From an uncultured Bacteroidales bacterium (lineage in GTDB: Bacteria > Bacteroidota > Bacteroidia > Bacteroidales > UBA932), in contig CALUTW010000011.1 in the NCBI GenBank assembly GCA_944323805.1, positions 1 through 64,000 on the forward strand: a stretch of DNA of 64,000 nucleotides, in the 5' to 3' direction. Positions 1 to 64,000 of the stretch are shown one piece after another. The translations under genes were made by a program, and so were the position numbers. Every line of letters begins with the position of its first letter. Position 1 is the stretch's first letter. The notes beneath the pieces were generated by a model. That model was not told the DNA's origin. It saw nothing but the letters and a program-made list of their open reading frames with translations, and did no database searches.

Positions 1-2573
1 TCCGGTTTTGCAAGGAACTCTTCAACGGTAAGGACCTCAAGCTCTGATGCGCCTGCAGCAGCCTGAGTGATTGTCACGGTTACAGGTTCCACATCGGCTT
101 CTGTTGCAGAAATCGTTACAGTTGCAGTACGAGGGTTGCTGTCCGTATTTGCAGCAAATTCAACTGTGACAGTGCCATTGCCGTTACCTGAAGCAGGATC
201 GGCAACTGTGAAGCCTTCTGTTTCACAAGATGCTGTCCATGCGACATTGGACTGCACATTGATTGTAGCGGATTCGTCAGTTGCCTGGACTGATATCTTG
301 TCGTTGCTTACATTAAGATAATCGCCCTCGGCAGCTCTTTCAACCGATACGGCCATTGTAGACACATACTTCCCTGAGCCGGTCGTACCGATATAATATC
401 CAGTCACAACTATCTGTTCCCCATTCATGCCGGCAAGCATGTCCTTAAGCTCGTCATCCGGGTAAGCAACACTTCCCTGGACATTTGCACCTGAGACAAC
501 GACATTATAATAGTCTCCTGATATGTTCAATGTACCTGAATATTGAATATACGCAGGTCTCTCATATTCATCTGAAATTCCGTCAAGCTCGGCACCCTCA
601 TACACAGCAGGAGACGGATGTTCAACTGACTCATTTCCTGTGACTTCATATTCAACAGGCACACCTATCTGATCCATTCCGCCGAAATTGGCCTTGACAC
701 CGGATACTGTAACGACATCCCCGACCGAAGGGACACTTTCAGGATTAAAGCTCTGATAGACAAGTATCATGTCTTTTGTATCAGATATCAGGAATCCATT
801 GGCATATGTTGCCACAACAGTACCGGAAGTCTTCACGTCCGCACCTTCCTCTGCACTGTAAACCTCAGCAATAGTCATTTCCTCGACAGGTCCCGGCTCG
901 TCTCCGCCACCTATGGCAGTACCCTTGGAGAAGTCAATCTCAGTGCCTGCAGACTCTGCCGGGGCAAGAGCCACGTCATCAAGGCGATGAGCACCTGAAA
1001 GGTCAGATGCGAAGTGGATATAAAGTGCAGATGTGCCGGAAGGGATGGTAAATGTAGACGATGCAAGATCCCATCTTCCATTCTTGAACCCGTTAGGGAA
1101 TGCATATTCAAGTTCAACCCATCTTTCCCCGTTATCGCTTATATACACATGGAATTCCTCAGGATTGAATGTATTGTCGCTGACACCATATGCATACTTT
1201 TCCGTACCGAATGACAAGGTATAGTTCTGAGCATCGACAGTTATATTGTTAATCTGAAGATATGCATCGGAGCCGAACAGGATATTGTTCAGCCCTGATC
1301 CCGGATAATCCGAGTAAGAGCCATCCGTATTCGAATTGTTGCGTGCCGATGCACCTGAATAGTCATATGACACATTTTCAACGCCTGTGCCTGTCTCGTT
1401 CTTCCAGCCTTCAAACTGGTCAAGATACGGCCACTTATCACCGGTAGAGCCATATGATTCAGTGGCAGCTTCCTTATCAAAATCATTGTAGTATACTGCG
1501 TTGTCAGGAGCAGGATCCGGAGCGTCGACATCAAATCTCGGATCTGTCAGGCCGGCCCAGTCGGATACTGTCGAGAAGACAATCTGTGGAGTAGCGCCAA
1601 ATCTTGTCGCAATACCTTTGATATGCCCGGAGCCTTCAGGGACGTCCGTTTCCTTGAGCAGGTTGGAATATTTTTCAGACCTTACGACAAAAGTATTGTA
1701 GTCGGCATCCGTAAACTTAATATTTGTATGGTCATTGCCTACAACGAAAGTCTTTCCCAGATCCTCTTCAGAAACCTGTACCGGAGTAGTGATTTCCACA
1801 TACTGGCTTTCATATTCCAGACCGAGGAGGTCCTGCAGGGTAATCTGTTTTGCGACAATCTCGTTATCCTCCGAAAGGCGTGTCACGGCAGTTGCCGGCA
1901 TACCTGTGGAGTTTTCCCCGTCAGACGATGCCACAAGCTGGTACATGTCTCCATAGAAAGCGATTGTAAGCCCTGTCGCATTAATAGAGAGTTCGTCTCC
2001 GCGGCTATATGTGCCGGCAGAAGCGAAACGTAGCTGTATACCGGCTGTCTCATCCTGAATAAATACATTCTTTTCCGAAATATTACTCAGCTCATCCTTA
2101 TCGGAGATGACAACACCTTTGATGAATACGCTTCCTTCAATCTTGACAGGAGTCTGTGTATCCTTGGCCATTGCCCTGAGGTCGGCAATCGACGTATATT
2201 CGATTTTCTTTCCGTCCTGGGAGACCGAGACCGTCTTATCGACGACTCCGCCTGCAGTCAATGTGATAGTAGCAGGACGGACAAAACCGTCATTCTGGTC
2301 GACATATACCGTCAATGTCTGAGGGTCTGAAGAGGCTGGACCGTCTACCGGATCCATATGAACCCAGTCTTTATCACATGTCGCTGTCCAGCTGCGGTTG
2401 GCTGTAAACGTTATAGTCTGAGTTTCGCTCTCCCCCCCCTGTGCAGAGAACTGGAGAGATGCAGAATCCTCGTTTATTGTCAAAGACGGGGATTCCTGAA
2501 CCTCATCTTTCTTACATCCTGCCAAAAGGACTGCGGATGCAAGACCGATAAATAGTAAATTCTTAAGTTTCAT
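1..2573 (-). CDS. DUF5689/BACON-domain surface lipoprotein, 3' end cut off by the window
   Basis: Open for 857 codons from ATG 2573 to the left edge with no stop, so the C-terminus is missing. The N-terminus is a lipoprotein signal with lipobox ending in Cys20 followed by KKDEVQE, an acidic stretch like Bacteroidota lipoprotein export signals, which suggests surface display. Order of domains: BACON-type beta-sandwich (about 30-125, with the usual W-T-A-T-C-D strand and ending VSQDG), DUF5689 (about 130-310, IKGVVISDKDELSNIS), a choice-of-anchor-like beta domain starting VYYNDFDKEAA, an OB-like segment (VGDVVTVSGVKANFGG), then another BACON module near the visible end (NVAWTASCETEGF ... TITQAAAG). 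Such proteins commonly bind or process glycans or nucleic acids at the surface; no catalytic motif is visible in the part seen, so no function is assigned. Confidence 0.85.
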   Translation of the reverse strand, partial: MKLKNLLFIGLASAVLLAGCKKDEVQESPSLTINEDSASLQFSAQGGESETQTITFTANRSWTATCDKDWVHMDPVDGPASSDPQTLTVYVDQNDGFVRPATITLTAGGVVDKTVSVSQDGKKIEYTSIADLRAMAKDTQTPVKIEGSVFIKGVVISDKDELSNISEKNVFIQDETAGIQLRFASAGTYSRGDELSINATGLTIAFYGDMYQLVASSDGENSTGMPATAVTRLSEDNEIVAKQITLQDLLGLEYESQYVEITTPVQVSEEDLGKTFVVGNDHTNIKFTDADYNTFVVRSEKYSNLLKETDVPEGSGHIKGIATRFGATPQIVFSTVSDWAGLTDPRFDVDAPDPAPDNAVYYNDFDKEAATESYGSTGDKWPYLDQFEGWKNETGTGVENVSYDYSGASARNNSNTDGSYSDYPGSGLNNILFGSDAYLQINNITVDAQNYTLSFGTEKYAYGVSDNTFNPEEFHVYISDNGERWVELEYAFPNGFKNGRWDLASSTFTIPSGTSALYIHFASDLSGAHRLDDVALAPAESAGTEIDFSKGTAIGGGDEPGPVEEMTIAEVYSAEEGADVKTSGTVVATYANGFLISDTKDMILVYQSFNPESVPSVGDVVTVSGVKANFGGMDQIGVPVEYEVTGNESVEHPSPAVYEGAELDGISDEYERPAYIQYSGTLNISGDYYNVVVSGANVQGSVAYPDDELKDMLAGMNGEQIVVTGYYIGTTGSGKYVSTMAVSVERAAEGDYLNVSNDKISVQATDESATINVQSNVAWTASCETEGFTVADPASGNGNGTVTVEFAANTDSNPRTATVTISATEADVEPVTVTITQAAAGASELEVLTVEEFLAKP

Positions 2574-2626
2574 AACCTTGCGTTATTAATGAAAAAATAT
2601 TCTGATTCCGCTATTACTCCAAGTGG

Positions 2627-2657
2627 CAAAGATATACAATTTAGCCTCATAAACCAA
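2627..2657 (-). promoter_or_regulatory. Bacteroidota-type promoter for the DUF5689 lipoprotein
   Basis: Minus-strand -7 box TATCTTTG (2627-2634), with a TTG at 2655-2657 and a 20-bp spacer. This gives a leader of roughly 45 nt before ATG 2573. The match to the known TTG-N19/20-TAnnTTTG pattern is good. The rest of the 2574-2847 gap is AT-rich and holds no convincing gene. Confidence 0.6.
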
Positions 2658-2847
2658 AAAGAAATCGAATTAAATTTCAGTTACATCTTAGATTTTATTA
2701 CAGAAATAGAGGATTTCTCTAAAAACTATAAGTATCCGATCTTTCACATCTTATCATTTTTCTTCTTTTCAGGAGTTTCCACTTATCCGATTCCCGCAAC
2801 ACACAGGTCCGCTTTTCCAGACCAGTGCAATATACCGATGAATGGCA

Positions 2848-4050
2848 TCAATAAATCATGCCGATAAGCCATAGAGGCAATTTATTGCCGGAAACCAATT
2901 CAATCCTATCTGCCAATATGTAAGAATTATCGATTCCGGCTATCTGTCTGAAAGTCTTGTCTGGCCCGCCGACCTCAAAAGTATACTTCCCGTCCACTAC
3001 AAAATCCCCTGCAGACCTGCCGTATTCCACTTCATGACCGGATGAACACAACTGATTGACAACAAATGTTTCCCGTATCGTTCCGACATGCACATTACCG
3101 GACACTATCGCATTCAGGAGATTTGTATTCTGGACATAAATCTTGTCGGGCTTCTGCATTTTTTTAACAGACAGCAAGTCTGAATACAGCAATTTTATCA
3201 ATTCCGCCTTGTCAAGATTCCGCAGATACGCTATTACGGAATTCCTGGCAAGCCCAATGGTTTTCGCCAACTTCATTATATCTATTTCGAACGGCACCGA
3301 AGTAGCGATAATGGCCAACAATGCCTTGATTTTCCGCGAATAAGCCGGATCGGTACCACACAGCGACGGTAGTTCCTGCTCTATTATATAATTGACTACA
3401 TTCTCGATGGAGATATGATAGTCTTCCTTATTCCCGTCGAAAAACGGATAATATCCACACTGAAGATATTCTTCGAACAATGGTTGCGGCCTGCATTTGT
3501 CAGTGACATCAAGACATATTTTATTCGCATTCCGAAGGAGTTCTTCCAATCCGTATGCAGGAAAATCCATGTCTTTGTAGAATTTCAGAAACTCCCTGAA
3601 TGACAGGCCAGGCATATAATATGGCAGACACCTTCTCGACAAGTCCGCATCTGCATTGATCAGATTCAACAACGATGATCCCGTAAATACAATCTGTAGA
3701 GACGGATACATGTCATAAATTTCCTTTATTTCCTTACTCCATGTCGAATACTTATGCACTTCATCCAAAAAAAGCCTTTTTCCCCCCATCAGATAGAAGT
3801 TTTCCGCCAATTCCAACAGGGAATGATTGCTGAAATACATGCTGTCAAGACTGCAATACAGAACCTCACGACTTCCGGCCGGGTAATTGAGTTTTATAAA
3901 CTGCTTAATGAGCGTGGTTTTGCCCACACCTCGCGCCCCCCTGATTGCTATCAGCCTCCTGTCCCAATGAATACTGTTCATCATATCCCTGACAATATCG
4001 GTCTGAGTCTGTGCCAACAAACGCTCCTGTTTCTGAAAAAGGCTTTCCAT
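2848..4050 (-). CDS. AAA+ ATPase with DUF4143-type C-terminal domain
   Basis: 400-residue protein. Walker A GARGVGKT lies at residues 38-45, Walker B LFLDEVHK at 93-100 and a sensor-like VFTGSS at about 121-126. The C-terminal part (YGRSAGDFVVDGKYTFEVGG) matches the nuclease-like DUF4143 fold usually paired with this ATPase. The family is common in Bacteroidota and archaea, is often strain-variable, and its cellular role is unknown. An in-frame ATG at 4077 exists, but a -7 promoter box at 4075-4082 covers it, so ATG 4050 (MESLFQKQERLL) is preferred. The gene looks more AT-rich than its neighbours, which suggests it may be an acquired cargo gene. It stands alone in its transcript, and three dyad repeats cover and precede its promoter. 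Confidence 0.85.
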   Translation of the reverse strand: MESLFQKQERLLAQTQTDIVRDMMNSIHWDRRLIAIRGARGVGKTTLIKQFIKLNYPAGSREVLYCSLDSMYFSNHSLLELAENFYLMGGKRLFLDEVHKYSTWSKEIKEIYDMYPSLQIVFTGSSLLNLINADADLSRRCLPYYMPGLSFREFLKFYKDMDFPAYGLEELLRNANKICLDVTDKCRPQPLFEEYLQCGYYPFFDGNKEDYHISIENVVNYIIEQELPSLCGTDPAYSRKIKALLAIIATSVPFEIDIMKLAKTIGLARNSVIAYLRNLDKAELIKLLYSDLLSVKKMQKPDKIYVQNTNLLNAIVSGNVHVGTIRETFVVNQLCSSGHEVEYGRSAGDFVVDGKYTFEVGGPDKTFRQIAGIDNSYILADRIELVSGNKLPLWLIGMIY

Positions 4051-4074
4051 AACAATATTTTTCAAATCGATATG

Positions 4075-4082
4075 CAAATATA
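4075..4082 (-). promoter_or_regulatory. -7 promoter box of the AAA+ ATPase gene
   Basis: TATATTTG on the minus strand, about 24 nt upstream of ATG 4050. It overlaps the distal end of the 4079-4120 palindrome, and the expected -33 region (about 4102-4105) lies inside that palindrome. A protein bound to the palindrome would therefore be expected to block RNA polymerase. The box itself is seen; the regulation is inferred. Confidence 0.55.
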
Positions 4083-4173
4083 TGTAAAAATGTTCAGAGT
4101 TCTGAACATTTTTACATATAATTTGTTCAGCACTCTGAGCATTTTCCGCATAATTTGTTCAGCACTCTGAACA
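4079..4173. repeat. Three phased TGTTCAG-N4-CTGAACA dyads upstream of the AAA+ ATPase
   Basis: Site A is a perfect inverted repeat with 20-bp arms (4079-4098 and 4101-4120) and a 2-nt centre; its core TGTTCAGAGTTCTGAACA is at 4091-4108. Site B (4124-4141, right half CTGAGCA) and site C (4156-4173) share the core TGTTCAGCACTCTGA. Sites B and C also lie in a 21-bp direct repeat (4118-4138 and 4150-4170). Core starts are 33 and 32 bp apart, about three helical turns, so all three would face the same side of the DNA. This looks like an iterated operator. It is not a CRISPR array, because the units are dyads and the spacers are nearly identical. Confidence 0.8.
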
Positions 4174-4290
4174 ACCTGGCCACTGCCACCTAAAACATTT
4201 TGCCGTTTCCGACAAAATCGGCAGCAATTGCATTCCGGCATACATGTCGGCTCTGATTTAATGTGCAGGTTTTGCACTAAAAAACAAAAG

Positions 4291-4411
4291 GAGGGCGACT
4301 AAAAAGGTGGAATTTCAAGGCTTGCGAAGATGAGAAAACCGCAGTGTACTGTCGTACATGAGGATTTTCGAATCAAGCGTAACGCAGAAAATACCCTTTT
4401 TAGTCGCCCTC
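4291..4411 (-). repeat. 3'-UTR stem-loop repeat, copy R1 (full length)
   Basis: A perfect 17-bp inverted repeat (4291-4307 and 4395-4411) encloses two conserved boxes. In the sense of the preceding minus-strand M3 peptidase gene the order is TTCTGCGTTACGCTTGA (box 2), ATCCTCATG, a small TGTAC/GTACA hairpin, then TTCGCAAGCCTTGAA (box 1) and TTCCACC. It starts 33 nt after the stop codon. Related copies lie at about 46725-46826, at 47614-47660 (short) and at 41034-41057 (fragment), each in the same orientation relative to the gene before it. The outer stems differ in sequence while boxes 1 and 2 are kept. It may serve as a transcription end or mRNA-stability element; that role is inferred. Confidence 0.7.
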
Positions 4412-4444
4412 GTCAGTTGATATATTGCCAGAATGCGCAAGACC

Positions 4445-6757
4445 CTATTCCAGACCTCTCGCACGGAGCAGGGCGCCCGGGTCAGGCTCGGCGCCACGGA
4501 ATCTCCTGTACAGCACCATAGGGTCCTCGCTGCCGCCCTTCTCGAGAATATTGCGGCGATATGACATCGACACGTCGCGATTGAAAATACCTTTCTTCCG
4601 GAACAGCTCGAATGCATCCTTGTCGAGGACTTCAGCCCAGAGATAGCTGTAATACCCGGCGCTGTAGCCCCCATTGAAGATATGGTTGAAATATGTCGTC
4701 CTGTAACGCGGGATAATCTCATCTATAAGTCCGGCCTCCGCCATCACATACGCCTCGAATGCCGCCGGATCGATGACCCTCAGGTCAGCGGACCTGCCGA
4801 GAGAGCGGGACTTGCCGTCAATGACAAGGGTGCCGGCAACGGCACCTTCAGGAGCCTGAGTCGAGGATGCGAACGGGCAGTCCGACGGTACGTATACGGA
4901 TGTAAGCTCATGCCAGCGCATGTCAAGGATGGCTGCGGCTGTCAGCTCCGTAGTCATGAAACCCTGGTTGAAAGTGCCTGCCTGGCGTATCTTTGTCACA
5001 AGGGAATCCGGGATGACCTCCCCGGTCTCATAATGTCTGGCGTAAAGCTCAAGGGTCTCCGGCTGGAGTGTCCAGTTCTCATTGAGCTGGGACGGAAGCT
5101 CCACGAAATCCCTTGCCACACTTGTCCCGCTGACATCCTTGTAATGGCACTTGCTCAGCAGGCCATGCAGGGCATGTCCGAACTCGTGGAACATGGTGGC
5201 GGCCTCATCGAGTGTCAGAAGAGACGGCTGACCGGCTGCCGGCTTGGTAAAGTTGCCGACATTGACGATAATCGGCCGTATATCCTCCCCGTCGCTGTCC
5301 ACATACTGATTGCGGAAATTGCTCATCCATGCCCCGCCGCGCTTTTCAGGACGCGGATAATAGTCGGTAAGAAGTATGCCGACAAGAGAGCCGTCAAAAT
5401 CCGTGACCTTGAATCCCTCCATATCGGGATTATAGGACGGGATGCTGTCAAGCTTCTCGAAATTCAGCCCATAAAGCCTGTGGGCCGTCTCGAATACACC
5501 TTCCCGTACATTCTCCATCCTGAAATACGGCTTTATGAGACTCTCATTGAGCTCGTAGTCCCTGTGACGCACCCTCTCGGCATAATAAGCCCAGTCCCAT
5601 GGCCGGATTACCGAAGAGCTGTCATCAGGGAGCAGACCTGCAGCGACATCCCCGTCCATGATGGCCTGCATGTCAACGATTTCCTTTTCCGCCTTAGCCA
5701 CTGCCGGCCTGAAGATTCCGTCAAGGAAACTGTCTACCATCCTGGCATCATGGGCCATCTTGTCGGAAAGTATGTAATCTGCCGGGGTCTCATAGCCGAG
5801 AAGCCGGGCTTTCTCTATCTTAAGCCTTATTATATCGATGACAGTGCCGCTGTTGTCATGGTCATTGCCGTTGCAGCCTCTTGAAGAATATGCCTTGAAC
5901 ATCTTCTCTCTCAGGTCTCTCCTCGCACTGTATGTCATGAACGGCACATAGCTCGGATTATGGAGAGTGAAAAGCCATGGCCCGCCTTCGGAGACGGAGG
6001 CAGCCCCGGTCATCCGCATCGCATCCCTCTCCGAGATACCGGCGGCCTCGGCATCTGCCGCCGCTGCAGCAATCACTGCGTCAGGAAGACCCGCAAGTTC
6101 GGAAGAGTCTGTAAGCACAAGCCTGAAAGCATTTGTCTCCGCAAGGACATTGTTGCCGAACTCCTGCTGAAGAGATGCCAGCTCCCTGTTGATTTCCCTC
6201 ATCCTGCCCTGGCCTGCCGCATCAAGGGCAATGCCGTTGGCCATGAATGTCCTGTACAGTTTCTCCAGCACTGCGTTCTGCTCGGCCGTCAGCCCGAGCC
6301 CGTCTTTCATGTCATAGAGCTCCTTGACGCGGCTGAAGAAATACGGGTTCATGAAGATATTGTCATTGTGCTCGGTAAGCTTCGGGAGAGCTTCTGCAAC
6401 TATGGCCTGCATGGCGTCTGACGCATCCGACTCGGAGAGATTGAAAAGGACTCCGGTCACCTTGTCAAGAAGCGCACCGGAATTCTCATATGCTTCAACA
6501 GTATTCTCGAAGGTAGGCTTGTCATCCTTTGCGATGATGGCATCTATCTCGGCTGACTGCCTGTGGATGCCGGCCTCGAGGGCTTCAATGTAGTCCTTTT
6601 CATGGATTTTCTCGAACGGAGGGATTCCATACGGCGTATCCCATTCGGAAAAGAACGGATTGGTCCTGTTGCATGCAGATATTCCCATGGCAAACGATAT
6701 CATCAGAAATAGTTTCAGGATTCCCGGGCCAAGAGCCCGGTATGATTCGGATTTCAT
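4445..6757 (-). CDS. M3-family zinc metallopeptidase, lipoprotein form (Dcp/oligopeptidase-like)
   Basis: 770 residues. The N-terminus is a lipoprotein signal with lipobox GISAC (Cys29). The residues after Cys (NRTNPFF) are not acidic, so a periplasm-facing anchor is more likely than surface display. The zinc site HEFGH is at 524-528, followed by the family motif ARDFVELPSQ, which carries the third ligand Glu. M3 enzymes cut short peptides, releasing dipeptides (Dcp) or cutting internally (oligopeptidase); the subtype cannot be settled here. A second, signal-less M3 paralogue is at 41081-43162. The nitroreductase gene lies 66 bp upstream in the same direction, and the R1 repeat follows the stop. 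Confidence 0.93.
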   Translation of the reverse strand: MKSESYRALGPGILKLFLMISFAMGISACNRTNPFFSEWDTPYGIPPFEKIHEKDYIEALEAGIHRQSAEIDAIIAKDDKPTFENTVEAYENSGALLDKVTGVLFNLSESDASDAMQAIVAEALPKLTEHNDNIFMNPYFFSRVKELYDMKDGLGLTAEQNAVLEKLYRTFMANGIALDAAGQGRMREINRELASLQQEFGNNVLAETNAFRLVLTDSSELAGLPDAVIAAAAADAEAAGISERDAMRMTGAASVSEGGPWLFTLHNPSYVPFMTYSARRDLREKMFKAYSSRGCNGNDHDNSGTVIDIIRLKIEKARLLGYETPADYILSDKMAHDARMVDSFLDGIFRPAVAKAEKEIVDMQAIMDGDVAAGLLPDDSSSVIRPWDWAYYAERVRHRDYELNESLIKPYFRMENVREGVFETAHRLYGLNFEKLDSIPSYNPDMEGFKVTDFDGSLVGILLTDYYPRPEKRGGAWMSNFRNQYVDSDGEDIRPIIVNVGNFTKPAAGQPSLLTLDEAATMFHEFGHALHGLLSKCHYKDVSGTSVARDFVELPSQLNENWTLQPETLELYARHYETGEVIPDSLVTKIRQAGTFNQGFMTTELTAAAILDMRWHELTSVYVPSDCPFASSTQAPEGAVAGTLVIDGKSRSLGRSADLRVIDPAAFEAYVMAEAGLIDEIIPRYRTTYFNHIFNGGYSAGYYSYLWAEVLDKDAFELFRKKGIFNRDVSMSYRRNILEKGGSEDPMVLYRRFRGAEPDPGALLRARGLE

Positions 6758-6823
6758 AATTCTATAAGGTTTGTATACACGTTATCTTCAATAATTGCGG
6801 CTGCTTGCTGCTGCAAGGCATCA

Positions 6824-7357
6824 TCAATACCCGTTCCAGGAGGCTATCTCTTCCAACGGCTTGCGCACTTTCTGCCGCAGCGGCGCATCCGGATAGCCCA
6901 GCGATATGAGCAGCGGGACCCTCTTCGAGCGCGGGATGCCGAGAAGCCCTGCGACCTTCTTCTCATTGAACCAGCCCATGATGCAGGTGCCGAGCCCGAG
7001 GTCGGCTGCCTGAAGACAGAAGTTCTCGACAGCCATACCTACGTCCATCATGCTGTAGTCCTTGTCTTTCAGCATACTGCCTATCTTCGCAGTGATATTC
7101 ATCTTTTCCAGCACCACTGCGATGATGACAGGAGCCTGATATGCAAACTTGTTCATGCCTGTACCGCATGCCGCATCCGCAAGGCCTGTCAGCAGGTCCC
7201 GGGAGTCGGCGACCACAAATTTCCATGGCTGGGAATTGCACGCCGACGGGGACAGCCTTGCAGCCTCAAGGCATTTCAGGAGCTTCTCCTTCTCTACCGG
7301 CTGCGGCCTGTATTTCCTGTCGCTCTGCCGCGACTGCACAAGTTTCTCAAAGTCCAT
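6824..7357 (-). CDS. Nitroreductase-family FMN oxidoreductase
   Basis: 177 residues. The N-terminal motif QSRQSDRKY (the usual RRSxRxY-type FMN-phosphate contact), then SPSACNSQPWKFVV and the late GLGTCIMGWFNEKKVAGLLGI are typical of the nitroreductase/NADH-dependent flavin reductase fold. Members reduce nitro compounds, quinones or enones with NAD(P)H as homodimers in the cytoplasm; the native substrate cannot be told from sequence. It is shorter than E. coli NfsB (217 residues) but full length for the small subfamily common in Bacteroidota. It lies 27 bp downstream of the acyl-CoA synthetase gene and is probably co-transcribed. Confidence 0.88.
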   Translation of the reverse strand: MDFEKLVQSRQSDRKYRPQPVEKEKLLKCLEAARLSPSACNSQPWKFVVADSRDLLTGLADAACGTGMNKFAYQAPVIIAVVLEKMNITAKIGSMLKDKDYSMMDVGMAVENFCLQAADLGLGTCIMGWFNEKKVAGLLGIPRSKRVPLLISLGYPDAPLRQKVRKPLEEIASWNGY

Positions 7358-7384
7358 TTTCCTTTCATTTATCTTCCCTGTCCG

Positions 7385-9313
7385 CTATAAGGACGACAGG
7401 TTCATCTCATTGACAATATTCTTCCCTTCAGGGGTATATGCAAAACTCATCCTGTCCGCGTATGCCTTCTCGACCTTGCCGCGCACAATCTTCATGGTGC
7501 TGTTGACCATATGGTTCTGTTCAGTGAACGGCTCCGGAAGCACGCAGACCGCAGCCGGAAGCCACCTTTCAGGGAACTGCCCGTAGTTCGCTCCGCCCTT
7601 GCGGTATGAATTTACCTCGTCCTGAATCTTTTCGAGCATCTTTTCCTTTGCCTCGGCGGACGCCGGGTCAATGGCCGGGAATGTCTCCTTGACATAGGTC
7701 CTCAACGCATCCTTGTTCGGCACCAGCAGGGCAATCGTATACGGGTCCTGGCTGTTATGGAGCACTATCTGGTCGATATATCTGGAGTTCTCCACCATCG
7801 ATTCCTCGATTCCCTCCGGGCTGTATTTCTCCCCGTCCGCACTTATCAGAAGCGACTTGAACCGGCCTACGACATACAGGAAATCCTTGTCGCGCATATA
7901 GCCCATGTCCCCGGTATGCAGCCACCCGTCCACAACGGTCTCTGCCGTGGCCTTGGGATTCTTCCAGTAGCCGGCCATGACATTCTCCCCTCTTATGACA
8001 ATCTCCCCTTTCTCTCCGTACGGAAGGGCGTTGCCGTCCGAGTCGCAAATCTTTATGTCCATCGGTTTTACCACACAGCCTGACGAGCCGAGTATATGTC
8101 TTGCGGGAGCATTCGCCGAAATGATAGGGGTTGCCTCAGAAAGGCCGTATCCCTGGTACATAGGTATCCCTATGGCATAGTAGTAGCGCTGCAGGTCGAT
8201 GTCCAGCAGGGCTCCTCCTCCCACAAAGAACTTCATCTGCCCGCCGAGGGCCTGACGGACGCTCTTGAATATCAGCCTGTCGAACAGGGCCAGCAGAGGC
8301 TTCTTCCACAGCTGGGCAATGCCTCCCTTATTGTAGCCCTCCCTGTTGTATGATATCGCCATATTCAGGGCGAAATGATAGAGCTTCTCAACTTTAGGCC
8401 CCTTGGCCTTGACTCCGGCCTCGATATTCTTCTTGAAATTCTTCGCAAGGGCCGGAACGCTCAGCATTACCGTCGGCTTAAGCTCCTGTATGCTCATCGG
8501 GATATTCCGCAGGGCCTCCATCGGAGTCCTTCCTGCCGGCACTGTACCAATGGAGGCGCCATACGACATCATGGTGTAGAAGCCTGCCACATGTGCGAAG
8601 CAATGGTCAAGAGGCAGGATGATAAGCATCCTGTCCTGAGGGGTCACGCCGATTACCGACTGCGCCTGCTCCACATTGGCGGTGTAGTTCCTGTGGGTCA
8701 GAAGGATACCTTTCGGGTCGGCAGTAGTGCCCGATGTGTAGCTGATGTTGGCATAGTCGTCCGGACCGATTGATTCATATCTCTGCCTGAACATATCCCC
8801 ATGGTCCCTGAGGAACGCATCGCCCGCCTTGCGGACTTCGGATACGGGTATCTCCTTCTCCCCGTATTCCGGAAGGTCGTCCAGGACAATCACTTTCTCG
8901 ACAAGCGGCAGCTCCGGCAATATCTTGCGTATCTTCGGGAGCTGCTGGGCAGATACCATCACATATTTCGAATCCGAGTGCCTGATCCTGAATACCAGGT
9001 CATTGCTCTCCTCGAGCTTTACAGACAGGGGGACATTCACAGCTCCGGCATACAGGATACCGAGCTCCCCGAGCACCCACAGGTTGCGGCCTTCAGAAAG
9101 CAGGGATACCTTCTCCCCCTTCTGCACTCCGAGAGACATGAGTCCTGCAGCTATGCGGCAGGCTTCGTCTCTTGTCTGCCTGAATGTCGTCGATGTCCAC
9201 TCCTTGCCTTTTTTCTCCCAGAGGAACGTATTGTCCCGGTAAAGGCCGACATATTTCTCCACAAACTGGATAATGGTAAGGCGCGGGGCCTCCGATGCAT
9301 TGGATGGTGTCAT
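7385..9313 (-). CDS. AMP-dependent long-chain fatty acid-CoA ligase
   Basis: 642 residues, adenylate-forming superfamily. The P-loop-like A3 motif YTSGTTADPKG starts at residue 192. Other family motifs are YGLSEATPIISAN, the A7/A8 region GWLHTGDMGYMRDKDFLYVVGRFKSLLISADGEKYSPE, and the long C-terminal part with GGANYGQFPERWLP. The reaction is fatty acid + ATP + CoA to acyl-CoA + AMP + PPi, feeding phospholipid synthesis or fatty acid salvage at the inner face of the membrane. Genes on both sides have the same orientation with gaps of 27 and 42 bp, so it is probably part of an operon with dNK and nitroreductase genes. Exact chain-length preference is not visible. Confidence 0.9.
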   Translation of the reverse strand: MTPSNASEAPRLTIIQFVEKYVGLYRDNTFLWEKKGKEWTSTTFRQTRDEACRIAAGLMSLGVQKGEKVSLLSEGRNLWVLGELGILYAGAVNVPLSVKLEESNDLVFRIRHSDSKYVMVSAQQLPKIRKILPELPLVEKVIVLDDLPEYGEKEIPVSEVRKAGDAFLRDHGDMFRQRYESIGPDDYANISYTSGTTADPKGILLTHRNYTANVEQAQSVIGVTPQDRMLIILPLDHCFAHVAGFYTMMSYGASIGTVPAGRTPMEALRNIPMSIQELKPTVMLSVPALAKNFKKNIEAGVKAKGPKVEKLYHFALNMAISYNREGYNKGGIAQLWKKPLLALFDRLIFKSVRQALGGQMKFFVGGGALLDIDLQRYYYAIGIPMYQGYGLSEATPIISANAPARHILGSSGCVVKPMDIKICDSDGNALPYGEKGEIVIRGENVMAGYWKNPKATAETVVDGWLHTGDMGYMRDKDFLYVVGRFKSLLISADGEKYSPEGIEESMVENSRYIDQIVLHNSQDPYTIALLVPNKDALRTYVKETFPAIDPASAEAKEKMLEKIQDEVNSYRKGGANYGQFPERWLPAAVCVLPEPFTEQNHMVNSTMKIVRGKVEKAYADRMSFAYTPEGKNIVNEMNLSSL

Positions 9314-9355
9314 AGTATTGTCTTTTCGGTCTCCGGAAATCCCGGAAAACCTGTT

Positions 9356-9982
9356 TTATTCCTGCTCCGCCGGGAAGAGCCCGAACAGCTGGGCGTCAAT
9401 CCTGTCGGTTATCTCCTGAAAGTCTTCCGGCCTGTTCTCGAACTTGATCTTGTCGACATCCAGGACCAGCAGCCTGTGCTCATAGCTGGAAATCCACGCT
9501 TCGTAACGCTCGTTCAATCCCGTAAGGTAGTCGATGCGGATGCTCTTTTCATATTCCCTTCCGCGCTTCTGGATCTGACTGACGAGATTGGGGATGGAGG
9601 AACGCAGATAGATGAGCAGGTCGGGAGGATTGACAAGCGACATCATCAGGTCGAACAGGTCGGAATAGTTCTCGAAGTCCCGTGTACTCATCAGCCCCAT
9701 CGCATGGAGATTCGGGGCGAATATCCGTGCATCCTCATAGATTGTCCTGTCCTGGATGATGACATCGTCCGACTTGGATATCTCGACAACGTCCTTGAAC
9801 CTCTTGTTGAGGAAATAGATCTGGAGATTGAAGGACCACCTCTCCATATCCTCATAGAAATCCGCCAGATACGGATTGTAGTCCACTGACTCGAACTTCG
9901 GTGTCCACCTGTAATGTGCCGCAAGCATCTTTGTGAGAGTGGTCTTGCCGCTTCCTATATTACCTGCTACTGCTATATGCAT
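9356..9982 (-). CDS. Deoxynucleoside kinase
   Basis: 208 residues. The P-loop AGNIGSGKT is at the N-terminus (residues 6-14). The dNK-family motif DRTIYEDARIFA supplies the catalytic/substrate Glu-Asp and Arg residues, and the lid region is SQIQKRGREYEKSIRIDYL. It phosphorylates a deoxynucleoside (deoxyadenosine/deoxyguanosine-type kinases look like this) in nucleotide salvage; specificity cannot be read off. First gene of the minus-strand group running to the M3 peptidase. A nucleoside kinase (15065) and a nucleoside symporter (39719) elsewhere in the window point to active nucleoside salvage. Confidence 0.88.
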   Translation of the reverse strand: MHIAVAGNIGSGKTTLTKMLAAHYRWTPKFESVDYNPYLADFYEDMERWSFNLQIYFLNKRFKDVVEISKSDDVIIQDRTIYEDARIFAPNLHAMGLMSTRDFENYSDLFDLMMSLVNPPDLLIYLRSSIPNLVSQIQKRGREYEKSIRIDYLTGLNERYEAWISSYEHRLLVLDVDKIKFENRPEDFQEITDRIDAQLFGLFPAEQE

Positions 9983-10082
9983 GACTGTCTGATATTTGTA
10001 TTGTCATATAATCGTCATCTCCGGAAAGTCAGTGACCATGGAGACGGTATCTCCCCTGATGCATGCCGGGGGCACAATCATA

Positions 10083-10090
10083 CAAAAGTA
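10083..10090 (-). promoter_or_regulatory. Possible -7 box for the deoxynucleoside kinase operon
   Basis: Minus-strand TACTTTTG fits TAnnTTTG and would give a leader of about 95 nt. No good TTG box is seen at the usual distance, so support is weak. Confidence 0.35.
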
Positions 10091-10124
10091 CAAAAAACCT
10101 GATGATTGGAAACTATTATTGTCG

Positions 10125-10132
10125 TATTTTTG
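10125..10132 (+). promoter_or_regulatory. -7 promoter box for the acyltransferase gene; decides its start
   Basis: TATTTTTG fits the Bacteroidota -7 consensus, with TTGG at 10106-10109 upstream at a short spacing. The open frame extends upstream to an ATG at 10106, but that ATG lies upstream of this box, so the first usable start is ATG 10190. Confidence 0.5.
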
Positions 10133-10189
10133 CAGACGGTGCATCCGCCGGGACACATACAGGGGACAGGACACATAGAGAAAACAGAG

Positions 10190-11335
10190 ATGCAGGAAAA
10201 CAATTCCGCCGTATTCACGGATTCAAAGCCGCATTATGAGCTGCTCGACGGACTCAGGGGCGTGGCGGCACTGATGGTAATGTTCTTCCATATAGGGGAG
10301 GGCTTCGCCACGAGCCCGGTTGACCAGCATGTCAACCACGGACATCTTGCCGTAGACTTCTTTTTCATACTTTCAGGCTTCGTCATCGGATATGCCTATG
10401 ACGACAGATGGAAGACCACACTGACCACAAGGGGCTTCTTCAGGCGCAGGCTCATCAGGCTGCACCCGATGGTCATAATGGGGGCAGTGCTTGGAACCGT
10501 GGCATACTGCATCCAGGGCTGCGTACAGTGGGACGGAACCCATGTCCCGGCGACCATGGTCCTCCTTGCGTTCCTGCTCAATCTGCTTCTTCTGCCTGTG
10601 GTGCCGGGGACAGGGGCTGACGTGAGGGGCAATAACGAGATGTTCCCACTCAACGGACCGACCTGGTCGCTTTTCTTCGAATATATCGGGAACATCCTCT
10701 ATGCGCTCTTCATACGGAGGCTGTCCACATTCTGGCTGTCCGTGCTCGTGGCTGCTGCAGGGCTCGGCCTTGGTGCATTCGCCATCGGGAACCTCTCCGG
10801 ATACGGGCATCTCGGTGTCGGATGGTCGATGACCGGCTGGAATCTGCCGGGAGGGCTCCTGAGGCTGATGTTCTCTTTCTCGGCAGGACTGCTGATGTCC
10901 CGCATATTCAGGCCCGTCAAGGTCAAGGGGGCATTCTGGCTATGCAGCGCAATCGTGGCAGTACTGCTCGCCCTCCCGCACATCGGAGGCATGGAGCATC
11001 CGTGGATGAACGGACTGTATGAAGCCGCATGCGCCATCCTCATATTCCCGGCCCTCGTCTGGCTCGGGGCATCGGGAAAGACGACCGACAGGACGACATC
11101 CGCGATATGCAGGTTCCTCGGGGACATATCATATCCAGTCTATGTGGTCCATTACCCTTTAATGTATCTGTTCTACGCATGGCTGTGGAGCGGGGAAGAG
11201 ACAATCCCGTTCAGCCAGGCATGGCCGGTGGCCGCAGGAGTCATCATACTGAGCGTTGTCCTCGCATGGGCATGCATGAGATTCTATGATGTACCTGTGC
11301 GCAGATGGCTCAGCAGACGTTTCCCGGGGAAATGA
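10190..11335 (+). CDS. Membrane-bound acyltransferase, family 3
   Basis: 381 residues from ATG 10190. The opening YELLDGLRGVAALMVMFFH contains the family's conserved Arg and catalytic His near the end of the first membrane helix. About ten hydrophobic helices follow, with FFFILSGFVIGYAY (second helix) and RRRLIRLHP (the conserved basic loop). The end has DISYPVYVVHYPLMYLFYAW, another family signature. These enzymes move acetyl, succinyl or other acyl groups onto sugars of envelope polymers or exopolysaccharides in the inner membrane; the acceptor here is unknown. No glycan-synthesis genes flank it. A start at 10106 would add residues that overlap the promoter, so it was not used. Confidence 0.88.
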   Translation: MQENNSAVFTDSKPHYELLDGLRGVAALMVMFFHIGEGFATSPVDQHVNHGHLAVDFFFILSGFVIGYAYDDRWKTTLTTRGFFRRRLIRLHPMVIMGAVLGTVAYCIQGCVQWDGTHVPATMVLLAFLLNLLLLPVVPGTGADVRGNNEMFPLNGPTWSLFFEYIGNILYALFIRRLSTFWLSVLVAAAGLGLGAFAIGNLSGYGHLGVGWSMTGWNLPGGLLRLMFSFSAGLLMSRIFRPVKVKGAFWLCSAIVAVLLALPHIGGMEHPWMNGLYEAACAILIFPALVWLGASGKTTDRTTSAICRFLGDISYPVYVVHYPLMYLFYAWLWSGEETIPFSQAWPVAAGVIILSVVLAWACMRFYDVPVRRWLSRRFPGK

Positions 11336-11405
11336 CAGCCGGCTTCCGCAGGCCCTCAGCAGGCCAAAAAGAGTCCGATTTATTCCGTTTTCCTGCGATT
11401 TTCAT

Positions 11406-11413
11406 TATTTTTG
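11406..11413 (+). promoter_or_regulatory. -7 promoter box for the MBL hydrolase-uvrA-kinase run
   Basis: TATTTTTG, 33 nt before ATG 11447, fits the TAnnTTTG consensus. The three genes that follow are all plus-strand with gaps of 59 and 10 bp, consistent with one transcript. No clear TTG box is seen upstream. Confidence 0.5.
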
Positions 11414-11446
11414 TCTGGTTGCAACAAATGAGAAACACTTTCCGAG

Positions 11447-12124
11447 ATGCTCCAGATAAAGAATTTCTATTTCAATCCGCTGCACGAATGCTGCAGTGTG
11501 GCATGGGATGAATCCGGCGAATGCGTAGTCATAGACCCGGGGTTCTATACTCCCGAAGAGAGGGATGAACTTATGAATTTCATAAAGGCCAAAGGCCTCA
11601 GACCGGTAAAGATACTGCTTACGCACGCCCATTTCGACCACGTGTTCGGGCTGAAGGAATGCGCCGGGATGCTGAAATGTCCGGTATACATGGACCCGGC
11701 CGACCGCGGGACCCTTGAAAATGCCGGCTATTTCTGTACGATGTTCGGATTCAATACCCCGCAGACCGATGTCAGGACGGAAGACATCCATGACGGGGAC
11801 AGGATAAGGTTCGGCAACACGGAATTCGAGGTGCTCTCCACACCGGGACACACACCGGGAGGGGTCTGCTTCTATGATGCGGCTGACAAGGTCCTTTTCA
11901 GCGGAGACACACTGTTTGCCGGCAGCATAGGCAGGACGGACCACCCGGGAGGGGACTATGACAGGCTCATGGAGGGCATCTTCAGCAAGCTGATGGTCCT
12001 TGACGGGGACGTGGATGTGATTCCGGGGCACGGGCCGCACACCACTGTCTCGGATGAACGCACCAGGAATCCGTTCCTGCAGCCGTTCAACGAGCCATAT
12101 ACGGACGAGGAGAGCAACAGCTGA
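11447..12124 (+). CDS. MBL-fold metallo-hydrolase (glyoxalase II-like)
   Basis: 225 residues. The metal-binding motif THAHFDH is at 59-65 (His60, His62, Asp64, His65). It is followed by STPGHTPGG (third-His region), LFSGDTLFAGSIGRTD (bridging Asp) and VIPGHGPHT (last His), the standard set of binuclear metal ligands. The length fits the small hydroxyacylglutathione-hydrolase-like group. Bacteroidota usually lack glutathione, so the substrate is probably another thioester or a persulfide-related compound; this is inference. Predicted cytoplasmic, with no signal peptide. Confidence 0.88.
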   Translation: MLQIKNFYFNPLHECCSVAWDESGECVVIDPGFYTPEERDELMNFIKAKGLRPVKILLTHAHFDHVFGLKECAGMLKCPVYMDPADRGTLENAGYFCTMFGFNTPQTDVRTEDIHDGDRIRFGNTEFEVLSTPGHTPGGVCFYDAADKVLFSGDTLFAGSIGRTDHPGGDYDRLMEGIFSKLMVLDGDVDVIPGHGPHTTVSDERTRNPFLQPFNEPYTDEESNS

Positions 12125-12183
12125 CCTTTACCGGAGACCGGTACGGCAATCAAACCGGTACAGGACAATAAAGCCTATTCAGA

Positions 12184-15054
12184 ATGGACGAGAAAAAGGA
12201 ATACATAGACATTACAGGAGCAAAGGTCCACAATCTCCGGAACGTGTCGCTTTCCATCCCGAGGAATGAATTCGTGGTAATTACAGGCCTGAGCGGAAGC
12301 GGCAAGTCCTCTCTGGCCTTCGACACCATCTATGCGGAAGGGCAGCGCAGATACATGGACACCCTGTCTGCCTATGCCAAGCAATTCATGGGGATACTGG
12401 AAAAGCCTGATGTCGAGAGCATAACCGGACTGAGCCCGATAATAGCCATAGAGCAGAAGACAACGGGGAACAACCCGAGGTCAACCGTGGGGACAATCAC
12501 CGAAATCTACGATTTCCTCAGGCTTCTTTACGCAAAGGCATCCACGGCCTATTCCCCGGCTACCGGGAAGCCTATGGTACGGTACACCGACGAGCAGATA
12601 GTATCCCTCATCATGGACAATTACCGCGACAGGAAATGCCTGTTGCTTGCCCCGCTCGTCAAAGGCCGCAAGGGACATTACAAGGAACTGTTCGACCAGC
12701 TCCGCAAGAGAGGATATACCCAGGTGCGCATCGACTCCGAGATAAGGGAACTCGCGGAGGTTACAGCCCTTGACAGATACAAGGCACATTTCATCGAACT
12801 TGTAGTCGACAAGCTGAAGCCTTCCGCCGGGGACGGGAAGCGCATCAAGGATTCCGTCTACACTGCCCTCAATCTCGGAAAAGGCTCGCTTGCCGTACTG
12901 GACATGGAGACCGGAGAGCTGCAGCATTATTCCAAGCACCTCGTCTGTCCCGACACCGGGCTGTCCCTCGCCGAGCCCGCCCCGCATTCGTTTTCATTCA
13001 ATTCCCCTCAGGGCTACTGTCCGCATTGCAAGGGGCTGGGAATGATTGTGGACGTAAATATAGACAGCATCATCCCCGACCGTTCGGTATCCATCGCCGA
13101 CGGCGGCATCCTCCCTCTCGGGAAAATCCGGCAGACCAGGAAATTCGACATAGTACGGTCCATCGCAAGGAAGTACGGGTTCTCCCTGTATGACCCCATT
13201 GAGGAAATCGCGGACGACATCATTTCCCTGCTGGTATTCGGCTCCGATGAACTTTTCCGCGTAGGGGAAGGGACATCCTCCGAGATGGTGTCGTATCCCG
13301 GGATTGTCGATGACATTTCCGAGAAGATTGTCTGCCCGGTCTGCAACGGCACCCGCCTCAACAAGGAGACGACATATTTCAGGATTGACGGGAAATGCAT
13401 CCATGAGGTTTCAGCCATGGAGATTTCGGAGCTCAGGAAATGGCTCGACTCGCTCGACGGGAAACTCAATGACAGGGAAAGGCTCATTGCCCGGGACATA
13501 CTGAAGGAGCTCAGGGAACGCGTGACGTTCCTGCTGGATGTCGGTCTGGAATATCTTTCGCTCGACAGGGCCACCTCATCCCTGTCAGGAGGGGAAAGCC
13601 AGCGGATACGGCTTGCGACCCAGATCGGGTCCAGACTCGTGAACGTGCTCTATATCCTCGACGAGCCGAGTATCGGGCTGCATCAGCGGGACAACCGCAA
13701 GCTTATCGCCTCCCTGAAGAATCTGCGTGACGAGGGAAATTCGGTCATGGTGGTTGAACACGATGCCGAGACAATGCTTTCGGCGGACTGGATAGTCGAT
13801 GTCGGGCCGGGTGCAGGAGAGAACGGAGGGGAAATCTGCCTGAGTGCTCCTGCCGATGTGCTGCTCAACAGGATAAACAGCCGTATTGAAGGCCAGTCAG
13901 GCAAAGACTGCATACCAATGCTGGATGACGACCTGAAGAAGCACTGCATCATCAGGGAGTCCATCACAATGGATTATCTGACCGGGAAGAGAAAGATAGA
14001 GATTCCTGCAGTAAGAAGGACCGGCAACGGACTTACATTAGGCCTCAGAGGTGCGAGAGGCAACAACCTCAAGGATGTGGACATAGATTTCCCTCTCGGC
14101 ATCCTCATCGGCATAAGCGGAGTCAGCGGAAGCGGCAAGTCGTCCCTTGTCAACGAGACGCTGATGCCTATACTCAAGAACAGGTTCTACAATGCGAGGA
14201 TGCAGCCCCTGCCATACTCGGAGATTGTCGGGATAGAGAATGTCGACAAGCTTATCGAGATTGACCAGAGCCCTATCGGAAGGACTCCACGGAGCAATCC
14301 CGCCACGTTTACAGGTGTATTCAATGACATCCGCAACCTTTTCGAGTCGACACCCGATGCAAAGGTCAGAGGATTCAAGGCCGGCAGGTTCTCGTTCAAT
14401 GTCCCGGGGGGACGCTGCGAGGAGTGCAAGGGCGCCGGAATCAAGGTAATAGAGATGAATTTCCTGCCTTCGGTAAATGTCGTATGCAAGGAATGCCGGG
14501 GCCGGAGATACAAGGAAGATACACTTGCCGTAAAATACAAGGGCAAGAATATCAACGATGTACTGGAGATGCCGATAAGCGAGGCATATGAGTTTTTCGG
14601 CAACATACCATCCATAAGCCAGAAACTCAAGGCCCTGAACGATGTGGGACTTGGATATGTGAAGCTCGGGCAGTCGGCAGTGACGCTTTCCGGCGGGGAA
14701 AGCCAGAGGATGAAGCTGGCGGCGGAGCTGTCAAGGAAAAGCACCGGGAACACGTTATACATCCTCGACGAGCCGACTACCGGACTCCATTTCGAGGACA
14801 TAAAGATTCTCCTCGGAGTATTGCAGCAGCTTGTAGACCAAGGAAATACGGTAATAATAATAGAACACAACCTGGATGTGCTCAAATCGGTCGACTATAT
14901 TTTCGACATGGGACCGGAAGGGGGCAAGAGAGGCGGCACCATTGTCGCCAGTGGCACTCCCGAACAGCTGGCGGAAAACCCGGCATCTGTTACCGGCCCG
15001 TTCCTGAAGGAGATATTCGACACGGAAAGGCATGTCCGGCCATATTCTGAATAA
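12184..15054 (+). CDS. uvrA: Excinuclease ABC subunit A
   Basis: 956 residues, usual UvrA length. Two ABC ATPase halves: Walker A GLSGSGKSS at 35-43 and GISGVSGSGKS at 643-653, each followed by an LSGGESQR(I/M) signature and an ILDEP Walker B. Zinc modules: YCPHCKGLG ... CPVCNGTR in the first half and RCEECKGAG ... CKECRGRR in the second. The first Cys pair of the upstream zinc motif is altered (VCPDTG where E. coli has CPxCG). UvrA finds bulky DNA damage with UvrB and starts nucleotide excision repair. Start codon ATG 12184 lies 59 bp after the MBL gene. Function is clear; the altered Cys pair may just be the Bacteroidota form. Confidence 0.95.
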   Translation: MDEKKEYIDITGAKVHNLRNVSLSIPRNEFVVITGLSGSGKSSLAFDTIYAEGQRRYMDTLSAYAKQFMGILEKPDVESITGLSPIIAIEQKTTGNNPRSTVGTITEIYDFLRLLYAKASTAYSPATGKPMVRYTDEQIVSLIMDNYRDRKCLLLAPLVKGRKGHYKELFDQLRKRGYTQVRIDSEIRELAEVTALDRYKAHFIELVVDKLKPSAGDGKRIKDSVYTALNLGKGSLAVLDMETGELQHYSKHLVCPDTGLSLAEPAPHSFSFNSPQGYCPHCKGLGMIVDVNIDSIIPDRSVSIADGGILPLGKIRQTRKFDIVRSIARKYGFSLYDPIEEIADDIISLLVFGSDELFRVGEGTSSEMVSYPGIVDDISEKIVCPVCNGTRLNKETTYFRIDGKCIHEVSAMEISELRKWLDSLDGKLNDRERLIARDILKELRERVTFLLDVGLEYLSLDRATSSLSGGESQRIRLATQIGSRLVNVLYILDEPSIGLHQRDNRKLIASLKNLRDEGNSVMVVEHDAETMLSADWIVDVGPGAGENGGEICLSAPADVLLNRINSRIEGQSGKDCIPMLDDDLKKHCIIRESITMDYLTGKRKIEIPAVRRTGNGLTLGLRGARGNNLKDVDIDFPLGILIGISGVSGSGKSSLVNETLMPILKNRFYNARMQPLPYSEIVGIENVDKLIEIDQSPIGRTPRSNPATFTGVFNDIRNLFESTPDAKVRGFKAGRFSFNVPGGRCEECKGAGIKVIEMNFLPSVNVVCKECRGRRYKEDTLAVKYKGKNINDVLEMPISEAYEFFGNIPSISQKLKALNDVGLGYVKLGQSAVTLSGGESQRMKLAAELSRKSTGNTLYILDEPTTGLHFEDIKILLGVLQQLVDQGNTVIIIEHNLDVLKSVDYIFDMGPEGGKRGGTIVASGTPEQLAENPASVTGPFLKEIFDTERHVRPYSE

Positions 15055-15064
15055 GGACTACGCA

Positions 15065-16780
15065 ATGGAAGACTTGAAGATATTCTGTGAAAACGACGGG
15101 CAATACCATAATGTCCGTCTCGGGACTCCCCTGTCTGAACTGTCGGAGCAGATATGCAGCACGGTATTCGACGAGAAGACCGGGACAGAGCTCCCCGTGC
15201 TTGCCGCACTTGTGGACCACCAGCTGAAGGAACTGGAGTTCAAGGCCGTGGTCTCCCACCAGGTGGAGTTCATCGGATACAGCCACCCGGACGGACGCAG
15301 GACATATGTCCGCTCCCTGTGCTTCGTGCTCCAGAATGCGGTACGGGAACTGTACCCCGGAAAAGTCCTCGCCATAGAATATTCCCTTCCGAGCGGGCTT
15401 TACTGCGAAATACGCAGCCCAAAGGCGATGGAGGACGGCCATCCTGATGTCTGCTACGTCACGGACAATGAGATAGAGGTCCTCAAGTCCAGGATGCAGG
15501 AACTGATCGATGCGGACCTTCCGTTCCACAAGTACAAGATGAATTTCGATGAGGCAGGCAGGATATTCATGGACAACGGCCAGCCGGACAAGGCGGAGCT
15601 CCTCAAGTCAATCGGCAAGTTCACTTACAGCATATATACCTTGGACGGGCAGAAAGACACATTCTACGGGCCGCTTGCCCCGTCTACAGGATATCTGAAA
15701 GTGTTCGACCTAATAGGGTTCAGCAACGGCTTCTGCCTGCAGTATCCTGCAGAGGGCAATGTAAGCAGGATAATGCCGATGAAACGCCAGTCCAAGATTG
15801 CGGCAACCCTTAAGGAATATTCGGACTGGTGCTCGATAATGGGGGTCAGGGGTGCCGGCATCCTGAACAAGACCATCTCGGAAGGCCGGGCCGTACAGCT
15901 CATAAACATAGCCGAAGCCCTGCATGAAAGGAAATATGCCGATATCGCGGACCAGATCTATGCAAGACGCGACAAGATAAAGATAGTATTCATCGCAGGC
16001 CCGTCCAGCAGCGGCAAGACCTCCTCTTCAAAACGGCTTGCAATCCAGTGCAAGGTCCTCGGGATGAATCCGAAAGTCATCGAGCTCGACAATTATTTCG
16101 TGGACAGGGAAAAGACCCCGAAGGACGAGAACGGGGAATACGACTTCGAGGCTCTCGGGGCGATGGACCTCGATTTCCTCAGCAGCCAGCTCAACGCCCT
16201 GCTGTCCGGAGAAAGGGTGGAGCTCCCGAGATTCAATTTCAAGGAGGGGAAAAGGCAGTTCGACGGAGAGTTTATGCAGCTTGCCGAGAACGACATACTG
16301 ATAATGGAGGGTATACATGCCCTTAACCCTGCCATGACCCCGGCAGTGGATAATTCCAGGATATTCAGGGTGTACGTGTCGGCTCTGACATCGCTTGCCC
16401 TCGATGAGAACAACAACATATCCACATCGGACAACAGGCTGTTGCGCAGGATGATACGGGACAACCGCACCAGAGGGATATCCCCTGAAGGTACAATAAT
16501 GAGGTGGCACAGTGTCAGGCGAGGCGAAAACAGGAACATCTTCCCGTTCCAGGAGAATGCCGATGCCGTATTCAACTCGGCGATGATATTCGAGCTCCCT
16601 ATGCTCAAGTATTACGCCGAGCCGCTGCTGCGCCGCATCCCGCCGCACTCCCCCGCCTACACCGAGGCTATCAGGCTGCTGAAATTCCTCGAATATGTCG
16701 TGCCGCTCTCCCCTGACGAGATTGCCGCCATACCTCCGACATCCATCATGAGGGAATTCATCGGCGGCCAGTCCCTGTAG
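15065..16780 (+). CDS. Nucleoside kinase with ThrRS-like TGS/SAD N-terminus (uridine kinase family)
   Basis: 571 residues. The first about 110 form a TGS-like domain. A threonyl-tRNA-synthetase-like second domain follows (HKYKMNFDEAGRIFMDNGQ and similar to about residue 290), then a P-loop kinase domain with GPSSSGKT at 312-319 and the uridine kinase/phosphoribulokinase features ELDNYFVDREKTP and ILIMEGIHALNP. This three-part architecture is widespread in Bacteroidota and Firmicutes and annotated as nucleoside or uridine kinase; the role of the synthetase-like part is unknown. An in-frame ATG at 15032 would overlap the end of uvrA by 23 bp, so ATG 15065 (MEDLKIF), 10 bp after the uvrA stop, is preferred. 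Confidence 0.88.
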   Translation: MEDLKIFCENDGQYHNVRLGTPLSELSEQICSTVFDEKTGTELPVLAALVDHQLKELEFKAVVSHQVEFIGYSHPDGRRTYVRSLCFVLQNAVRELYPGKVLAIEYSLPSGLYCEIRSPKAMEDGHPDVCYVTDNEIEVLKSRMQELIDADLPFHKYKMNFDEAGRIFMDNGQPDKAELLKSIGKFTYSIYTLDGQKDTFYGPLAPSTGYLKVFDLIGFSNGFCLQYPAEGNVSRIMPMKRQSKIAATLKEYSDWCSIMGVRGAGILNKTISEGRAVQLINIAEALHERKYADIADQIYARRDKIKIVFIAGPSSSGKTSSSKRLAIQCKVLGMNPKVIELDNYFVDREKTPKDENGEYDFEALGAMDLDFLSSQLNALLSGERVELPRFNFKEGKRQFDGEFMQLAENDILIMEGIHALNPAMTPAVDNSRIFRVYVSALTSLALDENNNISTSDNRLLRRMIRDNRTRGISPEGTIMRWHSVRRGENRNIFPFQENADAVFNSAMIFELPMLKYYAEPLLRRIPPHSPAYTEAIRLLKFLEYVVPLSPDEIAAIPPTSIMREFIGGQSL

Positions 16781-16890
16781 GATTCGGGGACTTTCGGGTA
16801 TTTCCTCGGGACCGTCTGGACAAAGCTTCCTGACAACGCCACTGCAGAATAGTAAATGTAGATTTTTTTTGCATTTGCAAACAAATGGAA

Positions 16891-16918
16891 CGAGCCGGGC
16901 AGATTACTGTCCGGCTCG
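16891..16918. terminator. Stem-loop between the kinase and rnfA genes
   Basis: Twelve-base-pair stem (16891-16902 and 16907-16918, one G-T pair) with an ATTA loop. It lies between convergent transcription units. The plus-strand side has no U-run after it; on the minus strand the sequence after the stem is only moderately U-rich. It may end both transcripts, with factor help. The rest of the 16781-16950 gap shows nothing else. Confidence 0.5.
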
Positions 16919-16950
16919 CTGCATATCGATATTGCTGAGGATACTCCCGG

Positions 16951-17550
16951 CTATACCATCCCGGAGAATCCCATGAACGCCATTGCAAGGATACTTGCTG
17001 TGACAAGGGCGATAGGAATGCCCTTGAAAGGCTTAGGCACCTTGTTGAGGGCAATCTGTTCACGGAGTCCGGCGAAGAGGATCATGGCAAGACCGAAGCC
17101 GAGGGACGATGCGAATGCGTATACGACCGACTCGACGAGGTTGAGCATATGAGGCTCGCCGCCGAAAGTGAATTCCTTGGTCACAACTATGAGGGCGATA
17201 CCGAGCACAGCACAGTTGGTGGTAATCAGCGGAAGGAAGATTCCGAGAGCCTGATAAAGGGACGGGCTGATCTTCTTGAGGATGATTTCAACCATCTGCA
17301 CGAGAGCGGCAATCACAAGAATGAATGAGATTGTCTGCATGAACTCGATATGGAGAGGCACCAGCACATAATACTGGAGCAGATAGGTTACCAATGTGGC
17401 AAGGGTTATCACGAAGCACACCGCCCCGGACATTCCGACTGCAGTGCTCAGCTTGTTGGAGACTCCGAGAAACGGACAGCAGCCGAGGAACTGCGCAAGC
17501 AGGATATTGTTGACGAATATCGCTGATACCAGAATTATCAAATATTCCAT
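16951..17550 (-). CDS. rnfA: Rnf electron transport complex subunit A
   Basis: 199 residues, six hydrophobic helices. The start [31 protein letters not shown] carries the conserved Cys region now known in the family to bind an iron-sulfur cluster at the membrane centre with RnfE. Last gene of rseC-rnfBCDGEA. Rnf moves electrons between ferredoxin and NAD+ and pumps Na+ or H+, an important energy device in anaerobes. The length equals typical RnfA/RsxA (about 193). Confidence 0.95.
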
Positions 17551-17590
17551 AGTCTCAATTTTCTAATCAGTTGTCTTCATTTCCGTCGGG

Positions 17591-18175
17591 TCAGTCCATC
17601 TTTGTGACTTTCCTGAAGATTACAATCAGGTATGCAAGGGCAAGGAATGCTCCCGGAGCCAGGACAAATGCAAGGATACCGTCGCCGGCAATGAACTTGA
17701 ACCCGAATACGGACCCGCTGCCGAGAATCTCCCTCACAAGACCGAGGATAGTCAGCGACATGGTAAAGCCCAGACCGATGCCGAGCCCGTCGCATGCCGA
17801 ATCGATGACCGAATTCTTGTTGGCATAGGCCTCGGCACGTCCGAGGACGATGCAGTTCACGACGATAAGCGGTATGAACAGTCCCAGAGTCTCATACATT
17901 GCAGGTGTATAGGCCTGCATGATGAACTGGAGCACAGTCACGAATGCTGCGATAATGACGATATATGCCGGGATACGTACCTTGTCCGGTATATAAGGGG
18001 CAGTTGCCGAAATCGCCATATTGGACAGGACAAGCACGAACAGGGTGGCAAGTCCCATACCCATACCATTGATAGCGGAAGTGGTTGTCGCCAATGTAGG
18101 ACACATTCCGAGCAGCAGGACAAACGTAGGATTCTCCTTTACAAGTCCTTTAGTTATAAGTTTGAATTTTCCCAT
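17591..18175 (-). CDS. rnfE: Rnf electron transport complex subunit E
   Basis: 194 residues, homologous to RnfA in reversed topology. Conserved MGKFKLITKGLVKENPTFVLLLGMCPTLA places the cluster-binding Cys in the first helices. KNSVIDSACDGLGIGLGFT is a family signature in the middle. Integral inner-membrane partner of RnfA. It lies 12 bp after rnfG and 40 bp before rnfA. Confidence 0.95.
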   Translation of the reverse strand: MGKFKLITKGLVKENPTFVLLLGMCPTLATTTSAINGMGMGLATLFVLVLSNMAISATAPYIPDKVRIPAYIVIIAAFVTVLQFIMQAYTPAMYETLGLFIPLIVVNCIVLGRAEAYANKNSVIDSACDGLGIGLGFTMSLTILGLVREILGSGSVFGFKFIAGDGILAFVLAPGAFLALAYLIVIFRKVTKMD

Positions 18176-18187
18176 TGTACCGTCCTC

Positions 18188-18814
18188 CTATTTTGTTTCC
18201 TGTGACTGACATTCTTCCGCAGCTTCAGATGCTCCGCTGGCCGCATCCGGGGCAGTCCCGTCCGTAATGGCCTTATATACTGCCAGAGCATTGTTCACTG
18301 CATTCACATAAGCCCGTGAAGTGATTGTAGACGCCGTAATCGCATCTATATCCCCTCCGTCCTTTGTCACTGCGAGTTTTGTCTGTGCCGGGTCGAGATT
18401 CCTGAACTGGTCGGCAAAGGCCGGTTCGGTACATTTCGCACCAAGGCCCGGAGTCTCGCTCTGTGAGAGCACGGAAGTATTGTAGACTATGCCGTCGGCT
18501 GTCACGCCGACCATAACGGATACAGGTCCGCCGAAACCTGTGGCGGCAGCTGTAATGGCATATCCGGCCACTTCCCCGCCTTTCCTGACGACATAGTATT
18601 CATATGTCTGTCCGTCAGCCTCGATTGAAGCGAGCTCAGGCTCCCCGTCAAACTCAGGCACGACCTGCGTAATGGCATTATTTGTCTTTGCTGCAGCCGC
18701 AGCCTCGATAGGCTCCTTTGTCAGGGCGTATACTCCGGCAAGTACTGCCGAACTTACCAGACAGATGACACCGAGGCAGAGCACCATATTTTTCAAAGTA
18801 GATTGTACAGCCAT
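18188..18814 (-). CDS. rnfG: Rnf electron transport complex subunit G (FMN protein)
   Basis: 208 residues. One N-terminal membrane helix (about 9-30) precedes a periplasmic FMN-binding domain. The flavinylation motif appears as DAITASTITS, with the Thr that carries FMN covalently in a TASTIT version of the [ST]GATxT consensus. QSETPGLGAKC is the second family signature. The C-terminus is a variable acidic tail (EAAEECQSQETK). FMN attachment normally needs an ApbE flavin transferase, which is not in this window. The stop of rnfD lies 2 bp upstream. Confidence 0.93.
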   Translation of the reverse strand: MAVQSTLKNMVLCLGVICLVSSAVLAGVYALTKEPIEAAAAAKTNNAITQVVPEFDGEPELASIEADGQTYEYYVVRKGGEVAGYAITAAATGFGGPVSVMVGVTADGIVYNTSVLSQSETPGLGAKCTEPAFADQFRNLDPAQTKLAVTKDGGDIDAITASTITSRAYVNAVNNALAVYKAITDGTAPDAASGASEAAEECQSQETK

Positions 18815-18816
18815 GA

Positions 18817-19800
18817 TTATGCCCTCCCGTATTTTTTCTGTTTGAAAGCCTTATTGATAAGAGGCACAACCGAGTTCATGATGAGGATGGCGAATGAGAC
18901 GCCTTCCGGATATGAACCGAAATACCTTATCAGCATCGTAAGAAGGCCTATGCCGACTCCGAATACGATACCTCCTCTGGTACTCATCGGGGATGTCACA
19001 TAGTCGGTCGCCATGAAGACAGAGCCGAGGAGGACACCTCCGGTCAGGAGATTGAAGAGAGGGTCTGTATACTGGTCAGGGTTGATAAGCCAGAAGATTC
19101 CCGAGAATACGATGACCGTAGCCCAGATTGAAAGGGTTATGTGCGGTCTGATGACCTTGCGTGCAAGCAGGTAGACAAAGCCGATGAGGATTGCCAGCGC
19201 AGAGATTTCTCCGGCAGAACCGCCGATGTTGACAAACAGCGTCTGGAGATAGGAGAAATCGTTGGCAGTGAAAATCTGGTTGAGAGTGTCGCCTTTCGCA
19301 AGCCCTTCCTTTACAGTACCAAGGAGTGTCGCCCCGGAAGTGGCATCCACATTGAGGAAACCGGCCGGGCGTGCCCAGTTGGTCATTGCCACAGGGAATG
19401 ACACCAGCAGGAAGACCCTGGCTGCAATAGCCGGGTTGAACAGGTTCTGTCCGAGTCCTCCGAAAGTCATCTTCACGACTCCGATGGCAAAGATTGCACC
19501 TATCATTGCAACCCACCAAGGGCATGCAGGAGGAAGGTTGAGCGCAAGAAGGACTCCGGTCACAGCAGCGGACCAGTCGCTGATTGTGCAAGGATTCTTG
19601 AGAAGGAACCTTGTGACGAGATACTCCACAAGGATACATGTTATGACGCTGACTGCAAGCAGCATGACGGATGACCACCCGTAATAGAGGATGGAGACGA
19701 CCACCGACGGCAGGAGCGCAATCACCACATCACGCATTATCCTCGCCGTGGAGATATCTGCGTGTATATGCGGAGATGGTGAAACCAATACTTTATTCAT
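18817..19800 (-). CDS. rnfD: Rnf electron transport complex subunit D (FMN protein)
   Basis: 327 residues with about nine to ten membrane helices. The flavinylation motif SGATLLGT follows VDAT (about residues 155-163), where the Thr carries FMN. The FGGLGQNLFNPAIAARVFLL block is the family's most conserved region. Related to NqrB. It forms the membrane core of the ion-pumping path with RnfG. Tightly linked to rnfC upstream (33 bp) and rnfG downstream (2 bp). Confidence 0.95.
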   Translation of the reverse strand: MNKVLVSPSPHIHADISTARIMRDVVIALLPSVVVSILYYGWSSVMLLAVSVITCILVEYLVTRFLLKNPCTISDWSAAVTGVLLALNLPPACPWWVAMIGAIFAIGVVKMTFGGLGQNLFNPAIAARVFLLVSFPVAMTNWARPAGFLNVDATSGATLLGTVKEGLAKGDTLNQIFTANDFSYLQTLFVNIGGSAGEISALAILIGFVYLLARKVIRPHITLSIWATVIVFSGIFWLINPDQYTDPLFNLLTGGVLLGSVFMATDYVTSPMSTRGGIVFGVGIGLLTMLIRYFGSYPEGVSFAILIMNSVVPLINKAFKQKKYGRA

Positions 19801-19833
19801 ATTCTGTCTCTTTATTTTTCAAATCTATACTCC

Positions 19834-21201
19834 TTATTTTTTCGGGGCAGTCCTTGCCCTCATTGCTCTGATGACCTCGCCTTTGGCTACCCTGATCATG
19901 TCCAGAAGAGGTATGTTGGCCGGGCATGAATACAGGCAGCATCCGCATTCGATGCAGTCCTGCACGGCATTCTGCTCGAGTTCCTCAAGCATGCCGTTAC
20001 GGGCCAGCTTGTTGAGCAGGAACGGCTCCAGCCCCATAGGGCAGGCCTCGGCACATTTGCCGCAACGGATACAGTTGCTCTCGCTCTTGCGGGCGGTCTG
20101 CTCTTCCGTAAGATACAGCAGGGATGAAGAACCTTTCTGGGTAGCGGCATCGAGATTGGAGATTGCCTTGCCCATCATAGGACCTCCGCTGACTATCTTT
20201 GCGGCAGCTTCCGGAACCCCTCCGTTGTATTCTGCGATATATGAGAGAGGATAGCCTATACGGAACATGTAGTTCTTCTGCCTGTCGGCCGGAAGACAGT
20301 TTCCGGTCACTGTCAGGGTATTGGAAATCAACGGCATGTTCTTCTGTACGGCGTCATAGACTGCGAGGGATGTCGCAACGTTCTGCACCACTGCACCGAC
20401 ATCGATAGGAAGTCCCATGGATTTTACCTGACGGTGCATTACAGCGTCTATGAGCTGCTTTTCTCCGCCCTGCGGGTATTTCTTCTTGAGGGTCATTACC
20501 TCGATACCGTCATAGCCCTTCGCTGAAGACTGCAGCCTGGATACGGTCTCTGTCATCTTCGCTATGGCTTCCGGCTTGTTCTCCTCGATCCCTATCACGG
20601 CACGGCTTACACCGAGAACCTTTTTCATTATTGCGGCCCCGACCACTATCTGTTCGCTCTTCTCGAGCATGATACGGTAGTCCGAAGTAAGATAGGGCTC
20701 GCATTCCGCTCCGTTGAGGATGAGGCATTCGGCCTTCTTGTCAGGCGGCGGACAAAGCTTCACGTGCGTAGGGAATGTGGCTCCACCGAGACCTACAACA
20801 CCATTGTTCTTGATCCTGTCAAGGATGAACTGCCTGTCCTCCGGAATATCCGTAACCAGTGTATCGGTAGTGTCGATGCCATCCATCCACTCGTCCGGCT
20901 CGACCTCTATCTCGACATGGACGACAGGGATTCCGTTGAGGTCCTTGCGGAGTCCTACGGATTTAACCGTCCCGGTTACCGATGAATGGACGTATGCAGA
21001 TATGAACCCTGTCGGCTCGCCTATTACCTGACCGGTCCTGACCCTGTCCCCAGGAGCGACGACGGCCTTTGCCGGAGCCCCGAGATGCTGTATCATGGAG
21101 ATGTAGACGGTCTTCGGAAGAGGCAGGACTTCTATCTTGCTGCCGGCGGCTATCTTGCTGTCATCAGGATGTACACCGCCTATTGAAAATGTCTTCTTCA
21201 T
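19834..21201 (-). CDS. rnfC: Rnf electron transport complex subunit C
   Basis: 455 residues. N-terminal lipoyl/barrel-like sandwich domain (GVHPDDSK start), then an NADH- and FMN-binding Rossmann part with GLGGATFPTHVK, then two 4Fe-4S ferredoxin motifs CIRCGKCAEACP and CIECGCCLYSCP near the C-terminus (about 375-425). It is the NAD-facing subunit of Rnf. Shorter than E. coli RsxC because it lacks the long repeat tail, as in most anaerobes. Confidence 0.95.
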   Translation of the reverse strand: MKKTFSIGGVHPDDSKIAAGSKIEVLPLPKTVYISMIQHLGAPAKAVVAPGDRVRTGQVIGEPTGFISAYVHSSVTGTVKSVGLRKDLNGIPVVHVEIEVEPDEWMDGIDTTDTLVTDIPEDRQFILDRIKNNGVVGLGGATFPTHVKLCPPPDKKAECLILNGAECEPYLTSDYRIMLEKSEQIVVGAAIMKKVLGVSRAVIGIEENKPEAIAKMTETVSRLQSSAKGYDGIEVMTLKKKYPQGGEKQLIDAVMHRQVKSMGLPIDVGAVVQNVATSLAVYDAVQKNMPLISNTLTVTGNCLPADRQKNYMFRIGYPLSYIAEYNGGVPEAAAKIVSGGPMMGKAISNLDAATQKGSSSLLYLTEEQTARKSESNCIRCGKCAEACPMGLEPFLLNKLARNGMLEELEQNAVQDCIECGCCLYSCPANIPLLDMIRVAKGEVIRAMRARTAPKK

Positions 21202-21204
21202 ATT

Positions 21205-22158
21205 CTACTCCTCCTTGTTTTCTGGTTTTGCAGGTTCAGTCTTGGCCGGTGCCGGCTTTGATACCGGAGCTGCCGCAGCCTCCGCCTTCGGTTCCGCTGG
21301 CTTCGCAGGAGCCGCTGCAGGTTTAGGCTTAGGGGCAGGTGTCGGGAAATTGACATCATGTATTGCACCTGTAGGACATACCACAACGCATTTCCTGCAG
21401 AGCTTGCACTTGTTGAAGTCTATATATGCGACATTGTGCTCGACCGTTATCGCTCCGAACGGACACTCCTTCTCGCATTTGCCGCATCCTATGCAGGCTA
21501 CCTTGCAGGCCTTGCGGGCTGCGGCACCCTTTTCCATATTAACGCATGAGACGAAGACCCTGCGACCCTTAGGCCCTTTGTTGCGCAGCTCGATGACCTT
21601 CTTAGGGCAGGCCTTCGCGCAGGCACCGCATCCCGTACATTTCTCTTCGTCAACGACAGGAAGCCCGGTCTCGGGGTCCATCGAAATGGCCCCGAACTGG
21701 CAGGCGGCCACGCAGTCCCCGCAACCGAGACATCCGTATGCACAGCCAGTATCCCCGGTGTATAGGGCAGCCATGACCTTGCATGACCGGTAACCGTCAT
21801 AGACATTGGTCTTGGGACGGTTCTCACAGGTACCGTTGCAACGCACGACTGCGACCATGGGAGCCTTTTCCTTGACTTCCATGCCGAGTACGGCAGCAAC
21901 TTTCTTCATCACTTCATTGCCGCCGACAGGACAGAAGTTGTTGTCCAGATTCGGAGCATTGACACATGCCTGAGCAAAAGCACGGCAGCCGGCAAACCCG
22001 CAGCCTCCGCAATTGGCTCCTGGCATCACTTTCTCGACTTCATCTATACGGGGATCCTCCTCGACCTTGAACTTCTTTGCAACAAGGAAGAGGACCACCG
22101 CAAGCAGAAGCCCGAGAAGGGTAACGGCTACAATAGTCCAGATAATTGTTGTTGTCAT
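21205..22158 (-). CDS. rnfB: Rnf electron transport complex subunit B, ferredoxin-like
   Basis: 317 residues. One N-terminal membrane helix (6-27), then the 4Fe-4S module MPGANCGGCGFAGC, followed by several ferredoxin CxxCxxCxxxC motifs (CLGCGDCVAACQ, CTGCGACAKACP, CIGCGKCEKECP, CKLCRKCVVVCP). The last about 45 residues are a Pro/Ala/Lys/Glu-rich low-complexity tail. It receives electrons from reduced ferredoxin and passes them to the RnfC branch. First rnf gene of the operon, 67 bp after rseC. Confidence 0.95.
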   Translation of the reverse strand: MTTTIIWTIVAVTLLGLLLAVVLFLVAKKFKVEEDPRIDEVEKVMPGANCGGCGFAGCRAFAQACVNAPNLDNNFCPVGGNEVMKKVAAVLGMEVKEKAPMVAVVRCNGTCENRPKTNVYDGYRSCKVMAALYTGDTGCAYGCLGCGDCVAACQFGAISMDPETGLPVVDEEKCTGCGACAKACPKKVIELRNKGPKGRRVFVSCVNMEKGAAARKACKVACIGCGKCEKECPFGAITVEHNVAYIDFNKCKLCRKCVVVCPTGAIHDVNFPTPAPKPKPAAAPAKPAEPKAEAAAAPVSKPAPAKTEPAKPENKEE

Positions 22159-22225
22159 TTCTATAACGATTTGATTAACTGTTTCGTGTTATTCGGCTGT
22201 CCTGCAGTCTACCGGCTGCGCACGG

Positions 22226-22654
22226 TCATTTTCCCGGCGCGTCCTTTATATAGAAGACGAAATCCTTTGCCAGCCTGTCCTTCAAAAGAAAGATAACAAG
22301 ATAGTAAAGAGCTACTGCTCCGATGGATATGAGTCCGATATAAAGTTCGTGCACGTTAACGGACGACAAAGATAATATTAAAATCATTAAAATGAACAAA
22401 GGAATCACATAAGATAACCATACGGCTTTCAATCCCATAGAGCGCTTCAGCACAACCTGCACCTCATCGCCCTCATGTCTCAGCGTATAAGGGTCCGTCG
22501 GGACACATATGAGCTTTACCTGTTCCTCCGACACTCCGCATACGCCTTTTGCATGGCATGCGGCACATGCAGACGAGGATATTATCTCTACCGTTGTCTG
22601 TCCGGGGGTTATCTCTACAATCCTGCCCGGATGTGAAATCTCATTCTTAGCCAT
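22226..22654 (-). CDS. RseC/MucC-family SoxR-reducing protein
   Basis: 142 residues from ATG 22654. An N-terminal cytoplasmic part holds the Cys motif CAACHAKGVCG (four Cys, possible metal or cluster site), and two membrane helices follow (about 75-95 and 100-120). RseC proteins are routinely encoded with rnf genes and are thought to help assemble or reduce the complex. A frame extension to a TTG at 22663 exists, but a -7 promoter box (22661-22668) covers that codon, so ATG 22654 is the start. First gene of the rnf operon. Confidence 0.85.
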   Translation of the reverse strand: MAKNEISHPGRIVEITPGQTTVEIISSSACAACHAKGVCGVSEEQVKLICVPTDPYTLRHEGDEVQVVLKRSMGLKAVWLSYVIPLFILMILILSLSSVNVHELYIGLISIGAVALYYLVIFLLKDRLAKDFVFYIKDAPGK

Positions 22655-22660
22655 AAAATC

Positions 22661-22668
22661 CAAATATA
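22661..22668 (-). promoter_or_regulatory. -7 promoter box of the rseC-rnf operon, almost touching the start codon
   Basis: TATATTTG on the minus strand, with only six bases (GATTTT) before ATG 22654. Transcription from it would start at or next to the start codon, giving a leaderless or nearly leaderless mRNA. The alternative is a second promoter further upstream. Confidence 0.5.
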
Positions 22669-22717
22669 TGCCGACACCCTGGTCCCGTTGCCGATACCGG
22701 CATCCGGGGACGGGCCT

Positions 22718-23584
22718 CTATCTTCTTTTTACCAGCGATGAGAACGGGTGCTTGAGTCCCGACCATTCCTTGAGCCTTCCGCTTGCCGTACCTACGAGAA
22801 TCGGGGCCTCGAAAAGGACCGGAATCCTGTTCTCGTCATCCGAAATCCATACCGTAAGGTCCTCGTCCCCCGTAAACACATTGCCTGCCAGGAGCTTTGC
22901 GGAAAACCGTATCGTATTTACGGTACCGAGTCCCTTTACCTTTTTCTTCTCCCGTCCCCGGAGTATGAAATATACATTGTAGACATCGTCATCGATTGCG
23001 AACGTCATCGGATACCGTACATCCGCCTCCACCTTGTCGAAATCCATGTTGCGGGCAAGGAAGAACAGTGCCGGCAGGTCATACGTGCACTCGTTCAATG
23101 GAAGCTCGACATGGCGCTGCCCGCTGGATGAGGTATAGACATCCGCAAGTATGCTGTTTCCGTCAGCCCCGTTCCACATGTATGCATAGGTGTTCCGTGC
23201 GATGTAATGCCCCTCCCTTGTATCGCGTGTGAACTTGAGCGGACGCAGCCCGTCGCGGGTAAACCATGACCGGAAATCCTCCCTGACCTTGAAGAAAAGG
23301 TCGAACAGCCTTGTGGTCTGCCCGTATACGGAACACAGGAAGGCATCCTCCCCATTGAAACGCAACGAATCGAGGTCCACTGTCGCCCAGCCGACATCCG
23401 AATCTATCACACCCCACTCATAATGCATCGTGAACTTGAGATGCTCCCCTGCCTGATAGGCAAGGTCCTCCTCTGCGACAGAACGTACGGGGATGCACCC
23501 GCCCTCTGTCCAGTCGGATTCCCGGGCAAAGGCAGACACTGATGTCAGGACAAGGGTCAGAATAAATATGAGGCTGCGGTACAT
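22718..23584 (-). CDS. DUF3108 domain protein, exported
   Basis: 288 residues. A signal peptide (about 1-21, ending SAFA) is followed by a DUF3108-type beta-rich body: YQAGEHLKFTMHYEWGVIDSDVGWA is the family's usual opening, and LFDLFFKVREDFRSWF and VKGLGTVNTIRFSAKLLAGNVF lie further on. Members are periplasmic or outer-membrane associated; function is not established. It sits 3 bp after dnaB and is probably co-transcribed with it, and about 50 bp before the rseC promoter. Confidence 0.8.
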   Translation of the reverse strand: MYRSLIFILTLVLTSVSAFARESDWTEGGCIPVRSVAEEDLAYQAGEHLKFTMHYEWGVIDSDVGWATVDLDSLRFNGEDAFLCSVYGQTTRLFDLFFKVREDFRSWFTRDGLRPLKFTRDTREGHYIARNTYAYMWNGADGNSILADVYTSSSGQRHVELPLNECTYDLPALFFLARNMDFDKVEADVRYPMTFAIDDDVYNVYFILRGREKKKVKGLGTVNTIRFSAKLLAGNVFTGDEDLTVWISDDENRIPVLFEAPILVGTASGRLKEWSGLKHPFSSLVKRR

Positions 23585-23587
23585 CTT

Positions 23588-25108
23588 CTACATGAAATCT
23601 GTATTCCCGCCAAACTCGGGGCTGTCCCCCGGAAATGCCTGCGGCGGGCCGAACGGCACATCATCGTTCATGCCTGAGCTGAACGTGCCTGACTCAGCCT
23701 GGCTCAGGAGGGTATCGGACATGTCGACGAAACGCACTTCAGAAGCCCTGAAGAGCATGTCGATGTCGGCAATCTCTCCGTTCCTGTGCTTTGCTATGAT
23801 GACCTTGGTCTTTCCTGCATCGTCAGGATTGTCCGAGAGTCCCTGGTAGTCCATCCTGTGGATGAATATTACCATATCCGCATCCTGCTCGATAGAACCG
23901 GATTCCCTGAGGTCGCTCAACTGCGGGCGGCCGTTCGAGCCAGGTCTCTGGACGGCATTCCTGCTCAGCTGCGACAGGGCTATTATCGGGACATTCATCT
24001 CCTTGGCAGTGGCTTTCAATGTCCTGGATATTGCAGCCACCTCCTGCTCCCTCATGCCACGCAGGTCAGCCGGGCCCTGCATCAGCTGCAGGTAGTCGAC
24101 AACCACGAGCCTGACCCCCTTCTGCTTGACAAGACGCTTTACCTTCGAGCGGAACTCCATTACAGGCAGTCCGGGCGTATCATCGATATAAAGAGGTGCC
24201 TTGGAAAGATTCTTCAGCTTGCTTTCAAGCTGTATCCACTCATACTGCTCCAGCCTGTGCCCGCCTTTGATCTTGTCTGCGCTGAGACCTGTCTCGGAGA
24301 CCATCATACGTTTTGCGAGCTGTATTGCAGGCATCTCAAGGGAGAAGAACGCCACCGGCATATGGTAGTCGACAGCCGCATTCCTTGCGATATTGAGCAC
24401 GAAAGCCGTCTTACCCATCGAAGGCCTTGCGGCAAGGATGATAAGGTCGGAAGGCTGCCAGCCGAGTGTAATTGTATCCAGGGCCTGGAATCCAGACGGC
24501 ACCCCGCTCAGCCCGTCAGAGTCCTGGAGCCTCTCGATATCCGCCATGGCCTGGTTGATGACAGACCCGATCTCCTGCACATCCCGCTTGACATTGTTCT
24601 GGATGGCGGCGAATATCCTGGTCTGGGATATGTCTATCAGGTCATCGACATTGACTGTCTCGTCATACGCATTCTTCAGGATATCGTATGATGCCGTTAT
24701 CAGCTCACGCTGGATGCACTTCTGCTTCAGAATCCTGATATAATACTCGACATGCGCCGCAGCGCCCACCTTCTGTGACAGACGGGCCAGCACGACAGGG
24801 CCGCCCACGAGCTCGAGATTGCCCTGGGACTTCAGCTTCTGGGTTACAGTAAGGAGATCTATGGAAGTATGCTCGTTTACCAGGGCCGTCATGGCCTGGA
24901 AAATCATCCGGTGCTTCTCATCATAGAAGCATGCCGGGGTCAGCTCCTCCATCGCCTCATCGACACAGTTCGGCTCTATCAGGAGCGCACCTATGACAGC
25001 CTCTTCAACGTCAAGAGCCTGAGGCGGCTTATTGCCGACCTCAAGCCCCAGCATTTCGAGATCCACTCCACTCTTGCGGCTTGACCGCCGTTTCCGTTCT
25101 TCGGCCAT
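23588..25108 (-). CDS. dnaB: Replicative DNA helicase
   Basis: 506 residues. An N-terminal helical domain (about 25-125) is linked to the RecA-like C-terminal ATPase with Walker A ARPSMGKTAF (Lys233), VDYLQLM Walker B, and ALSQLSRNAVQRPG and RESGSIEQDADMVIFIHR family motifs. It unwinds DNA at the replication fork as a hexamer loaded by a partner ATPase. The C-terminal tail (about 460-506) is Gly/Phe/Pro-rich and likely disordered. It lies 3 bp after the zinc-ribbon gene. Confidence 0.96.
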   Translation of the reverse strand: MAEERKRRSSRKSGVDLEMLGLEVGNKPPQALDVEEAVIGALLIEPNCVDEAMEELTPACFYDEKHRMIFQAMTALVNEHTSIDLLTVTQKLKSQGNLELVGGPVVLARLSQKVGAAAHVEYYIRILKQKCIQRELITASYDILKNAYDETVNVDDLIDISQTRIFAAIQNNVKRDVQEIGSVINQAMADIERLQDSDGLSGVPSGFQALDTITLGWQPSDLIILAARPSMGKTAFVLNIARNAAVDYHMPVAFFSLEMPAIQLAKRMMVSETGLSADKIKGGHRLEQYEWIQLESKLKNLSKAPLYIDDTPGLPVMEFRSKVKRLVKQKGVRLVVVDYLQLMQGPADLRGMREQEVAAISRTLKATAKEMNVPIIALSQLSRNAVQRPGSNGRPQLSDLRESGSIEQDADMVIFIHRMDYQGLSDNPDDAGKTKVIIAKHRNGEIADIDMLFRASEVRFVDMSDTLLSQAESGTFSSGMNDDVPFGPPQAFPGDSPEFGGNTDFM

Positions 25109-25111
25109 AGA

Positions 25112-25921
25112 CTAGTCAAAATCCGGATTGACGAGGATTCGTCCGCAGTATTCGCAGATAATCATTTTCCTGTTTGACGCTATGTCGATAAGCCTCTGAG
25201 GAGGTATAGTGTTGAAACAGCCTCCGCAGGAATCGCCATTGAATACAGACACCACGGCAAGATGATTGTGGCAGCTGCTTCTGATACGCTCATATGCGCT
25301 CATCGTCCTGGCATCTATCTTGGCTGCACAGGCATCCCTGTTTGCGCGGAGCTTCTCCTCCTCCTTGGCAGTCGACTCCACGATTGTGGAAAGCTCCTGC
25401 CTCTTTGCCTTCAGGTCTTCATTCTTGACCGCCACCTTATCCTTAAGGTCCTCAAGGTCAGCCTTTCTTGCCGCAATGGCCTCCTTTGTCTCATAGATAT
25501 TCTTCTCGGCTATCTGACGGAGGAGGTCCTGATTCTCAATCTCCTTGTTGAGAGAGTCGTATTCACGGCTGTTTGCGACATTCTCAAGCTGAGCCTTGTA
25601 TTTGGCGATCTGAGCCTCGCACTCAGTGATATTATGCTTGTTTTCAGCTATTGACTTGTTGTCCTCGTCAATCTTCTCTGTCACACTTGCAGCCTTATTC
25701 TTGAGCTCGGCTATCTCATTCTCGAGATTTTCCACTTCCACAGGGAGCTCTCCCCTGAGCTGCAGGATCTTGTCTATCTCTGTATCTGCCTGCTGGAGCG
25801 CATACAATGTCTTGAGCTTCTCCTCAACACTCAGATCAGAGTCGGCGAAACTTTTCTGGATGGATACGAAGGTCTCCCTCTGGTCGATAGGAGTTTCGAT
25901 TTTTTTAGTCTTCTTGGCCAT
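25112..25921 (-). CDS. Coiled-coil protein with C4 zinc ribbon (CdsZ-like family)
   Basis: 269 residues. A long coiled coil (about 40-200, dense in Glu/Lys/Leu heptads) is followed by a zinc ribbon with Cys pairs CGGC and CEYC around NTIPPQRLIDIASNRKMI. This architecture is the C4-type zinc ribbon family present in most Bacteroidota, implicated in some bacteria in RNA or flagellar functions but with no agreed role here. Gene order Nif3-like, zinc ribbon, dnaB with gaps of 5 and 3 bp suggests co-transcription. Confidence 0.83.
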   Translation of the reverse strand: MAKKTKKIETPIDQRETFVSIQKSFADSDLSVEEKLKTLYALQQADTEIDKILQLRGELPVEVENLENEIAELKNKAASVTEKIDEDNKSIAENKHNITECEAQIAKYKAQLENVANSREYDSLNKEIENQDLLRQIAEKNIYETKEAIAARKADLEDLKDKVAVKNEDLKAKRQELSTIVESTAKEEEKLRANRDACAAKIDARTMSAYERIRSSCHNHLAVVSVFNGDSCGGCFNTIPPQRLIDIASNRKMIICEYCGRILVNPDFD

Positions 25922-25926
25922 TTCGC

Positions 25927-26712
25927 TTAAAAATAATATATCGGGTTACTATAAATATTCTGCGTAATTCGGACTGCAAAGGTAGGAAAATTTTTCTTCA
26001 GTAGCGAAAATAAAATATCAACTATCTGTATCTCACTTTCGTAATGGCCTATATCCATTATCATGAATCCCGGCCGTGTAAAGAAATGATGGTATGACAC
26101 ATCAGCACAGATATAGAGTCCGGCGCCCGATGACATGGCGGCATCTATCAGCGAGCTGCCCGAGCCTCCGCACATCGCGACCCGGGAAATCAGGCCTCCG
26201 ACCGGTCTCGATGCCCGCAATGATTTGAGCGAAAAGCATTTCTTGACGAAGGACACGGCCTCTTCTGCAGTCATCGGCACTGGCAGGTTGCCGACAACGC
26301 CAAGTCCTGTCCCGTCCCCTTCCTTGTCAAGTATCTCGACATCCTCCAGCCCCATCCTTGCCGCCATCGCCCCGCTCACGCCTGCGATGACCTTGTCAGC
26401 CGAAGTGTGGGCCGCATAAACGGATATGCCGGCAGACACGGCCTTCATCACGGCCAGCCCGACAGGGTCTTCCGGACTGATTTTCCTCAGTCCCGAGAAA
26501 ATCAGCGGATGATGTGTCACAATCATGTCCGCACCGACAGATACGGCCTCATCTACAAGCTCCGGGGTACAATCCAGCCCGAGCAGCACGGAATGCACCG
26601 GAGATTCAGGCGAGCCTATGCACAGCCCGCTGTTATCCCATTTCTCCTGAATGGACAGCGGCGCGAACTCCTCTATCGCCGCCGCTACATCCTTTACCTT
26701 ATATTCTTGCAT
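25927..26712 (-). CDS. Nif3/YbgI-like dinuclear metal-centre protein
   Basis: 261 residues. Metal ligands are visible in VTHHPLIFSG (two His) and, at the C-terminal end, MDIGHYESE (His and Glu). The short form lacks the inserted PII-like domain of the about 370-residue members. Known from the family as GTP cyclohydrolase 1 type 2-like, forming toroidal hexamers; physiological role uncertain. Between the MerR and zinc-ribbon genes in the same direction. Confidence 0.85.
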   Translation of the reverse strand: MQEYKVKDVAAAIEEFAPLSIQEKWDNSGLCIGSPESPVHSVLLGLDCTPELVDEAVSVGADMIVTHHPLIFSGLRKISPEDPVGLAVMKAVSAGISVYAAHTSADKVIAGVSGAMAARMGLEDVEILDKEGDGTGLGVVGNLPVPMTAEEAVSFVKKCFSLKSLRASRPVGGLISRVAMCGGSGSSLIDAAMSSGAGLYICADVSYHHFFTRPGFMIMDIGHYESEIQIVDILFSLLKKNFPTFAVRITQNIYSNPIYYF

Positions 26713-26751
26713 CAGACATGTTTTTGAGATGTTACCACATATACGGGGAGA

Positions 26752-27096
26752 CTATGCATTGTCCGGCCGTCCCGTCTGGCCGATAGCCGTCCTCACATCC
26801 TCGAGGTCCGAACGGAGCGACTTCATCATCCGGACAAGCCTTTCCGCCTTAGCTACCTTGTCCTTCTCTGAAAGCATCTTCCGGTATGCCCCCTCGAGTG
26901 TCATCCCGCATTCCCTGACGAGCAGATGTATCTGACGGAATGTCTCGACATCGTCCCGGGTGTAGAGCCTGTTGCCTTTTGCATTCCTTACCGGCCTGAA
27001 CAGCTTCGGGAACGAATCGGACCAGAAACGCACAAGTGACACGTTCTCGCCGAGTATCCCGGCTACCTCGCCTATGGAATAATAGAGCTTTTCCAT
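26752..27096 (-). CDS. MerR-family transcriptional regulator
   Basis: 114 residues, essentially a MerR winged helix-turn-helix (YSIGEVAGILGENVSLVRFW, then NRLYTRDDVETFRQIHLLV) and a short coiled-coil helix, with no effector-binding domain. This minimal form is a conserved Bacteroidota protein; its targets are unknown. It has its own likely promoter (TATCTTTG at 27129-27136), so it can be expressed separately from the M23 genes upstream. Confidence 0.88.
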   Translation of the reverse strand: MEKLYYSIGEVAGILGENVSLVRFWSDSFPKLFRPVRNAKGNRLYTRDDVETFRQIHLLVRECGMTLEGAYRKMLSEKDKVAKAERLVRMMKSLRSDLEDVRTAIGQTGRPDNA

Positions 27097-27128
27097 TCGG
27101 ATGACACCTTATAATATTAATAATACTC

Positions 27129-27136
27129 CAAAGATA
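27129..27136 (-). promoter_or_regulatory. -7 promoter box for the MerR gene and the genes after it
   Basis: Minus-strand TATCTTTG, 32 nt before ATG 27096, fits TAnnTTTG. No clear TTG box is seen at 19-20 bp. Confidence 0.5.
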
Positions 27137-27165
27137 GCAAAACCAGCCAAATAAAGAATGGGACA

Positions 27166-28116
27166 TCAGTCCATCGACTGGGCTATGCTTGTGCCGAGAG
27201 CCATCATTTCAGCATACTCTTCCGGTGTCAGAGATGCAAAGAAGAAATTGATAGGGTCCATCGCCACCTTGCCCCGCCACACCTCATAATGAAGATGCGG
27301 GGCGAAAGCCTTGCCCGACATGCCGGAGAGACCTATCTTATCGCCTTTCTCGACCCGTCTTCCCTGTCTGACATGAATCTCCTGCAGATGGGCGTATTTT
27401 GTGACATAGCCGTTGCCATGGTCTATGGCAACGACATTTCCGGCGCCCTTCTTCGACCTTGTCACCGATACCACCGTGCCGTCGGCCACGGCATAGACCG
27501 GTGTGCCTGACGGGATGATGAAATCCAGTCCGTCATGCTTCGAATATACCTTGTAGAACGGATTGATCTTATTGCCGGCGGACGCCCCCACCTGAGGGAA
27601 GATGAAGTCCTTTACCGGAAGCACCAGAGGAGGCATGGAATCCCTCATCTCAATGCACCTCTTCATTATATAGTCAAGGGACCTGTCGACCCTGCCGGCG
27701 GCATCAGCGGTCTCGGAAAGCTTCGATTCGGTATAAAGGACTATCCCGGCGTCGGATGAGATCGAATCCCCGAAAGAGGCGAATCCGGCATAGCCGAAAT
27801 CGGGAGAAGTCGGCGACGGCGAATGGAATATCTCCTCATAGATGCTCCCGTCCCGCTGCTCCAGACCGGAAACGACGTCATTCAGCAGAGCTTCCTTCTC
27901 CGCCATCCCGTCATACAGCTTCTCGTACATCCGGTTCTCCTGCTTCAGCTTCCGTTCGGCATCCGTGCTGAAGACCAGGGCAAAAAGGATATAATACAGC
28001 ACAGCAAGGGCTATACTGACCACGAAATACTTCAGACACCTGCGGAAGACTGCCTTGAATGTGGGCCTGACACGCCTTATCTTGTAATTGTTGTCGAGGA
28101 CATATCTGCTGCTCAT
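27166..28116 (-). CDS. M23-family peptidase, membrane-anchored (second of a tandem pair)
   Basis: 316 residues. A short cytoplasmic N-terminus (MSSRYVLDNNYKIRRVRPT), one membrane helix (about 30-52), a coiled-coil-like stretch, then an LytM domain with HDGLDFIIPSGTPVYAVADG (His-x3-Asp zinc ligands) and HLHYEVW (HxH). All catalytic residues are present, so it may cut peptidoglycan cross-links rather than be a degenerate activator. Its start overlaps the stop of the upstream M23 gene as ATGA, indicating translational coupling. The paired gene has the same layout, so the two arose by duplication. Confidence 0.9.
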   Translation of the reverse strand: MSSRYVLDNNYKIRRVRPTFKAVFRRCLKYFVVSIALAVLYYILFALVFSTDAERKLKQENRMYEKLYDGMAEKEALLNDVVSGLEQRDGSIYEEIFHSPSPTSPDFGYAGFASFGDSISSDAGIVLYTESKLSETADAAGRVDRSLDYIMKRCIEMRDSMPPLVLPVKDFIFPQVGASAGNKINPFYKVYSKHDGLDFIIPSGTPVYAVADGTVVSVTRSKKGAGNVVAIDHGNGYVTKYAHLQEIHVRQGRRVEKGDKIGLSGMSGKAFAPHLHYEVWRGKVAMDPINFFFASLTPEEYAEMMALGTSIAQSMD

Positions 28117-29081
28117 GACCCGCTTTTTACCTTGTTGACAAGAGACATATAGTCAGAAGTGTCCATGGACAGGTCGAAATAGTTGTACGGATTGACCGGC
28201 CTGTCCTTGTATATTACCTCGTAATGCAGATGAGGGCCTGTCGACTTGCCGGTATTGCCGGACAGCCCGAGGAATGTACCCATCTTTACGGTATCGCCCT
28301 CATGTACCGAGATTTCCTTCATGTGGGCATATCTTGTCTTATACCCGAACCCGTGATTGACGACAACAGAGTTGCCATAGCCGAAGAACGCATGGCGGAC
28401 TTTCTCGACGACCCCGTCGGCAGTGGAATAGACGCTGTTCCCCGTCGGCATCGCAAAGTCAATCCCCTCATGGAAAGCGGTACGGCCGTATACCGGGTCT
28501 GTCCTGCGGCCATACGCGCTGGAGATATGGTATGAGCCCGGAACAGGGCATATCGGAGCGATTGACGGTACCCTGAGCATCATCTCGCCGGAATATTTCG
28601 ATATGGCGGCAATCTCATCGAAGGACTTGCTCTGCACATAGGCCTTCTTTGTCAGGACATCCAGCCTGAGGGCCATATCCTTAAGAAGGGAGGAGCAGTC
28701 CCCCTGGTCAAGGTATGCATACCTGTTGACACCACCGAATCCGGCATTGCGGACCTCGTCGGGTATCTCATACATCCCGAAGACGGACCTGTATATGTCA
28801 TTATCCCTCACGGCAAGCATTGAAAGCGCTTCGTCATAGCCGTCGAGCTGCCTGTCCATCATCTCGTAACGTGCACTCCACTTGGCATTGTTCTTCTTGA
28901 TGATCATCGTCTTAGGCAGGTCGTTCCCGAGTACGGAAGTATATATCCATACATAAAAGAAGGCCGCTGCGATACTCCCTGCAAAAAGCAGCATGCTCTT
29001 TAGGAAGCGGCGGGTCGACCTTTCTGTCAGCTCGTAAGAAAGCGTATCCGGATTGAAAATATACTTCTTGAATTTTGACAT
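28113..29081 (-). CDS. M23-family peptidase, membrane-anchored (first of a tandem pair)
   Basis: 322 residues from ATG 29081 (MSKFKKYIFNPDTLSYEL). One membrane helix (about 30-50), an alpha-helical linker, then an LytM domain with HEGIDFAMPTGNSVYSTADG and HLHYEVIY, keeping the zinc ligands His, Asp and HxH. Periplasmic wall hydrolase or divisome regulator. The frame extends to 29150, but the -7 box TATCTTTG (29086-29093) lies inside that extension, so ATG 29081 is preferred. Divergent from alaS. Confidence 0.9.
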   Translation of the reverse strand: MSKFKKYIFNPDTLSYELTERSTRRFLKSMLLFAGSIAAAFFYVWIYTSVLGNDLPKTMIIKKNNAKWSARYEMMDRQLDGYDEALSMLAVRDNDIYRSVFGMYEIPDEVRNAGFGGVNRYAYLDQGDCSSLLKDMALRLDVLTKKAYVQSKSFDEIAAISKYSGEMMLRVPSIAPICPVPGSYHISSAYGRRTDPVYGRTAFHEGIDFAMPTGNSVYSTADGVVEKVRHAFFGYGNSVVVNHGFGYKTRYAHMKEISVHEGDTVKMGTFLGLSGNTGKSTGPHLHYEVIYKDRPVNPYNYFDLSMDTSDYMSLVNKVKSGS

Positions 29082-29085
29082 GCCG

Positions 29086-29093
29086 CAAAGATA
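29086..29093 (-). promoter_or_regulatory. -7 promoter box of the M23 pair, four bases from the start codon
   Basis: Minus-strand TATCTTTG, then CGGC, then ATG 29081. A transcript from this box would begin at about the ATG, so the mRNA could be leaderless. A -33 box is not obvious. Confidence 0.45.
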
Positions 29094-29116
29094 CTCCATT
29101 ATTTGCAAAAAAGTTA

Positions 29117-29124
29117 TAATTTTG
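29117..29124 (+). promoter_or_regulatory. -7 promoter box for alaS
   Basis: TAATTTTG, 34 nt before ATG 29159, fits TAnnTTTG. It is back to back with the M23 promoter on the other strand, in a roughly 75-bp divergent intergenic region. Confidence 0.45.
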
Positions 29125-29158
29125 CAGGTTATTTGTTGAAAATTAGACATTATTTATA

Positions 29159-31783
29159 ATGAACAATATGACTTCCAAAGAAATAAGGCAAGCATTCCTT
29201 GACTTTTTCGCTTCAAAGGGACATGTGATTGTCCCGTCAGCCCCAATGGTTGTAAAGAATGACCCGACACTCATGTTTACGAATGCCGGGATGAACCAGT
29301 TCAAGGACTGGTTCCTCGGGAACAGCGTACCGAAATACAAGAGAGTGACAGACAGCCAGAAATGTCTCAGGGTCAGCGGAAAGCACAATGACCTCGAAGA
29401 GGTGGGACACGACTCCTACCACCATACGATGTTCGAGATGCTCGGCAACTGGAGCTTCGGGGACTATTTCAAAAAGGAAGCCATAGAGTGGGCGTGGGAA
29501 CTGCTTACCGACGTGTACGGGATTGACAAGGGACGCCTGTATGCAACTGTCTTCCAGGGAGATGCCGAAGACCACACGGAGATGGATACAGAAGCCCTCG
29601 AGGAATGGAAGAAATATCTGCCGGAGGACAGGATACTGTTCGGCAACAAGCATGACAATTTCTGGGAGATGGGCGATACCGGCCCGTGCGGCCCGTGCAG
29701 CGAAATCCACGTCGACCTCAGAAGCGATGAGGAACGCGCGGCCCTCCCGGGAAGAGAGCTCGTAAACAAAGGCCATCATCTCGTAATCGAGATATGGAAT
29801 CTGGTATTCATGCAGTTCAACCGCAAGGCAGACGGGCATCTCGAGCCGCTTCCGAACAAGAACGTCGATACGGGCATGGGCTTCGAGAGGCTCTGCATGA
29901 CGCTCCAGGGGAAGACGAGCAACTACGACACAGATGTATTTACCGGCATGATACACAGGATAGAGGAGCTCTCCGGCCACAGCTATACCGAGTCGGAAAA
30001 GACCGGGGTGGCAATGAGAGTGATAGCCGACCATATCAGGGCAATCAGCTTTTCCATAGCTGACGGCCAGCTGCCGTCAAATGTCAAGGCAGGGTATGTA
30101 ATAAGGCGTATCCTCAGAAGGGCCGTAAGATACGGATATACATTCCTCGGGTTCAACGAGCCGTTCCTCTGCAGGCTTGTAGGCCAGCTCGTAGACGATA
30201 TGGGACAGTCCTACCCTGAGATTGCAAGGCAGCAGCCCCTGATAGAGAAAGTCATCCAGGAGGAGGAGATGGCTTTCCTGCGCACTCTCGACAGGGGCAT
30301 CAAGCTCATGGACAGCATAATGGAGAAGTCCAAGGAGACAAGGATAATCACAGGGGAGGATGCATTTGTCCTGTACGACACCTACGGGTTCCCTATCGAC
30401 CTGAGCGAGCTCATCGCATCCGAAAACGGATTCTGCATAGACATAGCCGGGTTCGAGAGGGAGCTCCAGAAACAGAAGGACAGGGCAAGGAACGCCACTT
30501 CCCTGGAGTCGGGAGACTGGGTGGAATTCCACCACTGCGACAATGTCGAGTTCGCAGGCTATGACTTTACGGAAATAGAGGGTGCCACACTTGCAAGGCA
30601 CCGGACTGTAAAGGCCAAGAACAAGACGATGTACCAGCTCGTCTTCGACAGGACACCGTTCTATGCCGAAATGGGAGGACAGGTCGGAGATACAGGATAC
30701 ATCATGTCCGAAAGCGGAGAGAAGATACAGATACTCAATACAATAAAAGAGAACAACCTGACCATCCACATCGCTGAAAGGATTCCTGAGGACTGCTCCG
30801 GGGCCTTTACCCTGCATGTGGACACCGACAGGAGGCTGCGCATCACGGCCAACCATACTGCTACCCATCTGCTGCATAAGGCACTGAGGGAAATCCTCGG
30901 CACACATGTGGAGCAGAAAGGCTCCTATGTATCGCCTTCATATTTCAGATTCGACTTCTCGCACTTCGAGAAGCTCACTGACGAGCAGATAGACATTGTG
31001 GAAAGACGGGTAAACGAGCTTATCCGGCTCGACAGCCCTCTTGAGGAGAACCGTTCGGCAACGATGGAGGAGGCCCAGGAAATGGGAGCAATGGCCCTGT
31101 TCGGGGAGAAATACGGAGACCGGGTACGCATCGTGAAGTTCGGGGACTCGGTAGAGCTCTGCGGAGGTACGCATGTGAGGGCTACCGGCCAGATAGGATT
31201 CTTCAAGATAGTGTCTGAGTCGGCAATCGCCGCCGGGATACGCAGGATAGAGGCGACGACAGGAGCCGATGCAGAGAATGTCGTAGATGCAATGGAAAAC
31301 ATGTTCCGCGCGGCAAAGGCATTGTTCAACAACGCCCCTGACCTGGCAATGTCCATCAGGAAGCTGATTGAAGAGAACGAGCATTACAGGAAGGAGATGG
31401 AGGCAATCGCCAAGGAGAAGGCGGCCGCACTGAAGAATGCGCTCAAGGAGAACAGCAGGGAAATCAACGGCGTCAACATGGTTACCGTCACGCAGCCGGT
31501 CAATCCGAACATGCTGAAAAACGCCGCAGCCATGCTGCAGAAAGAGACATCCAACATGGCCATAGCCGCTGCATTCGAGTTCGAGGGCAAGCCGCAGCTG
31601 CTCCTGATGTATTCACAGGACCTTGTGGATGCAGGACACAACGCATCCAAGGATGTCAAGGAGGCAGCGAAAGCCATCCTCGGAGGAGGCGGCGGACAGC
31701 CTGGGCTCGCGACTGCAGGAGGAAAGGAGACTGCCGGGCTCGATGATGCCCTGAATACTCTTATCGGACTTGCAACTAAATAA
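29159..31783 (+). CDS. alaS: Alanine-tRNA ligase
   Basis: 874 residues, standard bacterial length. The class II catalytic core starts [21 protein letters not shown], with motif 2 region [15 protein letters not shown]. The editing domain carries [11 protein letters not shown] and CGGTHV (metal ligands), and the C-Ala domain ends [15 protein letters not shown]. It charges tRNA-Ala and corrects mischarged Ser/Gly. An alternative ATG four codons in (MTSKEI) is possible. It lies 25 bp before the permease-Fmt fusion in the same direction, so the three genes to 34927 are probably co-transcribed. Confidence 0.97.
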
Positions 31784-31808
31784 GGTAAAATGACATCTGA
31801 TATTCCGG

Positions 31809-34256
31809 ATGAAGAAGCTTGACTCATACATACTGAAATCTTTCATAGGGCCGTTCTTTGCGATCCTGCTTGTTGTCGTCTTCATCCTCATGATGCAGTT
31901 TCTCTGGCTCTACATCGATGAGCTGGTCGGCAAGGGACTGAGCATAAAGGTCATACTTGAATTCCTCGGATGGGGCTGTGCGACACTGCTCCCCCTGTCC
32001 CTGCCTCTTGCCACACTTCTTTCATCGATGATGACACTTGGGACACTGGGAGAGAACAACGAGCTGCTCGCAATCAAGGCCGCCGGAATATCGCTCAAGC
32101 GGGTACTTACCCCGCTCATGATTGCCTCGTTTGTCGTCAGCATCGGGACATTCTTCGCGACCAACAACCTTGTGCCTGTCGCCTACAACAAGATATACAC
32201 CCTCAGGGACGATATCGGCAGGACGAAAGAGGAAATCAAGATCCCTACAGGCACATTCTATGACGGCATCGACGGATACACCCTGAGAGTCAATTCGAGG
32301 AACGAGGACACCGGCATGATGCACGATGTCATGGTCTACAACCACAACGGGACGAAGGGCAACACCAGCCTGACTCTGGCAGACTCAGCACTCATGAAGA
32401 TGTCAGAGGACAAGACCTACCTGACATTCATCCTGTATGACGGGATAAATTACGAGGAGACCAACACAAGGAAATACCGCGATACCACCCTGCAGCTCCA
32501 GAAGATAGAGTTCCACAGGCAGGAACTTGTGATTCCGCTGGAAAACTACGCATTCAAGAAATCCGAGGATACCAGGTTCGACGACCAGGTCACGGCAATG
32601 AACCTCAAACAGCTCAACCATGGGGAAGACTCCATCGGACGGTTGAATTCGGACATCAGGAAAGACCATCTCGAGACCCTGCGGAAGAGTACCATACTGA
32701 TGTACAACAGCCAGCTGGACACCTCGAGACATGAGGCTATCACTGTCCCGTTCACATACGAGGGATTCATGGAATGGGACGATATCGGAGGGGAGATCCG
32801 CAGCTACGAGAGGGCTCTCTCGCAGGTAAACGAATACATCTCCACCCTGACTACATTCGGCAGGGAGACCTATTACTATTCATACCTGCTCAGGAGAATC
32901 GATGTAGAGCAGCTGAAGAAATTCGCTGTCGCGATAGCATGCTTCATTTTCTTCTTTATCGGGGCTCCGCTCGGGGCACTGATAAGGAAAGGCGGGCTCG
33001 GGACTCCGGCCATCATCTCGGTCCTGTTCTTTGTCGTATACTGGGTCGTGGACATATCCGGGACGAAGCTTGCCAATGACGGGGCCATTGCAGCCAGCAC
33101 AGGAGTATTCATATCGTCGTACGTGCTGTTCCCGATAGGGATGTTCCTCACATGGAAGGCGATAAATGACTCATCGATATTCAGCACCGACAGCATGAAG
33201 ACATGGATCAAGAAATTCCAGATGAAGATAATGGGAAAGATAAGAAGGACGAGGATAGTATACATGGGGACCCCGGAATTTGCCGTAGCCCCTCTTGACG
33301 AGCTCATAAGGAACGGCTACCATGTGGTCGGGGTGGTCACTGTCGCCGACAAGGCCAGCGGCAGAGGACTGAAGGTAAATGAGAGTGCAGTCAAGAAATA
33401 TGCTGTAGAACACGGCCTGCCGCTGCTGCAGCCGACATCGCTGAAAGACCCGGAATTCATAGAGGCCCTGAAGGCATGGAAGCCGGACCTGTTCGTTGTG
33501 GTGGCCTTCCGCATGCTGCCTAAGGTCGTATGGGAAATCCCGCGGCTCGGTACATTCAACCTGCATGCAGCCCTTCTGCCGCAATACAGGGGTGCAGCCC
33601 CTATAAACTGGGCGATAATAAACGGGGAACACCTGTCCGGAGTGACGACATTCATGATTGACGACGGGATGGACACGGGACACATCATCTACAGGGAGCA
33701 ATGCAGGATTGAAGACACTGACACCGCAGGAGACCTGCACGACAAGCTGATGGCCCTCGGAGCCAAGATTGTCGTACAGACAACCGAGACAATCATAGAA
33801 GGCCAGGTTGAACTCAAGCTGCAGAAAAGCTACATCCAGGGAGACGAGGTGCTGAAACCTGCCCCGAAAATCACGCACGAGCTCTGCCATATCGGATGGG
33901 ACGCAAAGACCAGCCGTGTATACAACCTCATACGCGGACTCAGCCCTTATCCGGGAGCCTTCACGGAATTCACAAGGGACAGCGACAGCATGAATGTCAA
34001 GATATTCACATCCGAGAAACTGACGTCCGACGGTCTCCGCGCCCTTATCGCGGCTGCAGGGGAGGCCGGCCATGCCCATGATGCAGATACATCCGACCCG
34101 GGTACAATCTTCTCGGACGGGAAGTCATGGCTTGCCATCCGCACACTTGACGGGGCGATATCCGTCACAAGCCTGCAGATGTCCGGGAAGAAACGCATGG
34201 ACATCAGAAGCTTCCTCGCCGGATTCCGCGAGCCCGAGACATGGACAGCAAGATAG
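31809..34256 (+). CDS. LptF/LptG-family permease fused to methionyl-tRNA formyltransferase
   Basis: One uninterrupted frame of 815 residues. Residues 1 to about 474 are a complete LptF/G (YjgP/YjgQ) LPS-export permease: N-terminal helices (YILKSFIGPFFAILLVVVF, then two more), a large periplasmic beta-jellyroll, and three C-terminal helices from about 375 to 465. Residues 475-815 are a complete Fmt: IVYMGTPEFAVAPLDEL, the cofactor/catalytic stretch FNLHAALLPQYRGAAPINWAI, SGVTTFMIDDGMDTG, and the C-terminal tRNA-binding domain. The LptFG partner complex moves LPS out of the inner membrane; Fmt formylates initiator Met-tRNA. The join (about 455-485) is basic and rich in Lys, on the cytoplasmic side. 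Met475 (ATG 33231) could be an internal start for Fmt alone; only a weak GA-rich stretch precedes it. Whether one polypeptide is made is unproven. Confidence 0.88.
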   Translation: MKKLDSYILKSFIGPFFAILLVVVFILMMQFLWLYIDELVGKGLSIKVILEFLGWGCATLLPLSLPLATLLSSMMTLGTLGENNELLAIKAAGISLKRVLTPLMIASFVVSIGTFFATNNLVPVAYNKIYTLRDDIGRTKEEIKIPTGTFYDGIDGYTLRVNSRNEDTGMMHDVMVYNHNGTKGNTSLTLADSALMKMSEDKTYLTFILYDGINYEETNTRKYRDTTLQLQKIEFHRQELVIPLENYAFKKSEDTRFDDQVTAMNLKQLNHGEDSIGRLNSDIRKDHLETLRKSTILMYNSQLDTSRHEAITVPFTYEGFMEWDDIGGEIRSYERALSQVNEYISTLTTFGRETYYYSYLLRRIDVEQLKKFAVAIACFIFFFIGAPLGALIRKGGLGTPAIISVLFFVVYWVVDISGTKLANDGAIAASTGVFISSYVLFPIGMFLTWKAINDSSIFSTDSMKTWIKKFQMKIMGKIRRTRIVYMGTPEFAVAPLDELIRNGYHVVGVVTVADKASGRGLKVNESAVKKYAVEHGLPLLQPTSLKDPEFIEALKAWKPDLFVVVAFRMLPKVVWEIPRLGTFNLHAALLPQYRGAAPINWAIINGEHLSGVTTFMIDDGMDTGHIIYREQCRIEDTDTAGDLHDKLMALGAKIVVQTTETIIEGQVELKLQKSYIQGDEVLKPAPKITHELCHIGWDAKTSRVYNLIRGLSPYPGAFTEFTRDSDSMNVKIFTSEKLTSDGLRALIAAAGEAGHAHDADTSDPGTIFSDGKSWLAIRTLDGAISVTSLQMSGKKRMDIRSFLAGFREPETWTAR

Positions 34257-34927
34257 GAATTATGGGAAAATCGGCGGTCATAATATGCAACGGGGAATTC
34301 CCCGCAAAGGAATATCCGAGATACATCATCCGGAATGCAGATATCATCGTATGCTGTGACGGTGCCTTTGACAGATACCTCAGGCATTGCGACAGCATCT
34401 TCGGCAAGACGAGGCTCCCGGATGCAGTCATAGGCGACATGGACTCGATCTCGAAGAGGAAAAGGGAAAGATACGGCAGCATTATGGTCCATGTCAGCGA
34501 CCAGGACACAAATGACCAGACCAAGGCATTCAATCATATCCTTGAGCGCTGGCCCGACGTATCGGAAATCCATATCACAGGTGCCACAGGAATCCGGACA
34601 GACCACACCATAGGCAACATCTCTCTCCTCATGGAATACGCCAGAACATATGACCTTGAGTCGAAAGGGATTACAGTCGACATCATTTCCGACTGCGAAA
34701 CCATATTCCCTGTGACGGACACCATCGAGCTGATGTGCGGGACAGGCCGCCGGATATCGGTAATGACGCCTGACAGCACCCTGAGAATCCATTCGGAAGG
34801 TCTGGTGTGGCCGCTTGACGATGTCGTCTTCGACAACTGGTGGAAAGCGACGCTCAACAGGGCCGGAGAAGACAGGGTAAAGCTGGTCTTCAACCACAGG
34901 TCAATCGCTCTCGTCATCATGGACTGA
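34241..34927 (+). CDS. Thiamine diphosphokinase
   Basis: 228 residues from ATG 34241, which overlaps the fusion gene's stop by 16 bp; ATG 34262 (MGKSAVIICNGEFP) with AGGAAT upstream is an equally good start. Family motifs: VCCDGAFDRYL, VIGDMDSIS (metal site), DQDTNDQTKAFNH and TGATGIRTDHTIGNISLL. It makes thiamine diphosphate from thiamine and ATP. No TPP riboswitch is visible upstream; the gene seems read with alaS and the fusion gene. Cytoplasmic enzyme, last of the plus-strand group. Confidence 0.9.
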   Translation: MDSKIGIMGKSAVIICNGEFPAKEYPRYIIRNADIIVCCDGAFDRYLRHCDSIFGKTRLPDAVIGDMDSISKRKRERYGSIMVHVSDQDTNDQTKAFNHILERWPDVSEIHITGATGIRTDHTIGNISLLMEYARTYDLESKGITVDIISDCETIFPVTDTIELMCGTGRRISVMTPDSTLRIHSEGLVWPLDDVVFDNWWKATLNRAGEDRVKLVFNHRSIALVIMD

Positions 34928-34952
34928 GCACTTCCCGAAAGGAAAAATAATT

Positions 34953-34971
34953 GATTTTCATTAGGAAAATC
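34953..34971 (+). terminator. Weak stem-loop after the thiamine diphosphokinase gene
   Basis: GATTTTC/GAAAATC stem of seven pairs with a five-base loop, followed by CTTTGTTT. AT-rich and weak, and it sits just before the ilvA promoter, so it may instead be chance. Confidence 0.3.
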
Positions 34972-34984
34972 CTTTGTTTAGTCA

Positions 34985-34992
34985 TATTTTTG
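34985..34992 (+). promoter_or_regulatory. -7 promoter box for ilvA-ilvE
   Basis: TATTTTTG, 37 nt before ATG 35030, fits TAnnTTTG. The two following genes are 11 bp apart. No leader peptide or T-box is evident in this short leader, so attenuation is not seen. Confidence 0.45.
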
Positions 34993-35029
34993 CAGTATTA
35001 TATTGAATATTGCATAAAATTATAACTAA

Positions 35030-36289
35030 ATGTCTGAGACAAAGTATTTTCCGGCTGCCGGAGATATCGAGGCGGCAGCAAGGGTCCTTGAAGAAATTCT
35101 TGAGCCCACCCCAATCAACAGAGACGGGAATCTTTCGGAGAAATATGAGGCTGACATCTTCCTGAAGAGGGAAGACCTGCAGATAGTACGGTCATACAAG
35201 ATACGAGGCGCATACAACAAGATACGCTCCCTTTCCGGGGAAGCCCTCAAAAACGGCATAGTATGCGCAAGTGCCGGCAATCATGCACAGGGAGTTGCCC
35301 TGTCATGCAACAGGCTGCACATAACCGGCTCAATCTATATGCCGACCACAACCCCGAAACAGAAAATAGAACAGGTCAAGATGTTCGGGAAAGAATATGT
35401 CCGCATTGTCCTGACCGGGGATACATTCGATGCGGCCAACACGGCAGCCATAAAGTATGCCGAGGAGAACGGCAAGACATTCATCCCTCCTTTCGATGAC
35501 CCGAAAATCATCGAGGGCCAGGGGACAATCGGGCTCGAGATGTCCAGGCAGTTCAAGTCGCCTGTCGACTACGTGTTCATCCCTATAGGGGGAGGCGGAC
35601 TGGCATCCGGCGTCGGGGCATATCTCAGGCAGGTATGGCCCGGTGTAAAGCTCATCGGGGTGGAGCCTGCAGGAGCCGCCTGCATGAAGACAGCCATCGA
35701 CCGGGGCGAGATCACGGATCTCGAGCATATCGACAAGTTTGTCGACGGTGCCGCAGTAAAGAAAGCCGGAAGCTACACTTTCGAAGTATGCCGCAAGGTA
35801 CTTGACGACATCGTCCTCGTGCCGGAGGGCGCCGTATGCACGACAATCATCGACATGTACAACAAGAGCGCCATTGTCGTCGAGCCTGCCGGGGCCCTTT
35901 CAATCGCGGCATTGAGGTTTTACGCCGACAGGATAAAAGGCAAACGTGTCGCCTGCATAGTGAGCGGAAGCAACAACGACATTACCAGGATGGAGGAAAT
36001 CAGGGAGAAATCGCTGATATATGAAGGCCTGAAACATTATTTCCTGGTCACTTTCCCGCAGAAGGCAGGTGCGATACTGTCTTTTGTGAGAGATGTCATA
36101 GGACCGACAGACGACCTTGTATATATCCAGTATATCAAGAAGACAAACAAGGAGGAAGGACCGGCTCTGATAGGCATAGAGGTTGCAGACAAAAGCGGCT
36201 ACGATGCGCTGATAAAAAGGATGGAAGAGCATCACATCGCATACGAATACATCAACGAGAACAACAAACTTTTTGAAATATTGATTTAA
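35030..36289 (+). CDS. ilvA: Threonine ammonia-lyase (biosynthetic type)
   Basis: 419 residues. PLP lysine in RSYKIRGAYNKI (about residue 60), SAGNHAQGVALSC, the phosphate-binding GGGGLASG loop and CIVSGSNND near the end of the catalytic part. A C-terminal regulatory domain of about 80 residues (YFLVTFPQKAGAILSFVRDV) is ACT-like and shorter than the two-domain E. coli form. It converts threonine to 2-oxobutanoate, the first step to isoleucine. ilvE follows 11 bp later. Catabolic TdcB-type enzymes lack this C-terminal domain, so the biosynthetic role is preferred. Confidence 0.93.
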   Translation: MSETKYFPAAGDIEAAARVLEEILEPTPINRDGNLSEKYEADIFLKREDLQIVRSYKIRGAYNKIRSLSGEALKNGIVCASAGNHAQGVALSCNRLHITGSIYMPTTTPKQKIEQVKMFGKEYVRIVLTGDTFDAANTAAIKYAEENGKTFIPPFDDPKIIEGQGTIGLEMSRQFKSPVDYVFIPIGGGGLASGVGAYLRQVWPGVKLIGVEPAGAACMKTAIDRGEITDLEHIDKFVDGAAVKKAGSYTFEVCRKVLDDIVLVPEGAVCTTIIDMYNKSAIVVEPAGALSIAALRFYADRIKGKRVACIVSGSNNDITRMEEIREKSLIYEGLKHYFLVTFPQKAGAILSFVRDVIGPTDDLVYIQYIKKTNKEEGPALIGIEVADKSGYDALIKRMEEHHIAYEYINENNKLFEILI

Positions 36290-36300
36290 ACCGTAGGGCT

Positions 36301-37335
36301 ATGGCAAATATAGACTGGACAAAACTCACTTTCTCGTACACCAAGACCAACACTATCCTCACATGCATATTCAAGGACGGCAAATGGGGAAATGTGGAGA
36401 GTCTTGACAATGACAATATTACCATCAGTTCCTTTGCCGGGGCGCTTCATTACAGCATAGAATGTTTCGAAGGGCTCAAGGCTTTCAGGGGAAAGGATGG
36501 CAAGGTCCGGATTTTCAGGCCAGAAGAGAATGCGGCACGTCTCCAGAGGTCTGCGAAATTCCTCGGCATCGAAGCGCCTTCGACAGAAATGTTCATTGAA
36601 ATGTGTATCCGCTGTGTAAAGGAGAACATGGATTTCCTTCCTCCTTACGGGACTTTCGCCTCCCTGTACCTGAGGCCGACCCTTATCGGCATCAACCCTC
36701 AGCTCGGGGTCAACTCGTCCAGGGATTGTCTCTTCATGATGCTGTGCTCCCCTGTCGGTGCATATACGGGCGGCAACCTGGAACCTATCAACGTCGCCAT
36801 CGCAAGGAACTATGACAGGGCTGCGCCTAACGGATGCGGATGCTACAAACTCGGAGGCAATTATGCCGCATCCCTGTATTCATACAATCTTGCCCACAAG
36901 CTGGGCTACAAGGCGGTCCTGTATCTCGACCCTGCGGAGAAGAAATATATTGATGAGTTCAATTCTTCCAACTTCTTTGCAATCAAGGGAAATACATACA
37001 TTACACCGAAGTCCGACTCCATCCTGCCGTCCATTACCAACAAGTCTCTCGAGGCGGCTGCGAAATATTGCGGGATGGAAGTCGAGCGCAGGAAAATCTC
37101 GGTTGACGAGCTGTCCGGGTTCGAGGAAACCGGAGAATGCGGCACTGCAGTGGTAATTACCCCTGTATATCAGATAGATGACAGGCCGTTCCTCGAGTCT
37201 GACCAGGTAACATCATACACATTCGGGTCAAAGACAGAATGCGGGCCGAAGAGTCTCAGGCTCTACAGGATGATTACCGGCATACAGTTCGGGGAAATCG
37301 AGGACCCGTTCGGCTGGTGCATCTTCGTAGAATAG
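36301..37335 (+). CDS. ilvE: Branched-chain amino acid aminotransferase
   Basis: 344 residues, the long BCAT type (EC 2.6.1.42). Markers are FEGLKAFRGKDGKVRIFRPEENAARLQRSA, FLPPYGTFASLYLRPTLIG, the PLP Lys in GCGCYKLGGNYAA, and EECGTAVVITPV-like C-terminal sequence here as ECGTAVVITPVYQI. Performs the last step of Ile, Leu and Val synthesis. With ilvA directly upstream the pair belongs to isoleucine synthesis. Confidence 0.95.
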   Translation: MANIDWTKLTFSYTKTNTILTCIFKDGKWGNVESLDNDNITISSFAGALHYSIECFEGLKAFRGKDGKVRIFRPEENAARLQRSAKFLGIEAPSTEMFIEMCIRCVKENMDFLPPYGTFASLYLRPTLIGINPQLGVNSSRDCLFMMLCSPVGAYTGGNLEPINVAIARNYDRAAPNGCGCYKLGGNYAASLYSYNLAHKLGYKAVLYLDPAEKKYIDEFNSSNFFAIKGNTYITPKSDSILPSITNKSLEAAAKYCGMEVERRKISVDELSGFEETGECGTAVVITPVYQIDDRPFLESDQVTSYTFGSKTECGPKSLRLYRMITGIQFGEIEDPFGWCIFVE

Positions 37336-37356
37336 GATATCAATCCAGGTGGCCGG

Positions 37357-38448
37357 TTATTTCGGTGCAATCCTGTACAGGAAGCCGGCCACTATTGCAA
37401 AAAGTATATTAGGCACCCACAGTGCGATTCCCGGCGGAAGGAAATCGGTATAGACGAACATCTGGCTGAAGCGCAGGAACAGGATATACGAGAAACTCAG
37501 CGCAATGCCTATCCCGATATTCCAGCCGATTCCGCCCCTCCTTTTCTTGGAGGACAATGCCACTCCCATGATTGTCAGGATAAAGGCTGAGAAAGGCAGG
37601 GCAAATCTGGTATGCTTTTCTATCAGGGCGACCTTCACATTCTCGTCGCCTCTCATCTTCTGCACATCTATCAGCTGGTTGAGCTTTTTCAGCGACAATG
37701 TCTCGACCGAGCCTTTCTGTACGTAGAGGTCATTTACTGTCAGGTTAATGACCGTATCCAGCTGTGCCCCGCTGCGGACATGGTCTTCAAGTGCGGTATT
37801 ATAGTCCCTGATAAAGTATTTCCTGAGATTCCAGCATCCCCCCGTACTGTCCCACACTGCCGTCTCTGCCGACAGCTTTGACACCAGCCTGTTGTCCCTG
37901 ACCCTTTCCAGGGTAAAGCGGTAGGCAGTCTTGTTCCATGCACTGAATGACTCGACGAATACGAATTCTCCCGGGGATATCTGGTAATGTATGTCACGGG
38001 CGGTTGTCCTGTTGTGGCCCTTTATATACTTGCTTTCGAACTCCACCCTTATCTCGTTGGACTTCGGTATCACGAAAAGGTTCAGGCTGAGGGAGAACAA
38101 TGCAATAAACGCAGCCGACACTATGTACGGCACCATCATCCTGTGGAAACTGATGCCGCACGACAGGATGGCCACTATCTCCGAGTTGGACGCCATCTTC
38201 GATGTGAAGAAGATCACGGTTATGAATACGAACAGCGGACTGAACATATTCATGAAATAAGGTATGAAATTGAGATAGTAGTCGAATATTATGGCGGACA
38301 GAGGTGCCTCATTGCTGACAAAGTCATCAATCTTCTCGCTGATGTCGAAGATAATCACGATGCCGATAATCAGCAGCAGGGCTATAAAGAAAGTGAATAT
38401 GAATTTCTTGATTATATACAGATCAAGCAGTCTGGGTCTGAGTTCCAT
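37357..38448 (-). CDS. LptF/LptG-family LPS-export permease
   Basis: 363 residues from ATG 38448 (MELRPRLLDLYIIKKFIF), 11 bp after the tgt stop; the frame runs on to 38502 but that start would overlap tgt. Three membrane helices at each end flank a periplasmic jellyroll (about 105-260). FALPFSAFILTIMGVALSSKKRRGGIGWNIGIG is the family's C-terminal signature. It would pair with an LptB ATPase and a second LptF/G; the other one in this window is the N-terminal half of the Fmt fusion at 31809. The tgt-permease pairing is conserved in Bacteroidota. Confidence 0.9.
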   Translation of the reverse strand: MELRPRLLDLYIIKKFIFTFFIALLLIIGIVIIFDISEKIDDFVSNEAPLSAIIFDYYLNFIPYFMNMFSPLFVFITVIFFTSKMASNSEIVAILSCGISFHRMMVPYIVSAAFIALFSLSLNLFVIPKSNEIRVEFESKYIKGHNRTTARDIHYQISPGEFVFVESFSAWNKTAYRFTLERVRDNRLVSKLSAETAVWDSTGGCWNLRKYFIRDYNTALEDHVRSGAQLDTVINLTVNDLYVQKGSVETLSLKKLNQLIDVQKMRGDENVKVALIEKHTRFALPFSAFILTIMGVALSSKKRRGGIGWNIGIGIALSFSYILFLRFSQMFVYTDFLPPGIALWVPNILFAIVAGFLYRIAPK

Positions 38449-38459
38449 AGCCTGTTCGT

Positions 38460-39590
38460 TTAAAGTCTTGTCATCAGTCTCGGGACAACGGCATCCTTCC
38501 ATGCCCTGAAATCTCCGGCCTTGATATGCTTCCTTGCTTCGCGGACGAGGTCAAGATAGAAGGCGAGGTTGTGCTCGCTGGCTATCTGCCCCGCAAATAT
38601 CTCCTTTGCAATGAAAAGATGCCGCAGATACGCTTTCGAATATGTCCTGTCGACAAATGATGTGCCTTTCGGGTCCAGCGGGGAGAAATCATCCGCCCAT
38701 TTCTGGTTCTTCATATTCATTATGCCGTCCCATGTAAACAGCATCCCGTTGCGTCCGTTGCGGGTAGGCATCACGCAGTCGAACATGTCGACGCCTCTGG
38801 CTATGCCTTCAAGAATATTGGCGGGAGTCCCGACTCCCATGAGATAGCGAGGCCTGTCGTCCGGCAGTATCGGACACACCACCTCCAGCATCTCGTACAT
38901 CTGCTCGGTAGGCTCTCCGACTGAAAGCCCTCCGATTGCATATCCCTCCCTGTCGAAGGATGCGGCATGCTCGGCGGCTTCCCTGCGCAGGTCAGGATAC
39001 ACACAGCCCTGAACAATCGGGAAGAATGTCTGGGAATACCCGTACAGCGGCTCAGTTGCATCGAAATGCCTTATGCAGCGCTCCAGCCACGCCTTGGTAA
39101 GGGTAAGGGACTTCCTGGCATATTCATATGACGCATCGCCAGGGGTACATTCATCGAGAGCCATTATTATGTCCCCGCCTATGATACGCTGCGTATCGAC
39201 ATTGTTCTCCGGGGTAAAGACATGCCTTGATCCGTCGATATGCGAGCGGAATGTACACCCGTCAGGGGTAAGTTTCCTTATCGGGGACAGGGAGAACACC
39301 TGGAATCCCCCGCTGTCAGTCAATATGGGCCTGTCCCACGAGATGAAGCGGTGGAGACCTCCTGCGGCCTTGAGGATATCAAGCCCCGGGCGCAAATACA
39401 GGTGATAAGTGTTGCCCAGGATGATTTCCGCCCCGATATCTTCCTTCAGATCCCTGTGATATATGCCCTTTACAGACCCGACAGTGCCTACCGGCATGAA
39501 GATAGGTGTCTCGATTGTCCCGTGGTCCGTGGTAATCACTCCGCATCTTGCACTGGACTGGCTGTCAGTATCTGTCTTGACGAATTTCAT
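38460..39590 (-). CDS. tgt: Queuine tRNA-ribosyltransferase
   Basis: 376 residues. Catalytic motifs: TDSGGFQVFSL (nucleophile region), GGDIIMALDECTPG (second Asp), GYAIGGLSVGEP, MGVGTPANILEGIARGVDMFDCVMPTRNGRNG. It swaps guanine 34 for the queuosine precursor in tRNAs for Asp, Asn, His and Tyr. Full length for the bacterial enzyme. The C-terminal zinc-site region reads AYLRHLFIAKEIFAGQIASEHNLAFY, where E. coli has Cys ligands; some Bacteroidota forms lack them. Immediately followed by the lptF/G gene. Confidence 0.95.
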   Translation of the reverse strand: MKFVKTDTDSQSSARCGVITTDHGTIETPIFMPVGTVGSVKGIYHRDLKEDIGAEIILGNTYHLYLRPGLDILKAAGGLHRFISWDRPILTDSGGFQVFSLSPIRKLTPDGCTFRSHIDGSRHVFTPENNVDTQRIIGGDIIMALDECTPGDASYEYARKSLTLTKAWLERCIRHFDATEPLYGYSQTFFPIVQGCVYPDLRREAAEHAASFDREGYAIGGLSVGEPTEQMYEMLEVVCPILPDDRPRYLMGVGTPANILEGIARGVDMFDCVMPTRNGRNGMLFTWDGIMNMKNQKWADDFSPLDPKGTSFVDRTYSKAYLRHLFIAKEIFAGQIASEHNLAFYLDLVREARKHIKAGDFRAWKDAVVPRLMTRL

Positions 39591-39622
39591 CCTGATATCC
39601 CTTTTACTGAAATTTCAAACTT

Positions 39623-39630
39623 CAAAGATA
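39623..39630 (-). promoter_or_regulatory. -7 promoter box for tgt
   Basis: Minus-strand TATCTTTG, 32 nt before ATG 39590. Together with the nupG-side box at 39653-39660 it makes a compact divergent promoter pair within 40 bp. Confidence 0.5.
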
Positions 39631-39652
39631 GTAAAAGTTGAATAAATACTCG

Positions 39653-39660
39653 TATATTTG
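39653..39660 (+). promoter_or_regulatory. -7 promoter box for the nucleoside symporter gene
   Basis: TATATTTG, 58 nt before ATG 39719. This supports ATG 39719 over the in-frame ATG at 39638, which lies upstream of the box. Confidence 0.5.
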
Positions 39661-39718
39661 TCAAGTTATAGGCCATATGGGCCTGTTCACGACGACACTA
39701 AACAGACCTTTAAGAAAT

Positions 39719-41023
39719 ATGAAGAATAAATCCGTAAGACTGCGGCTCATAGTAATGAATTTCCTGCAGTTTGCAATCTGGGGAGCCTACCTGACATCGA
39801 TGGGCAATTATCTCGGCAAGGCCGGACTGGCAGAAAACATCGGCTGGTTCTATTCAATGCAGGGCATCGTATCCATCTTCATGCCGGCACTGGTAGGGAT
39901 TATCGCAGACAAGATAATGCCAGCACAGAAAGTCCTCAGCCTGTGCCACGGGATAGCAGGTGTCACGATGCTGGCTGCCGGATATTATGGCATGACCGCC
40001 GGCTCTTCTGTGGAATTCGGGATATTGTTCCCTCTGTATTCGCTGAGCGTCGCATTCTTCATGCCGACCATAGCGCTGTCAAATTCTGTGGCGTACACAA
40101 TACTTGAAGACAACGGGTACGATACAGTCAAGGACTTCCCTCCTATCAGGGTATTCGGGACCATCGGCTTCATATGCAGCATGCTTTTCGTCAATTTCAT
40201 GAGGGACGGGCAAGGCGTGCAGTTCCAGGCGACATACAACCAGTTCCTGACTTCCGGTGCCCTCGGCGTCCTGCTGATGCTGTATGCATTCACGCTGCCG
40301 AATTGCCCTGTGAAGGCTTCGAAGGAAAAGGGCAGTCTGGCCGAAGCCCTCGGGCTCAAGGCGTTTACCCTGTTCAAGGACAGGAATATGGCCATCTTCT
40401 TCATATTCTCTATGATGCTCGGTGTCGCCCTGCAGATAACCAACGGATATGCCAACCCGTTCATCACAAGCTTCAAGGCCATTCCTGAATTCGCCGGGAC
40501 CTTCGGTGCGGAAAACGCCAATGCCCTCATCTCGATATCCCAGGTGTCGGAGACTCTCGGCATCCTGCTCATCCCGTTCGTCATGAAACGGTTCGGCATC
40601 AAGAAGGTCATGCTCATCGCCATGATTGCGTGGGTATTCCGGTTCGGGCTGTTCGGGGCAGGAAACCCCGGCTCCGGAGTATGGATGTTCATCCTGTCGA
40701 TGATTGTCTACGGAGTCGCGTTCGACTTCTTCAACATCTCCGGTTCCCTGTTTGTCAATGAAAAGACAACGGAAGACATCCGGTCAAGCGCACAGGGGCT
40801 CTTCATGCTGATGACCAATGGAATAGGGGCTTCAATCGGAATGATAGGCGCACAGGCCGTAGTCAACCACTTCACATATGCCGAAGAAATAGGCGGAGTC
40901 ATATACACTGTCGGCAACTGGAGTGCCGCATGGTATATCTTTGCCGGCTATGCGCTTGTCATCGCAGTACTTTTCGCAATCGTATTCAAGGACCCGTCCA
41001 AGGAGAAGATTGTCAGGCAGTAA
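39719..41023 (+). CDS. Nucleoside:H+ symporter (NupG/XapB family, MFS)
   Basis: 434 residues from ATG 39719 with about twelve membrane helices. The start MKNKSVRLRLIVMNFLQFAIWGAYLTSMGNYL is the family opening; GWFYSMQGIVSIFMPALVGIIADK and RSSAQGLFMLMTNGIGASIGM are further conserved segments. It imports nucleosides with protons across the inner membrane. It could feed the two nucleoside kinases elsewhere in the window. Which nucleosides are used cannot be told. A repeat fragment (41034-41057) follows the stop. Confidence 0.9.
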   Translation: MKNKSVRLRLIVMNFLQFAIWGAYLTSMGNYLGKAGLAENIGWFYSMQGIVSIFMPALVGIIADKIMPAQKVLSLCHGIAGVTMLAAGYYGMTAGSSVEFGILFPLYSLSVAFFMPTIALSNSVAYTILEDNGYDTVKDFPPIRVFGTIGFICSMLFVNFMRDGQGVQFQATYNQFLTSGALGVLLMLYAFTLPNCPVKASKEKGSLAEALGLKAFTLFKDRNMAIFFIFSMMLGVALQITNGYANPFITSFKAIPEFAGTFGAENANALISISQVSETLGILLIPFVMKRFGIKKVMLIAMIAWVFRFGLFGAGNPGSGVWMFILSMIVYGVAFDFFNISGSLFVNEKTTEDIRSSAQGLFMLMTNGIGASIGMIGAQAVVNHFTYAEEIGGVIYTVGNWSAAWYIFAGYALVIAVLFAIVFKDPSKEKIVRQ

Positions 41024-41033
41024 CGTCCGCTCA

Positions 41034-41057
41034 GCAAGCCTCGGAATTCCACCTTTT
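41034..41057 (+). repeat. 3'-UTR repeat fragment, copy R3 (box 1 only)
   Basis: Twenty-four bases identical at 22 positions to the GCAAGCCTTGAAATTCCACC-side arm of copy R1, read in the sense of the nupG-like gene that ends 10 bp before it. Box 2 and the outer stem are missing. It also lies next to the end of the second M3 peptidase gene on the other strand. Confidence 0.55.
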
Positions 41058-41080
41058 GGACATCTGTGAGGGCCTCCTTC

Positions 41081-43162
41081 TCAGTCGCCATCAAGGCCGA
41101 GCTTATGCATCAGGGCCTCAGACTCCGGCTCCCGGCCCATGAATCTCCTGAACAATACGGCAGGGTCTTCAGTCCCTCCCTTTGAAAGGATATTTTCCCT
41201 GAATGAGGCAGCGGTATCCCTGTTGAAGATACCTTCGGACTTGAAACGGGAAAAGGCGTCCGCCTCAAGCACCTCTGCCCATTTATATGAATAATATCCG
41301 GCAGCATATCCTCCTGAAAAGATATGCCCGAATGACGGGGAGATTGCCGTGCCTGGCACAAACGGAAGTACTGCCGAGCCGGAAAGGATCTTGTTCTCGA
41401 AGCAGCAGACATCGACATCCTCCTCAGGCTCTGACGGGGACTGTCCCGGCAAGGATTTCCGGTCGTGCCATGCCATGTCAAGGATTCCGAACTGCAGCTG
41501 CCTGACCTGCTGGTATCCTGCAAGATAATTCTTCGCATCTGTAATCCTGACGACAAGATCCTCAGGCATGGCTTCTCCCGTCCTGTAATCCCGGGCGAAC
41601 GAATTCAGAAATTCCGGCTCGTACGCCCAGTTCTCCATTATCTGCGACGGAAGCTCCACAAAATCCCTGGCCACATTAGTACCTGTCAATGACGGATATC
41701 TGCCCTCGGCGAGCATGCCGTGCAGGGCATGGCCGAACTCGTGCAGGAATGTGACAAGCTCGGAATGTGTCAGGAGCGACGGGGCCGATGGAGAAGGCTT
41801 GGTAAAATTGGTAACGATGCTTATGAGCGGACGGGACTCTACCCCGTCACGGATACCCTGTCCGCGGAATTCCGTCATCCATGCACCTCCCCTCTTGCCC
41901 GGCCTCGGGAAAAAGTCCGCATAGAAGAGCGCAAGATGTCTCCCGGACTCATCAGTGACCTCATAGACTTTTACATCCTTATGGTAGACAGGCAAGTCCG
42001 CGCGTTCGGCGAATTTCAGTCCATACAGTCTGCCGGCAAGACCGAGCACGGCATCTATGCATTTCTCAAGCTGGAAATACGGCTTAAGCATCTCTTCGTT
42101 CAAAGAAAAACGGGACTCCTGATACCGTTCCGACCAGAACGGGAAATCCCATGGCTGCAGGACCTCATCCCCGAAACCGTTTGTCCGGGCAAAAGCCGTT
42201 ATCTCTTCCACTTCCTTGCGGGCATATGGCAGGGTCGGCTCCAGAAGCCTGGACAGAAAAGACGCTACCGTATGCGGATTCCTTGCCATCCTTTCCTCCA
42301 GAGCATAGTCCGCATAAGTCCCGTAGCCGAGAAGAGAGGCAATTTCAATCCTCAATGCCACAATTCTCTTCAGAAGCCCGGTATTGTCATATTCGCCTCC
42401 CACTGCACGGGTACTCCTGCCCATATACATCTTTCTACGCAATTCCCTTCTGCGGCTGAACTTCATGAACGGCCCAAAGCTCGGTGCATCGAGAGTGTAT
42501 GCCCAGCCATCCAGCCCCTTTTCCGCCGCGGCAGCCGCACCCATTTCCACGACATAGTCCGGCAGACCGTCAAGGTCATCACGGTCAGTGACATGCAGGA
42601 AAAATGCGTTCGTCGCGGCAAGTACATTCTTGCCGAACTGCAAAGAAAGCACGGAAAGCTGTTCCACACATTCGCTGAACCGCTTCCTGCGGTCTGCGGG
42701 AAGGGCCGCCCCGTTGCGGGAAAATGACCTGTACGTCTCTTCCAGAAGCCGCATCTGCTCTCTGTCAAGCCCCAGACTGTCCTTTTGTTCATAGACTTTC
42801 CTGACCCTGTCGAAAAGACGGTCATTCAGTGACACATACATCGAATATCCGGTAAGCATCGGTGAGACTTCCTCCGCAATCTCCTGCATCCTGTCGTCCG
42901 ACTCCGCCTCCAGAAGATTGAAAAAGATGTCGGACACCCTGTCCAGAGTCCTTCCGCTGAACTCCAGTGCTTCAATCGTATTCCGGAAATCCGGCTCCGC
43001 GGGATTATCCACAATCGCGTCCACCTCCGCCCTGGCTTCGTCTATCCCGGCCCTGAAAGCCGGAAGATAATGTTCATTTCCTATAAGGTCGAACCGCGGT
43101 GCTCCGAAAGGCAGTGCAGATTCCGTCAAAAGCGGATTATTTTCCATAATATTATCATTCAT
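41081..43162 (-). CDS. M3-family zinc metallopeptidase, cytoplasmic form
   Basis: 693 residues. HEFGH zinc site at 474-478, followed by ARDFVELPSQIMENW, which holds the third ligand Glu. No signal peptide or lipobox, so it is probably cytoplasmic, unlike the lipoprotein paralogue at 4445-6757. The two share overall order (FGAPRFDLIGNEHYLPAFRAGI opening, MSYSARRDL-like versus MKFSRRRELRRKMYM segment, RPGKRGGAWM, GGYAAGYYSYKWAEVL). The likely job is to degrade small peptides after uptake. The start could also be ATG 43147 (MENNPLL); the difference is five residues. Confidence 0.93.
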   Translation of the reverse strand: MNDNIMENNPLLTESALPFGAPRFDLIGNEHYLPAFRAGIDEARAEVDAIVDNPAEPDFRNTIEALEFSGRTLDRVSDIFFNLLEAESDDRMQEIAEEVSPMLTGYSMYVSLNDRLFDRVRKVYEQKDSLGLDREQMRLLEETYRSFSRNGAALPADRRKRFSECVEQLSVLSLQFGKNVLAATNAFFLHVTDRDDLDGLPDYVVEMGAAAAAEKGLDGWAYTLDAPSFGPFMKFSRRRELRRKMYMGRSTRAVGGEYDNTGLLKRIVALRIEIASLLGYGTYADYALEERMARNPHTVASFLSRLLEPTLPYARKEVEEITAFARTNGFGDEVLQPWDFPFWSERYQESRFSLNEEMLKPYFQLEKCIDAVLGLAGRLYGLKFAERADLPVYHKDVKVYEVTDESGRHLALFYADFFPRPGKRGGAWMTEFRGQGIRDGVESRPLISIVTNFTKPSPSAPSLLTHSELVTFLHEFGHALHGMLAEGRYPSLTGTNVARDFVELPSQIMENWAYEPEFLNSFARDYRTGEAMPEDLVVRITDAKNYLAGYQQVRQLQFGILDMAWHDRKSLPGQSPSEPEEDVDVCCFENKILSGSAVLPFVPGTAISPSFGHIFSGGYAAGYYSYKWAEVLEADAFSRFKSEGIFNRDTAASFRENILSKGGTEDPAVLFRRFMGREPESEALMHKLGLDGD

Positions 43163-43207
43163 AAGACATCAGTTCCCGGCAATCAGCTCCGGAATCCGTT
43201 ACACCGT

Positions 43208-43654
43208 TCATTCCCCCTGACCGCCGGCCTGCGAATTTACGGATTTTTTCGCAGACATTGCCGACATTTCAGGCCCTATGCTGGACTGCACCTTCGACAC
43301 CGCACATATCTTTGTCGGGGTCATGATATATCTGATATCAAAGCAGCAGTATTCATCATGGCACCGGACCCGCCTGTAGGATGTCGAATATGACATGTCG
43401 AAGCCAAGGTGCTTCAGCTCCAGCAGGTCGATTGAATCTATCCCCAGCTTAAGGAGCTTCTCCAGTATGCCGTGATTCTTGTCCAGAGCATGCATGACCT
43501 TAAGCCTGGTAATGCGGCTGTTCCTGGCCTTGCGGTTGTGATAGGCATTCTTGCAATTCTCGCAGCAGAATTTCCGGTCGGGGCGGCCGTAATGTATCTC
43601 GTCCCCGCATTCAAGGCAGAACGATGTCCTGCCCCCGTCTGATTTATAGTCCAT
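43208..43654 (-). CDS. Small zinc-ribbon protein, unknown function
   Basis: 148 residues from ATG 43654 (MDYKSDGG). A Cys4-Cys cluster CLECGDEIHYGRPDRKF-CCENC suggests one zinc ribbon, followed by NAYHNRKARN and a basic helix (RITRLKVMHAL). The middle (HGILEKLLKLGIDSIDLLELKHLGFD) looks helical, and the C-terminal part is uncharged and probably disordered. I recall similar conserved hypothetical proteins in Bacteroidota but no function. The zinc ribbon and basic helix suggest nucleic-acid binding. A frame extension to 43705 is possible. Divergent from the ssb gene. Confidence 0.65.
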   Translation of the reverse strand: MDYKSDGGRTSFCLECGDEIHYGRPDRKFCCENCKNAYHNRKARNSRITRLKVMHALDKNHGILEKLLKLGIDSIDLLELKHLGFDMSYSTSYRRVRCHDEYCCFDIRYIMTPTKICAVSKVQSSIGPEMSAMSAKKSVNSQAGGQGE

Positions 43655-43970
43655 AGTGTCATTATTGGTCCTTCCAAAAATGACAAATACTTGTCTTGCC
43701 GTCAAATTAATGTGGCGAAATCAATGGATTCCCGATACGGTTTTTCTCTTTTTTGCAATGATTGCTCTTTTCCGGGCAAGGTCTGCGGATACGGTCTTCC
43801 CGCTAAAAAAATATCATGGTTTCAAAAAACAGAAAAATCCTCGCAAGAAAAAGAAACTTCCGCATTCAGACAGGGCAAAGGCATGGCCTCTTCAGATTAT
43901 TTTACCTTACTTTGCCCATACCTGCAGAGTGCGCACTACGGGCAGGACAAACATCAAAACAAATTGAACT
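43655..43970. other. 316-bp divergent intergenic region (zinc-ribbon gene / ssb)
   Basis: Holds a possible plus-strand -7 box for ssb (TACTTTG at 43908-43914), one base short of the consensus, and AT-rich sequence on the minus-strand side (TATTTGTC near 43690). No repeat, RNA gene or credible further protein was seen; the frames across it lack support. Confidence 0.5.
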
Positions 43971-44303
43971 ATGGAACAGTTGAACAGAATCGAGCTGAGG
44001 GGGAATGTCGGGAATATACGTGTTTCCAATGTAGGCGGCAATCAGGTGGCAAGGCTATCGCTGGCCACGAATTACATGTACAAGGCAAAGGACGGGGAAG
44101 CGGTTGTCGAGACCACATGGCACAATATTGTGGCATGGAGCGGAAAAGGGATGCCGGAGTTCTCGGCAATATCGAAAGGCTGTCCCCTGTATGTGTGCGG
44201 CAGGCTGAAGATATCCCGATATACCGGCAATGACGGCATCGAGAAACAGATTTATGAAGTGATTGCCAACAGGATGTCTGTCGTGGAGGACTCCGGGCAG
44301 TAG
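43971..44303 (+). CDS. ssb: Single-stranded DNA-binding protein, short form without acidic tail
   Basis: 110 residues, one OB fold: MEQLNRIELRGNVGNIRVSNV, RLSLATNYMYK, VVETTWHNIVAW, GCPLYVCGRLKISRYT and the closing strand QIYEVIANRMSVVED. It ends at EDSGQ, so the Gly-rich linker and DDDIPF-like tip that bind partner proteins are absent. It binds single-stranded DNA; a main, tailed SSB may lie elsewhere. A stem-loop follows (44335-44372). Confidence 0.85.
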   Translation: MEQLNRIELRGNVGNIRVSNVGGNQVARLSLATNYMYKAKDGEAVVETTWHNIVAWSGKGMPEFSAISKGCPLYVCGRLKISRYTGNDGIEKQIYEVIANRMSVVEDSGQ

Positions 44304-44334
44304 CCGCAGGGCCGGCATTCCTGAAGACATGGAA

Positions 44335-44372
44335 ACGGGGCCGCAGACGATGACACCGGAGTCCGGCCCCGT
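44335..44372 (+). terminator. GC-rich stem-loop after ssb
   Basis: Perfect ACGGGGCC/GGCCCCGT stem (44335-44342 and 44365-44372) around a 22-base loop, 31 nt after the ssb stop. No U-run follows, so it would be at most a factor-dependent or partial terminator. Confidence 0.45.
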
Positions 44373-44424
44373 CATAATGGATTTCCGTAACCGTCTTGAC
44401 GTACCCCTTTTCCGGGAAATAAAA

Positions 44425-44454
44425 TTGAATAATTAAAATTATGGATTATCTTTG
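44425..44454 (+). promoter_or_regulatory. Promoter of pflB, the best consensus match in the window
   Basis: TTG at 44425-44427, a 19-bp spacer and TATCTTTG at 44447-44454, exactly the TTG-N19-TAnnTTTG pattern. The leader is about 30 nt before ATG 44491. No fumarate/nitrate regulator or CRP-like site was identified. Confidence 0.75.
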
Positions 44455-44490
44455 CGACCGGAATAAAGAGGAAACAATAACTGACGTTTT

Positions 44491-46719
44491 ATGGAAATGA
44501 GAGAAAAGTTCAAAGACGGCGTCTGGAGCCGCAAGATTGATGTGTCAGATTTCGTGTACAGGAACATCACACCTTATACAGGGGATGCCTCATTCCTGCA
44601 GGGTCCGTCGGACAGGACCAGAAAACTCTGGAACGAATGCCTTGCAGCCCTCGATGAGGAAAGGAAGAACAACGGGGTACGCTCCATCGATGCACAGACA
44701 ATCTCGACAATTACATCCCACAAGGCCGGCTACATCGACAGGGACTGCGAGCTCATCGTCGGTCTCCAGACAGATGAACTGCTGAAAAGGGCTATCAAGC
44801 CGTTCGGAGGATACAAGGTCGTTGAAAAAGCCTGCAAGGAGAACGGGGTGGAACTCGACCCGAAAGTAAAGGAAATATTCACGCACTACCGCAAGACACA
44901 CAATGACGGTGTGTTTGACGTATATACTGAGGAAATCAGGAGATTCAGGTCACTCGGATTCCTGACAGGGCTTCCTGACAACTATTCCAGGGGCCGTATA
45001 ATAGGCGACTACAGAAGGCTTGCCCTCTATGGTGCCGACAGGCTCATCGAGGCCAAGAAAGAAGACCTGAAGAACCTTACAGGACCTATGACCGATGCCC
45101 GTATCAGGCTCAGGGAGGAGGTCTCTGAACAGATCAGGGCCCTCAACGAGATCAAGGTAATGGGAAGCTACTATGACCTCGACCTCAGCAGACCTGCACT
45201 CAATGCACATGAAGCAGTACAGTGGGTATATATGGCATATCTGGCAGCAGTCAAGGAGCAGGACGGTGCAGCAATGTCGCTCGGGAACGTATCTTCATTC
45301 CTGGATATCTACATACAGTATGACCTCGACCACGGGGTAATCGACGAAAGCTTCGCACAGGAGCTTATCGACCAGTTCGTAATGAAGCTCAGGATGGTAA
45401 GGCATCTCAGGATGCAGTCCTACAATGACATATTCGCCGGAGACCCTACATGGGTTACCGAGTCTATCGGAGGCCGTTTCAACGATGGGAAGGTAAAGGT
45501 CACAAAGACATCTTTCCGTTTCCTCCAGACCCTCTACAACCTCGGGCCGGCACCGGAGCCTAACATGACGGTGCTCTGGAGTCCGGAGCTGCCTGAAGGA
45601 TTCAAGGAATTCTGTGCAAAAGTGTCGGTGGACACCAGCTCGATCCAGTATGAGAACGATGACCTCATGCGTCATGTCCGCAGCTGCGACGACTACGGTA
45701 TCGCCTGCTGCGTATCATACCAGGCAATCGGCAAGGCCATACAGTTCTTCGGGGCACGCGCCAACCTTGCAAAGGCCCTCCTGCTGGCAATCAACGGAGG
45801 CCGCTGCGAGAATACCGGCACACTGATGGTTGAAGGCATCGAGCCGCTGAAAAGCGATGTACTCGACTTCGAGGAGGTGCTGACCAACTACAAGAAAGTG
45901 CTGCATGAGGTGGCAAGGGTCTACAACGAGGCCATGAACATCATCCACTACATGCACGACAAATATGACTATGAGCGCTCACAGATGGCATTCATAGATA
46001 CCAACCCGGACATCAACCTTGCATATGGTGTTGCAGGACTTTCCATCGCCGTTGACTCGCTTTCAGCAATAAAATATGCAAAAGTGACTGCACACCGCAA
46101 TGCAGACGGGCTTACGGACGGCTTCGACATCGAGGGCGAATACCCATGCTTCGGAAACGACAATGACAAGGTAGACTCTCTTGCAGTGGACCTCGTCCAC
46201 TTCTTCAGCAAGGAGCTCAACAAGCTTCCTATCTACAAGAACGCAATGCCTACCCTCTCCCTCCTCACAATCACTTCAAACGTGATGTACGGGAAGAAGA
46301 CAGGTGCTACACCTGACGGAAGGGCAAAAGGCGTGGCATTCGCACCGGGAGCGAACCCTATGCACGGACGCGACTGCCATGGTGCTATAGCATCACTCAG
46401 CTCTGTAGCCAAGCTCGACTACCATGATGCCATGGACGGTATCAGCAACACCTTCTCAATAGTGCCGAAATCCCTCGGTCCTACAGACGAAGAAAGGGTT
46501 GAGAACCTCATTACCATGATGGACGGCTATTTTACCAAAGGGGCGCACCACCTCAATGTGAACGTGCTCAACAGGGAGATGCTGGAGGATGCGATGGAAC
46601 ATCCGGAAAACTACCCTCAGCTGACGATAAGGGTGTCCGGATATGCCGTTAACTTCACGAAGCTGAGCAGGGAGCATCAGTTGGAAGTTATTGCACGTAC
46701 GTTCCACCAGACCATGTAA
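44491..46719 (+). CDS. pflB: Formate C-acetyltransferase (pyruvate formate-lyase)
   Basis: 742 residues, the usual PFL length. Cys-Cys active site at residues 406-407 in [11 protein letters not shown], and the glycyl-radical Gly717 in [13 protein letters not shown] at the C-terminus. [24 protein letters not shown] is another signature. It splits pyruvate plus CoA into acetyl-CoA and formate without oxygen; the radical is introduced by PflA, encoded 134 bp downstream. A repeat element (about 46725-46826) fills the gap between them. The strong upstream promoter fits high expression in fermentation. Confidence 0.97.
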
Positions 46720-46724
46720 AATTC

Positions 46725-46826
46725 ATCTTGCCGTGAAGTTCTGCGTTATGCTCATCTCTCACATCCTCACAACTCAAAGGTTGCTCCGGTGCTCGAGATT
46801 TCGCAAGCCTTGAACTTCAACGACAA
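46725..46826 (+). repeat. 3'-UTR stem-loop repeat, copy R2 (pflB-pflA gap)
   Basis: In the sense of pflB: box 2 TTCTGCGTTATGCTCAT (46739-46755), then CTCTCACATCCTCA, a small CAAC/GTTG hairpin, and box 1 TTCGCAAGCCTTGAA (46800-46814). An outer stem pairs CCGTGAAGTTC with GAACTTCAACG. The inner hairpin differs in sequence from R1 (TGTAC/GTACA) but keeps pairing at the same place, as expected for a conserved RNA or DNA structure. It starts within about ten bases of the pflB stop. Confidence 0.65.
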
Positions 46827-46853
46827 TCTTGGAATTTTCGTTTCGGGACAGAT

Positions 46854-47585
46854 ATGACATTGAGAGTACATTCATATGAGTCGATGGGGACTTATGACGG
46901 TCCGGGACTACGTCTGGTAATCTTTCTGCAGGGATGCCCGTTCAGATGCCTGTACTGTGCAAATCCCGATACCATTCCTTATGAGGGAGGTACGGAGACG
47001 CCTGCCGATGAGATTCTTCAGATGGCTGTCAGGCAGAAACCTTTCTTCGGGAAGCGGGGAGGCGTGACATTCTCGGGAGGAGAACCGACCGTTCAGGCCA
47101 AAGCCCTTGTGCCGCTTGTGAGACAGCTGCATGAGAACGGCATAAACGTATGCCTCGACTCGAACGGGGGTGTCTGGAACAGCGATGTCGAAGAGCTGTT
47201 AGGACTTACGGACCTTGTGCTTCTCGATGTCAAGGAATTCAACTCTGCCAGGCATCAGTCCCTTACAGGACGCAGCAACGAACAGACACTCAGGACTGCC
47301 GCATGGCTGGAGGAGCATGGCAAGCCATTCTGGCTCAGATATGTGCTTGTGCCGGGATACAGTGATTTCGAGGAGGACATCAGGGCTCTCGGGAAGCATT
47401 TCGGCTCCGGCTACAGGATGATCCAAAGAGTGGAGATTCTGCCCTACCATACACTCGGGGTCAACAAATACGAGTCGTTGGGACAGGAATACAAGCTGAA
47501 GGATGTACCACACAACACCAGGGAACAGCTCGCGCATGCCGAAGCCCTGTTCAAGGAGTATTTCGACTGCGTTGTGCTGAACTGA
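46854..47585 (+). CDS. pflA: Pyruvate formate-lyase activating enzyme (radical SAM)
   Basis: 243 residues. The radical SAM motif is CPFRCLYC (CxxxCxxC) near residue 30, followed by GGVTFSGGEPTVQ (SAM-binding GGE) and DLVLLDVKEFNSARHQSLTG. It makes the glycyl radical on PflB with SAM and a 4Fe-4S cluster. Length and motifs are standard. It starts after the R2 repeat and ends before the R4 terminator-like hairpin. Confidence 0.95.
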   Translation: MTLRVHSYESMGTYDGPGLRLVIFLQGCPFRCLYCANPDTIPYEGGTETPADEILQMAVRQKPFFGKRGGVTFSGGEPTVQAKALVPLVRQLHENGINVCLDSNGGVWNSDVEELLGLTDLVLLDVKEFNSARHQSLTGRSNEQTLRTAAWLEEHGKPFWLRYVLVPGYSDFEEDIRALGKHFGSGYRMIQRVEILPYHTLGVNKYESLGQEYKLKDVPHNTREQLAHAEALFKEYFDCVVLN

Positions 47586-47613
47586 CCGGCATTCAGCCCG
47601 ATATCAAGAGAAT

Positions 47614-47660
47614 GGCTCAAAAGGAGACTTCCTGCATTATGCTTGAACTCCTTTTGAGCC
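47614..47660 (+). terminator. Terminator-like hairpin after pflA, also repeat copy R4
   Basis: Thirteen-base stem GGCTCAAAAGGAG/CTCCTTTTGAGCC (47614-47626 and 47648-47660) followed by GTTTTCTTT, a good intrinsic-type terminator for pflA. It sits between the convergent GH97 and pflA genes and could act on both strands. The loop TTCCTGCATTATGCTTGA closely matches box 2 of copies R1 and R2, in the same orientation to the preceding gene, so it may be a shortened member of the repeat family. Confidence 0.7.
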
Positions 47661-47689
47661 GTTTTCTTTAGTTGAACTGTTTTCCAGAC

Positions 47690-49957
<2,268 letters not shown>

Positions 49958-51886
49958 CTATCTCCTGTATTCCACCACAAGCACCTGACGCGGTCCGACA
50001 ACAGTCGAATCGGAAACCTCCGCCGGTTCCCCCGTAATCACATTGCGCCCGTCGTGCAGGCCTTCAGCAATCTCGGCATAATGGGACCACGGGACATGCT
50101 TCTTTCCCCGGGAATTATTGATATAGACAAATACGGCATCGGTATCGTCATACCTGAAATATGCGTAGGTGTTGTCCCTTGTCAGGAAGTGCATCGTCTT
50201 GCCGTTGTGAATGACAGGCTTGTCTTTCCTCCACTGGAAAAGACGTCTCGTATAGTCGTGGAGAGATGCAATCTGCCCTTCCGGCACAGGTTTTCCGTCC
50301 GTGCTGACCTTCGCAGAAGCCCTGCCGGCCTCGGAGAAAAAGTCAAGCCTGTCCCCAGGCCATCCGCCAGGGAAATCGACACGCAGCCCGCCATGGCCCT
50401 GCGATCTGTCCCTGGACACGAACATCATTTCATCCCCGTAGAAAATCTGAGGGATTCCGCGCATAGTGGCCATCATCGCCATCACTATCCTGTGTCTGTC
50501 GGCATTATGCCTGAGAACATCCCCTATGCGGTCCGTATCATGGTTGCCTGGGAAAATCATCATTTTCGACAGGTCGTGGTACACGAAATCGTGCGAAAGA
50601 CAGTCGTATACCCTTGTCATTCCTTCTCCCCATGCCTGCGAATCGGTCGGAACCCCTTTCCAGATGGCTTCCTGAAGCGGAAAATCCATTATGGAAGGCA
50701 GATGTGAGTCGAATCCGTCCCTGTTGGCATTGCCTCCCTGCCAGTAGGCCAGCTGGGGAATCGAGGATGTCCAGCATTCCCCGACGATGTTGAAATCCGG
50801 ATATTCGGCAAGTATGGCCTCGCACCACTCGCTCATAGGCCCCTTTTCGTTATACGGATATGTGTCAACCCTGAAGCCGTCGAGTCCGGAGTACTCGATC
50901 CACCATATTGCCCACTGCCTGAAATAATTGAGGACATACGGATTGTCGAGGTTCATGTCCGGCATCGATGGCACGAACCAGCCGCTCTCCTGCAGATTGA
51001 GGTCATACTTCGAGGCATTCGGGTCCATGTTGGTGGAAAAGCATACATTTGTCCCCGTATACTCCGGGAATACATGGATCCAGTCCTTGAACGGCAGGTC
51101 CTTCATCCACCAGTGCGCAGTACCGCAATGGTTCGTGACTATATCCATTATGACTTTCAGGCCCTTGTCATGCGCCTTCTGCACGAACTCCCTGTACAGG
51201 TCATTTGTCCCGAACCTCGGGTCGATATGATAATAGTCGGCACAGGCATAGCCATGGTATGACCCTTCCGGCTCATCGTCGAGAAGCAGCGGGGTATTCC
51301 AGATGGCGGTAGCCCCCAGGTCGGCGATATAGTCCAGATGGTTGATTATTCCCTGCAGGTCGCCTCCATGCCTGCCGAAGAATTCCTCCCGGTCAGCCTT
51401 TTCCGCCGTATCCGGCGTGGAATCGTTGGACGGGTCGCCATTTGCGAAGCGGTCCGGCATTATCAGGTATATCATGTCTGCCGTCGTGAAACTCTTGCGG
51501 GATGCCGAGCCTTCGGCCCTTGCGGCAATCTCATACGGATACTTGAAGCTCTCCCCGTCCCTGCTGAAGACTATCCAGTAAGTCCCTGGGGCAGCATCGG
51601 CTGCGACCTCCACATCCAGGAACAGATAATTCGGGCTGTCCGCCTCATGCACGGACTTTACCTCGACCCCGGCTCCGCCTGCAATCTCCACATCAAACGA
51701 AGATATGCCCTCGCCCCGGACCAGGAGCTGGAGCGGGGTCTTCATCCCTGTCCACCATGACAGCGGCTCCACGCGGGATACCTGGCCGTCCGCATCGGCG
51801 ACGGATGACGGGTCGAAAGATACCTGCCCGGCACAGGAGGCCAGACCGGCGACAGCAGCAATTGCCATAAATATATTCTTAGACAT
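49958..51886 (-). CDS. GH13 neopullulanase/cyclomaltodextrinase-like lipoprotein (SusA-like)
   Basis: 642 residues. Lipobox Cys18 followed by AGQVSF without acidic residues, so the protein is predicted to face the periplasm, as SusA does. N-terminal beta domain of cyclomaltodextrinase type (LQLLVRGEGISSFDVEIAGG, about 40-125), TIM barrel with catalytic Asp341 (GFRVDTYPY), Glu370 (IVGECWTS) and Asp450 (GNHDTDR), and a C-terminal beta domain. It cuts alpha-1,4 bonds in maltodextrins or pullulan. Located between the second GH13 gene and susB. The exact activity (neopullulanase versus cyclomaltodextrinase) is not readable. Confidence 0.9.
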   Translation of the reverse strand: MSKNIFMAIAAVAGLASCAGQVSFDPSSVADADGQVSRVEPLSWWTGMKTPLQLLVRGEGISSFDVEIAGGAGVEVKSVHEADSPNYLFLDVEVAADAAPGTYWIVFSRDGESFKYPYEIAARAEGSASRKSFTTADMIYLIMPDRFANGDPSNDSTPDTAEKADREEFFGRHGGDLQGIINHLDYIADLGATAIWNTPLLLDDEPEGSYHGYACADYYHIDPRFGTNDLYREFVQKAHDKGLKVIMDIVTNHCGTAHWWMKDLPFKDWIHVFPEYTGTNVCFSTNMDPNASKYDLNLQESGWFVPSMPDMNLDNPYVLNYFRQWAIWWIEYSGLDGFRVDTYPYNEKGPMSEWCEAILAEYPDFNIVGECWTSSIPQLAYWQGGNANRDGFDSHLPSIMDFPLQEAIWKGVPTDSQAWGEGMTRVYDCLSHDFVYHDLSKMMIFPGNHDTDRIGDVLRHNADRHRIVMAMMATMRGIPQIFYGDEMMFVSRDRSQGHGGLRVDFPGGWPGDRLDFFSEAGRASAKVSTDGKPVPEGQIASLHDYTRRLFQWRKDKPVIHNGKTMHFLTRDNTYAYFRYDDTDAVFVYINNSRGKKHVPWSHYAEIAEGLHDGRNVITGEPAEVSDSTVVGPRQVLVVEYRR

Positions 51887-51962
51887 TTCAGGGTAAATTT
51901 AGCAATGTTCGGAAAAACATAATACTCATTCCGGAATCTTTTTGTTCCGGGATATCAGTGAA

Positions 51963-53333
51963 TCATCTGACGAATACAAGCCATGACCAGGCCGGAAGCG
52001 ATACCTCCTCTCCCCCGGAATATGTCTTCCCGGAGAAATATTCGGCAGCCTCCCCGTCGAACGGAAGGGAAATGTCCGCATCTTCCGCTCCGAGATTCAC
52101 GGCAGCAATGACTTCATCAGCCTCCCCGTCAAGACTCTCTGAGGCACTTACGGACCTTGAGAACACCAGCACATCGGCGGCATCGGTGTCAAGATATTCA
52201 ATGGCACCGCCTTTCTCGCCTGCCGCAAGTGCCGGATGGGCATGACGCATGTCCACAAGGCTCCGGTAGAAGTCAGACCTTTCATTCCACTCCCATGCAG
52301 GCACAGGATCCTTCTCGAAGAATTCAAACCTGTGGTCATAGCCTATTTCCTGTCCAGTATAGATGAGAGGCTGTCCGGAAGGCAGCAGGAATGTCAGCAA
52401 TGCCATGACATCCGCAGCATCCCCCATACGCTCGAACTCCGTTCCGGCCCATGAATTCTCGTCATGGTTGGATGTGAACATGAGCCTGAACGCTTCCGGA
52501 GGGCAGGCTGCCGCATCCTTTCCGATATAGGCTTTCAGGTCGGCGGCAGACTTCTTTCCCTTGGCAATGTCGTTCAGCAGATGGTGGAGCTCCCATGCAT
52601 AGGAAGCGTCGAAAGCATCCCTGTGCAGCTCCGGATTCTCCCCTTCTGCAAGATAATATGTACCGGGATACTCCTTGCGCAGCTCCGGCAGAGTCTCCCT
52701 CCAGAAATCCAGAGGCACTTCACATGCCATATCGCAACGGAAACCGTCAACCCCCTTGTCGAGCCAGAACCGCATGGACCTGCGCATCTCCTCTCGCATG
52801 TCCTTGTTGTCATAGTTCAGCTCAGCAATGTCCGTCCAGTCATACTGGGTCACGGTATTGCCCAGGGAATCCCGTACATACCAGTCCGAAGGCTTCCCGG
52901 ACTCCCACACGGCATCGGGAGAAGTATGGTTCGCCACCCAGTCGAGTATCACCTTGAATCCGGCATCGTGCGCCCGGGCCAGAAAATCCTCGAAGTCCGC
53001 CATTGTCCCGAATTCCGGATTGACGGCGCAGTAGTCCGAGATTGCATAGTACGAGCCAAGGGTGCCTTTACGCTGGTCGACCCCTATCGGAGATATCGGC
53101 ATCAGCCATATCACATCTACCCCGAGCTTCTGCAGGCGAGGAAGTTCCTCCGCTGCTGCAGCAAAAGTCCCCTCCGGAGTATATTGCCGGACATTCATCT
53201 CATAGATGACAGCATTGTAGGACCAGTCCGGATGAATCCCGACGGCTCCGTCATCCTTTGCCGAGCACCCGGCTGCAAGAAGTCCCGCCGTCACTGCCGC
53301 GAAAGCCAGGACAAGTTTATGTATCATATTCAT
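51963..53333 (-). CDS. GH13 alpha-amylase lipoprotein
   Basis: 456 residues, compact barrel without added binding domain. Lipobox Cys23, then SAKDDGAVG with adjacent acidic residues, which may act as an export signal to the cell surface. Catalytic triad Asp201 (DGFRCDMACE), Glu230 (YYLAEGENPE) and Asp291 (SNHDENSW). Probable alpha-1,4 endo-activity on starch or maltodextrin. Its neighbours are GH13 genes on each side with gaps of 76 and 92 bp, in the same direction. SusG would be larger (CBM58 inserted); this is not a SusG. Confidence 0.88.
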   Translation of the reverse strand: MNMIHKLVLAFAAVTAGLLAAGCSAKDDGAVGIHPDWSYNAVIYEMNVRQYTPEGTFAAAAEELPRLQKLGVDVIWLMPISPIGVDQRKGTLGSYYAISDYCAVNPEFGTMADFEDFLARAHDAGFKVILDWVANHTSPDAVWESGKPSDWYVRDSLGNTVTQYDWTDIAELNYDNKDMREEMRRSMRFWLDKGVDGFRCDMACEVPLDFWRETLPELRKEYPGTYYLAEGENPELHRDAFDASYAWELHHLLNDIAKGKKSAADLKAYIGKDAAACPPEAFRLMFTSNHDENSWAGTEFERMGDAADVMALLTFLLPSGQPLIYTGQEIGYDHRFEFFEKDPVPAWEWNERSDFYRSLVDMRHAHPALAAGEKGGAIEYLDTDAADVLVFSRSVSASESLDGEADEVIAAVNLGAEDADISLPFDGEAAEYFSGKTYSGGEEVSLPAWSWLVFVR

Positions 53334-53425
53334 GTCTTCAGGTTTTAATCATGAAAGAGGCTGGGCCGAACGCCATTTCCCGTGCTTCAGTCCAGCCTGC
53401 TTTCAACCAGGAACTCCGTCCTGCA

Positions 53426-56017
53426 TCAGAAATTTACAATGAGTTTATAGTCAGCTGTCTCTACATCTTCAAATGTCGCATAGTCCCCGATTACGGATAC
53501 TTCCTCCTCCGCATCGAGCCAGTTTCTCCATGTCCCGGAAACCTCAGGAAGCTCGACCGTAAGATTCCTCGTCACGGTATCGAAGTTACCCACCATCACA
53601 AAAGCCTTGTCTCCTGCGACACAGGTTATGCTGCGCCCGGTAGTCCAGTGGCTTGCTGTCACATTCCAGGAGAAATCCGCACCTTCTTCGAAGAATTCCG
53701 GATTCTCTGCCCTGAAGTCCAGCAGTCTGGCATAAGCATCATAAAGGGCTTTCCTCTCCGGGACATCATAATAGTCCCAGTGCAGAGGCTTTTTCCCTGT
53801 ACGTCCGCCTTCCTCGATGGAGATATCGTATCCGATTTCCTCGAACTGCCATATCATCTTAGGTCCAGGCACTGTAAAGAAGAACGCCGCATTGAGTTCC
53901 GCCCTCTTCATACGCGCCCCGAGGTCATCCTTAATCGATGCATCGCCGTATTCAAGGGAGCGGTACGCATTCCTCTCCTCGTCATGGCTTTCCATATAAC
54001 CCACATATCCTCCGAAAGGCATCCATGGGGTATCCCCTGTCCACAGTGCGTTGAAGCCGCTCTCAGAGTAGTATCCCATTTCACTCTGCCCGTAGGCATA
54101 ATTGAGATTCCTCCATACTTTCATGCCCTTGTCCACGAGGGAGATCTGCTCTCCGTCATCGCAGAAATGCTCAAGGATGACAACCGCACCAGGGTCCTTG
54201 GCAGCAATACGCTGATAGTAGCCGTCGAGGATATTTACCCTGGACTGGTCTTCACGGCTTGCGCTGCTCTCGTCACTCGGGGTGTTCGTAAAGCCTTTAG
54301 TAAGGTCGAACCTGAACCCGTCTATATGATATTCCTCCAGGAGATATTCGACACTGAGACTTACATATTCCTTGACAAACGGATCCTCATGGTTAAGGTC
54401 ATGGAATACGCTGTAAGGATGCGGGGCTGTCACATTGAACCACGGGTTGTTCTCTGCCGTAAGCCCTCCGTCAGCCCCCTCCGGATTCCAGTAGAGCTTT
54501 GCAAGGGCGCTGGCCCCGGTCATGTGGTTGTACACTACATCGAACAGTACCGCAATGCCGCGTCCATGGCATTCGTCTATGAATGCCTTGTAGTCATTCC
54601 TTGTGCCGTAAGCCTTGTCAAGGGCAAAGTATGAGCATGGGTTGTAGCCCCAGCTGTCATTCCCTTCGAACTCCTGCACAGGCATCAGCTCAATGGCGTT
54701 GACACCGAGACTTTCGATATAGTCCAGATGCTGCATGGCGCCTCTGATGTCACTGGTGGCGGAGAAATCCCTCAGATGAATCTCATAGATGACAAGGTCA
54801 TTCTTGTCCTCAATCCTGAAATCATCATTCTGCCACTGGTATTCAGGCTCTCCGGCACAGAATGCAGACACAAGGCCTGAAGTCTCCGAAGGATAATCCG
54901 GGATATCCGGATATGTCGAGGACGGGATATACTGGTCATTGCTCCCGTCATAGACAATCTCGGTAAACGGGTCGCTGATACGTACAGCCTGGCTGAAGCC
55001 CGGAGTCGCATCCTCCTTGACAAGATAATACTGGAACATGTATTCCCTTCCTTTCTCCACGTCCGTCATTGTGTACCACCAGCAGCCTTTGGCCTCGTCG
55101 CGTTTCATTGCATACTCTGCCGAAGGTGCCCAGCCGCTGAAGTCGCCTATGACATAGGCATAGTCATAATGGTTCCCGTTCCTGTCCTTTTCATAGAGGA
55201 CAAATGTCACTGACCCGTCATCGTTGTAATTGATGCCGTATCCGGCACCTGCAGGGACAGACTCCTGGACAGGAGCCTGATGCTCGAAATGATACTTTCC
55301 GTCTGTTACCGCGATGTAATAGTTATCCTCAAAAGCCTGGAGGGTACGGTCCCCGCTTCTTATCACGAGTCCGATACGGTCGACCGCAGTCTTGTCCGAC
55401 CCGAACCATTCCCTGATTGTAGGGGAAAGCTCTATCGACCATGTATTGTCCCCGACCGGAGTCATCTTGCATTTGTCGATGTTGGAATACCAGTCAGCCG
55501 GCGTGAACTGCCAGAAATCCCCGTCGACGACTCCGATATGTACATACACGTCGCCGTCATAGTCATACAGCGGAGTCTCGGGCACGGCCTTGTAAGTGAT
55601 GGTCAGAGGCTGGTCTGCATCCGGAGCCTCCGGGTCAAGGCTTATGGCGTCATCCTGAAGTCCGTTCTGTATGACCTTGATTTCCGCCGGCTTGCAGCCA
55701 GGGGCAGAGATTGTAAGCACCGCTTCTCTTGACAGGTCAGGGTTAGGCCCGACCTTAACATAGAATGCAGCTGAAGTATTTCCGGAAGTCTTGTCCGGCC
55801 TGCACCACTCTTCCGTACCGGAAGTCTGGGTCAGTGTCCACGAATCCGCATATGTGCGGAATTCCAGCAGCTGGCTGCCTCCTTCTGAGTCAAACCACAG
55901 TGTGGATGTCGTGACAGTGATGGTATTTCCCTGCACAAGTCCATCCTCAATGTCAGTGCAGCCCTGATAAAAGACTGCCGCGACAGAAAGCAATAGTATG
56001 GTAAGATATTTCTTCAT
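53426..56017 (-). CDS. Large GH13 lipoprotein with BACON and starch-binding-type domains
   Basis: 863 residues. Lipobox Cys20, then TDIEDG, acidic as in surface-exported lipoproteins. Domain order: BACON-like (about 30-120, ending VIQNG), a beta-sandwich similar to Sus-locus lipoproteins (about 135-250), a CBM48-like segment (YAYVIGDFSGWAPSAEYAMKRDE, about 270-350), then the GH13 barrel with Asp571 (GFRFDLTKGF), Glu616 (VVILEHFCDD) and Asp679 (YMESHDEER), and a C-terminal beta domain. It may start starch breakdown at the surface (amylase or pullulanase). Its stop-to-start gap to the SusE/F gene is 6 bp. Confidence 0.9.
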   Translation of the reverse strand: MKKYLTILLLSVAAVFYQGCTDIEDGLVQGNTITVTTSTLWFDSEGGSQLLEFRTYADSWTLTQTSGTEEWCRPDKTSGNTSAAFYVKVGPNPDLSREAVLTISAPGCKPAEIKVIQNGLQDDAISLDPEAPDADQPLTITYKAVPETPLYDYDGDVYVHIGVVDGDFWQFTPADWYSNIDKCKMTPVGDNTWSIELSPTIREWFGSDKTAVDRIGLVIRSGDRTLQAFEDNYYIAVTDGKYHFEHQAPVQESVPAGAGYGINYNDDGSVTFVLYEKDRNGNHYDYAYVIGDFSGWAPSAEYAMKRDEAKGCWWYTMTDVEKGREYMFQYYLVKEDATPGFSQAVRISDPFTEIVYDGSNDQYIPSSTYPDIPDYPSETSGLVSAFCAGEPEYQWQNDDFRIEDKNDLVIYEIHLRDFSATSDIRGAMQHLDYIESLGVNAIELMPVQEFEGNDSWGYNPCSYFALDKAYGTRNDYKAFIDECHGRGIAVLFDVVYNHMTGASALAKLYWNPEGADGGLTAENNPWFNVTAPHPYSVFHDLNHEDPFVKEYVSLSVEYLLEEYHIDGFRFDLTKGFTNTPSDESSASREDQSRVNILDGYYQRIAAKDPGAVVILEHFCDDGEQISLVDKGMKVWRNLNYAYGQSEMGYYSESGFNALWTGDTPWMPFGGYVGYMESHDEERNAYRSLEYGDASIKDDLGARMKRAELNAAFFFTVPGPKMIWQFEEIGYDISIEEGGRTGKKPLHWDYYDVPERKALYDAYARLLDFRAENPEFFEEGADFSWNVTASHWTTGRSITCVAGDKAFVMVGNFDTVTRNLTVELPEVSGTWRNWLDAEEEVSVIGDYATFEDVETADYKLIVNF

Positions 56018-56023
56018 AATCGG

Positions 56024-58774
56024 TTACTGTTTCTTTTCCAGGATAATGGTGCTGTTATTGACATCGAGTGTGATATCATAGACTCCGTCTTCAGGCACTT
56101 TCGTGTTTCCTCCGTCACTCAGTGTCGGATTCGAGCCCTCTGAAGCGACACCGTTTACAGTATACTGCCGCTCCCAGGCATTGCCGAACCTTATCTTGAA
56201 TTCATCCGTGACTGACAGCTGAAGGTCTGCACGGGTATATGTCCCGTCCCCGTTGTCTGTCATTGACAGGTCTCCGAGGTCGCCCCAGCCGGTAATGTTG
56301 CCGCAGATTCCCCATGTGTCAGGAACATATTCCGGAAGCACTCCGGCTTCAGTCACATAGGCCTTCCCCATTCCTGGCAGATACCAGAAATCATATGTCC
56401 CTCCTGCCGGGATGCGGGCATTTACCTTGTCGGCAGATGTTGCGAATGCGGCACCTATCGTAAGTGTATACGGATCGCTGCCCGCAGCCATTGTCCTGTC
56501 CGGACCTATCCACTGGGATTCGTCCCCGCTCTTGAAGAGGAACTGCCCGTCATCAGGTATCGCGACAGAAGAAGCCCTGTATGCCGCGACATTTGACGAA
56601 GCCGAACTCATCTCGACATTTACCCAGTCCGAGGTATTTCCGTTGAAATTGCCGTAGAGATACCAGTCGGCCACATACGAGCCGCCTACCGGAGACAGTG
56701 TCACAGTCTTGCCTGCCGCATTGAACCAGATATCATATGCACCCGCAGGCACCTTGATATTGTCTCCATAGGTAGAATATACACTGAAAGCATTGTTCGG
56801 TCCGGCATAGCTTCCGCTGTATGCGGCGTTCCATTCACTGCCGACGACACGGATCTTGAACGGATTGTCGTTCTGGGCCATGAAAATGACATTCCGGCAT
56901 ACGTATGACCCGTTCTCATATATCATGGTCAGGTCTGCATCCTGGCCCCATCCGGTAATGTCCCCGACAATTCCCCAGGAGACAGAAGCAGGAGCATCCT
57001 CCCCGGCATCATTGGCATATATTACCCCGTTGTCAGGGTCGAACCAGATATCGTATGTCCCGACAGGAAGGTTAATGTTGTTGTCCACGCCTCCCTGCTG
57101 GAGGATGACAGCCTCATTTGTCGGGAAGCCTCCGTCATATGATGTCGCCGTGCCATAACTCTGGTCCCATTTGAAGCCGAACCTGATCTTGGCCGTTTCC
57201 CCTGTCATCTCAACGCCTTTTGCCACATACCAGTCTCCTTCCTGGGTCATCACGATGTCATCGGTCTCCTCTGTCTGTCCGTTTATCCATATACCCCACG
57301 TCTCGAATACAGGGGCTTCATCCCCGGCATTCATGACATACACGACCTTGCCTTCAAGGTTGAAATATATGTCAAAGGTGCCGGCTTCGGTAACATACAT
57401 GTTCTTCGAGCCGCCGCTGGACTCTACCGGGTTGCCTGGAAGACCGATTACGACAGGGTCGTCAGTCGTGACCCCGTAATTGGCGGCATCGTTCCACTCA
57501 TTGTTGAACCTTATCTTGAAGCCCACATCGGTTCCAGCCTCCAGTTCAAGGCCCTTGTACACAAAGAATCCGTTTTCTTCAGCCATTGCCAGATCCGGGC
57601 TCTCTCCCCAGGCATTCGGTCCTCCGACGATACCCCATGTATTCGTCGGTTCCGGGTCAGGGTCTGTCCCCGGGTCCGGGTCAACCGGCACGTCCTCGAG
57701 ATCGGTACTGAACCGGTAGGTCCTGTCGGCTGAATTATTGAGGTTGACAACGATACGGTACTGTCCGGAAACCCCGGCAGTAATCTCGTCGGCCTCGCCG
57801 CCGTTGAGCTTCTCGTTCTCGGTAGAGCCGAGGACAGTCCTGTTGTCCCCGTCAACAATCGTGAAGAGCATACGGTCGGTCTCGGCAAGCGTCTTGTCAA
57901 GATAGAAGCACTGGTTGGACGGGTTGAAGAGCATGTCCTCCTCAGCGCCGTTGAGGGTACATGTAACTTTGTCGAATGCCATCTGCTTTGTCAGCACACG
58001 TGTGGAAGTGTTGTATTTGAAGCTGTAGAATGTCCTGCTGTAGAGCAAGATATTGGTCGATGCCCCGTTGGTAAGGGTTATGGTCTCGGCCTCAGACCCG
58101 TCATTTCCTTCATATCCCCAGTTTCCTGTCGAATTCTCCCAGTTGGCGGCTCCCGTAATCTTGAACCCGTTTGCCGCGCTGCTTCCGAAGTTTATGACAC
58201 CCTCGTAGTTCGCATCATAATTGAAGCTGAAAAGGTGCTGTGAACTGTTATGTTCCCAACCGCAATAGTCTCCGATTACCCATACGGTAGGATAGACCGG
58301 CTCCGCATAGATGACAGTCATTGTCAGGGCCCGGGGCTCGGAATAATATTTGTCCGGGCTGCTGCCTATGCCGGCACTGATATAGAAATCGACTTCAGTC
58401 GGAGTGTCGAGAGGGACCCCGAGTCCACCGAGCTTGGGATCGAGCCCGAGATTATAGTTGAGGTCCTCGTATGTAATCGATGCCGATGTCCCGTGAAGAC
58501 CCGAGAAAAGCACCACCTTCTCGCTGTCCCCGTACGCTGCCTCTATGGAATAGTTTACCTGTGTCCTGACACCGAACTGCGCGGCATCCCAGGCAAATGT
58601 AAGCGTCTCGTTCAAAGTCTCGTTGGTCACTTCAACCGACTCGACATCGAACGGATTGAGCACAGGAGGCTGTATCTGGGACGGGTCCAGCGTCATTACC
58701 TCCTCGAGGTCCTGGCAGCTGACGCACAGGCCGGCAACAGCTGCGAACATCGTGATATATCTCAATATTTTCAT
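56024..58774 (-). CDS. Enlarged SusE/SusF-like starch-binding lipoprotein with about seven modules
   Basis: 916 residues versus about 390 (SusE) and 485 (SusF). Lipobox Cys20 followed by QDLEEV, acidic and probably surface-directing. The N-terminal Ig-like SusE domain (about 25-160) is followed by about seven repeated beta modules: WVIGDYCGWE (about 165-275), a divergent one (about 275-370), WGIVGGPNAWG, WGIWINGQTEET, WGIVGDITGWG, WYLYGNFNG, and WGICGNITGWG, each about 100-115 residues. Linkers include a DPDPGTDPDPEP stretch. The W and repeated GW positions are where SusE/F modules stack on glucans. Binding is inferred, since the residues were not compared with structures. It follows susD by 34 bp. 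Confidence 0.88.
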   Translation of the reverse strand: MKILRYITMFAAVAGLCVSCQDLEEVMTLDPSQIQPPVLNPFDVESVEVTNETLNETLTFAWDAAQFGVRTQVNYSIEAAYGDSEKVVLFSGLHGTSASITYEDLNYNLGLDPKLGGLGVPLDTPTEVDFYISAGIGSSPDKYYSEPRALTMTVIYAEPVYPTVWVIGDYCGWEHNSSQHLFSFNYDANYEGVINFGSSAANGFKITGAANWENSTGNWGYEGNDGSEAETITLTNGASTNILLYSRTFYSFKYNTSTRVLTKQMAFDKVTCTLNGAEEDMLFNPSNQCFYLDKTLAETDRMLFTIVDGDNRTVLGSTENEKLNGGEADEITAGVSGQYRIVVNLNNSADRTYRFSTDLEDVPVDPDPGTDPDPEPTNTWGIVGGPNAWGESPDLAMAEENGFFVYKGLELEAGTDVGFKIRFNNEWNDAANYGVTTDDPVVIGLPGNPVESSGGSKNMYVTEAGTFDIYFNLEGKVVYVMNAGDEAPVFETWGIWINGQTEETDDIVMTQEGDWYVAKGVEMTGETAKIRFGFKWDQSYGTATSYDGGFPTNEAVILQQGGVDNNINLPVGTYDIWFDPDNGVIYANDAGEDAPASVSWGIVGDITGWGQDADLTMIYENGSYVCRNVIFMAQNDNPFKIRVVGSEWNAAYSGSYAGPNNAFSVYSTYGDNIKVPAGAYDIWFNAAGKTVTLSPVGGSYVADWYLYGNFNGNTSDWVNVEMSSASSNVAAYRASSVAIPDDGQFLFKSGDESQWIGPDRTMAAGSDPYTLTIGAAFATSADKVNARIPAGGTYDFWYLPGMGKAYVTEAGVLPEYVPDTWGICGNITGWGDLGDLSMTDNGDGTYTRADLQLSVTDEFKIRFGNAWERQYTVNGVASEGSNPTLSDGGNTKVPEDGVYDITLDVNNSTIILEKKQ

Positions 58775-58808
58775 ATCCTGTCATGTTAAAATTTATCCTG
58801 TACTTACA

Positions 58809-60491
58809 TCAGAGCAGATCTGCATAGCCCGGATTCTGCTCCAGGTCGACATTGGCTGCAAGGTCTGTCAAAGGTATTGCAAATATATTCATATACTCAG
58901 GGAATCCTGTGCCCTGGTATGAATTGCCCTTGTACGGCCATGTGAATCTTGCTGAATTGAACACTTCGTAGCGGATGAGGTCCGTACGGCGATGGCCTTC
59001 CCACATAAGTTCGCGGGCACGTTCCGCAATGAGGAAATCCGTGTCTATATAGTCGGTAGGCTCCACACCGGCCCTTTCTGCAAGCTCCTCCATCTTCGGC
59101 AGAGCCACAGAGACCTGGTCAAGATGCATGCACGCCTCAGCATAGATAAGATATATCTCCCCGAGCCGGATAAGCGGATAGTCTATGTCGCTGTAAGCCT
59201 TTGTCCTTGCTGTCTCCACATAGCTCTCCGGAGTCTGGTCTGAAGGTATATTGTTGAACTTGAGGCAAGACCATCCGTTCGCGAATACATACAGGGCATC
59301 CTGCATCGTCTCCGTGCGTCCCTTGATATAGAACATCTGGCCGCGCTTGTCCGCACAGTCGTAAGTCCCTGCCGTATAGTCCGGATTCTGGACATCGAAG
59401 TACTCGGATACGAACTCGTACGAAGTCCTGATACCTGCCCACCCGTTATTGACTCCATTAGGAGCGTGGAGCACCTGGTTGTCGCCCTCGCCTTCGCTCA
59501 CATCTGTGGCCGCAACGGCTGCAAGGGTAAGATAGGATGTCCCGCCATATGACTGAGACTGCTCCGCATCATAGGCGGCAGCGAACATGATTTCCTTCAG
59601 GGCCTCGGGATTCTCCCCGTTGTCTCCCCTGAAGAGGTCGGCATAATTGTCGCACAGTTCGTATCCCATGTCAAAGATATCTTCGCACACGTCCTTGGCT
59701 TCCTGCCACATGCCTGTGCCCGTATACACTTCGGCATTGACGTAGAGCCGTGCGAGAAGCCCGTTGACAGACCCCTTGTCCGCACGCGGATAATTGGAGC
59801 GCGGAGCCGGCATGGCACTGCCGTCTGCAGCAAGTTCCCTGAGCTCTTCCACACAGAACTCGAAGACTTCCTTGCGGGACTTCTGCTGAGGGTTTACACC
59901 GACACCGAAATCCGAAGCCTCGGTAATGAACGGCACATTCCCGAATGTATCCATGAGCATCCAGTAGAAATATGCACGGATAAAGCGGGCTTCAGCCCTG
60001 AAACTCTCGACCTTGGCCTTCAGCTCTCCGCTGACACCCCTGCTGTCGAGCTTGTCGGATGTAGTCTGGCGGAGGAACTCGTTTGCATATGAAATTCCCT
60101 GCAGGGTACGGACATACACTGCATAGGTCGCATCATTCTGCGCCTCTGACCATGTATTCGTGTTAAGGGCACGCACCCATGCATCGTTCTCCCATGCGCA
60201 TTTTGCCTCATCGGTGGAAGTCTCCTGTACCGACCAGAATGCACGGATAAGCTCGGATGCACCTCCGTCACTGACCTGCAGATCTTTCGTGTCATTGGAG
60301 ATGAACTGGAAATAAAGCTTGGTAAGCCCCTGCAGATATCCGGCCTCATCCGTCCCGTATGCTGTCTCGGAGGAGATATCATACGGATTGCGCGGTATGG
60401 TGTCCAGGTCTCCGATACATGAACTCAGCGATGCTGCCGCAATAAGCGCAGCCGCTGCTGATATATATTTTCCTGATATTTTCATTGTCAT
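58809..60491 (-). CDS. susD: SusD-family starch-binding outer membrane lipoprotein
   Basis: 560 residues. Lipobox Cys25 (SLSSC), then IGDLDTIP. TPR-rich alpha-helical SusD fold with RFIRAYFYWMLMDTFGNVPFI, NGLLARLYVNAEVY, YPLIRLGEIYLIYAEACMHL and ELMWEGHRRTDLIRYEVF, all typical of RagB/SusD. It sits on the SusC barrel as the lid and passes maltooligosaccharides in. The second in-frame ATG (MKISGK) is two codons downstream and equally likely. The gene follows susC by 5 bp. Confidence 0.93.
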   Translation of the reverse strand: MTMKISGKYISAAAALIAAASLSSCIGDLDTIPRNPYDISSETAYGTDEAGYLQGLTKLYFQFISNDTKDLQVSDGGASELIRAFWSVQETSTDEAKCAWENDAWVRALNTNTWSEAQNDATYAVYVRTLQGISYANEFLRQTTSDKLDSRGVSGELKAKVESFRAEARFIRAYFYWMLMDTFGNVPFITEASDFGVGVNPQQKSRKEVFEFCVEELRELAADGSAMPAPRSNYPRADKGSVNGLLARLYVNAEVYTGTGMWQEAKDVCEDIFDMGYELCDNYADLFRGDNGENPEALKEIMFAAAYDAEQSQSYGGTSYLTLAAVAATDVSEGEGDNQVLHAPNGVNNGWAGIRTSYEFVSEYFDVQNPDYTAGTYDCADKRGQMFYIKGRTETMQDALYVFANGWSCLKFNNIPSDQTPESYVETARTKAYSDIDYPLIRLGEIYLIYAEACMHLDQVSVALPKMEELAERAGVEPTDYIDTDFLIAERARELMWEGHRRTDLIRYEVFNSARFTWPYKGNSYQGTGFPEYMNIFAIPLTDLAANVDLEQNPGYADLL

Positions 60492-60496
60492 ATGGT

Positions 60497-63400
60497 TTAG
60501 AAGTTAACATTCACACGCAAAGAGTAGGTACGCGGACGCGGCCAGATCGTGCCGTCTATACCCGTTGTCCCCGGAAGCTCCGGGTCGACTCCGCTGTAGC
60601 CTGTAATCACAAAGACATTCTGGGCGCTGAATGCAAGGCGGATGTCTCCTCCCCAGTTCTTTATGTTCCTGAAGGTATAGCCGATGTTGACATCGTCCAG
60701 CCTGAAGAACGAGGCGTTCTCGAGGAACATGTCGGAATACCACTGCTCGCCGCTGTTCGCTCCGGTAAAGCCTGTAGTCTTGACATACTTTGCAAAGTTA
60801 GGCAGATTGCCGGCGTTCACATCCAGGTTCGAGGTCGAATTGGCCGATGCGAAGTCATTGAACAGCCAGTTGCCTGCCGAGCCGTGCCCGTTGAAGCCGA
60901 AGTCCCAGTTCCTGTACGTAAGCTTCACATTCAGTCCGTAGTAGAACTTGGCATTCGGGCTCTTGCCGGAGATATAGCGGTCATTGTCAGTAATCTGTCC
61001 GTCTCCGTCCCTGTCCACAAGCGCATTCTGCACAGGATTGCCTTCAGAGTCATATATCTGCTGGAATGTACGGTACGAATAAGGCGCATAGCCTACCTTG
61101 TGCACGCTCAGCATGCTTCCGGTACCCTTGTTAATGCTTCCTACCTGGATGGCGTAATCCGGGTCATCAGTATTGTTGAGCTTGGTAAATTTCGTGTCCT
61201 GGAACGTACCGTTGAACCCGATTGACAGATGCCAGTCCTCTGTCTCGACAGGAATCACATTGAGGGAGAACTCGATTCCCTTGTTCTGCATCGAGCCGAT
61301 ATTGGTAAGTACGGTATTGCCGAAGTTCGCTCCCATAGGCGTGATGACACTGTTGAGAAGGTCATCGGTCTGACGGAGATAGGCGTCCACATTACCCGTG
61401 ATACGGTCGTCAAGGAATCCGAAATCGATTCCGGCATTGTATGTCGTTGTCGTCTCCCATCTTATATTAGGGTCATATGCACCCGGTGTCAGATAGAACT
61501 GATAGCCGGCATTTCCCATGTAATACTGCTGGTATACGTTGGTAGACAGCGAGTTGATTGCCATGTATGCATAGTTGCTGCCGATTTCCTGCTGACCCGT
61601 CTGACCGGCACTGAGACGCAGCTTGAGCTGCGACACCGGAGACACGTGCTTGAGGAACTGCTCCTCCTTGATGTTCCATGCGAATGCCCCTGACGGGAAG
61701 AGTCCCCAGCGGGTCTTCGGGGAGAAGCGGGACGAGGCATCGTTACGCAGGGAGAATGTGAAGAGATATCTCGAATCTATGGAATAGTTGATACGTCCGT
61801 AGAAAGAAATGAGGAAACTCTCCTGCGTATTGTAAGGATAACGGGAATCATCGCCCTTCTGTTCATTGGTCTCGTTGAAATAAGTGACGGACCTGTCCGA
61901 ACTGTAGAAGTTCTGCCATGAATATCCGGCCATCACGTCAAGATGGTGGATGCCCCATTCTTCATTATAGTTGGCATAGAACTCAAGCACCTCGTTGCGT
62001 CTGAAGTTCCTGGACTCGGTGTATTGTCCGATGCCCCTGTTCTCTGTGTCGGAATATGCCTGGAACGAACCGGGGTTCACACCATTATGCGACTTGTATT
62101 CGGACATGTCCATGCCGAGGCTGAGATTGAATTTCAGGGCCTCGAAACCATGCACCTTATAGTCGACCTGTACATTGCCTATCATTCGCAATGCGCTGCC
62201 GTAATTGTTGACATCATAGAGCTGCGAGAGAGGCCCGACACCCAGAAGAGTATTCGGAGTGAATTCATCTCCGCGTCCGGAGCCATAGTTCCAGAAGCCG
62301 TTGGTCGTGGAGTAGTCGATAGAGCCGTCCGGATTCCTGAAATAAGGGTCCTGGGTCGGGTTGAAGAATGCGGCATTGCCGACCGTACCGCCGTCCGCAT
62401 ATCTCTGATTGGTGTACACTCCCCTGCCGCTGACACTGAAATTGAGATGGTTGTCAAGGAAATTCGGAGCGAGGCTTATGTCGACCGTACCTCTGTCATA
62501 CTTTGCTGTCTGGAGGGTTCCCTGCTGGCTTGTCCAGCCTATGGAAGCACGGTACGGCATCCTCTCTTTCACATTCCCGCTGAGACTCACATTGTGGTCA
62601 TGGGATATGGCCGTGCGGAAGATGAGGTCCTGCCAGTCAGTATTCACATCCCCGAGAAGCCCTTCGACATAATTCCCGGTCTCTGTCCCGGAAGGGAACG
62701 TGACCGCGACATATTCACGGAATTCCTCCGGAGTCATTGTCGGGATGCGCTTTGAATTGGTCTGCACGCTGACACTTCCGCTGTAGCTTACCTGCGGCCT
62801 GCCGCCCTTGCCTCGCTTTGTCGTGATGATGATGACACCATTGGATGCCCTCGACCCGTAGATTGCTGCGGATGAGGCATCCTTAAGGACCGTGAATGAC
62901 TCTATGTCATTAGGGTTGATTGTCTCAAGCGGATTGGCCATACCGGCTCCTCCGTCCGCTGCAATCGGCACCCCGTCTATCACGATGAGAGGGTCGTTGG
63001 ATGCATTGAGGGATGCTGCACCGCGGATACGGATTGTCGAACCCGAGCCCGGACCGCCGTCTCCCGGGATAATCTGCAGACCAGGCACCTTGCCTTTCAG
63101 CATGTCCTGGGTTGAGACCACCGCTCCCCTGTTAAGTTCCTCGGACTTGATTGCAACGACAGATCCCGTCATATCCTCCTTCTTGACAGTACCGTAGCCG
63201 ATGACAACCACATCGTCGAGGAACAGGGTATCCTCTTCAAGAGTAATCACGGAAGGGACGCCCGATGCCTTGAAAGTCACTGTCCTGTATCCGATACAGC
63301 TGATTTCAACCATCGCATCAGGACCTGACACAGACAAGGTAAAGTCCCCGTCAAGGCTCGATGATGTTCCGTTGGAAGTCCCCTGTTCCATAATCGTGGC

Positions 63401-63526
63401 ACCGATGACAGGCCCCAACTGGTCCTGGATGACTCCTTTTACCTCATATCCGCCTTGTGCGGACACGGGAGGGGTAAAGATGCACAGTAGCATCAGTCCC
63501 GCAAATAAGGAAAGAATTCTGTTCAT
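60497..63526 (-). CDS. susC: SusC-family TonB-dependent outer membrane transporter
   Basis: 1009 residues. Signal peptide (about 1-24, ending SAQG), a carboxypeptidase-D-like N-terminal domain (YEVKGVIQDQLGPVIGATI), TonB-box/plug region with DDVVVIGYGTVKKEDMTGSV and DMLKGKVPGLQI, and a long beta-barrel ending in the aromatic YSLRVNVNF. SusC imports glucans with energy from TonB/ExbBD. Locus mates indicate starch or glycogen. It follows the MFS gene by 43 bp and precedes susD by 5 bp. Confidence 0.94.
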   Translation of the reverse strand: MNRILSLFAGLMLLCIFTPPVSAQGGYEVKGVIQDQLGPVIGATIMEQGTSNGTSSSLDGDFTLSVSGPDAMVEISCIGYRTVTFKASGVPSVITLEEDTLFLDDVVVIGYGTVKKEDMTGSVVAIKSEELNRGAVVSTQDMLKGKVPGLQIIPGDGGPGSGSTIRIRGAASLNASNDPLIVIDGVPIAADGGAGMANPLETINPNDIESFTVLKDASSAAIYGSRASNGVIIITTKRGKGGRPQVSYSGSVSVQTNSKRIPTMTPEEFREYVAVTFPSGTETGNYVEGLLGDVNTDWQDLIFRTAISHDHNVSLSGNVKERMPYRASIGWTSQQGTLQTAKYDRGTVDISLAPNFLDNHLNFSVSGRGVYTNQRYADGGTVGNAAFFNPTQDPYFRNPDGSIDYSTTNGFWNYGSGRGDEFTPNTLLGVGPLSQLYDVNNYGSALRMIGNVQVDYKVHGFEALKFNLSLGMDMSEYKSHNGVNPGSFQAYSDTENRGIGQYTESRNFRRNEVLEFYANYNEEWGIHHLDVMAGYSWQNFYSSDRSVTYFNETNEQKGDDSRYPYNTQESFLISFYGRINYSIDSRYLFTFSLRNDASSRFSPKTRWGLFPSGAFAWNIKEEQFLKHVSPVSQLKLRLSAGQTGQQEIGSNYAYMAINSLSTNVYQQYYMGNAGYQFYLTPGAYDPNIRWETTTTYNAGIDFGFLDDRITGNVDAYLRQTDDLLNSVITPMGANFGNTVLTNIGSMQNKGIEFSLNVIPVETEDWHLSIGFNGTFQDTKFTKLNNTDDPDYAIQVGSINKGTGSMLSVHKVGYAPYSYRTFQQIYDSEGNPVQNALVDRDGDGQITDNDRYISGKSPNAKFYYGLNVKLTYRNWDFGFNGHGSAGNWLFNDFASANSTSNLDVNAGNLPNFAKYVKTTGFTGANSGEQWYSDMFLENASFFRLDDVNIGYTFRNIKNWGGDIRLAFSAQNVFVITGYSGVDPELPGTTGIDGTIWPRPRTYSLRVNVNF

Positions 63527-63569
63527 AGGGTTATTATGCGTATTATATTATGTTGTATGTTCCCTTGTT

Positions 63570-64000
63570 TCAGACCTTGCTACCTCTGCCGACAAATGCC
63601 ACAGAGATGGCCGCAAGCAGCATGAACACACCGGCGAGGCCGAGCATCATGAGAGCATCGGACCCGAAGAGATGCTTTACGATGAGGCCTCCGGTAAGTC
63701 CGATGACTATCTGCGGTATAGTGATGGTAAAGTTGAAGATTCCCATATATGCCCCCATATTCGCAGCCTGGACATCCCGGGACAGTATGGAATATGGCAT
63801 TGCAAGTATGCCTGCCCAGGCGATGCCGATACCTACCATCGGCAGCATCATCAGATACTGGTTATGGATGACAAGCAGGCCGCTGAACCCGAGTGCACCG
63901 CACAGCAGGCAGGCCGCATACACGGTCTTGTTGCCGTAGCGGGCAGCTATCCGGCTCAGGAATATGGACACCAGACATGCAGGGACAGGATAAATCCCGT
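63570..64000 (-). CDS. MFS sugar transporter, SLC45/maltose-permease type, 5' end missing
   Basis: The frame is open from the right edge to a stop at 63570 (about 143 residues seen, in-frame residues before the first possible GTG start at 63971 also open). About four to five helices remain. GIAWAGILAMPYSILSRDV and MGAYMGIFNFTITIPQIVIG are close to the SLC45/GPH-like sugar carrier signature. It would bring glucose or maltose through the inner membrane as the last step of the locus. First visible gene of the Sus operon; no SusR-like regulator is in the window. Confidence 0.85.
   Translation of the reverse strand, partial: GIYPVPACLVSIFLSRIAARYGNKTVYAACLLCGALGFSGLLVIHNQYLMMLPMVGIGIAWAGILAMPYSILSRDVQAANMGAYMGIFNFTITIPQIVIGLTGGLIVKHLFGSDALMMLGLAGVFMLLAAISVAFVGRGSKV

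Follow-up and report, generated by a model that had tools for sequence, protein, structure and literature searches.

ArnA combines a formyltransferase and a UDP-glucuronic acid oxidase in one fused protein; it acts on UDP-Ara4N, and both of its parts belong to one pathway. The initiator tRNA of E. coli carries a C1-A72 pair. The methionyl-tRNA formyltransferase (Fmt) of E. coli occurs free, as a monomer of about 34 kDa (PMC8843374), and its insertion loop and the Arg within that loop recognize the initiator tRNA (PMC13234167, PMC8843374). We analyzed a stretch of 64,000 nucleotides, referred to here as the window, that sits on a contig of 79,887 bases from a genome of 2.12 Mb with an estimated completeness of 99%. 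The nearest named relatives are metagenome-assembled genomes of Candidatus Cryptobacteroides, and related assemblies come from the guts of ruminants and horses. The family is probably UBA932 of GTDB; papers exist in which both names are used. In the window, one frame joins a permease of the LptF type to a complete Fmt; we found no earlier description of an LptF-Fmt fusion in the literature searched, a search that was limited in scope. The fused gene, its parts, its neighbors and the second permease of the window are as follows.

31809-34256, + strand: fused gene lptF-fmt, 815 codons plus stop, an open frame that is fused also in relatives
31809-33164, + strand: LptF-type permease half, residues 1-452 (PF03739 at 7-450, 6.4e-68; AF2 secondary structure)
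33165-33248, + strand: basic linker, residues 453-480 (AF2, charge, dN/dS)
33249-34253, + strand: Fmt half, residues 481-815 (PF00551, PF02911, TIGR00460; best PDB matches are Fmt)
29159-31783, + strand: alaS, directly upstream, with a gap of 25 nt to lptF-fmt (PF01411, PF07973, PF02272)
34241-34927, + strand: thiamin pyrophosphokinase (PF04263, PF21275)
37357-38502, − strand: second LptF/G permease, a separate gene (PF03739, 2.6e-70)

The longest frame of the thiamin pyrophosphokinase gene overlaps the end of lptF-fmt by 16 nt. Two neighboring M23-peptidase genes are found at positions 27166-29150 of the window (− strand), divergent from alaS.

Pfam placed LptF_LptG at residues 7-450 (229.8 bits against a cut-off of 27.9, covering positions 2-353 of the 353 in the profile), Formyl_trans_N (PF00551) at residues 482-658, and Formyl_trans_C (PF02911, the tRNA-binding C-terminal domain) at residues 687-807, where positions 1-100 of the 100 in the profile are covered. 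The Fmt half also scored 232.2 with the NCBIfam model TIGR00460, above the curated cut-off of 201.5. These matches indicate that the LptF and Fmt halves are both complete. A reading made earlier from the letters of the window, referred to here as the sequence-only reading, had described a complete, untruncated fusion of LptF/G and Fmt in one frame; this description is borne out by the full-length domains and by the open frame in relatives. An AF2 model based upon 59 sequences, chosen without the loci obtained by genome search (mean pLDDT 79, pTM 0.45), kept both folds, and in this model the permease half is laid out as membrane helices, a periplasmic beta domain, and a final membrane helix that ends near residue 452. 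Since the last membrane helix stops at about 452 and the first strand of Fmt runs from 482, we place the linker at residues 453-480. The boundary at 474/475 given in the sequence-only reading is therefore moved to approximately 480/481 on the basis of homology, with Met475 falling inside the linker, although its division into two complete halves stands. Within the linker AF2 predicts a helix at about residues 460-478 with low confidence (pLDDT about 47-57 in the covering blocks), and the placement of the halves relative to each other is not predicted because the pTM is only 0.45. The net charge of the linker averages +4.9 within the genus, and its dN/dS is 0.26-0.39.

The permease half scored better with the NCBIfam model for LptF (TIGR04407, LptF_YjgP; 154.8) than with that for LptG (92.8). 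The TIGR04407 cut-off of 230 is not reached, so the half is filed as a member of the LptF/G family, and its designation as LptF rather than LptG, which rests only on the better model score, is a provisional one. Solved LptF/G chains match the permease half over part of its length only, and no LptF is among the fold-search matches shown, so the fold search adds nothing for this half, whose support comes from sequence. A family search of the genome detected only two PF03739 genes, the fusion included; the second permease, at 37357-38502, is presumed to be the partner subunit, of the LptG type.

The predicted Fmt half had solved Fmt structures as its best matches, with target-normalised TM scores of 0.82-0.87. 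Residues that bear upon function were located by alignment with E. coli Fmt at the following positions.

33363-33365, + strand: codon of Arg519, equivalent of the insertion-loop Arg42/43 of E. coli Fmt
33558-33674, + strand: stretch holding the codons of Asn584 (33558-33560), His586 (33564-33566) and Asp622 (33672-33674)

Arg519 lies in the motif GRGLK, which aligns with GRGKK of E. coli Fmt, and is invariant in 63 fused sequences. Asn584, His586 and Asp622, which we take to be the catalytic Asn/His/Asp of the Fmt family, are likewise invariant in the 63 fused proteins. Both halves are under purifying selection: in 17 close pairs, all disjoint, dN/dS was about 0.07-0.16 for the domains and 0.26 for the linker. 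Family searches of the genome, upon which all single-copy statements here are based, identified one Fmt gene, the fused lptF-fmt, and one deformylase; the cell thus seems to obtain Fmt from the fused protein alone. The genome also contains an initiator-type tRNA-Met, for which C1, G2-C71, C3-G70, G4-C69, A73 and a GGG/CCC anticodon stem were read from the sequence. This tRNA is encoded on the − strand at positions 1440-1515 of locus L190 (contig C2 of G000, the window's genome), and simple counting from its ends gives C1, U72 and A73.

The fusion is real and is conserved in Cryptobacteroides. Among 36 further genomes from the genus, the full fused frame was found in 32, and in none of the 36 were there two separate genes. 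The remaining four comprise G025, in which a frameshift lies inside the LptF part and the junction is open, and G004, G010 and G014, for which we obtained only fragments or no match to Fmt. After a scan of GTDB genomes 80 loci were retained, every one of them fused; eleven named Candidatus Cryptobacteroides species are represented among them. The frame was open in 129 of the 166 related loci read (118 distinct sequences), far more than chance would give; every Cryptobacteroides-level locus among them had it open with the exception of the frameshifted one of G025 (L122). In a larger sample of the family the genus rows listed were fused too, the exceptions (G600, G642 and G661) beginning near contig ends. 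G671 showed a short frame, but its sequence has an intact junction, the break lying upstream, in the LptF part. The search for a stop codon or frameshift between the halves in close relatives, which had been put forward with the sequence-only reading as a means to refute the fusion, left it unrefuted.

Within the window's family, fused genes are found in g1 (the window's genus), g28, g30, g31, g40, g41 and g42, and in single genomes of g27 (G062) and g48 (G120); the other g27 and g48 genomes read have lptF and fmt separate and adjacent. The two genes are also separate and adjacent in g29, g35, g36, g37, g39, g43, g44, g47 and g50. In four outgroup families about 3.7 kb lies between lptF and fmt on one strand, the spacer read in one case holding two glycosyltransferase-like genes and a ribBA-like gene, all named from sequence only; in a fifth (G050) the genes are adjacent and separate. 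Among the Fmt matches listed from order, class and phylum samples, no LptF-Fmt frame was found outside the window's family. Large frames around Fmt in G687, G726 and G407 proved on reading to be stand-alone or randomly extended, with no fusion to LptF, and open-frame values near 820 in G050, G139 and G151 were traced to separate genes that share a frame and have a stop between them. In g39, loci L133, L134 and L135 (G173, G139 and G151) have separate lptF and fmt genes in frame with the lptF stop alone intervening; such pairs are one step short of fusion or read-through. In other Bacteroidales families (G038, G051, G054, G056, G058 and G060), LptF-type matches occur in frames of about 630-684 residues, which suggests that these carry a different C-terminal extension.

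The separate state points to how the fusion originated. Where the genes are separate, the lptF stop lies between 80 bases before and 7 bases after the codon used as reference for where Fmt begins, in many cases with an overlap of the fmt start, and the separate fmt genes of the sister genera start mostly 2-7 codons ahead of the Fmt reference point. The tails of separate LptF proteins and the fused linkers share the opening xDSxxFN, and the linker therefore looks like a former LptF tail joined to Fmt. Because lptF and fmt are adjacent and often overlapping in the sister genera, simple loss of the stop is a sufficient origin. We considered whether the initiator Met of Fmt had become Thr (ATG to ACG) and rejected this idea: the Thr codons are ACA in 45 cases, ACC in 33, ACG in 13 and ACT in 5, and the separate genes start mostly 2-7 codons earlier. 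The gene order also qualifies the view, taken in the sequence-only reading, that the two products have no known common pathway; this is correct for the biochemistry, but the genes adjoin, and often overlap, in sister genera.

A tree of 63 loci was built from LptF and Fmt (780 columns, linker left out). It requires five changes between the fused and separate states, at least three of which are forced by well-supported branches. A single clade of all fused rows except G120 was rejected (AU p = 0.0003, a value weakened by the group having been chosen after the tree was seen). Trees of the single halves required five and six changes, and g1 and g42 formed one clade in both. G120 nests among separate genes, beside its separate-gene sister L140, and this placement inside a separate-gene clade makes a fusion of its own the simplest account. 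At its junction, near base 3170 of locus L132 (G120:C52), both the stop and the start are missing and no lone indel is seen; the locus comes from a single genome of 80% completeness. For the other fused lineages the tree does not separate gains from fissions. The fusion probably arose more than once, and some of the state changes on the tree are possibly reversals.

We consider it most likely, on the strength of the sequence comparisons, that the gene yields one bifunctional, membrane-tethered LptF-Fmt protein. The N-terminal part would be the LptF subunit of the LPS-export transporter, working with LptG as usual, and the cytoplasmic C-terminal tail, joined on by a basic linker some 29 residues long, would be the cell's only Fmt, formylating initiator Met-tRNA while held at the membrane. 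We infer that the halves are translated as one chain, are both active when fused, and are not cleaved apart later. Such a protein would have started from an lptF-fmt pair, directly adjacent and often overlapping, inside one Bacteroidales family, in which the lptF stop was lost and the frames merged, probably more than once.

A reading compatible with a single bifunctional protein, and concerned with why the fusion persists, is that it is a tolerated, near-neutral product of tightly coupled neighbors, the tethering having no role of its own. We give this reading an even chance. It is favored by the overlapping or nearly touching lptF-fmt pairs of sister genera, by the recurrent switching between states (five changes on the tree, of which at least three are forced and some are possibly reversals), and by the variation among fused lineages in both the length (28-43 residues) and the sequence of the linker. 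Within Cryptobacteroides, however, no separated pair was seen among the genomes read, and linker length is nearly fixed, with no gap in 106 of 107 sequences, a hint of constraint. Both of these observations are still compatible with neutrality because going back to two genes would require several coordinated changes. That the fusion became fixed as a tolerated, neutral event is no less likely than fixation through a benefit of tethering. The merging of a coupled gene pair accounts for all of the data. Membrane-held formylation may have a role, though the data lend it no support; the sequence-only reading suggested that tethering could matter for co-translational membrane insertion or for linking translation to envelope growth, and the data speak neither for nor against these ideas.

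It is unlikely, in our estimate, that free Fmt from a start in the linker is an additional, or even the main, product in cells, with the fused chain minor or serving only for translational coupling. Three ATG codons in the linker of the window's species could serve in this way.

33231-33233, + strand: codon of Met475, candidate internal start
33222, + strand: codon of Met472
33195, + strand: codon of Met463

The Met475 codon is ATG in 63 of the 118 distinct fused sequences, an ATG stands within 15 codons before Fmt in 90 of them, and the fmt starts of sister genera lie mostly 2-7 codons ahead of the same point. Against such a start, 28 of the 118 lack an ATG and 17 lack any ATG, GTG or TTG within those 15 codons; when 25 codons are taken, 12 still lack an ATG and 5 lack all three, three of these 5 belonging to the window's genus. 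We found no extra constraint at synonymous sites around the junction, of the kind expected of an embedded start signal, and initiation at the next Met, within Fmt, would, judging from the sequence, cost the first strand. With start codons missing near Fmt and no dip at synonymous sites, an internal start for free Fmt is not conserved. The use of Met475 suggested in the sequence-only reading is accordingly possible in the window's species but does not extend to all fused genes, some of which have no start before Fmt. Free Fmt may be made from an internal start in some species, and the fused chain may also be cleaved by proteolysis after translation.

Rather improbable, to our minds, is a stronger version of the tethered protein, in which formylation of the initiator tRNA has to occur at the inner membrane, where the LPS transporter faces the cytoplasm, and selection repeatedly favored the fusion because it couples initiation or the folate one-carbon state to growth of the outer membrane. 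If a single chain is made, the enzyme through which every initiator tRNA is prepared is anchored in the membrane one-to-one with a subunit of an envelope transporter, and it becomes testable whether formylation must diffuse freely and whether initiation can be localized. The locus also cautions that a fusion should not be equated with a functional link until the ancestry of the gene pair has been checked, and automatic annotation will be confused by a single protein that carries two unrelated names, in a gut lineage that is widespread.

We see very little chance that the formyltransferase half works in the manner of ArnA, with an amino sugar of LPS as its substrate. ArnA and other sugar formyltransferases are homologous to it, and such an activity would explain the link to LPS export through a pathway shared by the halves. 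However, the half passes the fmt cut-off (232 against 201.5) and scores only 139 with the ArnA model NF005998 (cut-off 777, for a profile that includes the oxidase half); it has the C-terminal domain that binds tRNA, and its insertion loop bears the conserved Arg; its closest solved structures are Fmt; and it is the sole Fmt of the genome, which also encodes a deformylase and an initiator tRNA. An artefact of assembly or sequencing, to which metagenome-assembled genomes (as the source sequences are, as far as their titles show) could give rise, has a negligible probability: the recurrence of the same fusion in over 100 distinct sequences, which come from different studies and hosts, already refutes it for the genus, and more than one indel sets the G120 junction apart from that of its separate-gene sister, the stop itself being gone.

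Compared with known systems, the fusion resembles LptF and LptG of LptB2FG (PF03739) in having the complete domain, in which membrane parts at the N and C termini accompany a periplasmic beta domain, and in having a second permease gene encoded nearby. It differs from LptF of that complex in that a whole second enzyme follows as a cytoplasmic tail at the C terminus, and from LptF as modeled by TIGR04407 in scoring under the cut-off, as a divergent member would. The second half is like Fmt (TIGR00460) in its two domains, its insertion-loop Arg, its catalytic Asn/His/Asp and its score above the cut-off; unlike the free Fmt of E. coli, it is covalently joined to a membrane permease. As in ArnA, a formyltransferase domain is part of a two-enzyme fusion connected with LPS, but the domain of lptF-fmt has features of the tRNA type and lies C-terminal to a permease. 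The lptF-fmt gene pairs of the sister genera differ from the fusion in keeping the stop codon and a separate fmt start; they consist of the same orthologues in the same order and on the same strand, and the two genes touch or overlap.
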